Below, piece by piece: positions 1 to 64,000 of a stretch of DNA of 64,000 bases; the stretch's first letter is position 1, and the number at the start of each line of letters is the position of its first letter. The position numbers and the translations under genes are program-made. The stretch comes from Microthyrium microscopicum (taxonomy: Eukaryota > Ascomycota > Dothideomycetes > Microthyriales > Microthyriaceae). Location of the stretch: NCBI GenBank assembly GCA_010405405.1, contig MU004230.1:1323744-1387743 (forward strand). Reading direction: 5' to 3'. The notes below the pieces were generated by a model, which was not told the DNA's origin, ran no database searches, and saw nothing but the letters and a program-made list of their open reading frames with translations.

Positions 1-3000
1 TAAGGCGGCTTAGGTAGGAAAGAAAAAAAAGGACGTAGTAGTATTAGTAGGCGAGGTAGGCATAGTAGTATTACTAGTAGAAACTAATTTGTTTTTATAT
101 TTCTTTACTAGTACTCTTTAGTCTTTCCTTTAGGTAGTTTTACTTTATATTGCTAATAATATTATTCTTAGGTCTTATCTTTATTTTAATTTGTAGTATA
201 ATAACGCTGCTAGGTAAAGCTTACTAAAAGAAGATAGGCCTAGCGTCTAGCTAGTTAAATAGAATAATATTAGTTTATAAATATAAAATAGCCTCTTACT
301 AATTATTTAAAGTGCTAGAGTACTTTAGCCTTAAGCCTTAGCCTTTATTAGGAATACTAACTAAGAATACTATATAAATAGTAATGCTATCCTTAAGAAG
401 TAGACTATACTAGGTTATGCTAGACTTATTAAAAATTAGCTACTTTTTATTATTAGATATAGTATTAATTTCTTTAATTCTTTAAAAGAAATTAATTATT
501 TATTATTTCTTTAAGACTTTAAGTAGAGAGGATTAAGCCTTTACGCTGCCTATATAGGCTTTAACTTATATAGAATTAAATAGTTAGGAAGGACTAACGC
601 CCTATTCTAAATAAGGGCTACGTAATTTAATAATATATCCTTATAAGGCTATATATATATTGCTAAATAATAAGTAACTAGCTTATTAAATTGTAATGCC
701 TTATCTTTATATTACTAAACTAAGCTCCTCTAAATCCTTAAGTAGTTTATTAACTTATAGATTAAACTTAAGTAAACGTTAGTAAGTATAGTAATTAATA
801 TAACTTAGTAAAAAGAAGTTATAAAGTAGGATATAAAAAACTAGCATATAATAATAAAAAAAGTGAATAATAAGCTTAAAGGTAAGTAATATATAATATT
901 TTTATAAACACGTTAGAAATAGAACTTAAATTAATAACTAAATTAATTAAAAGCTATACTAAACTAAGAATCTAAATACTAGGGAGTTATTAGTTAAGTG
1001 TTAATATAATTCTATAAAAAAATTAGTTATGTTTCTATTTAATAATATTAACTACTTACTAGGAAATGTAATAATAGTAGTTAAGCTCTAACTCTAATTC
1101 TAAAAAGACTTTTGTAGCCTATTAGTCTATAGAGGAGTTATAGTCTTGTTTAAGATAGATATAATATTAGTTAGTAGAAAATAACTTAAGGAGAGTTAAT
1201 AAAGTTGATTATTAGGCCATTAGGTACTTAAGGGTATAGATAGTAAGCTCTTTAATATTTAGACTATATCTTTTTAAGACTCTCTAATTAGGAGTAACTT
1301 TATTTTTTTTCTTATACGTAATATAGTTATTTATATCCTTATTATTAAATTTATAATAGCGTTTTAATAACCTCTTACTATTATACTTATAAAGAGGGTA
1401 GCCTTTATTAAAGTTAACCTTCTAAACTAATTACTTATTCTTTCCTTATTCTTTCTTAATCTTTACTCTATTTATCTTTTTTAAAGCTCTTAAAGATATA
1501 TTAATTTTTTTAGCGTTATTTAAAATATAAATAAGCTAGTAGTACTCTCTCTATTTAGTACTATCTATTTAAATAAAACTTACCTTAGCTTTGCTTATAC
1601 TTTTAAGAATTTTTCTTACTTGCTTATATAATCTTTATAGTTTACCTTAAAAGCGTATTAATAATATTAATATACCCTTACCTTTTAGAAGATTTAAGTC
1701 GCTAAACTTGACTAATAAGCCTATTATATTATTATTATAATCTATATATATCTTTATCTTCTTTACTTTTAAACGTGCCTTAAAAATATTTAACTTCTCT
1801 TTGCTATCTATATAGCGCTAAAGGTTCTTATAGAAGGGCTCTAGGTAAGATTCTTTAATTTAATATTATATTATATTAATTTATATCTAGTTGTTAGTAT
1901 TAAAGATTTAATTAAATCTATAACCTTTAGAGTAAATATTATTAAGATAATATATAGGACGAAATAAAGCTTATAATTTCCTAGCTACTTCTTAGTAAAC
2001 TAAGAGAGTAGCTAGGAATGTATAAGCTTTATTTATTTTAAGGACTTTTTAGCTAAATTCTTTTATATTAAAATATCTTATAAAATAGTAACTTTAACTA
2101 TAGAGTAAGATCTAGAGAAAGTTATACCTATATTAACTTATAATTTTAATTTATCCTTCGTCTTAGATAATATACTACTAAAAGGTATACTATACTAAAA
2201 AAGGATTAAATATAACTTATATATATTTCTTTTAGTATTTTTAAGTCTTTATCTTTTAATATTAGACCCTAACTACCTCCTAGGTAAACTAAGAGAATAA
2301 TTAGAGTCTAATATAGCTCTAGAGGAGCTAATACCTACCTAAATTAGGATTTTTATTAGTTTAATATTAAGTTAATATTCTTTTTAATAGTAGGAGGAAG
2401 TAGATAAATTCTTACCTATTAGTTATCTTATTGCTAATATATATTTCTTCTATGTAAAGTATTATCTTAATTAATAATATAGTAGGTAGAAATCTAGCAC
2501 TTTATTAGTATATATATAATAAAGTCCTTAATAAAGATATACTATTATATTAAATATAACTATCTTTCTAAAAAGAAGCACTACTAGCTATATTTTAATT
2601 AATACTTATAATATATATCTAAGTTTATAATTAGCTTTAACCTATTAATATAATACTATCTTTATAGATAGAAGACTTTCTAAAAAGATAAAAGAACTAA
2701 ATATATAATAAGCACTTAGAGTAGATAAAGTAGTATACTTACTTTGCTATTCTAAGCGTAGTAATAATAAGTAAAAGTAAATATATTAAAAAATAACTAC
2801 TAAAATAAATAGGGATACTAAAGGTAATCTTTACTATCTTGAAGTAAATTAGTAGATAATAGAGTAAATTTAGGACTTACTTAAAGCGTACGTTATGAGC
2901 TTAAATCTAGTAAAGGATAGCTTATAATATATTTTTTATATTTTTGTTTTTATTAGTTATAATATATAAAATATAAGCCTACTATTCTATACTCCTAGAT

Positions 3001-4341
3001 ATCTTAAATAAATCCTTAGTTTATTCTTAAAGCTGTTAATTGTTACTAGGTAATAAGGTAGATAAATACATAAGCTTTATAAGTTAAAAGTTTAACTGCT
3101 TAGATTTTATAATATTCCTTTATAAATAAACGTAATGATTAGTTAGTAACTACTATAGCTAGTAATATATTTTTAAATATTAGCTAACTTTAAGTTACTC
3201 TTTTACTGCTTAATTGTCTAGCATTTAGATATATACTATAGTTACTACTTTTATTTACTAGGGATTAGTACTTTTTAATTTAAGAAGAACGCTACTTAAA
3301 TAAAGATATTTAGAAGTAGTTAATTAGCTTACCTCTATATATTAATAAACTAATAATAATGTTTGTTAATATCTATTTACGTTATTTAGTATATATTAAT
3401 AGAAAGTATATCTTTACCTTTCTTATAATATACTACTAATTATATACTAAGTAATAAAGTTTCTCTATTTTTTTAGAGGCTTCTATATCTATATTCTTTT
3501 AATAATAATATTTACTACTTTAGATTAATAATATATACTAAGATTTCTATCTAAGGAAAAATTAGGTATATCTAAAGTGTAACTACTAGCTAATAAATAA
3601 TATAGTTAAATTATCTTAATAAGGCTACCTAAAGTCCTTACTTAATAAACTTAACCTTCCTAGAAAAGATATATACTTTATACTAAAATAAAGAGTGTGA
3701 CCTTTATTATACGTTAGGGCTAACGTATTAGATATATTTATTAATACTAGATTAAGGTAGGATTACTTTTTATAGATAAGAATACTCTTAGTAAAATTAA
3801 GAGCTTATAGTTTATATAGGTTAATAATCTTATAACCTATTTATACTATTTATATTATTCCTAATATAGTACTTATGCTTCCTAAGGATATAAGGTGCTA
3901 TATAGAATTATTTCTATATATAATAATAATAAGGCTATAATAATATTAGAAAGTCTTTATATAGCTTAGTTTAAATAAAAATTATAGTAGAAAATTATAG
4001 TAGTTAGCTTTGGTTTTTAGGCTTTACCTTCCTCTTAATTGCTAATTTATTAGTATTTAGTTTAGATAGTATTTAAATAGTATACTAGTTTTTAACTAAC
4101 TTTCCCTTATATTATAAAATATAAGCTTTTTTAATATATAAAATAACCTAATTATTATACTCTAAACTAGAGTATAACTACTATATAAGTATAATAGGTT
4201 ATATAGAACTATAGCCTTAGAAGAGTATTATTAGTAAAATAGGTAAAGGAAGAATAAGATTAGACTTAAAAGGTATACTAGAATTACTCTATTATAACTA
4301 GTAAGCCTATCTATAAGATAAAATTTCTAAATAAGAAGGTA

Positions 4342-4399
4342 ATTAGTTATTATTAATAAGCCTACTATAGATAGTAGTCTATAGTAGGCTATAACTAAT
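4342..4399. repeat. Imperfect hairpin in AT-rich block
   Basis: Two arms, AGCCTACTATAGA at 4359-4371 and its exact reverse complement at 4378-4390, are separated by a 6-nt loop. A second pair (ATTAGTTAT at 4342, ATAACTAAT at 4391) extends the stem past an 8-nt bulge on the left. It is probably part of a decayed element; no function is assigned. Confidence 0.6.
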
Positions 4400-6695
4400 A
4401 AAGGGTAGTAATATTATTTATATTCTATATATAGTATCTCTAGGTAGTAAGTAGTTATAGTATTTAGTATAATTAAAATACTAATTAATTAATAGTTAAA
4501 AACTACCTATATTACTATGAATTAACCTAGCATGATATAATATATTAATATAGAATGTATTAATATTAAAGATGTTAAGACTTTTTTTTAAAAGAAAAAA
4601 ATTAATATAAAAAATACCTTACTATTTTAATCTTCTCTAGAAAGTATATTAGAGAAGGGTAACTAATGAAGTATAATAAGATATCTTTAATAATAAATAC
4701 TAAAGTATAAATAGTTATAAAAATTATTATAATATCGTTGCCCTAAAAGGGTCTTAATATTAATTAAGATCTACTAAGATACTCTTATAGTAATTTTACT
4801 AAGTATTAGTATAAATATACTACTTAATAAGCTTTATTATAGAAAGCTTTACTTGCCTAAGTAATACGTAGTATTAAATAATACTACTTAGTAATAGAAA
4901 GGCTTTATAGCTATCCTAGCTAGTTAATACCTATATATTTAGAAAACTAGACTAAGTTATAGAGATAGGTTAGATTAGTAATCTCTACTAGTTTTAGCTG
5001 CCTTAAAGCTAAGTAATTATTAAATAGTACTTTAAAAAGTAACTATAAGTTATTCTTTTTATTTTACTAAAATAAATATATATAATAAGTAAAATAATAT
5101 CTTAATTTCTTAATAATATCTTAATCCCTTATATAATAAGTAAAATAATATCTTAATTCCTTATATAAGGCATCTCTTTGCGAAGGGTAGATACTTTAAC
5201 GTATTCTAATAAGTTGTTTATAAAACGCGCGTTATAAGTAAAATACTAAGTATTTTATTATAAAGTATCTTACTATACGTATTCTCTTAAGTAGTCTCTA
5301 GAGAGGAATAGTATAGTAAGCTTTATAATTAATTTTATATACGTAGAAGTATATTATATTAGAGAGTATAGGATTAAGAGTAGAGAGAGCCTTTTAGCTA
5401 AGAAGGCTTACTCTATAGTAGTAGGACGTTATTCTTAAAGTAATACTTACTATTAAATTATTATAGTAAGATTGCGTAGGTATAAAACTACTATGTAGTA
5501 TAAGCTTAATATTATTATAGATTCTACGTAATTTTTAATATTACGTATTAGAATTTACTAAGATTTTACCTCTTTTTTTTTATAAAAGAGCTAAAAATCT
5601 ATTATTCTTTTACTTACTTAGCTCTTAATATAGCTATAGAGAAACTTAGTAAGACTTAGATATACGTACTACTTATTATATAAATTAGCTTAGCGCTACT
5701 TAGATATAATAGCTAGATTAGAGTTATAGTCTTCCTCTTACTTAATGCTAAAAAATCTTACTTTATTAAACCTTCTTTATTATAATTCTATTGCTTAATT
5801 ATATTAGTTATGCTTAATTTAATAAGGGAATATAAACTTATATATAATTTAGCCTTATAAGATTATTATATAGTAGTGCTAACTATCTTAGTACTAATCT
5901 TATGCTATTTCTTTACTTTTTTTATATTTTTATAAGTATAGTGTTCTATAATAGTAGGCTAGCCCCTTAGATATTTAAGTATAGATATATTTTATAAGAT
6001 AATTAGTATTTATAAGGAATATTTACGCCTTTAGCATTAGTAGTTCTACTAATTAGTAAGCTAAATAGTATATATAATGGTTTAGTATATAAGCTAAGAA
6101 ATATAGGCTTGCTAAAACGTAACTTTACTTTATATAATATAAATAGAGAAGTCTAAAATACTTTATATTAACGTCTTAAAGCTTGCGTAATTATATTAAA
6201 AGCTAGAAATTACTTTTAAGGATATAAATTAGTAGTAGAAGAGCATTAGAAGACGTTATAGCTAAAAGGATAGAAGTTTTTAGCGACTTAGACTTACTAA
6301 AAGTTAGTAAAGTAGTTATAAGTAAAAAGGATAACGCGCTAGAATAATATTATTTAGTAAAGGATTATACCCTTTTCGCTATTAAGATATAACGCCTAAT
6401 CTAAAGAGACAATATATAAAGGAATAACTTAAGAACCTATAAAAGAGATAATACCCTAAAAGAGATATTATAGCTAAGGCTTACCTATAAGCTAATTTAG
6501 TAAGGAACTACTATTACTAAGCTTTATTAAACTTTACTATAGTTGTAAATCTATAACTTTGCTTTTATTCTTTTAAGAGAGGAGCCCTATAGTGCTAGCT
6601 CTAATTAAAACCCTTATGCAAAGTTATTTTATTTATTAAAGCTATTTTAAGGAAGATATTATAAGTATAGTTTTCTTAAAGAATATTCTCTTACT

Positions 6696-6970
6696 AAATT
6701 TAGTAAGCTTTTTTACGAACTAATATCTTTACCTATAATATATCCCTATAACTATACTAAAATCTATTTATAACTTATAGCCTTTAACCTATAAGAATAT
6801 CTTTTAGAGGCGCTTTTCCCTAAATTTAGTAAGCTTCTTTATAAACTAATATCTTTATTTGTAATATACCCCTATAACTATACTAAAATCTACTTATAGC
6901 TTATAGCCTTTAACCTATAAGAATATCTTCTAAAGGCGCTTCTTCCTAAATTTAGTAAGCCTTTAACTAA
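6696..6970. repeat. Tandem repeat, 126-bp period
   Basis: The motif AAATTTAGTAAGC recurs at 6696, 6822 and 6948, an exact 126-bp period. The two full copies share most of their length (for example CTATAACTATACTAAAATCT) and differ mainly by C/T and G/A changes, as expected if RIP acted on a duplicated segment. The third copy is cut short shortly after the motif. It lies just inside the right edge of the AT-rich block. Confidence 0.8.
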
Positions 6971-7363
6971 TATCTATATTAGTTATTACTAATTATCTTA
7001 ATTTAGGTATTAAAAAATACGTGATTTTTAAATATCCCTTTTAGAATTTATTTAAAGCGCTAAAATAGGAAAATAGGTGTAGGAATATTGCATTTATAAA
7101 ATATAGATATTTGGACCTTTTGGTTTTGGTGAAGTGGCTAGGGTGGCCGTTATGAGCCGTCATATTATATCAATGTTGACATCAAGAGAGCCAAGAAAAC
7201 CAAGACCACTCGACAATCCCATCATAACAAAATTTTGCCACAGAATTCCAGCAAACTTCGAGCAGAATTAGGAAGCCGTTTGTTATTCCAACTTTTCCCC
7301 TGAGTATACCTATCAAAAGTCCATTGCGTCGCGTCCAGACTCTGAGGGCGCCTTCACTTCACC

Positions 7364-7579
7364 ATGCTTCGACGACCTCCAACCGCCATTACTTTGACTA
7401 CAGAGGACATTATCAAATACGAAGAAGTCCGATCGAAACTCGCCGTCCAGAAAATGGAGAACATCAAGCGCTTTGAGCAGAGTAGTCAAGCAACTCATAC
7501 TTCGACAGCGACTCAAAAGTCCAGAGCTGGCAACGCCAACGACCGGATCATGGGCACGGGGAATGGTAGCGCGAACTGA
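7364..7579 (+). CDS. CDC26: Anaphase-promoting complex subunit Cdc26 (Apc12)
   Basis: This single-exon frame of 71 residues begins MLRRPPTAITLT and has TEDIIKYEEVR next, then NDRIMG near the C-terminus. Animal and fungal Cdc26 share the MLRR(K/P)PT start, an L.L...DI..(Y/F)E helix and a late NDR motif, in proteins of about 70-120 residues. In the APC/C ubiquitin ligase the Cdc26 N-terminus threads into the TPR superhelix of Apc6/Cdc16 and stabilises it. The first ATG is the natural start because the functional part is the extreme N-terminus. The gene sits under 300 bp from the decayed AT-rich block. It is short enough to be missed by gene callers. Identification rests on recognised motifs, not on an alignment. 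Confidence 0.82.
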   Translation: MLRRPPTAITLTTEDIIKYEEVRSKLAVQKMENIKRFEQSSQATHTSTATQKSRAGNANDRIMGTGNGSAN

Positions 7580-7863
7580 AAATTTCTCCTAACTATCCTT
7601 ACCTCAAATACTCAATAACGGTCGGACGGTATCTTCTTCTGATGACACAAAGAAAAGAGCCCGGGCATTGGTGCAGAACATGGTTGGACTAAAATCATTC
7701 CTTGCTTGCTACCCAGGAACGCGCACTACCTCCTTTGCATTCCTACACGTAGCTACTAAACAAGTACGCTCTGTCTCAATCACAATTCAGTTTATGAAAT
7801 TATTATTGCTCAGAGTCTATGTGCACCGAATTGTTGCTGGCTTGACGACATCACCACGGCATC

Positions 7864-10485
7864 ATGTGCCAACAATCGATATATCAACGTTGTTTTTTCA
7901 ATCTCATATGGTCGATCGCTTGCATAATACATTTTTCTCCCGTGGTTACCTCGGAAGATACATACTTTCCTGTAGAGAAGGTTGAAAAGCTCTTGGAGAA
8001 AAGAGCCGGATCGCCATGGTGGTTCGCAAACATCGCGCGGCATGGAACCGTACCTTTCAATTCCGATCCCAACTACGTCCTATATCGCAATGTGGCGGAC
8101 TATGGAGCTGTCGGTAAGTACCCATTTTACAAATGTAATGAACCAACTGACTAGGTTGATAGGTGATGGGCACGCCAACGATACACAAGCTTTCCTCGAT
8201 GCCTTCTTCCTTGGCCCGCGATGCGTCGGACAATTTGATCCTGTCAATCCGTGTCAATCTTCGACGATACAGCCTGCAATTGTCTATGTTCCCCCTGGAA
8301 CTTACTTTCTTACTAATCGAATTATCATGCCATACAACTCGATTATCATTGGTGATGCACTCGATATGCCAACTTTAAAAGCTTCTGCCGACTTCAATGA
8401 TATTGCCATATTGGATCCAGATCCGTATGTTTCAGGAAACGACCAATGGTATGCTAATCAGAACAACTTTTTCCGACAAGTGCGGAATCTCATCCTCGAT
8501 ACCACCAATACAGGAGTCTCATCTACTGTTGCTGGCGTTCATTGGCAGGTGGCCCAAGCGACCTCTTTGCAAAATCTAGTCTTCAACATGATTGTGAGTA
8601 AAGACGAGAACAACAAACAGCAGGGAATCTTTATGGAAAACGGGTCTGGTGGGTTTATGAGAGATCTCATCTTCAATGGGGGAGGCATAGGATTCTTTCT
8701 TGGGTAAGAATATAAAGATTTCTGATTATGTCATATGCTGAGAACAACAGGAATCAACAGTTCACAAGCACAAATCTGACTTTCAACAACTGCTACAAGG
8801 GAATCAGGATGAATCAAAATTGGTTGTGGTCATTCAAAGATATAACTTTCAATGGTTGTACAATCGGCATTGATATGGTTCAGGCTGGCGATCCATCCAT
8901 TGGTCCAGGCTCTCCGTCTCTTGGTTCTGCCATCCTCGCGGACTCGACATTCATCAATACTGATACAGGAATCGTGAGTACATACAATTGCTCATATTCA
9001 AAACCAGCTTCGGCTGGCACCTTGATCGTCGACAACGTCGATTTCACAGGCGCTGGTATTGCGATTCGCAACCCTAACGGCACCGTAATCCTGCCCGGAG
9101 GTTCAGTTGTGGCTGGATTTATGGCAGGAAATGTCTATTCGGCACAATATGCTCAGAGATTTTTCCCCAATCATGACAATCAGACCTGCTATGTTCCCCA
9201 GGCCATACCTAGCTGTTACCAAGAAGCATATACACCCCCGACTAAACCTGCAGGCTTACTGGGCCCCAATGGTAAAGTCTTCGATCGAGCCAAGCCAGCT
9301 TACGACGACTTCACCGTAAGTCAATTCATATCAGCGAAGGTCGACTTTGGTTGTGCGGGTGATGGTGTCGCTGATGACTCTGACTGCCTGCAAAATCTCT
9401 TCAATTCAGTTAATTTTAACCAAGTTGCATACATTGATGGTGGAGCATACGTTGTCACAAAACCGATTTTCATCAAACCGAATATCAGGATCATGGGCGA
9501 AGGTTGGCCTAAGATCATGATCAAGGGCGGCTCGTTCTGGGGAGACAAGGCAAATCCAGAAGTGGCATTCACAGTTGGCAACAAGGGAGACATCGGCAAA
9601 CTCGAGATGCAGGACATCGTTTTTGAGACCCAAGGTCCAACACCGGGTGCTATTGTGATGGAGTGGAATCTGGAAGAGGATGCACAAGGTAGCGCTGGTA
9701 TGTGGGATGTTCACTGGCGGATGGGCGGCTCAGCTGGGACTTTGATGCAAGAGAACTGCATAAAGACCCCTACTGAGGTCTTGAGTGTAGCGGACCCAAA
9801 CTGCTTTACCGCTTTCCTGCTTTTGCATATCACCGAGACCGCGTCATTGTACATGGAAAACAACTGGGGCTGGGTTGCTGATCACGAGCTTGACCAACTT
9901 CCCAATGATCAACTCAATATCTGGAATGGGAGAGGACTGCTCATCGAGTCTGTAAAGCCAGTGTGGGTGGTTGGCGGCTCATTTGAGCATTCACAACTCT
10001 ACAACTACCAGGTGGCGAACGCGAAGAACGTTTACATGAGCCACATACAGTCGGAAACAGCGTAAGTAAGCCTGAACTTTCATGACCACAAGCTAATGAT
10101 TCAAAATAGATATATGCAAGATAACCCAATTGCGACTCTAGCATATCCACCGCAAGCCAGTTGGGATGACCCTGATTTCAGTTTCTGCCAAGGTTTGACA
10201 AAGTGCGTCAAAACTTTTGGATTGCGAATATACAACAGCACCTACGTTTACATTTACGGGGCTGGATTGTATTCGTTCTTCCAAAATTACGATTCCAGTT
10301 GTTTGGTTCCGCATAGCTGTCAGACCAATGCCGCAAGTATCGAGCTGTCGGAAGCGGTGTACGTTTATGGCTTGTATTCAGTTGGCCACGATAATATGAT
10401 GTTAATGGATCAAACGCCGTTGGTGCCTCAGGGAGACAACTCGAACACGTTCGGTGAAAGCATTGCGCTGTTTGAGTATGAATGA
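7864..10485 (+). CDS. Secreted GH55 exo-beta-1,3-glucanase
   Basis: Four exons (7864-8113, 8163-8703, 8751-10061, 10110-10485) join in frame to about 825 residues, the usual GH55 size. A hydrophobic N-terminus (FFNLIWSIACIIHF) looks like a signal peptide. Two tandem beta-helix repeats are visible, each opening with the pectate-lyase-like signature: DYGAVGDGHANDTQAF near residue 79 and VDFGCAGDGVADDSDC in the second half. GH55 enzymes release glucose from the non-reducing end of beta-1,3-glucan and act outside the cell on wall or substrate glucan. Introns are 49, 47 and 48 bp with GTAAG donors. An endo- or exo- mode cannot be told from sequence alone. The start is the ATG that supplies the signal peptide. 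Confidence 0.88.
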
Positions 10486-11220
10486 TGGATTATGATATTT
10501 GGAGTGTTATCAGGTTATTAGGAACCTGTCCAAATGGCCCAGTAGATTAGCAATACTAATTTTTGAAACAAACTTCTTGATTCAGAGTCATCGCCTCGTT
10601 TGTTTCTCCCATCAATACTACATCCGAAGGTTGTAGCGATGGAAAAACGTGATTCATACACAAGGGTTTCTGAAGGTACTGTTACGTTGAGGCCCGTTCG
10701 TCCGGCTAATTTTAACTTCACTTCTTCGAATCCACCTCCGAACTCCATCACCATCTCCATAACCATTGAATGGTTAGTCCACTCGTTACTCGCCTTCATA
10801 TTGGACGTTGTACAACAACATAAGATGTATTCACATCTCTTTCAGCATCCGAGTACAGCTGGTCTGTCCTGTACCATAGAGTCGGAGACTGCATTGTACA
10901 GCCACTCTAGACCGTGGTATCGAATGATGGACGCGTCGTTAATGAGAAAACTTAAACGCGTAGCAATGATCAGTATCTTAATGCCAAGAGCTAGGGATGC
11001 AATACGTGCGGTCATAAAGAGGGTCAACGGAATGGGCTGGTGCCCAGTAGTCGTGGAATGGACGGCACCGCGTTGTGTGCTCCCCAGCGCGCTCAGAATG
11101 TTCCTACGCAAAAACATCAAAAGGCGCACCAGTATTGCACCTAGTGTGTGGCATTAGCTACTCTTACATTCGTTTATACTTGTTGGTGCATTAGATTGTC
11201 ATCGTCTATCTACTGCAGCT
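10486..11220. other. Intergenic, GH55 to WSC gene
   Basis: Open frames here (one of about 185 codons on + and one of 95 on -) have no domain, no signal peptide and no recognisable motif. I see only the presumed 3' end of the glucanase and the promoter of the surface protein. Confidence 0.5.
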
Positions 11221-14200
11221 ATGAGGTTTCCGACGGCCTACTGGCCTCTTGGCCCAGGTCTCCTCTTGTCACTCTTTACTCAAGGTGCGCTAGCAATTCC
11301 TCCTTCCGGTCAGTCATTTTCTTCTTGTTATCCTGCATCAGCATGTCAGGGCCAAATGGTTGCGGGCGGCATGCCCGACTGCCTGCTAGGCGGCGGAGAC
11401 AGATATTGTTCTTTCGGCTACTACCAGACTTGTACTGCATTGGGAATTCTCGCAGGATTCAGCAACATTCCCATATGCTCTACAACTTCATCATCACGAT
11501 TTTCTTCATCAGTTGTCGCGGCGCCATCCTCGATCTCGGCAGTGATCTCCAGCTCATCGCCATCAACGCCATCTGCAACCAGTCTCTCACCAAGATCATC
11601 ATCGGCTCCCTCGTCAGCACCAGCTATAACAAGCTCGCCTAGTTTCAGGAGCTCTTCGTCGTTGGCTCCCATCTCAAATTCCGCTGGAATTTCCAGTCTA
11701 TCACCGGATGCTGGTGGGGGTCTTGAACTAGGAGTTTCCGTGGGACTAGGAGCGTCGGGCATAGGGGTAGGAGTTTCCCTCGGTTTGGGAGTCTCTGCGG
11801 CACCGCCGGTTTCAAGTTCGCCCAGCTATAGAAGCTCCTCCTCGCTGCCGTCCATTCCGGGCTCCGCTGTGATGTCAAGTTCATCATCATCGGATACTGG
11901 TGGTGGCATCGGTATAGGAGTATCGATAGGGTTAGGAGGTTCTGCCTCGCCCGCTGTCACGATCTCTCCCAGCTACAGAAGCTCTTCTCCCATCTCTACC
12001 GCAATATCAATTTTATCATCAGATGCTGGTAGTGGCCTCGGACTTGGAGTCTCCTTGGGATTAGGAGTTTCCTTGGGTGTAGGCGTTTCCTTGGGAGTAG
12101 GAGGCTCCGCATCGCCCGCAGTCACAAGCTCGCCCATAAGCCCTTCTCCGTTGGCATCTATTCCAAGTCCCGCTGCAATATCACTTTCTTCGTCAGATGC
12201 TGGTATTGGCCTTGGAATAGGATTATCAATAGGAATAGGAGCAGGGGCTTCACCCGTCATTACGAGCTCGCTCAGCTACAGAAGTTCTTCTCCAGTGGCA
12301 TCTATTCCAAGCTCCGCTGCAATATCACTTTCATCATCGGATGCTGGTAGTGGCTTTGGAATAGGAGTATCAATAGGAGTAGGAGCCGGCGCTTCACCCG
12401 CCATTACCAGCTCGATCAGCAACATGAGTCCTTCGCCATTAGCGTCCAATCCGAGCTCCGGTGCAGTATCCAGCGTGTCATCGGATGCCGGAGGTGGCCT
12501 TGGCCTAGGAGTTTCTGTGCCTGGTCTAGGAGTTTCCGTAGGGATAGGAGCAGGAATCTCGGGGGGAGTATCTTTAGGAGTAGGGGTTGGTGTTAGCCTT
12601 GGGGCCAACTCCATAGTCTCTAGTTCTATCGATCTCAACTCTATTCTTCCTAGTTCTATTGCTCTTAGCCCAGTCGGATTTAGTTCTCTCGGTGTGAGCT
12701 CTATTGCCGTCAGTTCTATCATGTTTAGTTCTGTCGCCACTGAGTCTCTCGCCCTGAGTTCTCTCGATATCAGTCCTATCGTCCTCAATCCCGTTGTTTC
12801 CAGTTCTGCTGTTCCTAGTTCTACGGCTCTTAGTTCTGTCGACGTCGGTTCTGTCAGCATCAGTTCCGTCGACGTCAGTCCCACCCTTCCAAGTTCTGTT
12901 GCTATTGGTTCTATTAGCCTTACTTCTGTCAACACTGCTTTGTCGGCCTCTAGTTCTCCGATTCCCAACAATATCACCCCTAACATTATCCCGAACATCG
13001 TCACTAACATTATCCCTAACATCATCCCCAATATCATCTCCAATATCATTCCCGGTCCCGTTTCTAGTAATCCGATTTCACTCAGCTCGAATCCCGCGGG
13101 CGAAAGCTCAATCAGTTCCAATTCTTTGGATACGAATTCTATCCCCCCTATCTCAATGCTCTCCAACATTCTTTCACTGCCGTCAATCTCGGTATCTAGT
13201 CTGTCGATCCCATCGATTGAGCTTTCAAGTTTTCCATTACCCTCAATCACGTTGCCAAGTCTCACCGATTCTTTAAGTCTGTCTTTGCCCTCAATCAGCA
13301 TATCGAGCATTTCAAAGTCATCTAGCTACATGCTAGGTGATACAAGTCCATCAATCTCGGAATATTCAATGTCTGCATCATCAGACACTGAGTCATTGGT
13401 GCCGACATCATCAGAAATGCAATCATCAATTTCAATACCATCAACCTTTACATTATCAATACCTGCAACATCAATCGGGCTGTCGTTGTCTTCGCTATCA
13501 ATCACAGCTGGAATATCGTTACCAACGACGGTGATAAATTCTCAATTGATTTCATCAGCGTTCAGCTCACCTTCACCATCACCTATTCTCAACAATATCA
13601 TTCCTCACATTATCCCAAACATTATCCCGAACATTATCCCGAACATCGTTCATGGTCCCATCTTCAATAATCCAGCTTCGCCTTCTCCGAGCCCAAGCTC
13701 AACGGGTGGTAGCTCAGTTGAAGCAAGCTCGATCAATTCTATTTCCTCAACTGGGATGTCTGAAACATCTGTTTTGGCGTCTTCTCAATCCATTGTCTTA
13801 AGCTCTTCAAACCTGCCATCTGCGGATGGGTCGAGCCTTTCATTCTCATCTTCATCGGACGTTGTGCCTTCAATTGACTCAAATAGCGAGTCAGCAACGT
13901 CAACCCTTCTATCAAACGCCGTCTCAGGCGCCAACACAGCTTCCTCAGTGGCCAGCGCTTCTGTCGATTCAAGTACAAGTCTTTCTGCAATAGTCCCTAG
14001 TTCCATTTCAGCCATGTTATCTGCACCAAGTTCTGCATTGGATCCAGCATCATTATCATTATCAGCCAGCGCTTTGATGAGTCCTTCACCAATTGCTTCG
14101 AATTCCTTCTCAACAATCGCATCGGCGACCGATTCAGCACTGACGATTTCAAATTCAGCAGTCTCCTCAGAACCATTCCCGTCATCATCGGATACAATCG

Positions 14201-17200
14201 AATCACAGTCGGACTCGGCCTCCTCCGACTTGAGCTCCGAGGCGCCGTCCGGCTCTCAAATGATAACCACGCTTGGTTGGAATACTCTTGGATGTTATAA
14301 GGATATTCAGCCTACTCGGGCACTGGCGGAATTCACCCGTATTGGTACAATGGATCAAGAGCTATGCCAGTCGATTGCTAGTACTTCTGCCATGAAGTGG
14401 GCTGCGGTTGAGTATGGAACTGAATGCTGGTTTGGAAGCACGATTGCCTTCACAATAACAGAAGACGACCCCGTTTCATGCTCATTCCCCTGTGGTGGAA
14501 ACAGCCTTGAAAGCTGTGGAGGTGGAAGTGTAATGAATCTCTTCTATCTTTCCACGCTACCACCAAGTTCGTCCTCAGCAATCTCTTCCTCGCATATAAC
14601 ATCTAGTGCACACTCTTCAGCAGCGTCATCCTCAGTTCATACAAGCTCACAAGCTGCAAGTCCATCACCGAGTATCAGTTCGCCTGTTTTGGCTCCTACA
14701 TCTTCAGTAGCAAGTTCCTCAACAGCGAGTTCCTTAGCAGCAAGTTCTTCAGCAGCAAGTTCCTCGGCAGCAGGTTCATCATCAGCAGGTTCTTCGAGCT
14801 CGCCGATATCAAGTTCTTCCGCTGGGATTATGGCCTCGACCACTCAGTCAAGCAGTCTAGAATCATCAATGATCGCTAGTGAATCTTCTTCCAATATTTT
14901 ATCATCTAGCTTGCCCGAATCAAGCTCACTACCAGCTAGCCTATCGCCCTCTGGATCTCTGGTTACTGTATCAAATAGTATGTCTTCAAGCATGCAACTG
15001 GGAAGCTCGTCGCCACTACCCTCTGTAGCGTCTTCTTCCCCAACACTGTCAGTTACTCCATCTCTCTCAAGCCCCTCTGGTTTGATCTCGAATGTCCCTG
15101 CCTCAAGCTCAAGTTCAGCAACTTCGGCCTCGGCAAGTGGTAGCATTGTGAGCTCGAACCCGAGCTCGCAAAGTCTGTCTCAAAGCAACAATCTTCCAAT
15201 CAGTTCAACAATTCCAATCGATTCAAACACCAACACCAACCCTGCGTCTGTTTCAATAGCTTCGCCAATTTCCCAGAGTGCCAGTGCTTCTTTGTCTTCA
15301 ATTAGTCAATCAAGCCAGACTTATAGTCCTTTACCAAGCTCTTCCACTACTGTCACTACTTCAACTGAAATTCCCTTATCTGAGAACTCAAGCGCTGTCC
15401 CAACTATGTCAGAAGCAAGTCCATCGGATATCAACCCATCTACTCCATCAGACAGCTTCGGAAGTAGTTCGTCAGATGCCTCTTCAAATGACGTTCATAC
15501 ATCGTCGGAAGTAAATACATTGAGGATCAGCTCATCTGCTGTTGCAACAAGCTCTACAACTGGTGCTTCCGAGATCACTTCTACAACATTGATCCTCTTC
15601 CCGAGCAACAGCAACACTATCAATTTTAGTGGCACACCATATACCGTGTCAGGTAGTGGCATTGCTTCGGTGACTCTCAGCCCTGTATTGCAGTCTATCG
15701 CATCGCAGGTATCTACATTATCATCCATTTCATCCCAAGAACATATCACATCATCGCCCTTCCCAAACCCGACTTCAAGCAGCGGCTCCAGCGTCAGTTC
15801 GTCTAGTCAGACTAGGGGTCTTCTGAACGGTCCACTCATTCAACCTAACATTCAGCTCGCTTCGTCCCTAAGCAATAGCAATCCATCAGCATCCTCGCAC
15901 AGTAACAGTAATCCGGCAACATCCTCACAGAGCCCCGCGTCCCCTGGCCTCATTTCCAGTTCTGCTGGTCAGACTAGCTCTGCTTCCCATTCTGGCTCTT
16001 CGCAAGCACTTACATCCCTTTCTGTTTCCCCTCAAAGCGCAACCACCCTGTCTTCAACACTACAAAGCTCACTTTCAAGTGGACTTCATAGCGTCAGTTC
16101 GCCTGTTCATACTAGCACCTTTCCGCAATCGATCGGATCGCAAGTTTTGACTTCACCATCTCTTTCATCTCAACGTAACAGCAATACGCTCTCAACTATA
16201 CAGAGCTTAATCCTTCAGAGCTCGTTGTTAAGCATGAACCCCAGCATGGGCTCTCTTAGTCAAACTGGCTCCTTTTTGCAGTCCGTTCTATCTCGACCGT
16301 CTACCTCGCCAACTCTTATTTCCCAAATCAATAGCATTCTATCTTCGGCTTCACAAAGCCTGCCCTTACAAAGCTCAGCAGCTTCACTAAGCCCAACACT
16401 TTCACAAAATTCAGTACTTTCACAAAGCTCGGCTTTTTCCCAAAGCTCGGCACTTTCCCAAAACTCAGCACTTTCCCAAAGCTTAGCACTTTCCCAAAAC
16501 TCAGCATCTTCCCTAAACTCAGCACTTTCCCAAAGCCCATTCTCGTACAGTTCATCGTCTACTAGAAGTCCCACAGCCGTTGTCTCTAGTCAGACTCCCT
16601 CTCAGATTTCCTCTTTGCAACATCAAAGTGGTTCTATGAACACTTTTAGTCTTCAATCAGCACCTTTATCGACGCAATCGGTTCTCACCAACACCAATAC
16701 ATTATCATTTGTTTCCGGTCCTTCAACATTACTAACGATACGTATCAGCTCTAGTATCTTAAACATCGAGTCATCATCCGCTCCAACGACAGGCTCTTTC
16801 AGCGTCGATCTGAGTATTCCGATCAGTTCTAGCTCCCCCATGCTACCGAGCACAAATATTGGGTCTTCGGATTTACAAAACAGCGCAAGTAGCAGCATTT
16901 CTAATAGCCTGTTACTAAGCAGCCCATCCTCAATTGGCATCCAGAGCTCAAGCAGCGCCCAAGTGACCTCTGGGTCGAATGCTGACAGTTCAATGAATCC
17001 CAGCCCCCAGCCATCCATCAGTGCTACGTCTTCACTCGGCGTCGCGTCGTCCAGCGCTGGACTGACAGGCTCGAACCAGTTGAGCACTACTGCAATACCG
17101 CTTAGCTCATCTGTAGCAAGCTCCATCCCAGCGAGCAGGACTTTCACAGCGTCTAGCTCGGCCATTGCAAGCTCAACCTCCAATGTAGACATGCTTCCAG

Positions 17201-19688
17201 TTTCGCCGGATAATGCTCAAACCATCGGAGGTGGTGTCTTTTTGGTCCCTGGCACGTTTGATAGCTCCAATAACATGTAAGAGCATATTTAACACTACTT
17301 GAATCTCGCTAATATCTTTAGTTTCTGGAACACTACCAGCGGAAACATGTCGCAAATTGTGATTCCGCTCAGCAATAACACTGCAATCACTAACAGTCCA
17401 AGTAATGCTGTTCTCACTTTTGTCTTAGGTCAAGGAGTATTTCAGAGGCCGAGCCTAAATCCAGGGAAGCTGAAGCGTTTCATTTCTCGCGGAGTCGAAC
17501 ACCTAATCTCACAACTTTTCAAAAGACAAAATCCGGGCAACTTGCCGGTCCCAGACTATGGCTGCATGCTGTACGGCGAAATAGATAACAACATCGTTTT
17601 CAGCATGAACGTGAGCGACATTCCACAGAATGCCACTACTTTTTCAACGTCGTCTTTTGACCCCAGCTCAAACCAAACAGTTGTGTTCTCGGAAATTTGT
17701 GCGAATGGCACCGTCCTCATAACTTTCACGATGGCGAACCTTACTGAGACTGTCGACGCTACAGCCGCAGCATCGTCGACTGTTTCTGTATCCGATATCT
17801 CGTCAATTACTGGTATTGGCAGCATCACTTTGTCCACGGGCACATTTGCGGACCCTTCATCCTCATTTGGGTTGATAACATCGGGTATGTTGCCTTGATC
17901 TCTTTTATCTAACATCAACTAAACTAAGCAGGATCTATTGTGTCATCTATCATGACCCTTTCATCGACATGCCCCGTGATGTCTCGTGTCACAACGACGA
18001 TATTGACTACATCTACAATCACCAACTGCCCTACACCACTGACGTGTCCAACAGCCATGTCCTCGCTTGTTTCTTCATCTTCGTGTAGCAGCACTCTGAT
18101 GGCTTCTCTTTGTTATACCTGCTCAGTAAGCCCAACTCTCGTCGTTACGACTTGTGCGCCTACTGGTCCGTCTTCGACTTCTTCGGGTCCACTTGTCACT
18201 TCCACTCCTGGTTCTGGATTAGCACCGAATTGCCCGAATGATCCTGCAGGAAGAATATTTTCTGATGCTATGGGCCGACTATATGGTATTTATTGCGGCA
18301 CCGAATACGCAGATCCCAGTATAGCTGCGCAGCACCAAGAGTCTTTCGTGGCTTGCGTCAACGCTTGCGACATGTATAACATTATCTATTTCAGCCAAGG
18401 CAGTCCATGTCGCGGTGTTACGTATTTTGAGAACAGCAACGCTACCAACTGTGTCTTTAAAGCCAGCGTCAATTCTCCTGTACCCGTTCCAGGAGCAGAT
18501 TCCGGTGCATTGCTGAACCCTCTGGAACCAGCTCCGCCAAACAACTACAGTACATTGATGCCAAGCTTGACAGCCACTATTACCGTAACTGTGACTGGAA
18601 TGCCAGGCCCAATATCTACTGGGCCTACTTGTCCGGGGGCTAACAATACTCTTTATACCTCGCCTAACCAAGACGTGTGGTGGATTCTTTGCTCATTCCC
18701 ACCAGCGAATATGCGAAGAGACATAGCTAAAAGAGACGACGCCACGAATGCCTTCACGTCTTGCATTGACTTGTGTAGTACCACTGAGGGCTGCAGCTAT
18801 GTCGAGTTCAATCCGAATACGAACGTTTGCTATCGGTACACTTACGTTTGTCAATATCCAACATATCCAGATTGGTCAGCTGTCCTCATAAGTGACTCTC
18901 AAGGTCTCGTCCAGTTGCCATACTGTGGAGGATCTGGCAATGGTACAGGTAATGGAGGCGGTACTGGCGCAGGTACTGGTCCTGCTACAGGCCCAGGAAC
19001 AGGCGCGGGTAGTGGTCCTGGCACAGGTGCTGGTTCGGGACCTGGCACAGGCGCTGGTAGCGGTGGCACAGGTGCTGGTTCGGGACCTGGCACAGGAGCT
19101 GGCACAGGCGTAGGTACAGGGCCCGGAACAGGCGCAGGCACTGGCCCAGGCACAGGTCCTGGAACAGGCGTCGGCACAGGGCCAGGAACAGGTCCAGGAA
19201 CGGGTCCAGGTACAGGTCCAGGTACAGGTCCAGGTACAGGTCCAGGATTGCCGACGACAATATTCCAGACCCAAATCATCACGCAGACTCAAGTCGTGAC
19301 CAGCGTGATCACACAGACGACCGTTAGCACGCAAACAACAGTTCAGTTCTCCACCATCGTATCGACGGAGGTCTCCACAGTGTCGGGCTCCGTCATCACA
19401 GTAACAAACACGACGACAGTGCCTACAACAGTCACGGAGGCTACGACGATAGTATCTGCTGTATCTTTTACAACAACTCAGACTTCTACATCTGTAGTAA
19501 CGCAAACGCAACCTCCAGTCACCATCACCGAAGGCGGTAATGGCACTGTGACGGTGACTGTGGGAGGACTTTCGACAACTCCGTTTATATGCTACTCAAC
19601 TGCTAGACACTTCCTTCCCACGATGAAAAGGAAACGTTTGGAAGGCTTGATTGTAGAAGCAACAGGATTCCCATTGGTTCTTATGTAG
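11221..19688 (+). CDS. Giant Ser-rich cell-surface protein with WSC and PAN-like domains
   Basis: Three exons (11221-17276, 17322-17884, 17932-19688) give about 2,791 residues. A signal peptide ends near ALA/IPP, followed by a Cys-rich head (about residues 30-90). Next come roughly six degenerate Gly/Val/Ser repeats of about 50 residues (about 155-460), two copies of an NIIPNIIPNI-type stretch (near 13000 and 13600), a WSC-like domain (about 1014-1110, starting near GWNTLGCYKDIQPTRAL) and another 900 residues of Ser-rich mucin. Exon 3 has two Cys-rich PAN/WSC-like modules (around 18230-18470 and 18630-18870), about 30 repeats of GTGPG/GAGSG type, and a Thr/Val-rich tail. No hydrophobic GPI tail is seen, so the last exon may be mis-ended. 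WSC domains bind wall glucan and act as stress sensors or adhesins. Role here is inferred: wall or matrix protein. Confidence 0.8.
18938..19251 (+). repeat. In-frame Gly-Thr-Gly-Pro repeat
   Basis: A run of short units coding GTGPGTGAG-type peptide (ACAGGYCCAGG at DNA level) is included in the last exon of the giant surface protein. Copies at the 3' end are nearly identical (GGTCCAGGTACAGGTCCAGG), which suggests recent slippage. Length is likely to vary between strains. Confidence 0.85.
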
Positions 19689-19865
19689 GGATACAGATAT
19701 TACCATCTTTACTCTGTCGTTTCAAGATATGTATGATCTATTTGGGAGCGATTGATTTGGCTGCGGCCACGGGCATCGCGTTTGGTAGATGGATAGGTAG
19801 TTATATTCCCTAAAGTAATTCCAATAATACTTTCACGACAACGACTTTCATTGGCTAGATCACAT

Positions 19866-22841
19866 CTATATTCCTCCTCGTTTCCGTCGAATCACAGGTT
19901 TTCTAACCTCACCAGACTCTGTCACCTTCTTCTCTTGAATGGTGAGTTTCTTCTTCCCATTGACTCTATGCGAGTCCTTCTCTCTTGCAACTCTTTTCTC
20001 TTCTCTCTCTTTGTCCTCCACCATTTTAGCCTCAAGCTCTGCCTTTCGGTTGAACTCTGTTTCAGTTATACGTTTATCACGCGCCGAGTAGCCCTTCTCC
20101 TTGATCGAATAAAAGACTGCTCCCATATCGGCCAGCCAGTGGGGATCTACGGAGGTCACGCACGACATGTACTCTTTACTGGTTAGAATAAGCTCGTGGT
20201 AGACCACATATTCTGGAAGATAGCCCAGGCCATATAGTGCACTCGTCGGGTGTAGCTGTACGGTAACGCTGGTGCGTAAATTCACGTATTCGCCAATGCC
20301 CTTGACCTTTCCAGCATGATGGTAGTAGCCGGAGCAAATGCACTTCCGTATACGGTCCCAGTCGGTCCCGCAGCTTTCAAGAGCTAATTGTTGTACTCGC
20401 ATAATGTCCGTCAGCTGTTCGCGGATTTCTCTAGCGCGCCGGAGAATTTTTGGATGCAAAAAGTGCTTGGTACACCATGAGTCCAGATAGCCGTGCATTT
20501 TCCATTGGCTGTAAACGTGTAACAAGGTCAGGTGATCAGACTCGGGCACGAAGAACTTCTCGCGAGCAGCGTCGGATTCTTCTTGACGTTCTTTGGGGCG
20601 GTAGAAGACGTTTGGAACAGACAGCATTGAGACGATGGTCAGCATTTCTTCAGTACAGCCGTATTCTTTGGCGGTGATGATGATCTTGGCCATTGATGGG
20701 TCCATTGGAAAGGATGTCATGGTTTTACCGAGTGTCGTGAGATCACCGACGTTGTCAATGGCACCGAGGGCCCATAGGTCGAAGAGAGAAGTCGTAATGA
20801 CATCTTGAGGGGGTGGATCCATAAAGTCAAAGTCTAGGAGATCTTTGACCCCAAGTGACTTGATTAGAAGAACAGTGTTGGCAAGGTTTGTTCGTTGAAT
20901 TTCTGGAATGGCGGCAACGTACAGCTCTTCCTTGAAGGCTCGCTCGGTATAGAGATGGTATGCTTTTCCAGGTCCAGTTCTCCCTGCTCGTCCAGCACGT
21001 TGAGAAGCATTTGCTTGAGAGATCGGGGTAATTTGAAGTGTGTCCATGCCCATCCGTGGATTGTATACCTTGAGTTTCGAGAAGCCGGCATCTACCACAA
21101 ACATAATGCCGTCGACAGTTAAACTAGTTTCGGCAATGTTGGTCGCCACAATTACTTTTCGAACTCCTGGCGCTGCTTTGTCGAAAATTTTGGCCTGCAA
21201 ATCTGCTGGCATTTGACTGTAGATTGGAAGAATGCTCAACTTCGGGGGATCATTCAGGAGTTTCAATCGTTCAGCGACCAGCTCGCAGGTGATTTCAATA
21301 TCTTCCTGTCCAGTCATGAAAACAAGAATATCTCCAGCGCCCTGCGAGACGTGGATCGCCAAAACCTGCTTCACAGCACTGTCGACGTAATCCTCGCAAG
21401 GACTCTTGGAATACTGTATGTCGACGGGAAAAGTGCGGCCAGGTATGAAGAACTCTGGCGCTCCACCAAAGAAGCGCGAGAATCGCTCGGAGTTCATTGT
21501 GGCCGAAGTCACAATAAGCTTCAAATCGCGTCGTCTAGCGAGGACCTTCTTGATAAGCCCCATGAGAACATCGGTATTCAAGGCTCTCTCGTGAGCTTCA
21601 TCCATGATGATGCAGGAGTACCTATCAAGATCTGGCTCGTTGAGAGATTCTCGAAGCAGGACACCATCAGTCATGTATTTGATGACAGTATCTTTGCTCG
21701 TGCAATCTTCGAAGCGAATAGCATAACCAACAAGACCTCCAAGCTTGACTTCCATTTCTTCACTGACACGTTTCGCAACACTCATGGCAGCAACACGACG
21801 AGGCTGTGTGCAGCCAATAAGTCCAAAATTGCCGTAGCCATCTTCATGCAAAAATTGTGTAAGCTGAGTGGTCTTGCCTGAGCCAGTCTGACCAACTACA
21901 ATAATGACCTGATTATCGCGGATGACGCGAAGTAGATCCTCTCGGACAGCAAACGCTGGCAAGTATTCTCGCTGCTCCTTCAAAGATTTGCTACGACTGA
22001 ACGCGCTCTGGCCTTCGCTACTTTTCATATGCTCTGCAAATTTGTTTCCTTTGTGTTCTTCCTCACCAGGAGCAGGTGCGGCGCTGTCCCCTTCATCACC
22101 TCGGACACCCATGAGGTTTCCAAGTGTGGAGTTTGCGACTGTTGTGGCATCCTGAGCTTGTTTCTGTCGTTCTTTCTGTTGTCTCTTTTCTTTAACAGCC
22201 CGAGAGCCTTTTCTACTAAATACAGCCAGGTCACTCTGGGGGTCTTTGACAGCAGAAATTGGTTCTATTTGTTTCGTGAAAACCTTCCGCCCATCCAAAA
22301 ATGGTGGCTTGAGATCATGAACCAGCAAATGTATTCGCGTTGCCTCTTCATCATCGTCCAAGCCGTCATCGGCATAATCTCTCCTCTGCGCGACGCCGGA
22401 AGTAAGCATGCGGTTTGTCTCCCAGGCATCAGAATCTTTCTGCCGCTGCGCCATGAGCGCTGATCGACGCCCTCCAATGTTTTGTTGTTGCTTCTTTCTC
22501 TTCTCCATCATCTCAGCCTCACGCTGTTGCTCAGAATATAGGTCCTCGGCACCTCCGAAGGGATTGTGAGTCTCATCACCAAAGGCGTGTCCATTCTCTT
22601 CACCTCCGTACCAGTCGCGGTCTAAAGCCAGCTGGTCCTCTTCGCCAACGCCTGGCTCCGGCGTATCGAACTCATGTTGACGTGGCGTTGTTCCGTGCGA
22701 TCGAGGAGTCGCGTATCCAGAACCAAGTCGGGAGACGTGACGCGGTTTGGGGCGAGTTAAGGAAGGTCCGACAGCATCTTCAGAGGCTGAAGCAGCCGAA
22801 TCGTCCAGGCGGCGGCGCTTGCGGGGTATGTCTCCGTTCAT
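19866..22841 (-). CDS. PRP16: DEAH-box pre-mRNA splicing helicase Prp16
   Basis: A single exon of 991 residues if the second in-frame ATG ([14 protein letters not shown]) is used. An upstream ATG at 22904 would add 21 unlikely residues. The N-terminal region carries [14 protein letters not shown], typical of Prp16/DHX38. The helicase core shows [10 protein letters not shown] (motif I), [12 protein letters not shown] (Ia), DEAH (II), SAT (III) and [15 protein letters not shown] (VI), followed by HA2 and OB-fold regions ending in a Lys/Glu-rich tail. Prp16 remodels the spliceosome between the two catalytic steps using ATP in the nucleus. It converges with the WSC gene and shares a 299-bp divergent promoter with PWP1, so both RNA-processing genes may be co-expressed. 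Confidence 0.93.
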
Positions 22842-23140
22842 AGTTCGTGAGATGAAATCGTGGAGAAAGTTGCGTAATAATATTGTTCGATAGATAGAGA
22901 GCAACTCTCATAATAGAGGTTGTGGTTGATGGGTAAATGGGTAAAGACGACCAGAGGTAACAGGTACTATGGGCAACATCTCGAAGGTCAAGCGTCCCAC
23001 CACCTAAATTTTTGTGCAGGGATCTTCCAACACCACAAAAAAAAGTTTAGAGTTGCCCCCACTTATGAGCCTCGCTCTGAAAATCCTCGACTCACTCTTG
23101 GAATTTCTATTCAAGTTTCTGTTTGTTTAATATTGCGACT
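22842..23140. promoter_or_regulatory. Shared divergent promoter, PRP16/PWP1
   Basis: This 299-bp gap between the two start codons must hold both 5' leaders and promoters. The two genes serve splicing and ribosome biogenesis. I see no clear TATA box; a short A tract lies near 23036-23044. Confidence 0.5.
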
Positions 23141-24941
23141 ATGTCCATGATCACAGCGACCGGCTGGGTCCCTCGAGGCTTCGCCGCCGCTTTCCCCACC
23201 AAATACGTCTTTGACGACGACGAGTATGGCCGAATCGCCAAGCTCGCAAAGTTACAACTCGAAGACGCCGAAGAAGACCTTGAAGAAGCAAAAGAGGCGG
23301 CTGAAGATATCAATGGAGAATCTTCTGAGCATGATGGCAATGGCGCGACGGGAGAAGTAAATGGAGAGTCGTCCAAGTCAAATGGAAATGGCGCGAAAGC
23401 CTCTTCCAAAAAGTCCAAGGACAAGGAGTTAGTCCCGCTGACGTATAGAGAGAGCGCGTAGAGCGTAGCTAATAGGATCTAGGGAAGCCGATGACGATCT
23501 GAAAGAGTACGATCTCGAACACTACGACGATGATGGAGACGAAGAGAATGGCCCCGGAACATCAATGGACATGTTTGGAAACTTCAAGTCCCTGGCCTAC
23601 CACGAATCAAATGAAGAGGATCCTTATATTACCTTGGATGCTGACGAAGAGGATGACGAAGAGCGCGAGGAACTACAGATATTTCCGACAGACAATATGC
23701 TTCTAGCCGCGCGTATAGAAGACGATATCGCACATCTCGAGGTTTATGTCTATGAAGATGATGCAGACAATCTATATGTCCACCACGACATCATGCTTCC
23801 TGCATACCCACTCTGCGTAGAATGGCTGAATTCGGCGGCCGGAAAAGGAGCAGCAGAGCGTTCAAAGGAAGCAAAAGAAGCCAACTTCGTCGCCATTGGT
23901 ACCATGAATCCTGATATTGAAATTTGGGATTTGGACATGATAGATTGCATGTATCCCAATGCCATTCTAGGCCAGGGAGGCGATCCAAGTGCCGGTGATG
24001 GAGAACCCAAGAAGAAAAAGAAGAAAAAGAAGAGCAGAAAGCCCAACGACAAATACCATGTAGATGCCGTACTGTCACTCGCTGGCAACAAGCAACACAA
24101 GAATCTCCTAGCATCTTCATCGGCAGATATGACCGTCAAGCTCTGGGATCTACACTCCACTACATCACACTGCGCTAAATCTTACGAGCTCCACCAGGAC
24201 AAGGTGTGCTCAATAGCGTGGAATCAATATGAGTCTACAGTGCTCCTGACTGGTAGCTACGATCGCACTGCAACCGTGTCAGATATGCGAGCGCCTGGCA
24301 CAAAGGTTCCTCGATGGACAGTTGAGAGTGATGTCGAGACTGTCAAATGGGACCCTCACAATGCCGCGAATTTCTATGTAAGCTGACTCGACTGATAAGT
24401 ATAAGCACTCGCTGACGTTTTTTAGGTATCGACAGAAAGTGGTATCATACATTGCTTCGATGTTCGCCAGACACCATCAGAAGGCCAAAGCAAGGCTTTA
24501 TGGACTCTCCAAGCTCATGATGAAAGCATCTCTTCCTTCGATGTCAATCCTATCATTCCTGGATATCTAGTCACGGGCTCAACAGACAAATCAGTCAAGC
24601 TCTGGAACGTTGTTGACAATCGGCCGAGCATGGTCGTTTCCCGCAATCTAGATGTAGGAAAAGTGTTCTCTACTACTTGGGCGCCAGACAAAGAAGTAGG
24701 CTTCCGACTAGCTGTGGCTGGCAGCAAAGGTTCTGTTCAGATATGGGATACCTCCACCAATGCTGCCGTGCGACGAATCTTTGCCGATCGTGTTGCTCCC
24801 GCCGACGGGGAGGAGGTCAAGGAACGACTTATTGGAGTTGAAGAAAGCGAGGACGATTCAGACGAGGATGAGGAGGAAGACGAAGATGATGCCGAAGGCG
24901 GAGAAGACGAGGACGACGATGATGATGAGATGGAAGAATAG
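23141..24941 (+). CDS. PWP1: Periodic tryptophan WD40 protein Pwp1
   Basis: Three exons (23141-23427, 23483-24377, 24426-24941) give about 565 residues. The N-terminus MITATGWVPRGFAAAFPTKY matches the Pwp1 start (I.A..WVPRG....P.KY..DD.E), followed by acidic low-complexity segments. WD repeats are marked by VKLWDL, VKLWNV and VQIWDT. The tail is an extreme Asp/Glu run. A Lys-rich tract KKKKKKKK sits near 24010. Pwp1 is a nucleolar factor for 60S subunit assembly. Introns are 55 and 48 bp, the first with a GCTAAT branch site. ATG 23141 or 23147 could be the start. Confidence 0.92.
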
Positions 24942-25436
24942 GCGACAAGTCGTAGATACTATGCGCCCAAGTCATCAACAACTAAACGACTCTCTCCCGT
25001 CACCTACAATATGTCCCATTGCACTCTTTAACGCAAAAATACTATAATGCCGACCGTATTCTATCCTAGGTCGAGAGTTCTGTGCGCGCACTAAAGCATG
25101 GTGTACTTTGTATAAAGCCCAGAAGTTGATAGACATAATACGGGAGCTTGTAACATATTTTCTGGACCTGCTGGCACCTTGTTGGCAAAGTTGGGCAGGT
25201 ACTCCGCAGACAGATACGATGTCTACAAAGCAGTCGTGCTTTAATCAGAAGGAAGCTGCACGCCTGCCTACGCTTTGATATAAACACAACTTGACCAGGA
25301 AAACCTCTAGTTCTCTCAATCACATCGACCTCTTCAGCTACTCGGTCTGCCACTATAGCGACGCCTCATTTCATTCGTACTATCTTGAAAGAGACCACCA
25401 TTACTACTTCCAGTCACTCACACATCATTTCTAGCA
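24942..25436. other. Intergenic, PWP1 to BTB gene
   Basis: No convincing gene is seen on either strand. It should hold the PWP1 3' end and the BTB gene promoter. Confidence 0.5.
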
Positions 25437-26845
25437 ATGGTAGACACTCATTTCGCCAGGTAAGTGTCCAAGCCGCGTTATCACGAGTTCCCACTGATAT
25501 ATTATCAGGATTATCACATCCGGCGCTTTCACCTTCGTGGTCGGCAAGAACAAACGACCTATATCATTCCATCCGCTTGCTTTTTCGAGGCATTCTCCAG
25601 TAATGGCCGCAATGATCGATGACAACGTGAGCCAAGAGAACTATTTCGCAAATATTCAAGACATAGAGGAAGACGATTTCTTCCGCTTTTGCCAGTGGGC
25701 TTACACTGGCAACTATACGGCACCGAAATCAGAACCGATCGGCACGCTTTCCAACCATTTCGTCCGTGGCGGTGCCAATGCTTCCGTCAACGACAAGAAA
25801 TCCCAGGGCCCAAAGATGTATGCCTGCAAATTCCCACGTTGCACATATTCCAGCAAGCGCGAGTCCAACAGCAAGGTGAGCTTCCCCATGTCTAATCACA
25901 TTTCTTCACGACATCGGATGATACAAAAAACCGTTGCCGTTCTCGTGATACTCAATGGGTACCATAAGACTCGTCCCTAATCCAATGCTATGGATGTCAA
26001 CGAATGCGATGGATGTTTTACAATATCTCCTTCAAAAGACCGTCTGGTCTTCAAAGCGTGTTTGCTCTGTTCGTGATCGTATACTGACTAAATGCAGCAA
26101 CACATGGAAAAGGTACACAACTGGACCGCCGATGAAATCAATCCACCAAAAGTTCCTGGTCGCTACTTGTCGTCATTCTTCGAAGCTAGAGGCGAGCCTG
26201 GCAAGCATGCAAAGAGACTTTGGTCCAAAGCCTGCCGAGACAACCGAGACGCCCCGGCCAAGCGCACCACAATCATTGTTGAGGATGATGGTTAGAATCC
26301 TCCTCACAAGATCGACGCCGAAACAGGTGAGACCGTAGGCGACAGCGAGAACGAAGACATTGAGAAAGAAGTTCCTCACGAAAGGCCCATTTCTCCACAG
26401 CCTGAGACAGAGCCTCTATTCGATGAAGATGAGCCTATCGATCTCGATAGCGCCAAAAATGACTTCACGGCGGTATTTCTTTGTCATGCGCGCCTGTTCC
26501 GATTTGCAAAGAAGTACCAGATCAAGTCATTTCAGAAAACGATTCTAAACAAAACACGCGAAGCTTTACGTGTCGTCGAACTTAACCCGCAACGTAACAA
26601 GGACTTCAATGCCCTTCTCACTGCCGTGTTTTCACGGGAGTACGCGAGGAAGATTGAACTTGGTAAGTCTATGGGTCTGCTATCTCTTGTGATCCATCAA
26701 GTGTGTCTGATCATCATGGAGTGTCTGGTACTCAGTGTCGATCACAGCATCAGATAGCAGTTCTTGCAGTCCGTCGCATTGTCACCAGGATTTACTAACA
26801 GAAGTAGACGACCTGAGAACCATGCTCTTGCTTTCGAATCTCTGA
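25437..26845 (+). CDS. BTB protein with an internal C2H2 zinc finger; in-frame TAG
   Basis: Exons 25437-25459, 25509-25875, 26098-26662 and about 26802-26845. The first part is the N-terminal half of a fungal BTB/POZ fold (FHPLAFSRHSPVMAAM, then FFRFCQWAYTGNY). Joining exons 2 and 3 creates a C2H2 finger, C-x4-C-x12-H-x4-H, with the RESNSKQHMEKVH signature of fungal zinc-finger proteins. The rest of exon 3 returns to BTB-type helices (VFLCHARLFRFAKKYQIKSF). A TAG at 26293-26295 interrupts the frame between finger and second BTB half. A 36-nt GT...AG segment (26291-26326) spans it and its removal keeps the frame, though that is very short for an intron. The gene is either an unusually spliced chimera or a recent nonsense allele. 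Role: probably a transcription or adaptor factor (inference). Confidence 0.6.
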
Positions 26846-27075
26846 ATTGTTTGCCTGGTCAGCTTAGACAATATGTGTGGTGAAAGACTCGGTGTTCCGT
26901 TGTCATTGAAGTAGAGTGGTATTTTTCATTCTTATGGCCGTGTCCGAGAGAAGCATATACAATGGTCATTGCCAATTAGAATCCTTGCTGCTTGTTGAAT
27001 ATCATATCGCTAACCTTACGTCTTGATATACCTGAATAGCAGCCTTATGACTTCGTTACACGGCTGGGAAGTCTC

Positions 27076-28146
27076 CTACCGGTTGACAAGGACATATCTA
27101 TACCGCGCTTTCCCATCGTCCTGTTCCACAATAACCTTGTTCGCCTCTTCCATTAGTCTAGTCGTGGTCCAGCCTTTGATCTTGTTCTTCGCTGCAAACT
27201 CCAACATCTCGTTGATTTCCCAAGGCGGTCCAATGCAACTTCCACCCAGTTTCGCTCCTTTATTCATGAGATGAAAAGCACTGAATCTTGGAAGCTCATC
27301 CTCTGGCGAGCCTATCTGTATAAACTGTCCGTGTGGTGCTAGCAGCGAGAGATAACCAGACAGTGGAAGATCATGCGAAGAAACCGTCGACACAATCAAA
27401 TCAAGCGTCCGCGCATAGGTCGTTTCCCAATCCTTCTCTTCCCCCGTCGCAATGAATCCTGTAGCACCCATCTTCTCCGCGTCCGCTTTCTTCGTTGACG
27501 ACCGCGAGATAGCCACAATCTTCTTCGCACCCATCGCCTTTGCCCACAACAGCCCAAAGTGCCCAAGACCACCCACACCCACTATTCCAACTCTCTTGCC
27601 CGGTCCACATCCATTCCTCTTTAACGGTGAGTACACCGTGATGCCAGCGCACAACATCGGCGCTGCATCAACACTATCCAACCCATCCGGAATCTTAAAC
27701 GTAAAATTCCCCACCGCACGATGAAAATCCGCATACCCACCATACCCCCTCTCCGTCGTTCCTGGCCACTCCATCCCATACGTCGTAATCATGCCCGCGC
27801 AAAAATTCTCATTCCCATCCGCACATTCAGCACAGTCAGGTTTTCTGCAGCTATCGCCCTGTGCGCCAGCGCCAACTCTATCGCCGACTTTGACATGCTT
27901 AACGTTTGCGCCAACGCGGACTGCCGTGCCGACAATTTCGTGGCCTACAACGCAAGGGTAGAGAGTTGCTCCCCAGCCGGAGCGCAGCATGTGGACGTCG
28001 GTGGCACAGACGCCACAGTGGGTGATTTTGATGTCCACGTCGGAGTCTGTGAAGGGGCGAGGGGTGAAGGATTCCCATTTCATGGTGCCGTTGACGCTGG
28101 ATTTGTCGTGGCCTACCCAGCCGTTGAATTCTTCTGTTGTTGACAT
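27076..28146 (-). CDS. Zinc-type NADP alcohol dehydrogenase (cinnamyl/ADH6 family)
   Basis: A single exon of 356 residues, standard for the medium-chain dehydrogenase family. Catalytic zinc ligands are in HCGVCATDVH and GHE. The structural zinc cluster is in the Cys-rich stretch CRKPDCAECADGNENFC. The Rossmann motif is GVGGLGHFG, and SRSS after the second strand favours NADP(H). Closest types are cinnamyl-alcohol dehydrogenase and yeast Adh6/Adh7, which reduce a range of aldehydes in the cytosol. The start codon gives MSTTEEFNGWVGHD, a normal family N-terminus. It ends about 230 bp from the BTB gene and converges with it. Confidence 0.92.
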   Translation of the reverse strand: MSTTEEFNGWVGHDKSSVNGTMKWESFTPRPFTDSDVDIKITHCGVCATDVHMLRSGWGATLYPCVVGHEIVGTAVRVGANVKHVKVGDRVGAGAQGDSCRKPDCAECADGNENFCAGMITTYGMEWPGTTERGYGGYADFHRAVGNFTFKIPDGLDSVDAAPMLCAGITVYSPLKRNGCGPGKRVGIVGVGGLGHFGLLWAKAMGAKKIVAISRSSTKKADAEKMGATGFIATGEEKDWETTYARTLDLIVSTVSSHDLPLSGYLSLLAPHGQFIQIGSPEDELPRFSAFHLMNKGAKLGGSCIGPPWEINEMLEFAAKNKIKGWTTTRLMEEANKVIVEQDDGKARYRYVLVNR

Positions 28147-29013
28147 GGCTGTGAGATTGGCAGTCTTCTTTCTGGGGTTTACACAGATTTGTGCGGTGAT
28201 GGAAGGCGTATGTATTTTCCTGGTAGTATTGATGAAGCCAAATGACTAGCAAATAGTATGAGATGAGAAGCTCAATATAAACTAATCGGTGACGTTTGAT
28301 AGAAATATGGAGCTGGATGTACATATCCGAGGATGTGTAAAGCGGCTCTAAAAGTGCGTTCTCAGGATTAAAAATGGTGAAGATTTATACTCTTTTCACT
28401 TTAAACAGATGCTTTCGGTAGAGATGTTGAAAATAACCACATTTTCTATGCATGTACAAACACAATTGTTATCAAAGTATATACATTATGAAAATATAGC
28501 ATGATTGGTGAGGATGGTAACAATTGTAGAACGATATTAGTCCTTCTTAAAAGGTAAAAAGTGCTAGTCCCAACCAGTTCTATTGATTCCGTAGATCTTG
28601 AAGCAGAAATGTTGTTGAAACTCACGTTCGGAAATAATCCGAGATGCACTTTGATGGCGTTCTGGCTGTCAGCAACGGCAACAACCGCATCCAATCCAGC
28701 CATGTAATTCGCGCCACATATAGCCATATTCTTTGACAATCGCACATGCTCTGATGGTCATTGGCTCTTCTAAAGCATGGACTGAACGGTTGAATCCGAA
28801 CTCAAACGAAGAATGGGGATGTCAAGAATCCCATTTGAATTCGAGGCGTCCCCTCTTTTCTTCGCCAGCATTTCCACGATACTTCAAAGAGATGCATGAT
28901 ATGCGCGTACGCTTGAATTTATAGTGCTTACTGTTTTATGCTGGAAACTGTGTTGATGAGATGAGTAGTGGATATCGCCGTCGTAACGCTTTCGAACATA
29001 CCTTCTAGTCAGC
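28147..29013. other. Intergenic, ADH to membrane protein
   Basis: This gap between two divergent genes holds both promoters. Short open frames show no domains or conserved motifs. I see no RNA gene or repeat. Confidence 0.5.
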
Positions 29014-30294
29014 ATGAAGTTCTTATTCAATTACCAGTCCCAAGGCATCGCCTTTGGTGACTGGATTACACTTCTGACGCTATGTCTTGCTCCGGTAGTT
29101 GCTCATATTCTCGCTGGCACCCCTTCTCCTGGTAAGCGATGCACAATAAACCTTCGGCTACCCCTTAACTAATATATTTGGTCAGTAATATTTTCAACTC
29201 GCCCGCCGCGCTGGATGAATCGCATTGGGCACTACAATCCAACATCGATCATATGGCGATACTTTGTCATATTCGACCGACGAATGCGCTGCCGAAACTG
29301 GACCGTATCGGATCTCGCTGCGACAAATGCGCACTTTTGGGTAGACAATGCATGGGATGGAAGCGAAGAGATGATGTTACGAAGCCGCGGATTCTCGAGC
29401 CATCTGCCAGATAGATCTTACGTTCACGCGCTCTCTGGATCCGCCATCAAGACAATCATTGTCGCATTACAAGGCGCACAAGCACTGTACTCTGTCATCG
29501 CTGCCCAATTTACAGCCGAATATCTCGGCAACACAAGTTTAGCGACCGTATTCTTGCCGTTGGCAATTCTCGGTCTTCTGAGACTACCCGCAGCGCCATG
29601 GATATCCGATGATTGGGTGTACTCAAACGATTGTGCTATGGACATACGGCCTCGAAGCAAAAAACCGGAAGCTGGAAATTTTGACGAGAAAGTCCCACTG
29701 GAAGAATTGACTGCGTCGCGGAGCTCAACTTTGGACGTCACACCACTTGAAGATGAAGCAATCGCTGGTCGATTCCGTTCATCCAAAGGACCCATCGGAA
29801 TACTCACACGCGTCGTCTACCTCACCATCAACTTGGCTCTAGCTGGCTACGCAACATACCAAGCAGCGCCCGTTGCCGATGGCCAAATGTCAGCCACCCT
29901 CTACGCACAGATAATCTTCTTCGCGATCCTATTCATCTCAACATCATTTATATCCGCCTTCTACTTCTTGGGCGGAAAATCAAAGACGACGATCATTCCC
30001 TGCATCGATTCACCGTGGTACAAAGCATATACGGCGCTGATATTCCTAGGCATGATACTACTGATAACACTCGGCGCAATTGAAACGAGAAAGACCTGGT
30101 GTGGAGAATGGACGACATATCCGTTGACAGTGCCGGGTCATCCAGATCAAGTGTTCAATTTTTGCGGACCAGCATTTTTTCTAAGGACGAGTAATTTGAC
30201 TGTCAGTGATGCCAACCACAATAGGACTATATCGTTGAGTAATTTTGACGGTGTGCTTAGTGGGAATTGGTCTTTTGTTAATGGTATTTTGTAG
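29014..30294 (+). CDS. Multi-span membrane protein of unknown function
   Basis: Two exons (29014-29131 and 29186-30294) give about 408 residues. The start MKFLFNYQSQGIAFGDWI leads into a first hydrophobic span (LTLCLAPVVAHILAG). After the RPPRWMNRIGHYNPTSIIWRY segment come about five more spans (IKTIIVALQGAQALYSVIAA; TVFLPLAILGLLRLP; VYLTINLALAGYA; IIFFAILFISTSFISAFYFL; ALIFLGMILLITLGAI). Two Asn-rich glycosylation-like sites lie near the C-terminus. A polar acidic loop (about residues 185-235) separates spans 3 and 4. I do not recognise the family. The intron is 54 bp with an ACTAATAT branch region. Confidence 0.7.
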
Positions 30295-32712
30295 AATATA
30301 GAATGCAAAAACACTTGCTGTTGATATCAGTACCACGGAGTTGTGCTTTGATACCGCTGTAGGCTGCACATAATGGACAGGTAATCGATCACAAGGGATT
30401 GCCCAGTCAGTTCAGCTGGGTGTTAGAGCATTCGTGTCCCGGAGTTGCTGTTATGTATGATTCATAGGCGTAAGATTGAGGGTATTTGTAATTTCCCTGT
30501 ACTTCTAGAACATAATTTCTTCAGCCATGGAAGGCAAGGAATGTTGAAAGCGTTCATGGGGCTTGATGAAGCAAATTACAGGGCATCATGTCAGATTTGT
30601 AGATCCTGTTGTCCTGACTGGGCGAAATCGTGGTGTTTGAAGTTGACTCGAGTCGAGTCTGTAATTGTTTGACATGATATCAAACGTCTGAGTTGATATC
30701 GTAAATCCGCGATGTTTGCGACCAGCTGTCGTGTTCAGATAAACTTAAAGCAACAGTTCAGTGTTAGGCATCAAGATTGGCGATTCTGGGCCAGAAGCAG
30801 GATCAAGGATGCTGTATTTTCGATCCACAAAACCAAGAGTGGTGGGATTGAAACGAGATGAGAGGCGAGACGAGGAGAAGGCGACGTTGTGTTTTGAAAC
30901 GCGACTATTCCTAAAAGAATTCAGTGGCTTGAGCTTAAATGCAGTGAGCCAATCACAGCATCAAGCACAGCAGTGTCAGACGCGGAGCTAGCCGCAAGAA
31001 CAAACATTTTGCAGGGAAGAAGGCGCAAGACAGGCGACTGCAGGTTGTGCCGCTTGTTGTGCCTTGTCTTCGCTTTTGCGTGCTGCCCCTGAATAATGAA
31101 TCTCCCCTTTTCAGCCTTGAGATACTTTTGAGCTTTTTGAAGGGGAGGTTGAGGCTCCACTTACGCGCAGTGCAAAGACCTGCAAGACCTGCCTGTGGTA
31201 ACACACACCGTTCCAGTCTATCGCTGTTGTATCATTCTCACTGATGTACTCGTAATACGTATATGTATGCCATCGGCATTTCAAGCGAGAAAACAAAACT
31301 GATCCCAATAACCAGGTCCAAATATTGCAGTCGGAATGGAATAATGGCTCAAACATGGGTCTATCTTCAAGCGTACCGTAATCCTACTATTTCTGGGGTC
31401 AAGTTCAAGATAGTCTGGCAGGAATAGATTTTAGCTGGACTTCGGAGGATGCAGCCAGTAGACGTTAAGCATCCTTTTATGGTGCATCCACTCTTTGAGC
31501 CTTGTGCCAGTGTGATATCCCCTCTCCCCACCTTGCGCTCTTAGCCTCTTAGACTTTTAGACTCTTACCAAGGGTGCAGGTGGTGTGCCTTGCAAGTTGC
31601 TGTACGAACCAAGTAAGTACCTGCATACGCTGCATCGCCCATTTTGTTGTCCTCCCAACGACCTTTGCATTCCACTGACCATCTTTCTCTCTCCTTCCTC
31701 TTCTTATCCAATGCTTTTCTTCTTTTCCCTCATTTAACCACATTCCTTTGCTTGTTTGTTGAAGAGGCCTTGTGCCCTTCGTTCTTTCTCTCATACATTC
31801 GTCACTGCACATTGAATTTGCACCACGACTACCCTGCCCTAGCTGCGCTCTGGGCCCCTTCAAACCACTCTCTTACCACGTGCTGTTCACCATATACTGT
31901 ACTTTCGCGGCCTGGCAGTTCGCGTCGCATTCATCCATACCATATTTCACTCATCGACAAATTTTCCTATCGCTGGCACCGGAGCGTCATCCTTCCTGTT
32001 GTGTACCAAGTAAATCGGCAAGGAACTACGCTTGTGCTGGCTCGTACCAAAACCACAGTCTGCAGTATCACCGCACAACCCTCCTTCCTGTTATAGAAGG
32101 AGCAATATCAACTCCCATAATAGCTGGCTAATTTTATGTGCTTGGACAACATATCTGCTCCTGTCAAAGTCTTGTTTTAATCCACAACGACTTTGTTCCA
32201 ACCGTGCTGGTTCATCACACCATCAAAAGTCTGGGAACAATAAACGAGATCGAAACAGTCGACAGTTCCTCTAAAACACTGCCCCAACTACCGACTGGAT
32301 AATTTCACTTTTACCCTGGTGTCTTTATCCTTGCCAACTCTATCGGATCTGATATAGGGTTTTCAATATCTCGTGATCCCATCATTGGCTGGATACATAA
32401 TATCGCAAGGCCAGAGCTTGGAAATAAGCACCTATTTCGCCGTTGTTACCTTTAAGAAGGCCTGCAATCACTTTATTCGGTGCTTGATCAACCCTTCATA
32501 CCTTGGGGATTGGATCTTTATCTCAGCACGCTATACTTCCTACTGACATTACGTCTATTCTCGGACCTACCAAAAGTCGCTGCGCGACCTGTGTGCTTCG
32601 ATTCCTCTTACTCGAGGCTTCTACATTCTAACCCTCCTTTGGTACACTACCTATTTTGCAACCACACAAACTCACTCTTCACCCACGGTTCACTGTGTGA
32701 TATTCAGTCACC
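30295..32712. promoter_or_regulatory. Long non-coding region with pyrimidine-rich leader
   Basis: No supported gene lies here. From about 31640 to 32700 the + strand is notably C/T-rich, with many TTCCT, CTTCTT and CCTTCC runs. This is typical of long 5' leaders of regulated fungal genes, and it feeds into the start at 32713. Several ATGs with short frames could act as upstream ORFs. The leader interpretation is inference. Confidence 0.4.
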
Positions 32713-33750
32713 ATGTCTTTATCAAGAGGTCTCACCACCCGCTCGAAGCAGCAAGACCACTCCCAACAATCAACCACCATGCCGTTTCCAAATCTACTCA
32801 AGAAGTCGTCGACAAAGACACCGGAAAGAAAGATCTCAATAGCACATATTTCATCACCCACACTGCTATCAACCACCAACGTACAGACACTTAACCACCC
32901 AAGCATCAAGGCAGCAAGACAAATACGCAAAGTCCCATCCCTCGCATCAACTTCATCCGCCCATACAGATCTCGACTCAGATGGCTCCTCCGTATCGCCA
33001 CGCTCACGTGGAACCTCATTCACCGATCACTCCTCCGTAGGCTCCACGCCATCATCACCCAAGCCTGGTGAAGCGCGCTTCGCAAGTTACAGCAGCACAA
33101 AGTCATCACCACCTCCGCCACGCCGCGCCGCTTCATCGTCGAACATAAAGCAGCGCGCGCTATCATTCGAGCCCTCACCATCCGTCCCATCACGCGCCCC
33201 AGCACACAGCAAAATCGCCCACGAACAACTCGCCCGGAAACGCAGCCTCCAAACCATGAACACGTGGCAAGATCCTGCGCGCTCCGTACCTGCCGTGCCC
33301 GCCATTCCCTCCACACACATTGAAAAGCGTACATCACGGGATCTATTCAACAGCTGGTTCGATAGCCCGCCAATGCCCTCTAGTACCAACAGCCTCAAGA
33401 CCAGCAGTGTACAGAGCTCACATAGCGGTTCCCACACCTCTCACAGTGGCTCACATAGTTCACGCAGCACGACCACCAGCACATTTAGCACCGGCAGCCA
33501 GCATTCGCAGACAACGCACCCATTCGGCAAAGAACTCATGCAACTGGACGAAATCGCAGAAGAATTCGGCGGCGCAGTCCGCGATGCAGAGCGGCAAGCA
33601 GACGCGCGCGCCATGGCACAGAAAGGGCTAGTCAAGGTCTCAGCAAACGATTATATACGGGATATAGAGCCGTTATTTGAGCGATTATTTGTGTGGCGGA
33701 CGTCAAGGGCGCCGCCGATGAGTCAGTCTATGGGTGCAGGCTGGATATGA
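32713..33750 (+). CDS. Ser-rich disordered protein with conserved-looking C-terminal helix
   Basis: A single exon of 345 residues; a second ATG at codon 23 (MPFPNLLKKSSTK) is an equally good start. Most of the protein is Ser/Pro/Thr-rich and likely disordered, with SP/TP sites that could be phosphorylated. A His/Ser tract (SSHSGSHTSHSGSHSSRS) lies near residue 240. The last 75 residues are different: ELMQLDEIAEEFGGAVRDAE followed by a helical, charged segment ending at FERLFVWRT. I do not recognise the family. This end is probably a short interaction domain. It lies downstream of a long pyrimidine-rich leader, which suggests regulated expression. Confidence 0.6.
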   Translation: MSLSRGLTTRSKQQDHSQQSTTMPFPNLLKKSSTKTPERKISIAHISSPTLLSTTNVQTLNHPSIKAARQIRKVPSLASTSSAHTDLDSDGSSVSPRSRGTSFTDHSSVGSTPSSPKPGEARFASYSSTKSSPPPPRRAASSSNIKQRALSFEPSPSVPSRAPAHSKIAHEQLARKRSLQTMNTWQDPARSVPAVPAIPSTHIEKRTSRDLFNSWFDSPPMPSSTNSLKTSSVQSSHSGSHTSHSGSHSSRSTTTSTFSTGSQHSQTTHPFGKELMQLDEIAEEFGGAVRDAERQADARAMAQKGLVKVSANDYIRDIEPLFERLFVWRTSRAPPMSQSMGAGWI

Positions 33751-34980
33751 TGATGACGATGAGAGAAGCATATTTCACGATTTTGATGTGTGTGGACCGA
33801 TTTAATTGTGGCTTTTTTTTGGTCACGTTTTCTTGATGCAGGCATGAGAGATTTTTGATCTGCCGAATTTTATTGTGGTCCGTCTAGGTAACCAGTAATG
33901 CGAAATACCCGAGAATGAATGTTCAGATACATATTACGGCTGATGATGCCATTTTCTTGGTGATGATAGGGTATTATTTCGTATGAATATATTATACTTG
34001 ATGAGAAACTGATTTGAGACGTTGGTTGTGTGTTTCGTGAACGTCTTCTGTGTCAACTGTTGATAAGCTTTGTTTCGAAACGGTTTGTCACGGCCATCTG
34101 GGAAATGACAGCTATAGGAAGACGATCTTTAGTATAGGGCTGATCGTTACTGCTAGACTATTGTTCCTGTAATTCAGTTTGTGTTCAGTTCTCACCCATG
34201 AAGCGTTATACAAGTTTATGGTTGAAAAACTGGACCTCGGCACATTTCGAGAGCGAGTGATTGGGCTACTAATCAGCCTTTTTTCAGCCTGATGATGCTA
34301 AATCCTTGAATATCTCAACTTCAGCCCCCCAAAGCTTCGTTGTCTGCATTCAAACCGATTTTTTACCTCCACTTCCGGCAATTTCCCCTCAAAACCTTAC
34401 CAGAGAAAATGACAAAAAGTTCACCACACATCTGAGGGAAACTCTAAGATGTGTGGTTATGAAAATCAGAAGAACTGATTTTACTGCAAGCGGGGTTCGA
34501 ACTGGGCCTGTTCAGAACACACTTTCGCTAGACTTGGGTTGGACTACTCCCTTATTTACGCATCGGGTTAGCTCTATCAGCTTCTTTCGAGATTCGAAGG
34601 GATAGTAAACACCGATTTTTGCGACCAGTATCCTTAAAAGGATATCAGCAAACTGCCGAGTATTTGTAAATAACCCACAGACGTTTGATCAAAAAATGTG
34701 TTTATCTGTATTCTCATAGAGCTCCAAAACAATGAAAAGCAGTTTGTGTCAGCCATGAACATGATAATTGCTTTGAGGTAGAAAATGAGAAAAATGTTTC
34801 CCTTTAACGAGTAGTTGTCGATTTGACTAGAGAATTCGAGTTCACATGTACGAGATAAATGACATGAATCAAAATGATATGAATAAGAATGATATGACAT
34901 GTATATGCAACATGTAGTCTACAAGGCTCCAAACGCCTGCCATTTATGCAATTGATTCTTGATATTCAAATTCCAGAAGG
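33751..34980. other. Intergenic, Ser-rich gene to DPAP
   Basis: This is the tail-to-tail gap of two convergent genes. No coding frame has support. A B-box-like GGTTCGAAC at 34493-34501 does not fold into a tRNA. Nothing else is seen. Confidence 0.5.
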
Positions 34981-37733
34981 CTAAGCCTTTCTAACAATAA
35001 CATCGGAAACAACTTTTGGCTTTGGGTCTTCGGTTCGTAGCCATTCCCCATTGAAGGCATTTATCAGCCAATTTTGAAGCTCTGTGGTATAAATTAGCTC
35101 AAGAAATAACGATATGTACGTTATAACTTACTATCATACACAATGCGATTAGCATTGTGGAAGTATATGCCGTGATCAGAGTCTGGGAATACATGAACAT
35201 CGTAGTTCTCGACGCCTGCCAGATCCAATTTGTCGATAAGTGTATAGGTGTTTTGGGTGTGAACGTTATCGTCAGCTACGCCATGCATGACTAAAAATCG
35301 TACGTTCTTCCCAAGTCCATTGACGTCGTGGATGGAGGTGTTATCGTAGCCCGCCGCGTTTTCTTGCGGTGTAAGCATGTAGCGCTCTGTATATATTGAG
35401 TCATAAAATCGCCAATCTGTTACTGGCGCCACTGCCATGCCATACTTGAATGTTTGACCTTGATCGACCTCAAGGGTCTTCAAGGTCATGAAGCCGCCAT
35501 AACTCCAGCCCCAGATAGCCATGCGGTCTCCGTCAACGTATTTTTTGGCTTTCCATATTTTGGCGGCAGCAATTTGATCCGCGGCTTCGTATTGACCTAG
35601 GTTTCCGCGAACAATGCAACGGGTCTTACGGCCCATGAAACCAGTTCCTCGACCATCGACTGTTACTACGATGTAGCCGAGGGAGGCAGCGACGTACGCC
35701 TGGAAATCTACAGTAAACTTCTTTGCAACAGTTTGAGATCCTGGGCCTTGGTACATATAGAAGAGAACGGGGTATTTGCGTTTCTCGGAAAAGTGTGGTG
35801 GTCGACGTTCAAGGACATTGAGTTCGTAGCCATCAATGTTGATGGTGGAGTAGACATTAATCGGTAGTTCGTGGGCAGATGCAAAGCCTTTAAGCAGCGT
35901 GTTGTCTTCGATTGTTTGTTCGTATTTGGGACTGTCTGGAGTACTGATGACTTTCTGCCATGGTACACCGGGACCTTCGTAGTCTAACAAAGCAAATCCG
36001 GAGCCAGAAGAGAAGCTCACGTCATGGTAACCCTCAACCTTAGAGTCTGTGACAGGAGACAAGGAGGAGCCATCTAGCTTGACGCGATATACATGTCGTT
36101 GGATGGCGGACTCTTTCGTTGCCACAAAGTACACCCAGTTGTTCTTAAGATCAATTGATGAAGGTGCATCGACAACCTCCCATTTCCCAGAAGTTAACAT
36201 GATAGGATCGGAACTATCCAGAGGTGTAAAGTAGGCAAGATGGTCGTATCCTTCGTGGATGATGGTATCCACATATCCGGAATGCGGTCTTCCGTTCTTT
36301 GGATCAGGTGGAATGAATCGAGTCTTCTCAGAGACCTCAAACCACCCACCATCGAGCTTGTTCACATCTTGCTCTCGAACAGTTCGTCCAGTTCGGCGCT
36401 CAGCATCAATCAGGACAACCTTGAGAACATCGCTGACTCGATTGGTTTCTTTTACAAGAACCTTTCCATCAGTGCCAGCCCAAACTACCTCGTTGATGAG
36501 GCGATTCTTGTCTTCAAAATCTCCGTCTATCTTGACCTCAAAAACATTATTCTTGGTGACATCGTAGAAGAGCAGATTGACGATCGGGTTTGGCGCCCCA
36601 GCTTTCGGATATTTGATATCGCGAACCTCTGGATAGTTTTCCTCGCCGGGTTGTGGGCTCTTGCCACTTGGTCGGGAAAGAAAGTATTGAACAGGAAATG
36701 TTGGCACCATTGATTCGTTTGTTCTGAGAAATGCGACATATTTCCCGTCCTCAGACCACCATGTCGCGCTGTTTGCACTGAATACTTCTTCTTCATATAC
36801 CCAGTCGGGCACACCGTAGAAAAGCTCTTTACCACCATCCTTTGTGATTTGCACCACTGATTTTGCGTCATCCAATTTGCGGATGAATAGGTTGTTGTCC
36901 CGAACAAATACAATCGCATCCCCCTTTGGCGACCAAGAAGCCAGCTGTATACGTTTATCCGGATTATTTGGATCCAGAGCCTCGCCCTTCTGGCTATTCA
37001 CATCGAACAACCAGTACAATCCTGTGAATGAATGCCGCCAATTACCCTGCTTGCCACTCATCACCAAAACCGTTCTTAGATTCGGACTCGGCCACGTCTC
37101 CGCGGGATACACACTGGCACTTCCAACTGTAAAGTGCGGGCTAAGCATCAATATGCGCTTTGCGTCGCCCATAACCTGTGCCTGGCCCTCGCGATTCCGC
37201 ACATCGTCCACCACCAAATAGCCTCCACGACCTCCGCCTGCCTCAAGCAGTAACCCGTCCTGCCCTTCCGGCCCAGCAATCCACCGAATCGCATGTTTCC
37301 GCGCACGCCATGCGCCCGTCAACACTTGATCTAGTGTGACTTTACGCCCCGAGCCGACCGTCTGCGTCGCCGCAGGATCGTGTGGCCTTGTGCTAGCATG
37401 CTTGTAGCCACCACTTATAACAAACTGCGCTGCAGCTAATCCCCAGCCTACTAGGCAGAGAAGTGCGATAAGCCATATCACGCGACGCGCTTTGCGATCT
37501 ATGGGCACTATGCCGTTGAAGTGTGTACCGGGATGGGCCTCGACATCGTCGTCGTCGTCGAGCGGGTGGCCATGAAGGGGTTTATCTGAGTAAGGTTCGT
37601 TTGCGGAGTGGCGGGCAGCGAATCCGTTGAGGTTCTCGAGGACTATGGAGCTGGTGGAGTCGGTGTCGAGGGAGGTGCGAGTCGAGTCTGCGGTAAGCGG
37701 TTTCGTCTCTTCGTAGTCGGGTTCGGGTGCCAT
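34981..37733 (-). CDS. Dipeptidyl aminopeptidase, type II membrane S9B serine protease (DapB/Ste13-like)
   Basis: Two exons (35132-37733 and 34981-35081) give about 900 residues. The start is the ATG of [13 protein letters not shown]; upstream ATGs add residues unlike the family. After an acidic cytosolic tail comes one membrane anchor ([20 protein letters not shown], about residues 85-105), then the DPP-IV beta-propeller and the alpha/beta-hydrolase domain. The catalytic Ser is in [10 protein letters not shown], the Asp in HGVADDNVH and the His in PDSDHG. The last exon codes a short tail ending [10 protein letters not shown]. Such enzymes cleave X-Pro/X-Ala dipeptides from peptide N-termini in Golgi or vacuole. 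Vacuolar DapB-type is favoured by the lumenal architecture, but Ste13 cannot be excluded. Confidence 0.9.
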
Positions 37734-38425
37734 ACTTGGCGGTTGTTGGGGGGTGGTTATGATGATGTTGCGTTGGTATATTTTTGTCCCATGGCCTCGG
37801 AGGATAAATGTAGGATTTATATAGGTGAAGGGGTGGGATTGCAGGAATATTAGTGGGAGCTTGAAGAGTTGAAGTTGAGATGCCACATTAGATGCGACGG
37901 GAGCCGAGCCTCATGCAGATCAACCCTTGCACTTTTGTGGTTAGATCAAGAACAGCTTAAAGCTATTCCCCAGCCAGCTAGATCACTTCGAAACCAATTT
38001 GTTTGTCTTGAACAGCTACGAGTAGTGGTTCAAAGAACGATTCTTCGATTTAATCGTGGTAACTATCATTTCATCCGCAAGTGCTTATACTTGCTGGAGA
38101 ACCAACATGGTTAACAGTTCTACCATCCAAAGCTTTGTCCTTCAGCAGTTCAGCCTTGTATCCATTATAATGATTCGGGGTAGTATCTCCCGTGATAATG
38201 TGACCATAAACGCAGAGTGCAAAGTGCTTCTACCTCAGTTCCTTGAGTCTCTGGAAAAGCTCTAGAGGGTTATACAGGTTGAAGTAGCTTCGCTGAAATC
38301 ATGGAAAGCATCAAGTCTCATTCTGGTGGCAACTTTGCAATAGCCATTCTCTTGAGCAAGGGTATCACATTTCCTCCACTCCAACTTTCTGCCTTCTGTC
38401 CGTTGTCGAGGCGTTTCACAGGAGT
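37734..38425. other. Intergenic, DPAP to RPB7
   Basis: The gap holds the DPAP promoter and the RPB7 3' end. No gene or repeat is seen. Confidence 0.5.
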
Positions 38426-39144
38426 CTAGGAGTTAGCGAGAACACTGTGCACGAATGTTAGTATAAGCGGTTAGCGATAGTCTGCGCAACATACCCAAGA
38501 TAGTCCTACGAAGGTGTTGTTAGTGAATATCTATAACATTGAGTGGACGTTAGCTTACCTCGTTAATGGTGGCAATACCGGTCAAGCGGTTCATGGTAGC
38601 TTTCACTCCAAGCAGTCTTACACGGACTGAGCTGCTACGTTCGATCGTCATGTCCTTGTTGTTTGTCCATTGTGGACCGGCGCCTTGGGTTTCAAAGAAC
38701 ATGTCCTTTGGCATATGCTATTGTTGTTTAGTAAATCTTGAAGAAATGCGATTTTAGACAGTCAGTACCTCTTGCGACACGAAGACCACCAAAGCACCGA
38801 TCTCGCAAAAGAAACCAGACTCAACAAGGTTGAGAACCACACCATCGACCTAAACTTGATAAGTATTGGGTTTCCAGTTGACGTTTAGCACCTACCACTT
38901 CTCGCTTGTAAGGTTGCCAGCACAAAGCCTTCATATATGCAGTATATTCAATGTGTCCACCACCAGGTATCGTACGTCCCTCCGAAAACTTGTCATCCTC
39001 AAGAATGCAGACGATGAAGTAGTTGTCTTCGATCATGCCCTCGATCTCTGTGTGTATTCTCTTGGTCAACTCATTGTGTAGTCCAGAGCCTAGATAGCTG
39101 GCGTGTACGTAGAACACGCGCTCGAGTTCCTTGACGAAGAACAT
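38426..39144 (-). CDS. RPB7: RNA polymerase II subunit Rpb7
   Basis: Exons 38896-39144, 38769-38849, 38559-38717, an 11-nt exon 38495-38505 and a terminal exon ending at 38426. The start MFFVKELERVFYVHASYLG fits Rpb7 (yeast MFFIKDLS...). Key Rpb7 landmarks are GRTIPGGGHIEY, YMKALCWQPYKREVVDG, then GFFCEIGALVVFVSQEHMPKDM (the S1/OB part) and ATINEDYLG at the end. Rpb7 pairs with Rpb4 as the Pol II stalk that binds nascent RNA. Reading through the last donor instead gives DYLG plus eleven residues, so the very end is uncertain; the TACTAAC branch and CACAG acceptor favour splicing. It is rather diverged from yeast. Promoter faces ATP1 across the repeat array. Confidence 0.85.
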
Positions 39145-39730
39145 GATGGGAGAGATAAGCTCGAGAACGAGGTAGCAGGCGCGCCCTATTGGCAAAGGCG
39201 CGCGTTGGAATGCGACAGGAGTATAAGATCGCGGGGAACAATAGAGACTGGATAGAGGGGATGCGTAGGCGCTTTCTACGTTCGAAAGATACGATGTCTG
39301 TGTGGTGCGGATGGATAGAGCTAGGGTGGATGCGCGCTCAGTCGTTGAGTTGGTTGGTTTGGACGAGGTTTATGGGGAGGACTGAGAGTGAGCTGGAGCT
39401 TTGAAAGTCAAATGTTGAATGCGCTGTGCAGATGTGAAAGGCAGGCATGCGCGACGGGGGTGAAAGCTCACAAGCTAGTCCATATTGCCACTAGCGTCGA
39501 ATTCGAGGTTCAGGTTGTGCGAGGTACTGATTTCTGATTGAGGTGAGAGCACTTGCCAATCCCGCCAGGTGCATCGAACATCCTCATGTTTAATTCCGTT
39601 GCACTTATCATTGCCTCAGGACGTATAGATACGAGCTGTTTGATCCAGAGATTGAGATTAGGTACTCAATTGGAGAAATGGATATAGATACTACCCTACC
39701 AATCAACGAACTGACAAAACAATCTACAAC
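39145..39730. promoter_or_regulatory. RPB7 upstream region
   Basis: No supported gene lies between the RPB7 start and the first foldback element. It should contain the RPB7 promoter. Short open frames lack motifs. Confidence 0.45.
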
Positions 39731-39890
39731 TTCCTATCAACGTTGATGGCTTCCACCAACGCTACTAACCAAAACATGCTGTGTGTCTCATCGTATTCGA
39801 CAATCCTCCAGAAAACAAACGCCCTCTGTGGGAAAGAAGCACTCGATAACACAGCGTGGTTGATGGTTGACGTCGCAGTCGATGGGAACA
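39731..39890. repeat. Solo foldback element, diverged
   Basis: The left arm TTCCTATCAACGTTGATGG and the right arm ending GCAGTCGATGGGAAC are imperfect inverted repeats. The interior GCACTCGATAACACAGCGTGG closely matches GCACTCGATGATATAGCGTGG in ADE12 intron 6, so this belongs to the same family. It is more diverged than the intron copies. Confidence 0.65.
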
Positions 39891-40058
39891 TGCCATTCAT
39901 TTCCCATTCAGTTGGTGAATCAAAGCAGAAGCATGGATATGCATGAGAGCCTGAGCAGCAAAAATGAGTTGATAGTTCATCAACTACCTACAGTACTTGC
40001 CATCGCATCTGTTACATAGCGAATGTTCTGATTCTCATCGTTTCCGATGATTTGTCCA

Positions 40059-41215
40059 GTTTTCAACCCGCTCGATGACGGGATAAGACTCGTCAACAAA
40101 GCGTGACAGATGGCTCCCATCAAAGCTGATGGGAGCATGACAATTAAGCAAATTCTGAATACACGATGGGAAGCATCGTACATGGTAACAAAGCGTAGCA
40201 CTTGGTCCCCATCGAAGCTGATGGGAGCACGACTAATTTGGCTGTCGTTCGGTTTGCCGTATGCATATTTGGGTCCAGTTTTTCAACGCACTCGATCGGC
40301 GAGATAGAACTCGATAACAGAGCGAATCAGGTGGCTCCCATCGCATCTGATGGGGGTACGACTAGTTTGGCCGGTTTAGTAAGGAGGCGATTCGTCCAGT
40401 TTCCCAACGCACTCGATGGGCGAGATAGAACTCGATAAAAGAGCGAATCAGGTGGCTCCCATCGCATCTGATGGGAGTACGACCAGTTTGGACGGTTTAG
40501 TAAGTAAGCGATTTGTCCACTTTCCCAGCGCACTCGATGGGAGACAGCGTACTCGTTCATTAACGTAGCAGCTGGCTCCCATCGAAGCTAATGGGAGTAC
40601 AGCTGTTTTGGCCGNNNNNNNNNNNNNNNNNNNNNNNNNNNNNNNNNNNNNNNNNNNNNNNNNNNNNNNNNNNNNNNNNNNNNNNNNNNNNNNNNNNNNN
40701 NNNNNNNNNNNNNNNNNNNNNNNNNNNNNNNNNNNNNNNNNNNNNNNNNNNNNNNNNNNNNNNNNNNNNNNNNNNNNNNNNNNNNNNNNCACTCGATGGG
40801 AGACAGCGTACTCGATCATTAACGTAGCAGCTGGCTCCCATCGACGCTGATGGGAATACGCGAGTTATTCTGTCCTTTGGTCTGTAATTTGGCGATTTCC
40901 CCAGCGCACTCGATGGGAGACAGCGTACTCAGTAAAAAGCGTAGCAGCTGGCTCCCATCGAGTGCGCTGGGAATACACGAGTTTACTGTTTTATTTGATA
41001 TGCAATTAGTCCATTTTCCCAGCGCACTCGATGGGAGACAGCGTACTCAGTAATAAATCGTAGCAGCTGGCTCCCATCAGCGTCGATGGGAATACGCGAG
41101 TTATTCTGTCTTTTGATCTGCAATTTGTCCATTGTCCCAGCGCACTCGATGGGAGACAGCGTACTCGGTAATAAAGCGTAGCAGCTGGCTCCCATCAGAG
41201 CTGATGGGAAAAACG
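40059..41215. repeat. Tandem array of foldback units, about 118-bp period
   Basis: At least nine units are visible, marked by CTCCCATC arms at about 40114, 40206, 40335, 40456, 40576, 40835, 40952, 41071 and 41189. Spacing is 92 and 129 in the ragged left part, then about 120, then 117-119 bp. Each unit has a left arm like CCCAGCGCACTCGATGGGAG, a loop containing GCGTAGCAGCTGG and a right arm like CTCCCATCGANGCTGATGGG, followed by about 46 bp of spacer. Right-hand units are nearly identical and left-hand ones more diverged, so growth probably occurred at the right end. The array lies in the ATP1 upstream region and contains an assembly gap. Confidence 0.9.
40615..40789. other. Assembly gap (175 N) inside the tandem array
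   Basis: A run of N interrupts the array. The flanking arms are 259 bp apart, a little more than two 118-bp units, so the true number of units is unknown. Confidence 0.99.
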
Positions 41216-41476
41216 CCGAATTTTTGTGCTTTGGTTGACATATAAAATCGGGAAGATTATATCCAACCATCGGGGAAAAGTCGGGTGATTACGGTAGGCT
41301 TGGCATGGCTTGGCACCGAGGAAAGAGCATCCAGTGCTCTGAAGGTTTTACTCTTCATCTCATCAAGCTCTATCCGCAACCTACCTCATCCATCTCCTCT
41401 CCAATACCTCTTTATCCGTCTCAATTGCCTGCAGGGCCACTCAGTAGAGCTTCTGTAGACACTTTGAACGGTCATC

Positions 41477-43735
41477 ATGTTCCGGACCGCCCTCAGACAA
41501 ACTGCCCGGGTGGCAGCTTCCTCAGGAAGCAGAATCGCCATTGTAAGTCTCAATCAAGCTCAATTGCGATTCTCAATAGCTCTACATGTGGAAATGCGCA
41601 AAATATGGACACGTTACACCATCGATTGAGCATTTTTACGTGTGCAGAGCTCTTGCGTGGACGTGGTCAACGTTTTTTTCTCCAAAGCATAGCTCGCTAA
41701 CAAAACTTTGATATAGAACCGATCTACCCCAGCCGCTCTCAATGCCATCCGCAACTACGCCTCCGAGTCCAAGGCCACGCCTACTGAGGTGTCCTCTATC
41801 CTCGAACAACGAATTCGCGGTGTTCAGGAGGAATCCGGTCTCGCCGAGACTGGTCGAGTTCTCTCCGTCGGGTACGATTCGGCTGTTCGAAATCGCAATA
41901 AAGGTTCTCAATACTGATGCTTAAATAGTGATGGTATCGCTCGTGTTCATGGTATGAGCAATGTCCAGGCCGAAGAACTTGTCGAGTACGTTTTGAGCAA
42001 TTTTTGGATCACAACTTGGACATGGATTGACCAATATCTAGGTTCGCATCCGGTGTCAAGGGCATGTGCATGAACTTGGAAGCTGGCCAAGTCGGTGTCG
42101 TGCTTTTCGGTTCTGATCGTCTTGTCAAGGAAGGCGAGACTGTCAAGCGTACTGGAGAAATTGTACGTCGAAATCCTTGTCCTCCTTTGTCTAGATACTA
42201 ACATATCTAGGTCGATGTACCAGTTGGCCCAGAACTTCTAGGTCGTGTCGTCGATGCTCTCGGTAACCCCATTGATGGTAAGGGACCCATCAAGACCAAG
42301 GAAAAGCGTCGTGCTCAACTCAAGGCTCCCGGTATCCTTCCCCGTCATTCCGTCAATCAACCTGTGCAAACTGGTCTCAAGTCCGTCGATGCCATGGTTC
42401 CAATTGGCCGTGGTCAACGTGAACTTATCATCGGTGATCGTCAAACCGGAAAGACCGCTGTCGCCCTGGATGCCATGCTAAACCAAAAGCGTTGGAACGA
42501 GGGTTCCGACGAGGTCAAGAAGCTCTACTGCATCTACGTCGCCGTTGGTCAAAAGCGATCCACTGTTGCTCAGCTCGTCAAGACTCTTGAGGAGAACGAT
42601 GCTCTCAAGTACAGCATCGTTGTTGCCGCTACTGCCTCTGAAGCCGCTCCTCTACAGTACATTGCTCCTTTCACTGGTACATCTATGGTAAGATTTCCGC
42701 GTCTTTACCCCTTCAACGCATTTCGATGAACTTCTATCGACTGCAATGTTTGCCATCAGTCTTCTTAAATAGTGACTGCGCTATTTCCCATCGCATTTGA
42801 TACTCTTGCCAGTATTTAGTGCAATCGATGGGAATCAAAGCAGTTACCATTTAAGAAGTCTTATGGAAGCCATCGTAGTTGATGGGGCACATCACCCAAT
42901 TAGCTCGCCTATTTTGACACCGCCTTGTATGAATGATCCTTTGCTAATCAAAAAATTTAAGGGGGAGTGGTTCCGCGACAATGGAAAACACGCCCTTATC
43001 ATCTACGACGATTTGTCCAAGCAGGCCGTCGCTTACCGTCAAATGTCTCTCTTGCTTCGTCGCCCTCCTGGACGTGAGGCCTACCCCGGTGATGTCTTCT
43101 ACCTACATTCCCGTCTTCTAGAACGATCTGCCAAGATGAACGACACACACGGTGGTGGATCTCTCACTGCTCTCCCAATCATCGAAACCCAAGGTGGTGA
43201 TGTGTCTGCTTATATCCCCACAAACGTCATTTCCATCACTGATGGTCAGATTTTCTTGGAAGCCGATCTCTTCTACAAGGGTATCCGACCTGCCATCAAC
43301 GTCGGTCTCTCTGTGTCCCGTGTCGGTTCTGCTGCCCAGCTCAAGGCCATGAAGCAAGTCGCTGGTTCATTGAAGCTCTTCTTGGCCCAATATCGTGAAG
43401 TCGCTGCTTTCGCTCAGTTCGGTTCCGATTTGGATGCTTCCACCAAGCAAACTCTTAGCCGTGGTGAACGTCTTACCGAACTCCTCAAGCAAAAGCAATA
43501 TTCACCAATGGCTGTCAACGAGATGGTTCCTCTTATCTTTGCTGGTGTCAACGGTTACCTCGATAGCGTGCCTGTCGCCAAGGTTGGCCAATGGGAGGCT
43601 GACTTCGTCGCTCATCTCAAGTCAAGCGAGTCGGAAGTTCTCTCACAAATCGAAAAGGAGGGTGCTTTGAGCAAAGAGTTGGAAGGCAAACTCAAGGACA
43701 TTGTACAGTCATTCACCAAGAGCTTCGTGGGTTAG
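41477..43735 (+). CDS. ATP1: Mitochondrial ATP synthase subunit alpha
   Basis: Six exons (41477-41542, 41717-41871, 41939-41985, 42042-42162, 42211-42687, 42962-43735). The start [20 protein letters not shown] is an Arg-rich mitochondrial presequence. Conserved F1-alpha features follow in order: [27 protein letters not shown], the P-loop [32 protein letters not shown], the signature [17 protein letters not shown], and a tail ending TKSFVG. The protein forms the F1 hexamer with beta and carries the noncatalytic nucleotide site. Four introns are 48-174 bp and intron 5 is 274 bp because it carries a foldback element. Its acceptor is TTTAAG rather than CAG. Confidence 0.97.
42753..42866. repeat. 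Foldback element inside ATP1 intron 5
   Basis: The left arm starting CCATCAGTCTTCTTAAATAG (42753) and the right arm ending ATTTAAGAAGTCTTATGG (42866) are inverted repeats over about 40 bp, with few mismatches. The inner parts contain TTCCCATCG and CGATGGGAA, the core of the family. The element is about 114 bp and lies wholly inside the 42688-42961 intron. A weaker outer pair (CCCCTTCAAC at 42708 and GTTGATGGGG at 42878) hints at a nested second copy. Confidence 0.85.
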
Positions 43736-44072
43736 AAAGTGTGATAGTGAAGTGTACGTAGGTCCGGCGAATATTGAAATCGGTCTTGTTTCAGTGCTGA
43801 TTGTCAATGTAGATGTATAATACAGGTAGATCTCCGTGGCAAAACGTGTGTTTGAGAGCAGTGATGGTGAGAAAAAGGGGATTCAGCGTGTTTTCTTTTA
43901 CCAGCGGCTTCTTCTGAGGCAGAGTGATATCCCGCTTTTCCTTTTCGGGTGCTACACTTTGTCTGGATCTCTAGACAGGCTCTGCTCTTGGGGCATAAAA
44001 CTCAGCTTTGTACTTAGTTGAATTGCAGTTCTTTTGTTGATACATTTTGCAACCTCTGCTTCCAACATATGC
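43736..44072. other. ATP1 3' region
   Basis: Presumed 3' UTR and terminator of ATP1. No gene is seen. Confidence 0.45.
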
Positions 44073-44240
44073 GTGCTCCCATCTACTTTACTAATTGTCA
44101 TGAGCTTCTTGAACGAGAAGTTGCTTTCTTTGCCATCGAATCTCTGGCTTCAATGGGTCAACGAGTGATCTAGTGCAATGGTAGATTGAGCGCAATCTCT
44201 TCATGAAAGTGGGTGGCAGCCATCTTAGTTTATGGGAGCT
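44073..44240. repeat. Solo foldback element between ATP1 and SDR genes
   Basis: It opens GTGCTCCCATC (44074) and closes TTTATGGGAGC (about 44238), with interior GCAATGGTAGATTGAGCGCAA and GGCAGCCATCTTAG, resembling the right half of other family members. The arms match well only at their tips. It lies in the short promoter of the SDR gene. Confidence 0.6.
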
Positions 44241-44480
44241 AGCTATTTACTTTGTTCATTCCTCTAGCTTGGTTTCCAGTCAATGGGGCAAAGATATTTG
44301 AATTACGAGGTCGTGATACTTCAGAAAAAAGGTTGCAAAGCGAAATAACTGTCAAAACCGAGGTCTGTGCTCAATACTTCTTGACTTTGAAGACCTTCTT
44401 CAAGCTCAAGCCAACACTGATGCAACTACCATCTCTTATCTTCTCCTTCATCAAGATCAACATTCATTCTCCGCGACATC

Positions 44481-45657
44481 ATGGCACCAAATAACAAGAC
44501 TCTTGGCCATGTAGCCATTATCGGCGGTTGCGGATTCGTCGGTTTCAACATTGTCAACCTCATCTTAGAACGTTACCCTGAATCCAAGATCGCAGTCCTC
44601 GACGTCCGAACAGATGTCAATCGGCTTGACAATTCCAGTGTTTCCTACAACCAATGCGATATCACAGACTTTTCAGCCCTGAAGGAGCTGTTCGGCAAGC
44701 TCAAGCTTGACACTGTCATCCATACTGCTGCATTAATACCTATGGCCGACTCGGCAAACTCAAGGAAAATTAGCTACAAAGTTAACGTGGACGGTACCAA
44801 AAACCTTTTGGCAGTCTCCCAAGAGACTGGAGTCAAGGCATTTGTTTTCACAAGCTCCTCAAGCGTGGTTGTGGGCGATGTATGGGAAGTGATAAATGCT
44901 GATGAGAGCTGGCCGGTGCTGGTTGGCAAAGACCAACCAGAATATTACTCGACGACAAAGGTATTTGTCCCTTCGCTTGTTGAAGTATTCTTAAGGCCTA
45001 ACCAATAACTAGGCTATGGCTGAAATTGCTGTCCTCGAGGCCAATCGCTCCTCATCTTCCTCCCTTCTCACCTGCGCCCTCCGACCCGCCGGCATATTCG
45101 GCGATCATGACAACACCAGCCTTCTCCGTACCCTACAAATTCGTGGCGCCAAAATGTGCTTCCAGATCGGCAACGGCGAAAACCTCTTTGATTTTACATA
45201 TGTCAAGAACGTTGCTCATGCTCACCTACTCGCAGCCGAGGCGCTTCTCCAGACACATACGCTCGGCATCACGCCGCTAGACTCGGAACGAGTTGACGGA
45301 GAAGCATTCTTCATCACAAATGGGGAACCAGTCTATTTCTGGGACTTCATCAGGCGGATCTGGATTCTAAGAGGCATGCCAGAGGACAAAACATTTGACC
45401 TCAGCAAAGTATGGGTAATCTCCATCACGGTGGGCATGTTCTTCGCGACGCTTTCGGAACTTATTATGGGACTGCTGGGCAGGACTGCGAATTTCAATCG
45501 GCTTTCCATCAAGGCGAGTGCGATGACTCGGTATTTCAATATCGATAAGGCGCGAATGCGGCTCAAGTATGAGCCGCTTTTTGGCTTGGACGAGGGTGTA
45601 CAGCGAGGTGTGCGGCAGATGGTCAGTCAAGAGTCTACTTCCGAGAAGAAAGGTTGA
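44481..45657 (+). CDS. 3-beta-hydroxysteroid dehydrogenase-like extended SDR (Erg26-type)
   Basis: Two exons (44481-44960, 45013-45657) give about 374 residues. The NAD-binding motif is IIGGCGFVGFNIV, followed by VLDVR and CDITD; the active-site pair is YYSTTK, with the K ending exon 1. PAGIFGDHD and NGENLFDFTYVKNVAHAH are typical of the 3-beta-HSD / sterol-4-alpha-carboxylate 3-dehydrogenase group. A hydrophobic segment near residue 310 (ISITVGMFFATLSELIMGLL) suggests ER membrane association. Family members oxidise sterol 4-carboxylates in ergosterol synthesis or act in secondary metabolism; which of these applies is not decidable here. Confidence 0.85.
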
Positions 45658-45867
45658 GGAAGAGTGTGAGTTGCTTTGCTGTGTATAAATGTAAATAATA
45701 GTAATTACTCAATATGTACCGAATTAGGACAATCTTCAGGCTTGCTGATGGCTTAAATGCACTAGAAGGTCACGCTGGAGGATTCGTGCAACGAGGACTC
45801 CACTAGTTCTCGGCCAGCCATCACACGACATACGTCGAGCTGGTGGGCAATTGTTATTCGATTTTAT

Positions 45868-46137
45868 CTATTTCTTCTCCGAATCATCCGCGTCCTCGAT
45901 TCTTCCCTGTTCCTGAGACTCGCCAGGGATGAGCTTGCCTCGAGAATCCATATGAAGCGTCTCTTCCGTTGGATCTTGGCCAGGCTGCTGAGAGCTTCGA
46001 TGGACTGTAGTGCCCCGTGCATCAGTTGAGGTGCTCTGAGTAGACTTCCATGTCTGAGGAGCTTCGTCGTTGCGGGAGGATGTGAAGGTGGAGCTGCTGA
46101 AGCTCTTGGAAGTGAAGTTAGACTGCTGGTTCGACAT
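45868..46137 (-). CDS. Small Ser/Thr-rich fungal protein, unknown
   Basis: A single exon of 89 residues starting MSNQQSNFTSKSFSSSTF. A longer frame from 46230 would add 31 atypical residues. The composition is Ser/Thr/Gln-rich and hydrophilic without Cys or membrane segment, ending in an acidic Lys tail (EDADDSEKK). Small proteins with TSKSFSSS starts occur in filamentous fungi but I know no function. It could be stress- or spore-associated (speculative). Confidence 0.6.
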   Translation of the reverse strand: MSNQQSNFTSKSFSSSTFTSSRNDEAPQTWKSTQSTSTDARGTTVHRSSQQPGQDPTEETLHMDSRGKLIPGESQEQGRIEDADDSEKK

Positions 46138-46743
46138 GATGATAGTAGTGGAGTTTGTCTTATTGAGTTTGTAGTGATTTGATAGATCTTGTTTGATGAA
46201 TCTTGTTCTTGGAGATGCTGCGAACTTCATCTCATTATTCGTTTATATACGATCTCACCGTGACGTCATGGCTCTGTTTGAGTAACGATGACCGTGTTTT
46301 TGACACCATCAATATTGAAAGCCCTCGAAGCACAGAAAATCGAAACAATACTGTCTTACACAACCATAAAGTTCAAATGTAAAGGTGGTGAAGTATGTTG
46401 GTTGTTAGCTCTCAACACCAGAAAAGAGGCGCTAAGTGACTGCTGGATGCATAGCAAAAACTTCCGTCTTCCGCATAGTTAGGTTTGGCCGCTGGTATTT
46501 TTCGAGCATAGGAAAAGCTCGCTTATTCTTATAAGTTTCCACTCCTAAGTGTAATAAATGGAACTGCTTCCTGAACAGGGGCAGAATGGACAAACGATTA
46601 GACTCGACTGGAGGTTGAAGGGGCCACGGGACCACGCGTCAAAGCGCGACTAAATCACCCCGCGCGTCGTGAATGACACTTATATTCTTCTGGTGCTTCT
46701 CTTGACCTTTCCTCCAGCTCCATGCAAGGCTATCAACGATAAA
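46138..46743. other. Divergent promoter region, small protein / PSO2
   Basis: It contains the promoters of two divergent genes. An in-frame upstream ATG at 46669 would extend PSO2 by 25 hydrophobic residues but is not favoured. TGACGTCA, a perfect CRE/ATF-type palindrome, lies at about 46261-46268, close to the small-protein gene. Confidence 0.5.
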
Positions 46744-49110
46744 ATGGTAGCCAGAAAGTCCGCCAACGCTACACCAAAAGCAAAAATACCCAACGCCAGC
46801 ATTCTCAGCTTCTTCAAGAAAGAGCCCGTCGAGGAGCCTTTCTTCGTCCCTTCCAGATCCAGCCCCATCGTATTGGCAGCCAGTCAGGATACCTCGGATA
46901 TATGGGAGAACAGCGTTTCAAAAAGACGGAAGATCAGTTTCGAGGGCACAAAAGCGAATCCCATAGCGATCGATATCGTCAACGGAGAATGTACGCCACC
47001 TCCTCCAGAGCCAACCAAGTCGAGTGGCCAAAGTCGTGGCTCAAGAAAGAAGAGCGATGACAGCGCCCATGCCACGAGAAATGTACAAAACCCATTCGAG
47101 GATGACTCAGATAGTGAAAACGAGGCGGAAACAAGCGACTCTACACCTATTACACCAACTGATTCCCAGCCTTTAACAAGCACTGCTGGTCCTTATGGAA
47201 CACTCACCAAGGATACTCTATCCATCAATCCAAACGTCAAAGCGCCGGCCGATCTCGAAGACATGGATCAAAATGACGCAGAAAATATTCCAAGCAGCGG
47301 TGATTTCGAGGATTTCGAAGGAATTGGGGATTTAGAAGAGGACTCGGTCCCTGAAGAGCAGATGGAAAACGATGAATGGATGGAGCGACAGAAGTTCCTG
47401 GAACTCGAAGTACAAGAGAGCGTATCATGTCCAATATGCAACAAGTCCCTGGCTGATCTCACTGAGGATGCCATCGGTTTTCATGTGAACGAATGTCTCG
47501 ATCACCACGCCGCGCTAGAGGTCCAACAGGAACAGGACAGAGAAAGCCCCGAGATAAAAATGGAACAAGATAGAAAAAGCCCCGAGGTGAAAATGGAACC
47601 GGAAACCAAAAACCAAGATATTCGAAAGAGAATGTTTGTGCCTAGACCTGCGAAACCAGGCCAGAAAGATCCGCTGACCTCAACCCCCTCGATCGTTGAT
47701 GCTTCCGCCTTCTCTAAATTGATGTCAAAGAACGCTGAAGATACTGCCTGGAAGACAGCCGCAGCCAGAGAAGTAGCATCACGAGGAAAACAGGCTTATG
47801 AGAGAACATGTCCATTCTACAAAATCATGCCAGGAACGCCTATAACTGTGGACGCTTTTCGTTACGGGGCCGTGGAGGGCTGTCAAGCTTATTTCTTGTC
47901 GCATTTTCATTCAGATCATTACATCGGACTAACAGGACGATGGTGCCACGGTCCAATCTATTGTAGCAAAGTCACTGCAAATCTAGTCCTCCAGCAACTC
48001 AAAGTCGACCCCAAGTGGGTCGTAGCATTGGACTGGGAGAAGGAGACTGCAGTCCCAAACACTGGTGTCAACGTCACCATGATTTCTGCCAATCACTGCC
48101 CGGGAAGTTCACTATTCTTATTTGAACGACCATTGGGAAATGCGAATTCTGGAAAGAAGCACCGTATTCTCCACTGCGGTGATTTCAGAGCATGCAGAGA
48201 GCACCTCGAACATCCCTTACTTAGACCAAATGTACAGGACGCAATAACCGGCCAGTCAAGACAGCAAAGAATAGATGTATGCTACCTCGATACAACATAT
48301 CTCAATCCCAAATATGCATTTCCGAGCCAGGTCAATGTTATTCAGGCATGCCAGGAAATGGTCACGAAATTGAACAAAACTGGTCCACTGGACAGTACTT
48401 CCGGAAATGCCGATAACCAGATGAAATCGTTCATAAAGTCAGGTTCTAAGAAGGGAAATACAAAGTCAGACTCCGAGTCGATAAGTGAAAACAAGCCACC
48501 TCGTTTGCTTGTAGTTGTCGGTACCTACAGCATTGGCAAGGAACGAATATGTATCGGTATCGCGAAAGCTCTCAAATCCAAGATATTCGCTCCCCCAGCT
48601 AAGATGCGAATATGTTCCTGCCTGGAAGATCCCGAGTTGAATGATCTTCTCACATCAGATCCCCGAAAAGCTCAGGTCCATATGACGCCAGTCTTCGAGA
48701 TTCGAGCCGAGACTCTTGACGAATACCTGTGCGGTTATCTTGATACGTTCACCCATGTTGTTGGTTTCCGACCCACTGGCTGGACATATCGTCCCCCAAA
48801 TTCTCGGTTTATTGAAAGTCCTGCTGTCTCCACCGTACTCAATGGAGAAAATTGGGGTAATGGCTACGGCATCAAAGATATGGCTCCTCAGCGTGGAAGC
48901 ACAAAGCGCGCAACGTGCTTTGGGGTGCCGTATTCTGAGCATAGTAGCTTTCGTGAGCTTACGATGTTCTGCTGTGCTCTTCGAATCGATAAAATTGTGC
49001 CCACCGTAAACGTTGGCAGTGCTAAGAGTAGGGAAAAGATGCGAACTTGGGTGGAGCGATGGAGCATAGAGAGGAAGAAAAATGGGCTATTTGACCCGAA
49101 GCACTTTTGA
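46744..49110 (+). CDS. PSO2: DNA interstrand cross-link repair nuclease Pso2/Snm1
   Basis: A single exon, about 788 residues from MVARKSANATPK. Near the N-terminus ILSFFKK resembles a PCNA-binding motif. A UBZ4-type finger CPICNKSLADL...FHVNECLDHH lies at about residue 225-250. The metallo-beta-lactamase/beta-CASP core follows: SHFHSDHYIGL (metal motif), ANHCPGSSLFLFE, LHCGDFRACREH, the linker VVGTYSIGKERI, and PYSEHSSF (DRMBL motif). Pso2/Snm1 is a 5' exonuclease that processes interstrand cross-links. All metal ligands I expect are visible, so it looks functional. Confidence 0.94.
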   Translation: MVARKSANATPKAKIPNASILSFFKKEPVEEPFFVPSRSSPIVLAASQDTSDIWENSVSKRRKISFEGTKANPIAIDIVNGECTPPPPEPTKSSGQSRGSRKKSDDSAHATRNVQNPFEDDSDSENEAETSDSTPITPTDSQPLTSTAGPYGTLTKDTLSINPNVKAPADLEDMDQNDAENIPSSGDFEDFEGIGDLEEDSVPEEQMENDEWMERQKFLELEVQESVSCPICNKSLADLTEDAIGFHVNECLDHHAALEVQQEQDRESPEIKMEQDRKSPEVKMEPETKNQDIRKRMFVPRPAKPGQKDPLTSTPSIVDASAFSKLMSKNAEDTAWKTAAAREVASRGKQAYERTCPFYKIMPGTPITVDAFRYGAVEGCQAYFLSHFHSDHYIGLTGRWCHGPIYCSKVTANLVLQQLKVDPKWVVALDWEKETAVPNTGVNVTMISANHCPGSSLFLFERPLGNANSGKKHRILHCGDFRACREHLEHPLLRPNVQDAITGQSRQQRIDVCYLDTTYLNPKYAFPSQVNVIQACQEMVTKLNKTGPLDSTSGNADNQMKSFIKSGSKKGNTKSDSESISENKPPRLLVVVGTYSIGKERICIGIAKALKSKIFAPPAKMRICSCLEDPELNDLLTSDPRKAQVHMTPVFEIRAETLDEYLCGYLDTFTHVVGFRPTGWTYRPPNSRFIESPAVSTVLNGENWGNGYGIKDMAPQRGSTKRATCFGVPYSEHSSFRELTMFCCALRIDKIVPTVNVGSAKSREKMRTWVERWSIERKKNGLFDPKHF

Positions 49111-49169
49111 TCGGTTCATATATACATCATTAAAACAGCTCTCAGCATAGATCAATATGCACTCGTTGC

Positions 49170-50128
49170 TCACAACTTGCTCACACTTCCCTCGCCAGCG
49201 TAGACGAAGTACCATTTCACGCCGCACAGGTTAATCCATCCATCTCCGCATAGTCCCTCTTCACTTGCTCGCTTTAAGATGCCCTCAAAGTCCTTCTTTC
49301 CTTCCACGGTGATAGTCACACTCTCCAGACCCTCTCGTCGGCCTTTCTCACCCGGCAGGAACTCCATAGTCGCATTCGTAAACACCGACGTTGTGCCCAC
49401 CAGCGGAACCCCAAAGATATCTCTCCACCCCTTGACTGCTCCCAAAATATCGTCATCACCCTCCTTCAGCCGAAACGTAACCTTTGCAATCTTCATATGT
49501 GCCGTCCGTCTCATCTCCTTCGAATAAACTCCAAAATCTCCCGGAAACCCATGCCACGGACTAACAGCCGTATCCAACATCTCCGGAAACTCTTTGCTTG
49601 GCCACATTGTGTCCAATTCCGGCATCACATTGCCTTTGACCACTCGTGGATCATACTGGGACGCGAAGCTTGTTTCTTTGTCTCCGTTCGTCCATAGTAT
49701 GCGACCTAGTTCTGCAGCTTCGATGGCTTTGCGTCGCTTTAGTGCGTCGCGGGTCTGGAGAATGAGCATATAGCCGGCGCAGTCGGCTTGGAGTTTGGTG
49801 AGAAAGCGAGCGCCTGAGGCGTCGGGACGGGTGGGCCAGACGAGTTCGATGAAGTCGCCGCCGATGGGGACGACGGCGTTCATGAGGCCCCAATTTTCCA
49901 TTTTACCGTTGTCGAAAACGAGGCTTGTGTTGAGGACTTTGGTCTGGGGATTGTTAGTGTTGTGATTCGTAAAAACGATGAGGAGTTCGATTGTACTGCC
50001 TTTCGTATCTACTTCAAGAAACTATAACTTACCAGTAAGAACCTATCGCGATCTGGATATCTGGTCACGAAGCACAATTGTCTGAGCCTCGTTGGCTTCG
50101 GCGGCCCCGTGGGCCAATTTTCTGACAT
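49170..50128 (-). CDS. Glyoxalase-like (VOC-fold) protein
   Basis: Two exons (50033-50128 and 49170-49943) give about 289 residues. The first exon codes MSENWPTGPPKPTRLRQLCF and continues VTRYPDRDRFLL. The second has VFDNGKMENWGLMNAVVPIG and GGDFIELVWP, a strand pattern typical of the vicinal-oxygen-chelate fold with an FIE metal ligand, then a Gly/Phe-rich second half. The family includes fungal proteins of unclear substrate. Starting the gene at the inner ATG would lose the first beta-strand, so the two-exon model is preferred. The intron is 89 bp. Confidence 0.75.
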
Positions 50129-50524
50129 TTTTCTGACAATGCGTTATTTCTTAGCTCCTGTCGATTCAAGGGACAGATCGCCAATGAATATAGAAGCTTC
50201 TCGTTTCTTAATCTCCGCATCGAACATGAAGTCAGTGTCATGAAGGCATATCATTGGGTCAAACTTCCTCGGCCCACCCCGCAGCCTTGTCAATCCGGGG
50301 TAGACAAGGCTGAACCTTGTTCACAGCATTCACATTTTAAGGTTGAACAGAAAACAAAACATTATATCTTTGAATTCAACCCAAATCTTATATACTCTCT
50401 CATCACCAACCTTGACATCAATTTGAAATCGTACACTATATATTACGAAGCGAAGGTGAGAAAACCTTTCCTTCAGTTGGACATCTTCCCAATGACCATG
50501 ATACCCATATCCATTTTAACTCAA
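50129..50524. other. Intergenic, glyoxalase to BTB-like gene
   Basis: It holds the glyoxalase promoter and the BTB-like 3' end. A short perfect hairpin, CAGCCTTGTC at 50282 and GACAAGGCTG at 50303, with an 11-nt loop, is present; its meaning is unknown. Confidence 0.5.
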
Positions 50525-51957
50525 TCAAACGACAGTGACCTCCTTGACCTCCACAGAGGCGTCCATTGGCTTCTTCGCTGCGTCTTCTTCTGCCTTCTTC
50601 TTCGCAGCAGCTGCCTTCTTCTTCTTGGTCTTCTTACTTGGCCCGTTCAATCGACCGACTTGGACTTCTCCTGGAGGAATGACCGAGGTCGCATCTAACG
50701 AACAATCGACATCATCTGGAAATGAAGTTTGTTCTACATCTTCTTTCTCGCCCCAAACGGACATGGCATCTGCGTTTGAGTTGGCTTGCGATTCAAGTTT
50801 GCTGTGCTCGTCTTCAGCTTCAGCCTCACCATTGGTTGCCTCGACGGCAGTGGCAGTGACGGGCTCATTGGGGGTGACGACATGGACAGTAGTGTCCTTG
50901 GAGGTAGTTGTGACGGTGACGGTAGTTTCTTTCGCAGCCGCAACTGGCTTGGCTTGTATGGCTGCAATAGCAGCTGCCTCAGCCTCCTCTTCGACTTCCA
51001 TCGGTGCCTCTTTTGGGCTGGAAAAGTCGTGGATCTCGCTCTTCTTCTTGTCTTTGGAGCTCCAGATCCAATCAGCTTGAGGTGATCTGGTTGATTCTCC
51101 GAAGCGGTCTTCGCCATTCAGGCGGGGAGTACCGTTCTGCTGAACAGGTGTGTTGATGCCGGACTGGAATTGATCGCCATCATCCACACGTGGACTTGAA
51201 AGTGAGATTTGGCTGTTTGTGCGCTCTAGACGGCCAGGGATTGTTCCCTTTTCGAGGTACATCTCTGCGATGCTCTTGAATAGAGCGCGGTCGAAGAAGG
51301 CACTCTTTCCGATGACTTCGTCGAGCTTGCCTTCTGGGCCGATGAGTGCTTCGAGTGTGTCTTTCTGCTTCAGGAGGATCTTCACATGGCTTTTTATGTG
51401 TTCCACAAACCACTCGTCCTTGGGTAGACGTGGTTGTAGCTCTGTCGCGGACTGAAGAAGCTCAGGGAGGGTGAGAAATTTGGCGTTGAACTCGATCTTG
51501 CTCTTCGCAGTCTTTTCGAGCTCTGCTAGCGAGCATGCGCGCGCGCCATAGTATGTGAGTACGCTGCCTTTGTGTTGGCCAGCTCGTAGTGTTTCTGTGC
51601 CGGAACCTAGGATTTCGTAACGGCCAGTGTAGAGCCAATGGATCAAAGTATGGCCAACTTCATGGTCAACTTCTGGGAGTTCGAGTATTGGGTTCGCCGA
51701 GGCATCAAGCTTGCTTCGGAGAGATTCGTGCTTGTTGATTGCAGATTCGAGAATCGTGTATACTGATCGCGATGGGCCGATATAAACGGTTACAGGCCGG
51801 GACATGTAAGGACTGCTTTTTGTTAGCCACCAACTTCTAACTGTACGGCTTGAGATAGAACTTACGACACCACCGTAGGTTGAGGATCTTGATTACCATA
51901 AATTCCATTGACCCCATTGACCCCATTGGTCCCGTTGGACCCATTGGTTCCATTCAT
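50525..51957 (-). CDS. BTB-like domain protein with Ala/Lys-rich tail
   Basis: Two exons: 51957 down to the GTAAG donor near 51867, then about 51816 to 50525. The N-terminus is a run of Asn-Gly-x repeats (MNGTNGSNGTNGVNG). Next comes TVYIGPSRSVYTILESAINK and VDHEVGHTLIHWLYTGRYE, a fungal BTB/POZ-like fold whose first strand reads as a substrate- or partner-binding lobe. A helical middle, an acidic region and a Lys/Ala C-terminus (KKTKKKKAAAAKKK) follow. It probably mediates protein interaction; targets are unknown. Starting at the second ATG (51805) would remove only the disordered head. Confidence 0.75.
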
Positions 51958-53600
51958 GGTGAAGAGCTCAAGTGTGATACAACTGAGCTGTCATCAAAAC
52001 TTCCAACAATTACAACAACAAATCAAGCTATCAGCAAGACTACATTTCCAGTAAACACACACACTTGGAAATAAAAAAAGTTTCGAAAAAATATCCAAAT
52101 AAAAAAATGGCGGTGACGGTCTTCATTTGTATTAGCTCATGCACTGCAGCAACCCTCCCGCCAACACGATCCTATGCTGATACTGCAGGCTTTCACCGGA
52201 AAACATGCAACTCCATAAACGAATCACACGTAGCCACGCTTGCCAGTTCGCCCGACATCCAGCCATTCAAATTGAAATAGCCTGATGAAGGAGCCTCAAA
52301 CGCGGAGATGGACAGGCGCCATTGGCACGATGCACAATTGCCGAACAGCACCGCGACCAAAGCGGATAGACTCGAACAGCCTGTCAACGTGCATGGGTAT
52401 TTGCATACGACTGTAGCCTCCTTCACAAGAGTTGTGCTTTGACGCTGCAGATGGGGATGAGCTTTCTAATGGACAGTATGTTTGATGTGTTGAAAGGTAA
52501 TTGTAGGGGATATTGAAGAGCAATTTCGCGACTGTTGTGGCGAGAAGTGGTTGGGTGAAGATTTGGTGTACACCGCTTTATCAAAACTTTGTCTGTGCAG
52601 CTGCAGCTTAAAGTAGTCGCAACATCAGAAAGGAAATGATTTAATGAGTGGCTGCTTCAAGTATTTTGTTCGGTCCTTGAACTTCTGCTCGTTATTCATC
52701 GAACGCTACTCACTGCCCAGGCCTGTTTGAACAATGGAAGACTCAAGAGACTGGTGTGGCATCGGTGCGAGTCGCGACAGAAAAGACGAGAGATGTACAT
52801 AGCCGGTTTTCAATGCAACAAGAACATTAAAGTATTCCTTATGTCTAACAGAACCACCGCTCTCCTCTCGAGTCTCTCTACCTTTTGCTAATGAATGGGC
52901 AAGATAGACACTTCACTCTGCGACAAGAGTCATGTCGGAGTATGGTTCAGCTGGCCCAGTCAACCACAACATATATGGTACTCGTGGGCCCCAGGAATGG
53001 GGCAGCAAATGTCTTTTCAGAGTCGATGGAGAAGGGAACCTGATTTGCACAGAATGCTATTGTGTAAACGCATGTTGGACGACCAGTATTTGCTCATCAT
53101 TTTGCAGTGATATAGCACGGCCACACAGATTTCCACCAGCTTCAAACGTTACCAACATTGAACCTTATGCATCAGCAAAGTGAGCCTCTTGCATCGTTTC
53201 AACAGCCCAAGCTTCATTTCACCTACGCGCTGCTGAGTAGTATCGAGGTTTCTATTCCTACAAGGCGATGGCAAGCAGTGAAGAAGATGGTACTTGAGTC
53301 TGGAGCACGTCAGAATTTGCGTTGGAGGATACAAACGCGGCGAGGTCCGCATTCGCGCTAAGCTATATTCACCTGTAAAATTTCGAGTAGTCATCACAAG
53401 TAGTGTTACAACTCATGGTTCCAGGCGTTCCATTGGCTTTGGGTCCGTAACTTACACCCCGGTTTGTGCCGCTAGTACCGTTCAAGCTCCTACGTCGCTC
53501 CGAGCTTAATCGACTCATAGCCAAATTTCTCATTAAAATATCAAGCTCAGTAGCAAATCTCCCTGAACTTCATCTACATGCCGCGCTCACACTAAACGAC
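51958..53600. other. Long intergenic region before ADE12
   Basis: No strong gene is seen. One frame at 52932-53183 (+, 83 codons) has eight Cys (CYCVNACW, then CSSFC) and could be part of a small Cys-rich protein, but no signal peptide is seen. Otherwise only promoters are expected. Confidence 0.4.
52932..53183 (+). CDS. Possible small Cys-rich protein (weak)
   Basis: The frame of 83 residues includes CLFRVDGEGNLICTECYCVN and CSSFCSD, an arrangement unlikely in random sequence. It lacks a signal peptide, its 3' end may be spliced, and no family is recognised. Treated as hypothetical. Confidence 0.3.
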   Translation: MSEYGSAGPVNHNIYGTRGPQEWGSKCLFRVDGEGNLICTECYCVNACWTTSICSSFCSDIARPHRFPPASNVTNIEPYASAK

Positions 53601-56284
53601 ATGGCAACAATAATTCTTGGATCGCAGTGGGGTGAGTGTTTCCCATGTCCACCAACGGATGGGCAAAATCAACAGCAAGCTTGTAGCAACTCTGATGTTT
53701 ATCAACGCACTTTATACCGAGAAAGCACTTTGTAAAGAGTTCAGTCGTTGGTAGACATCGGACTGGATGCAAGCTTGCCTACTCCATGGCGTGCCTTACT
53801 CTATGCGTGAAATCTGTGGAATTTTGCTAATGAGTTCTAGGAGATGAAGGTGTACGTTACAGATATGCTCTCAACGACTACGCCATCGACCATCAAGTGT
53901 GGTGTCAGAACCAGCATGTCTTCTTAAACAAGGGCAATGGACGATATCGTAGTCGATGAGAGAACGCCAAATTATCGTCGGATTCATGGTTGCTAATGCA
54001 CGTCATTTCTCTAGAAAGGTAAACTTACCGACATTCTCGCCAATGACACACAAGTTTGTGCTCGAGCTGCTGTAAGTTGCTGCATAAACATCTGAAACAT
54101 AGAGGGTATAATCATACTAAATCTAATCTTAGGGCGGTCACAATGCTGGTCAGTAAGTACTTTACAGCCTTGAAGGTTAAAGCATCAAGAGTAAAAGCGC
54201 AAATAATAACGTCCTAAAGCTCCATTGTAGCAAATGGTGTATCCTATAGGTTAGTGAGATTTAGAGAGCTTGAGGAGGGCAACAAAAACTGGCATGCTCC
54301 CATCGAATGATGGCTATCATCAACATTCAAAAGCACATCGAGGTGTGCGACTGGAAACGAAGCACTCGAAAAAGGGTTTAGTTCATGGCAGTCAGCGAAG
54401 TTGATGGGAGCACGCCAGTTTTTGAAAATAACTAAATATCTGTCGAGACTAACTGGTGTAGCTTTCACTTACTACCCTCCGGACTCATCAACCCAAAGTG
54501 CATGAACCTGATTGGATCTGGGGTCGTCTTTCATGTCCCAACATTCTTCTCCGAGCTTGCTGAGTTAGAAGCGAAAGGACTGGAAAATGTCCGGGATCGA
54601 ATCTTCGTCTCGGACCGTGTGCAAATTGATCTTGATCTCCATATTGCGGTTGACGGACTGGAAGAAATAGAGCTAGGTGAACGTAAGGTTGGAACGACAG
54701 GTCGCGGAATTGGTCCTTCTTATAGCACAAAGGCAGGCCGTAAGTTTGCCATCCCGTTGCGAATGAAACTTTATATTAACACAGGCTCTACAGGAAGCGG
54801 AATCCGACTGGCCGAGGTTTTCGATGCCGAAACGTTTGAGCGTAAGTTGCGACAACTAGCAACAGGATATTCAAAACGATATGGCGACCTCCTAAAGTAC
54901 GACGTGGAAGACGAATTGGCCAAATTCCAGAAGTATCGGGCCGAGCTTCCACATTTTACAGTCGACGCTATCGCTTTTATCAAATCCGTACAGGATAAGA
55001 ACTCGAAATTGCTTATCGAAGGCGCAAATGCTCTTATGCTTGACATCGACTATGGCACGTATCCCTATGTTACTTCATCAAACACTGGCCTCGGGGGTAT
55101 ATTCACAGGACTCGCCATCAATCCAACGAAGATCAAGCAAATAATAGGCGTCGTCAAGGCATACACCACAAGAGTCGGCGAGGGTCCTTTCGTGACGGAA
55201 GACACTGAGGAGTAAGTTCTGAGTCCTGGTACCCGTCATATTCGAATGGCTCTGGAATCAGGCTTCGGCGAGATAAATAGCACGCTCCCATCGACTTCGA
55301 CGGCCACCACTGCTGCTTTTGAGAAAAAGAGACTTTAGGTCCCATGGGGCTCGATGAATTGTCAAATATTGAAGGCGTTCTATGGCAGATAAGGCACTCG
55401 ATGATATAGCGTGGTGGATGGTAGCCATCAAAGTCGTTGGGAGCATCAAGGTTTTGCCATTTTGTTGAAAGCCGCCAAGGACATCGTCAGATGCGTTGAG
55501 TCAAGACTGAAGTAATGCTAACTTTGGTAGGGTCGGAACAAAGCTACAAGAAATTGGCCGCGAATGGGTAAGCAACAAGTGAAAATTTGAGTGATTTAAC
55601 GTTGACATGATTTCAGGGTGTGTCGACCGGAAGAAAACGAAGATGTGGTTGGTAAGTTTTTCCTTCTGATTGCTGTTAATTGGTTGTTTCCGGACTAATA
55701 TGTCGTAGGCTGGGTAAGTTGGCTTTGTGTACTGGACGTCAAAGGCAAATGATTTGACATTTATTCTAGACCTTGTTGTCGTTAAATACAGCACGGTATG
55801 CAGTCATTCTCTGATCAGAATACGACTTATCTTTACTCACAAAATCTAGGCAGTCAACCATTACACGGCATTGAACATCACCAAGCTTGATGTGCTAGAC
55901 ACGTTCTCTACCATCAAGATCGCTGTTGGCTACAATGACCCACAAACCGGAAAGGTTAGTAGTTCCAGCACACAATGCAGTCAGATCATTGAATTGACGA
56001 CTAATATCAGGAGATCCCCTCACTATTCCCTGCGGACCTCGGTTTGTTAGGCCGAGCGGAAGCAGTGTATCACGAAATGCCGGGTTGGAACGTGTCAACT
56101 GCTGGTGTGAAAGCATACGAAGACCTTCCTGAGCAAGCTCGAAACTACATTGAGGCATGTCTAGATCAAAACGAGTACTATAACCCTATGCTGACACTAA
56201 GAACAGTTCATCGAAAAGTTCATTGCAGTCCCAGTGAAATGGGTAGGAACTGGTCCCTCTCGAGATGACATGATTAGTAGGTAG
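53601..56284 (+). CDS. ADE12: Adenylosuccinate synthetase, 13 exons with microexons
   Basis: Exons: 53601-53631, 53841-53851, 54015-54071, 54133-54152, 54220-54249, 54462-55211, 55531-55567, 55617-55651, 55709-55713, 55770-55795, 55850-55954, 56011-56154, 56207-56284, totalling 1329 nt (442 residues, normal for the family). Landmarks: [17 protein letters not shown] (P-loop-like GDEGKGK split over three exons), AAGGHNAGH, then [52 protein letters not shown] and [14 protein letters not shown]. The enzyme joins IMP and aspartate with GTP in purine synthesis. Thirteen exons is unusually many for a fungal gene. Exon 2 is 11 nt and exon 9 is 5 nt; intron 12 has a GC donor. Introns 1, 2, 5 and 6 are enlarged by foldback elements. 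Confidence 0.93.
53642..53761. repeat. Foldback element in ADE12 intron 1
   Basis: CCCATGTCCACCAACGGATG (53642) and CAGTCGTTGGTAGACATCGG (53742-53761) are imperfect inverted repeats (about 16 of 20 positions). The element is about 120 bp inside a 209-bp intron. Confidence 0.7.
53867..53965. repeat. Foldback element in ADE12 intron 2
   Basis: The left arm GCTCTCAACGACTACGCC (53867) pairs with the right arm ATCGTAGTCGATGAGAGAAC (to 53965). This is the same arm consensus as in intron 6 (GCTCYCAWCGACTWCG). About 99 bp, inside a 163-bp intron next to the 11-nt exon. Confidence 0.75.
54284..54423. repeat. Foldback element in ADE12 intron 5, best-kept copy
   Basis: The outer 21 bp at each end are inverted repeats differing at one position (core AAAAACTGGC at 54284 and GCCAGTTTTT ending 54423). 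Inside lie GCTCCCATCGA and TTGATGGGAGC. Total 140 bp inside a 212-bp intron. No clear target-site duplication is visible by eye. The interior GCACTCGAA links it to the tandem array. Confidence 0.85.
55281..55447. repeat. Foldback element in ADE12 intron 6
   Basis: The left arm CACGCTCCCATCGACTTCG (55281) pairs with the right arm ending AAGTCGTTGGGAGCATC (55447). Arms match over about 24 bp with five mismatches. About 167 bp, inside a 319-bp intron, the longest of this gene. Its interior GGCACTCGATGATATAGCG closely matches the solo copy near 39840. Confidence 0.85.
55709..55713 (+). other. 5-nt microexon of ADE12
   Basis: GCTGG is flanked by AG (acceptor) and GTAAG (donor). It supplies the second half of Trp, a Leu and the first base of Asp in the conserved CGWLD motif. 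Without it the frame and the family motif break. Confidence 0.8.
56155..56206 (+). other. GC-AG intron of ADE12
   Basis: The 52-bp intron starts GCATGT, with a GCTGAC-type branch site and an ACAG acceptor. It is the only place where the conserved ...ARNYIE can join [14 protein letters not shown] in frame. Confidence 0.75.
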
Positions 56285-56988
56285 GTAGTTGAAATTGGTG
56301 CGAAGTAGAGGGCGTGGGCCTGAAGGCTAGTCTCAGGCATATTGCTGAGGTTGTGAGCTATTATACTTCTAGATAATAGACAGCCTCTTGCAGTTTTATA
56401 TGAATGTAATGGTATCGATGAAGTATACCTCATAGATATACCGAATGCGATGGTGAAAAGCGTACCTTTTTCAAAAGATGGGATTCACCTGGCCATCAGG
56501 CTGAATCACAGCATCAGGCTGAGGTGTAATCAGGATGAATTCGACTGGATCTGATCGAATTGCGCTTGGGCAGTCAAGCCAGGTCTAAGGTACGGACCCT
56601 AATATGCCTATTTCCAATTTTTTGTCATCATAGGCCTATAAGACCAATATAAGAATTTGCCCAGGTTAGGTAAGAGGAATATAGCCCTACGTATATGTAT
56701 GATGTATATGCAATCCACTCACTAAAACGAGCTGCGCGTAGGAGAAAACCAATAGAAGCCACGGGTCGGCTCTTATGATAGCCGATTGCTTCTAGAATCT
56801 GAATAACATTAATCTAATAATCTACCTTGTATTACCTGATATGGAATGTCTATCGAGTAATTCGCTCGCCAGGTACTCAGGGAGCTTGCCTATTTGAGTA
56901 TTTCGTGCGCAGATATGCTGCCATATCTTGGGTTGAGAGTCCCTTTCAATTAGAAGATTCAGACTTTGCTCTGTTCGAGACCAAAATC
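56285..56988. other. Intergenic, ADE12 to carboxylesterase
   Basis: AT-rich in parts; I see no gene, no RNA and no foldback element. An ATG frame at 56827 is only an upstream extension of the esterase. Confidence 0.5.
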
Positions 56989-58920
56989 ATGTATCGCCTT
57001 TTAATCACACTCGTTTTTGGATCCAGTGTTGTGGCTGCGCAACCAACTTTCAAAGTCGGTGATGGAGTGAAAACAACCTCTGGTACAGTTATAGGGCAGG
57101 CCTCAAAGTGGCAGCCTCAAGTATCAGAATATCTAGGAATTCCCTTTGCAAAGGCTCCAGAGGGTGAGCTGAGATGGGCAGCACCACAAGCTATCACAGA
57201 TTCCTCAAAGACCATCAACGCGACAAAATATGTAAGAAATGTAGCCACTTTGGACTAGAGAGAATGCTAACCATTCTATAGGGATTGTATGTTCTATATT
57301 ATCTGGAGGCCTCGTAGCCTTATTGACTTGTTCGCAGTGCTTGCCCCGAATCTGCTTCGCGTTTGTCTCAAGGTGTTCCAGGAGCAGCGGCGGCCAGTGG
57401 AGCTTCTGATGTGAAAGACCAAAGAGAAGATTGCCTCAATCTGAACATTTACACAAAGCCGCAAACTGGGGAGAAGAAGAAGGCTGTTTTGGTCTGGATA
57501 TATGGAGGAGGTTTGTCAGTACTTGCCAATAATGACCGTAAACTAACGTGATCTAGGATTCGTGTATGGCAGCAACGAGAGTATGTCGCAGCTCCCTGTT
57601 ACTGTACCAAAGAGTAGCCTTTAACTTTGACTTTCAGATCCTGCTTACAATGGAGCTCTTATGGCTGAAGAGAACGATGTTGTCAGCGTCGCCATTAAGT
57701 AAGTGTCCAAAAACAGGAACATTGCCAAGAGAGAATCGCTCATTGGATATTAGTTATCGCCTTCATGTGCTGGGCTTTCCAGGAGTTGGTATACCTGAGA
57801 AGAATCCTGCTCTGCTTGATCAACGTCTCGCCCTCGAATGGGTGCGTGACAAGTAAGTTCTGAGGATTCCAGTACTAGGCTTAGCTAACATAGCGAAGTA
57901 TTGAGAAATTTGGAGGCGATCCAAAGCGAATCATTATCCACGGGCAATCCGCTGGGGGAGCATCGGTCGACTATTATTCCTATGCCTGGACAAAAGATCC
58001 AATCGTGTATGGTTTCATCCCTCAATCTGGAACTGCGGCAATCAGAATGTCCGCTGGTACTGGCAATGCCACTGCCAACGCAATCAATCAATGGTCAACC
58101 CTCTCTGACAAACTGGGATGCGGAGCCGTCACAGCTGAGGATGTTACCAAGACTCTCTCCTGTATGAGGTCAAAGCCACTCAAAGCAGTAATGGATGCTA
58201 CGGCGCCAGCTGCTGGTCAGCAAGCAATGGGCTCTTGGGGGCCAAAGGTTGATGGAAAGACTGTTTTTGAAGATCTCGCAGACCGCGGAGCAAAGGGAAA
58301 CTTCATCAAAGCTGTAAGTATGCTTCTTTCGGAATTGAAATCAATACTGATGATATGTTCAGCCTATCTTTGTTGGCAACACGAACAATGAAGGTCAGGG
58401 CCAGCTTGGAAGTAAAGCAGCTTTAGCTTCCAACTGTGGTCCTCGTCGCGCTGCTCAGCTGCGAAAAGATGCTGGTGTTCCAGCCTGGCGATACATTTAT
58501 GCCGGAGAGTTTGAGAACCAGAAGAAGGGTCCTTGCCGAGCAACCACTGAGGGTGCATGGTTTGTAACTACCTTGCCAATTTCCACGTAGTCATACTGAC
58601 GAGTTACTAGCCATTCTGCTGAGATCTCCATTGTTTTCGGTTCCAACCCAATGAAGGGCAAGGGTACAGATACTGAGAACGAGAAGAAGTTGTCCAAAGA
58701 GCTTCGCAAAGCGTGGACAGAGTTTGCTAAAGATCCAGCTCATGGCCTAGAGAAGATGGGCTGGCCACAATATGACAAGTCAAGTAAGTCCTTCGTTTCC
58801 AAATTAAAGGAATTATACTGACATCAAACAGAGCCATCTGTCATTGTCATGGGTGGAAAGGACTCGGCTGAGATCAAGTTTGAGAGTGTCGATAAGTTGG
58901 ACACGGAGTGCCCAGCATAA
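56989..58920 (+). CDS. Secreted type-B carboxylesterase/lipase, 10 exons
   Basis: Exons: 56989-57231, 57282-57286, 57338-57510, 57557-57580, 57638-57698, 57754-57852, 57899-58313, 58363-58559, 58611-58783, 58832-58920; 1479 nt (492 residues). The signal peptide is MYRLLITLVFGSSVVAAQ. Landmarks: EYLGIPFAKAPEGELRW, EDCLNLNIY, IYGGGFVYGS (oxyanion hole), GFPGVGIPEKNPALLDQRLALEWVR and IIHGQSAGGASV (nucleophile). The other two triad members are Glu in GNTNNEGQG and His in ACHSAEI. The enzyme is likely to hydrolyse esters outside the cell; substrate unknown. Exon 2 is only 5 nt (GGATT), completing YGFACPE. The acceptor before exon 7 is CGAAG. Confidence 0.88.
57282..57286 (+). other. 5-nt microexon of the carboxylesterase
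   Basis: GGATT lies between a TATAG acceptor and a GTATGT donor, with introns of 50 and 51 bp. It codes Gly and part of Phe of the family's (Y/F)G..CP segment. Retaining either intron brings an early stop. Confidence 0.72.
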
Positions 58921-58989
58921 ATTTGGCACCTGTTCGACTAAAGAGCTCTATACCTCTCGAATATACAGCTCCAGCAGCATAAATGTCTA

Positions 58990-59874
58990 TCAATGCAATG
59001 TAAAGGTTTCAACAGCTCTCCGTTTCGATTGAATGTTTGATAGTGCTTCACCAGCCGTAAAGCCGTCCAGGTAGCACTCTCCAATGAATGTGAATGAACC
59101 ATCATCATCAGTCAGACGAAGCACAACTGGAACACTGCATCCAAACAGTATGCATACCATATCGCCTTTCTTGGCACGAAGTGGTGCCATACCGATGTAT
59201 CCATGCTCAGTGACAAGGAGCCTTCGTTCCAGAATCGTGACAGTTTCCCAGAGCCTGGTTAATAATGAACCTGAATGATATATGGACCTGAAGTCCGTAA
59301 GTTTTGTCGATGCTGTTGTATGTATGGCATGACTAAGGCTACTTAAAGGTTGACCTTTGATCTTGAGATGCTTATTCTTTGCGTACCAAGAAATGAACCG
59401 AGGATGGACATTCTCGGGGTGAAGCTCTGCGGCGCGACAAATAGCCTCCAGCTCTGATGAGATCTGTTCATGGTCTGCGTGATGATTGAAGTACTTGTCC
59501 ATGCGGTCCAGAGTTAGTGACCTAGAGATACTTTTCAGCAGCTCGTGTGCTTCTTTGGACGCTAGATCTGATGAATGAAGTTCTCGCTCAGTATTCGAGT
59601 ATTCAGTTAGATTTCTAGCATCCTGCGGAAGGTTGAACGTTCAATTTTTTCTATCCTTGTCATTTTTCCATCTTTGCTTCTTGATGAAGGAGAGAAAGTC
59701 CATTGTAACATCGCTGTCCTCGGATTTCTCGCCAAGCCAAACAATGGACTTGACAGTCTGAGTATAGATGCGACCCATAAGCTGTACCTGCAGAACTCGT
59801 CTAGTGGGCGACTCATGTCTCTTGTAAAAGAAAGAGAATTGCACTATGGAGGTCCGGCGGTAAATACCATACAA
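58990..59874 (-). pseudogene. HET-domain protein remnant, broken
   Basis: Two fragments on the minus strand are recognisably from a fungal heterokaryon-incompatibility (HET) protein: a HET-core piece near 59641-59790 (VQLMGRIYTQ then VWLGE) and the C-terminal region at 58990-59502 (ETVTILERRLLVTEHGYIGM, then VCILFG and FTFIGECYLDGF). Much of the usual N-terminal HET domain is missing and the pieces do not form one open gene. HET proteins act in self/non-self recognition and cell death. It looks like an old, degraded copy with a few breaks. Confidence 0.65.
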
Positions 59875-60287
59875 GTATCAAATTCACAAGAGGAGGTTGG
59901 AGGTTTAAAGGGGTCGACAACTTTGTATCTTTGATGGTAAGGTACAAAGGCGCTAGGACGCATGGGGAAGCTACGGGCCGTTCCGTCGCCATCAACCAAT
60001 CAATGCAGCATAACCTCATCTTTTCAATCATATAAAGCAACGACTCTGACATATAATAGACTTAGTTGCTGGACTTCTGGTTTTTCTCGTCTTTTTACTA
60101 GACTCACTTTCAAGAAATGCACCATCACTTGTCAAATTTACAAGTTCACATCTCACAAAAAAGTCCAAAAGAACAACATTAAGAAAAGCGAACAGGCTCA
60201 AACACCCCAAAGATACATTCAAACACTGTTTTCACAAAAATAGCAAACCTAGCTTGCCTAGCTTACTTTGACAAGAAAAGCAGAAGC
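59875..60287. other. Intergenic, no gene seen
   Basis: Short frames only; no motif, repeat or RNA gene. Confidence 0.45.
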
Positions 60288-60668
60288 TTAAGCAAGCCTC
60301 CTCTCCATATGCCCCTTCCACCTCTTCAACTGCCCCATCTTACCCTCAATCCACCTCATAGTATCATCCCGATTCGGCCCAATACCCGGTCTATTAACCT
60401 TATCCAGCGCAGCCAAATACTTGTACGCAAGTCTTACCTGCGCCAAATGCTTGGCCGCCATCTCAGTGGTACAGAAGTATATCTCTGCTTTGCCAAAAGT
60501 CACTGAATCATCGTCGTCTGCATCGATCAGGTCAAGCCAGATCGGGGAGGTGATGTCGATTTGGGTGGAGTAGTGGTCTACAAACTTTTGGTTGTTGACT
60601 TGTTTGGAGATCCAGCTGAAATGGGCGGTTAGGAAGGATACTGTGGCTGCTGCGGTGGTGGTGGTCAT
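60288..60668 (-). CDS. Small hydrophilic protein, unknown
   Basis: A single exon of 126 residues starting MTTTTAAATVSFLTAHFSWI. Mostly helical, with an acidic patch DLIDADDDDSVTFG and a basic end (MRWIEGKMGQLKRWKGHMERR). No signal peptide or membrane segment. I do not recognise it. The coherent composition and helix pattern argue for a real gene. Confidence 0.5.
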   Translation of the reverse strand: MTTTTAAATVSFLTAHFSWISKQVNNQKFVDHYSTQIDITSPIWLDLIDADDDDSVTFGKAEIYFCTTEMAAKHLAQVRLAYKYLAALDKVNRPGIGPNRDDTMRWIEGKMGQLKRWKGHMERRLA

Positions 60669-61068
60669 TTTGGTGGTAGGAGGAGGTTTGGTATGGCGGT
60701 AATAGCATTATGATGGTAAGGGGCATATATGCGATTGGTGATGGAGAGACAAAGACTTTGCTTGGGGTGCGTTTGTTTGGGGTGGTGGTGATAACAATGG
60801 GTATTATAGTTTCTCTTTGTTGTGGTCATTGTTGCTTTGTTTGTAACTTTTAAGCTTCTCTTGTTGAGTGACATGTTCTGTCTTGACCATAGAAGGTTCA
60901 GACTGACGATAGAGTGAGTTGAGGTCTTCACTATTGTCAATGAATTGGCTTCATGATCAGCTGATAGTAGTCATACTCCTGTTCAATAGGAGTAGAGGAG
61001 GAATTATTATTTCTACATTACGGATAATAGAGCAGTATACGGAAATGTCCACCCACGCCAAAATGATA
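60669..61068. other. Intergenic, small gene to SidL
   Basis: No gene is seen. It holds the promoter of the small gene and the 3' end of SidL. Confidence 0.45.
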
Positions 61069-62710
61069 TTAGATCGCTGGAGCTTCGAAAGCATCTCGTC
61101 GTAATTTTAGCAGATTAGACTGCTTGTGTGGGAAGCCGACTTCTTTTTCCTTGTAGAACCCAGCCTCTAAAGCGTAGTTCAGTAACCTACACAGTTAGTA
61201 TCACTTTCAATTTGAGAGTTTATGGTACTCACTTGGTATTGTCAACCCTCGGCTCCATCATAATCATCTCGGTACGATTGTCTGCCAATAGTAGATGATG
61301 AATCAGCGAAGATAGCCAGATCTTGACTCGATCTGGGCCTCTGAATTCCTCTTCACCAACAAGGCAATGGATTCCCCTGTCGTAGTTCCCGACATCTCCT
61401 AGCAGTCTTCCCAAGGAATCTTCCTTCACCCAGTAGATCTCGAAATATCCAAAGGGCTTTCCGTCAAAGCTGCCAATCAGAGGTACGCTATGTTTGCTAC
61501 TCATTGCTCTCTTCAGAAAAGCGTGCTGACTATCTCTGTTACCAGCTTCGCCCCAATAGTTGTTGACCCTTGGATTGTTCATCCATTTGTGGAGCAGATC
61601 CACGTCATTTTCCTCAACATGCAGGTCCTTGATGCTCGTCAGAACAGACTCTGAAAGGCTGGCCCTTCCTGACGCCAGCATGGCATGCGTTGAAATAGGT
61701 CCTTTGTGCTGTGTTGATTTATTGAGTATAGATGCTACCCTGAACGTCAAGTATTGACCTACACTCGGCACAAATCGAGTATACACAATCTCGCCTGGTC
61801 GGCCTGGTTTTGGCCTCAAAGGATGCCTCAGCCCGTTGGTATAAACGTATTGCCCAGGTGAGGGTGGATAATACGTCGGCAAATGACTGGCGGATGTGAA
61901 TGGCGTGGGCGATTGTGTTCCTGAAAACGTCCCCTGAGCAGCTATGCTATTCATGCCTGCAGGCGTGTTGTCTCTCTCTTCACCAAGCCTGTGGGGAGAT
62001 CCTGGACGAGAATTGACTGGAGTGCCACCACCCGGATATGGAGAGCCACTGGTTGGCGACAGAGTGAATAGGTATATCCGCGCGTCGAGTTGCCAGAAGG
62101 AACGGCGACTGACAAACATATCAAGCCAACCTTCTCCAGCTCGCTCATCTCGATCTACTCCAACGCAAGAGTCTTCAGACGCGATGAGGCCCATGCGTTC
62201 CAGCTTGGGGAGAATAACCCGGCTCTTGAAAACACCTTCGCGGTTGACCTGGATGCGCCAGTCTGCTTTGGGTCGTCCAGATTTGGGCGTCTGGGAGGAC
62301 TGTTTGGTGAGCATGTGCGGGTCTGGCTGAGGTTGCTGAAAGTACCAGTACAGAGTCGCCCATAGCATCATGGCAATTTGCCGCGATTGTGAGCTTGCTG
62401 GCCTGAACTCTGAGCTGGGTGGTTGTGAGATGGATGATATGAAGAGATGGTCATTGCGAAGAGTTGGTGTATGATAAGGGTGTATTATCCTTTTGTTGTG
62501 AGGAGCATGTCCTTCATGTACAGCCTCTGTAGCTAGAACTGGAGAGTCGATTTCTCCACCATCGACAGTGTTGATAACCACAGTCCATCCTGGAGGGAAT
62601 GAAGTTGCGTTGTGGGTGTTTAGATCGTTTGACTTGAAGTACAGTCCACCAAAGATAGGCGTGACAGTTATGGTAAGACCATTGGGTAAGTGTAGAATTG
62701 AAGGAGCCAT
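61069..62710 (-). CDS. sidL: N5-hydroxyornithine acetyltransferase SidL-like (siderophore)
   Basis: Two exons (61233-62710 and 61069-61186) give about 531 residues from MAPSILHLPNGLTITVTP; an upstream ATG at 62995 adds 95 unlikely residues. The C-terminal GNAT domain is the SidL/SidF type: LHKWMNNPRVNNYWGEAG, GKPFGYFEIYWVKED, DRGIHCLVGEEEFRGPDRVK and MMEPRVDNTK. The final exon continues LLNYALEAGFYKEKEVGFPHKQ. A Pro/Gly/Ser-rich insert lies in the middle. SidL acetylates N5-hydroxyornithine for intracellular ferricrocin; SidF adds anhydromevalonyl for extracellular siderophores. I favour SidL from the C-terminal wording but have no alignment. Confidence 0.82.
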
Positions 62711-63264
62711 GATTATGTAGAAAGTCAACAAGGAGATACCAGAAATATATACTAGGGTATGAATTACTAGTGTGGTGGAGATTCTCATTAACTTTGGGTT
62801 TTTCAGACTATCGGATGAGGTCGTCGGGCCGTAGCCATTGGGCAATTGAAGAAAAGCATACAAGATAGCTTCACGGGTACCATGTTGTGTGAGAGTATCT
62901 GCAAACCGCGTGCCGTGAATACCTCTGGACTCATGCAAAGAGCTCTTTGCCCCGCGGTCTCGCCCGATGCTTGTCCCTAAGGTCCAATGTGGCAAGCGGA
63001 TGCGAAAAGCCCAAAGAGAGATGATTTTAGGAATGAGGCTAAGTTGTAGAGAACGGTCGTTATCGATAAGCCCTAAGACACGTTGAACCCTCTCACAGCT
63101 TGCGAAGGGGGAGCTCGGCTTCTGACGTCGATGGCCATGGTGTTGAGCTTTTCGTCAAATGTCCGTGCACCGACACTTTCCATCAACATCCGACCAAACA
63201 ACATCTTCTACACTGCTCAATATTCTCACCTATACACGTCAATTGAGAAGACATAGCATACATC
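62711..63264. promoter_or_regulatory. Divergent promoter, sidL / SOD2
   Basis: This gap joins an iron-siderophore gene and a superoxide dismutase, two genes linked to metal and oxidative stress. I looked for GATA sites: several TATC/GATA hexamers occur (for example around 62750 and 63063), the kind bound by iron regulators such as SreA, but they are not clustered. Confidence 0.4.
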
Positions 63265-64000
63265 ATGTCCGCTACGCTTCTGAGAACTTCTGCTGTTCGC
63301 TCAGCTCTGCGCTCGTCGCCTAGAGCTAGCTTTGGTGCTGCAACATTCGTACGCGGCAAAGCTACCCTTCCGGATCTCAAATGTATGATATCACACCCAT
63401 TGTCTCCTACTGTGTGGTACATTACCATGAATACTGCTAATTTGTTGATGTTTAGATGACTACGGCGCACTCGAACCAGCCATCTCGGGCAAAATCATGG
63501 AGCTTCACCACAGCAAGCACCACCAAACCTATGTTACATCATACAACAACGCCCTCGAACAAGTAGAAGCTGCACAAGCCAAGGAAGATATTGCGACACA
63601 AATCAGCCTTAAGCCATTGATCAACTTCCATGGTGGTATGTCAAAACAATGCTGAGCCTGGTATCAGTACTTATATATAACAGGTGGACACATCAACCAT
63701 ACTCTATTCTGGGAGAACCTCGCCCCAAAGAACCAGGGTGGTGGAGAACCACCCTCTGGTGCTCTCTCCAAAGCCATCGATGAACAATTCGGTGGACTGG
63801 ATTCCTTGAAGCAGAAGTTCAATGCTGCTCTTGCTGGCATTCAAGGCAGTGGCTGGGCATGGCTTGTCCAGGATACACAGACTGGAAACATTGGGATCAA
63901 GACTTATGCGGTATGTGCTGCTCTGATGCAACAAGAATCGTCCATCTGACAAGTATCTAGAACCAAGATCCAGTCGTAGGTCAATTCCGACCTATCCTGG
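63265..64000 (+). CDS. SOD2: Mitochondrial Mn superoxide dismutase (partial at window end)
   Basis: Exons 63265-63382, 63456-63635, 63684-63910 and 63961 to beyond 64000. The start [20 protein letters not shown] is an Arg/Ser-rich mitochondrial presequence. Next come [33 protein letters not shown] (metal His), [17 protein letters not shown] (second metal His) and GSGWAWLV. The last metal ligands (usually DxWEHAY) lie past the window end. The enzyme converts superoxide to hydrogen peroxide in the mitochondrial matrix. The remaining C-terminus is cut only by the window. Confidence 0.95.

Follow-up and report, generated by a model that had tools for sequence, protein, structure and literature searches.

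Adenylosuccinate synthetase (ADE12) of the ascomycete Microthyrium microscopicum holds four long introns, and each contains a foldback. The locus raises the question of whether the repeat family behind these foldbacks creates introns or lengthens introns that were already there. The original prediction, made from the letters of this DNA, left both options open. We addressed the question within the window, a stretch of 64,000 nucleotides of contig MU004230.1, and in further segments of the same genome.

The structure of ADE12 was established by manual splicing, in which removal of 13 introns gave a product of 424 residues (Table 1). Pfam PF00709 (Adenylsucc_synt) matches residues 4–422 in one stretch, covering profile positions 1–416 of 416 (E 6.7e-168), and the top PDB homologue, 5i33, matches residues 3–421 (E 2.3e-147). 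Introns 1, 2, 5 and 7 are long, and the spliced translation confirmed the sizes predicted for them (209, 163, 212 and 319 bp). The predicted total of 12 introns fell short by one, the 54-bp intron 54740-54793 having been overlooked. The long introns previously numbered 1, 2, 5 and 6 are thus the same four, renumbered, and the supposed eight short introns are nine, within the predicted size range of 49–67 bp. The final intron, of 52 bp, is of the GC-AG type.

Table 1. Genes, introns and element copies; positions are those of the window.
Feature	Position	Strand	Evidence and remarks
ADE12 (adenylosuccinate synthetase)	53601..56284	+	13 introns; spliced translation, Pfam and PDB
ADE12 introns 1–4	53632-53840, 53852-54014, 54072-54132, 54153-54219
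ADE12 introns 5–8	54250-54461, 54740-54793, 55212-55530, 55568-55616
ADE12 introns 9–13	55652-55708, 55714-55769, 55796-55849, 55955-56010, 56155-56206		last intron GC-AG
Element envelope, ADE12 intron 1	53652..53779	.	old copy; ~53653-53803 by eye; HMM E 2.1e-4 on 53700-53779 and 0.03 on 53652-53706; foldback arms 53675-53707/53746-53778, 79% complementary
Element envelope, ADE12 intron 2	53884..53970	.	old copy; ~53862-53992 by eye; HMM E 1e-8
Shortened element copy, ADE12 intron 5	54284..54423	.	HMM (E 1.3e-11 on 54353-54423, 6.8e-5 on 54284-54321), foldback arms (22 nt, 95% complementary) and fold z
Nearly full-length copy, ADE12 intron 7	55266..55462	-	HMM E 2.2e-37
Element in ATP synthase alpha intron	42729..42900	-	HMM E 7.7e-26; intron 42688-42961, 274 bp
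Nearly full-length intergenic copy	39713..39914	-	HMM E 1.5e-42
Intergenic stretch with tandem arrays matching the family profile	39998..41220	.	HMM, Tandem Repeats Finder
Intergenic copy flanked by the ATP synthase alpha gene and the next predicted gene	44071..44256	+	HMM E 1.1e-18; intronic in lenient calls
Old intergenic copy	24980..25171	-	HMM E 8e-8; just downstream of a predicted gene ending at 24941
Eight introns with splice signals outside the element	ADE12 1, 2, 5, 7; ATP synthase alpha 42688-42961; L048 helicase (two); L070 (presumed SDHA)

A family profile (HMM) was built from 54 copies with those of ADE12 left out. The profile matched all four long ADE12 introns, with E values of 2.1e-4, 1e-8, 1.3e-11 and 2.2e-37 for introns 1, 2, 5 and 7, respectively, and gave zero matches to the nine short introns at E ≤ 10. 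On the real sequences it returned 237 matches at E ≤ 0.01, 286 at E ≤ 1 and 326 at E ≤ 10; the corresponding numbers for a reversed-sequence control were 0, 1 and 9. Across the whole genome (36.9 Mb), the arm core GCTCCCATCGA has 103 occurrences and its reversed pattern 14. RNA folding of introns 1 and 5 against shuffles gave z scores of -3.76 and -4.89, respectively. It is extremely unlikely, and we reject, that the long introns hold chance foldbacks or unrelated inverted repeats: the arms in intron 1 are visibly unlike the common core, but four introns match an independent profile that has 0 control matches at E ≤ 0.01, the reversed control gave nothing as strong as the intron 1 match, and the arm core far exceeds its genomic control. 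The match to an independent profile, together with the clean control, makes the intron 1 copy a family member. Both the presence of an inverted-repeat element in each long intron and the common arm core had been predicted correctly; the core had been noted in three of the four copies, and family membership extends to all four. This confirms that one element family supplies the foldbacks in the four long introns.

Most aligned full-length copies of the family terminate in CAACCGG...CCGGTTG or close variants, the ends of long terminal inverted repeats (TIRs). Genome-wide, the outer TIR was found 126 times with two mismatches allowed (1 in the control), and a 23-base arm pattern 376 times with three mismatches allowed (0 in the control). 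Ends were placed in 34 of 41 full-length copies, the other 7 being skipped, by a rule that does not draw on matches between flanks but was set after flanking duplications had already been viewed by eye. Element length has a mode of 213 bp and a range of 186–223 bp, with 24 of the 34 copies within 210–214 bp. Target-site duplications (TSDs) border 17 of the 34 copies (5 bp in 12, 6 bp in 5); 1 copy has a 3-bp duplication and 16 have none. Among mismatched pairs of left and right flanks, used as a control, a duplication of at least 5 bp arose in 3 of 1122. The ADE12 copies, whose ends are old and decayed, showed no clear TSDs by eye.

The family is abundant. A similarity search with one copy found at least 40 places, with 40 of 122 candidates scored, and 39 of these spanned at least 180 of the 225 query bases. 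Extrapolation from 15 incidental copies in 142,520 bp (20 segments; copies without an exact arm counted) gives a rough genome total of 3,900 recognisable copies, which may be too high because the segments were picked around copies. Searches for an autonomous partner, limited to Plavaka and hAT, gave no clear candidate linked to the family: Pfam Plavaka had no match in this genome, as in 14 control genomes, and the 17 hAT dimer matches all contain stops. Within the open-licence literature, the arm string occurs in 8 papers, of which one concerns a Fusarium PCR assay and none has a title pointing to repeats, and the terminus strings match in 1 paper, on a bacterium. The repeat is a dispersed non-autonomous DNA transposon family with TIRs and TSDs, that is, a miniature inverted-repeat transposable element (MITE).

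An intron bias, examined by counting copies inside versus outside introns as proposed with the original prediction, did not emerge. A home-made predictor, for which long open frames served as the training set, called the genes in 82 segments, including the window; the ADE12 model was supplied manually. About 341 kb were searched and 334,614 bases counted, N and the first 6,500 bases of the window being left out; exons make up 127,659 of the counted bases (38%). The locus sample is non-random, most loci having been chosen for an exact arm match or for similarity to a copy. It contains 105 element clusters, of which 95 are intergenic, 9 intronic (including the doubtful L050) and 1 exonic. Per element-free kilobase, the intron to intergenic rate ratio was 1.16 (p 0.58). 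Under four predictor settings, three of which carry no penalty for introns of ≤ 400 bp, it was 1.04, 0.99, 0.91 and 1.20, in no case significant; the clusters labelled intronic numbered 8, 23, 23 and 57, respectively. The intronic share of copies is thus uncertain and the ratio stable. Checked against known intronic copies, the default predictor recovered 7 of 9, missing that of L061, and the lenient one 9 of 9 while calling many more introns. A coding-flank score proved too insensitive for short exons, placing 4 of 8 intronic copies within the range of the others.

Intron size and element presence go together in the sample. Elements occupy 0 of 115 introns up to 110 bp and 0 of 4 at 111–150 bp, and 8 of 14 above 150 bp. 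This tally covers 133 introns from genes scoring ≥ 25; the introns of weaker genes, the presumed SDHA gene being one of these, were dropped, and L050 is among the 8. Of the six long introns counted as element-less, one predicted intron of 222 bp (25876–26097) contains a sub-threshold family match at 25952–26022 (E 0.09).

The splice signals were then located relative to the element. Donor, CTRAY-type branch motif and acceptor all lie outside the element envelope in eight of nine element-bearing introns (Table 1), with the branch motif beginning 14–38 nt upstream of the intron end in these eight. No branch motif was found in the ninth, that of L050; this putative intron, at residue 591 and beyond the last Pfam match, is itself doubtful. 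Pfam domain matches run through the positions of the element-bearing introns in ADE12 and ATP1 and of intron 6 in the helicase gene. For ATP synthase alpha, the gene is predicted at 41477–43735, and its intron falls at residue 292, within the ATP-synt_ab match (188–411). The L070 gene, which has a Pfam match to FAD_binding_2, we take to be SDHA; the donor of its intron was moved by eye to the GTAAGT following LFPTRSHT, a known motif. Removal of the envelope leaves 72–131 bp of intron in seven cases (SDHA and L050 left out), an overestimate because decayed ends fall outside the envelope.

Among the eight introns, the picture is least clear for ADE12 intron 2. Inspection by eye places the start of the arm ~10 nt from the donor; the junction GGTGTACGTTACAG bears a loose resemblance to the element end, and on its right side the element runs up against the branch motif. 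The element may have supplied the donor at this intron. A further element, at 702–915 of L061, lies within an intron of a minus-strand gene that we recognised by eye as presumably a concentrative nucleoside transporter. This intron is missed by the default calls, found by the lenient ones and stands outside the eight. Use of the element end as a donor in L061 was considered and rejected, as a minus-strand reading by eye shows other splice sites.

An introner-like element would generate new introns by insertion into exons, with splice sites drawn from the element or from a duplication. In every long ADE12 intron the envelope takes up at least roughly half of the length, and intron 2 begins close to an element end, both of which fit such an origin; genes holding several introner-like elements are also known, as a section title in one report states (PMC4457414). 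We nevertheless regard this origin as very unlikely and reject it on distribution, on TIRs and TSDs, and on splice-signal position. The sampled clusters are predominantly intergenic with no intron bias, and the splice signals sit outside the envelope in all introns but the doubtful one. The family has TIRs and TSDs, whereas ascomycete introner families are described with neither in the accessible part of the relevant report (PMC9860276). With the splice signals outside the element, the MITE appears to have lengthened existing introns. We put the probability at about 0.9 that the long introns of ADE12 reflect independent, mostly old MITE insertions into pre-existing introns. The earlier proposal that the family creates or expands introns thus finds support for expansion, in the position of the splice signals, and none for creation, given the lack of intron bias and the TIRs and TSDs.

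The probable course of events is as follows. The four ADE12 elements would be separate insertions of a non-autonomous cut-and-paste DNA transposon family, mobilised by a transposase presumably encoded elsewhere. The family lies in non-coding DNA and, in the sample, does not favour introns over intergenic sequence; the near absence of exonic copies would most simply be due to removal by selection. An insert within an intron would be spliced out through the donor, branch site and acceptor of the host, and the intron would grow by as much as the insert, itself decaying, measures. The introns themselves would predate the insertions.

The accumulation of four copies in a single gene was also considered. 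At the incidental rate, 0.15 copies are expected in the 857 element-free intron bases of ADE12, and the probability of four or more is 2e-5, so that ~0.2 genes of this sort would be expected among an assumed 11,000 such genes. With the local rate of the window, which is rich in elements, the probability is 1e-3. Mutual alignment scores among the four ADE12 copies range from 9 to 25, and with scores this low the copies look like separate insertions. The clustering in ADE12 is a mild outlier without explanation.

A foldback of MITE origin could since have come under selection for bringing the donor and branch site of a long intron closer together. We consider this quite unlikely for the foldbacks studied here. 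All eight intronic copies in the folding test score below 130 bits, so there is no intronic copy among the youngest. Among copies below this score, the median fold z was -4.29 for the 8 intronic and -0.79 for 59 intergenic copies (p 0.0005), but the difference was not significant when all 97 copies were taken together (p 0.21). A regression controlling for score and length (42 copies) gave a borderline coefficient of -2.3 (SE 1.0), which became -2.3 (SE 1.2) without ADE12, and a linear residual test gave p 0.11. Matching changes in both arms were enriched approximately threefold in introns before exclusion of the arm core, most loci having been picked by an exact arm. Outside this selected core they stood at 0.258 in introns compared to 0.106 (p 0.004, permutation p 0.00015). 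With subfamily-variable columns also removed, the values were 0.048 and 0.044 (p 1, permutation p 0.47). Power is lower here, since only 2 both-arm changes in introns survive this filter. These tests were post hoc and rest on eight intronic copies. On the plainest reading the stem is simply the inverted repeat that belongs to the MITE itself, and selective retention of the foldback is possible but unproven. The wider idea that intronic MITE foldbacks are selected as a structural bridge, with which a short-intron spliceosome copes with introns several times the usual length, is likewise unlikely; were it true, intronic copies would decay yet hold their stem.

Other features of the family were seen alongside these copies. 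Tandem arrays at 40273–41210, built of 121-bp and 118-bp units, match the arms of the element, and the MITE may have been the seed of this satellite-like array. The 175 N of the window fall within the same tandem-array stretch. At C12:347261–347328 the exact arm core occurs four times at 19-bp spacing, perhaps another short tandem array derived from an element arm. Separately, positions 1–6000 of the window form an AT-rich block (GC 0.21–0.23) adjoining ordinary sequence of ~0.47 GC, which we take to be RIP-like.

This locus offers a worked case in which intron expansion by a DNA transposon is told apart from intron creation in a short-intron fungal genome, with one MITE family present in over half of the sampled introns longer than 150 bp. 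Several foldbacks within the introns of one gene are not necessarily introners; the decision comes from a count of the copies that lie outside introns, from TSDs and from where the splice signals sit. Like known MITEs, the element is short and non-coding, has TIRs and TSDs, shows hundreds of dispersed arm matches and includes intronic copies. It differs in a TSD of 5 or 6 bp and the terminus CAACCGG, and has no superfamily assignment. Intronic MITEs in carrot serve as intron-length polymorphisms, according to the accessible part of one report (PMC5422474). The ascomycete introners, as far as the accessible parts of their reports describe them (PMC9860276, PMC4457414), are alike in being repeats that form much of an intron, with several per gene. 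In contrast to these, the element described here sits within the intron and is not the intron itself, most of its sampled copies lie outside genes, and it carries both TIRs and TSDs.
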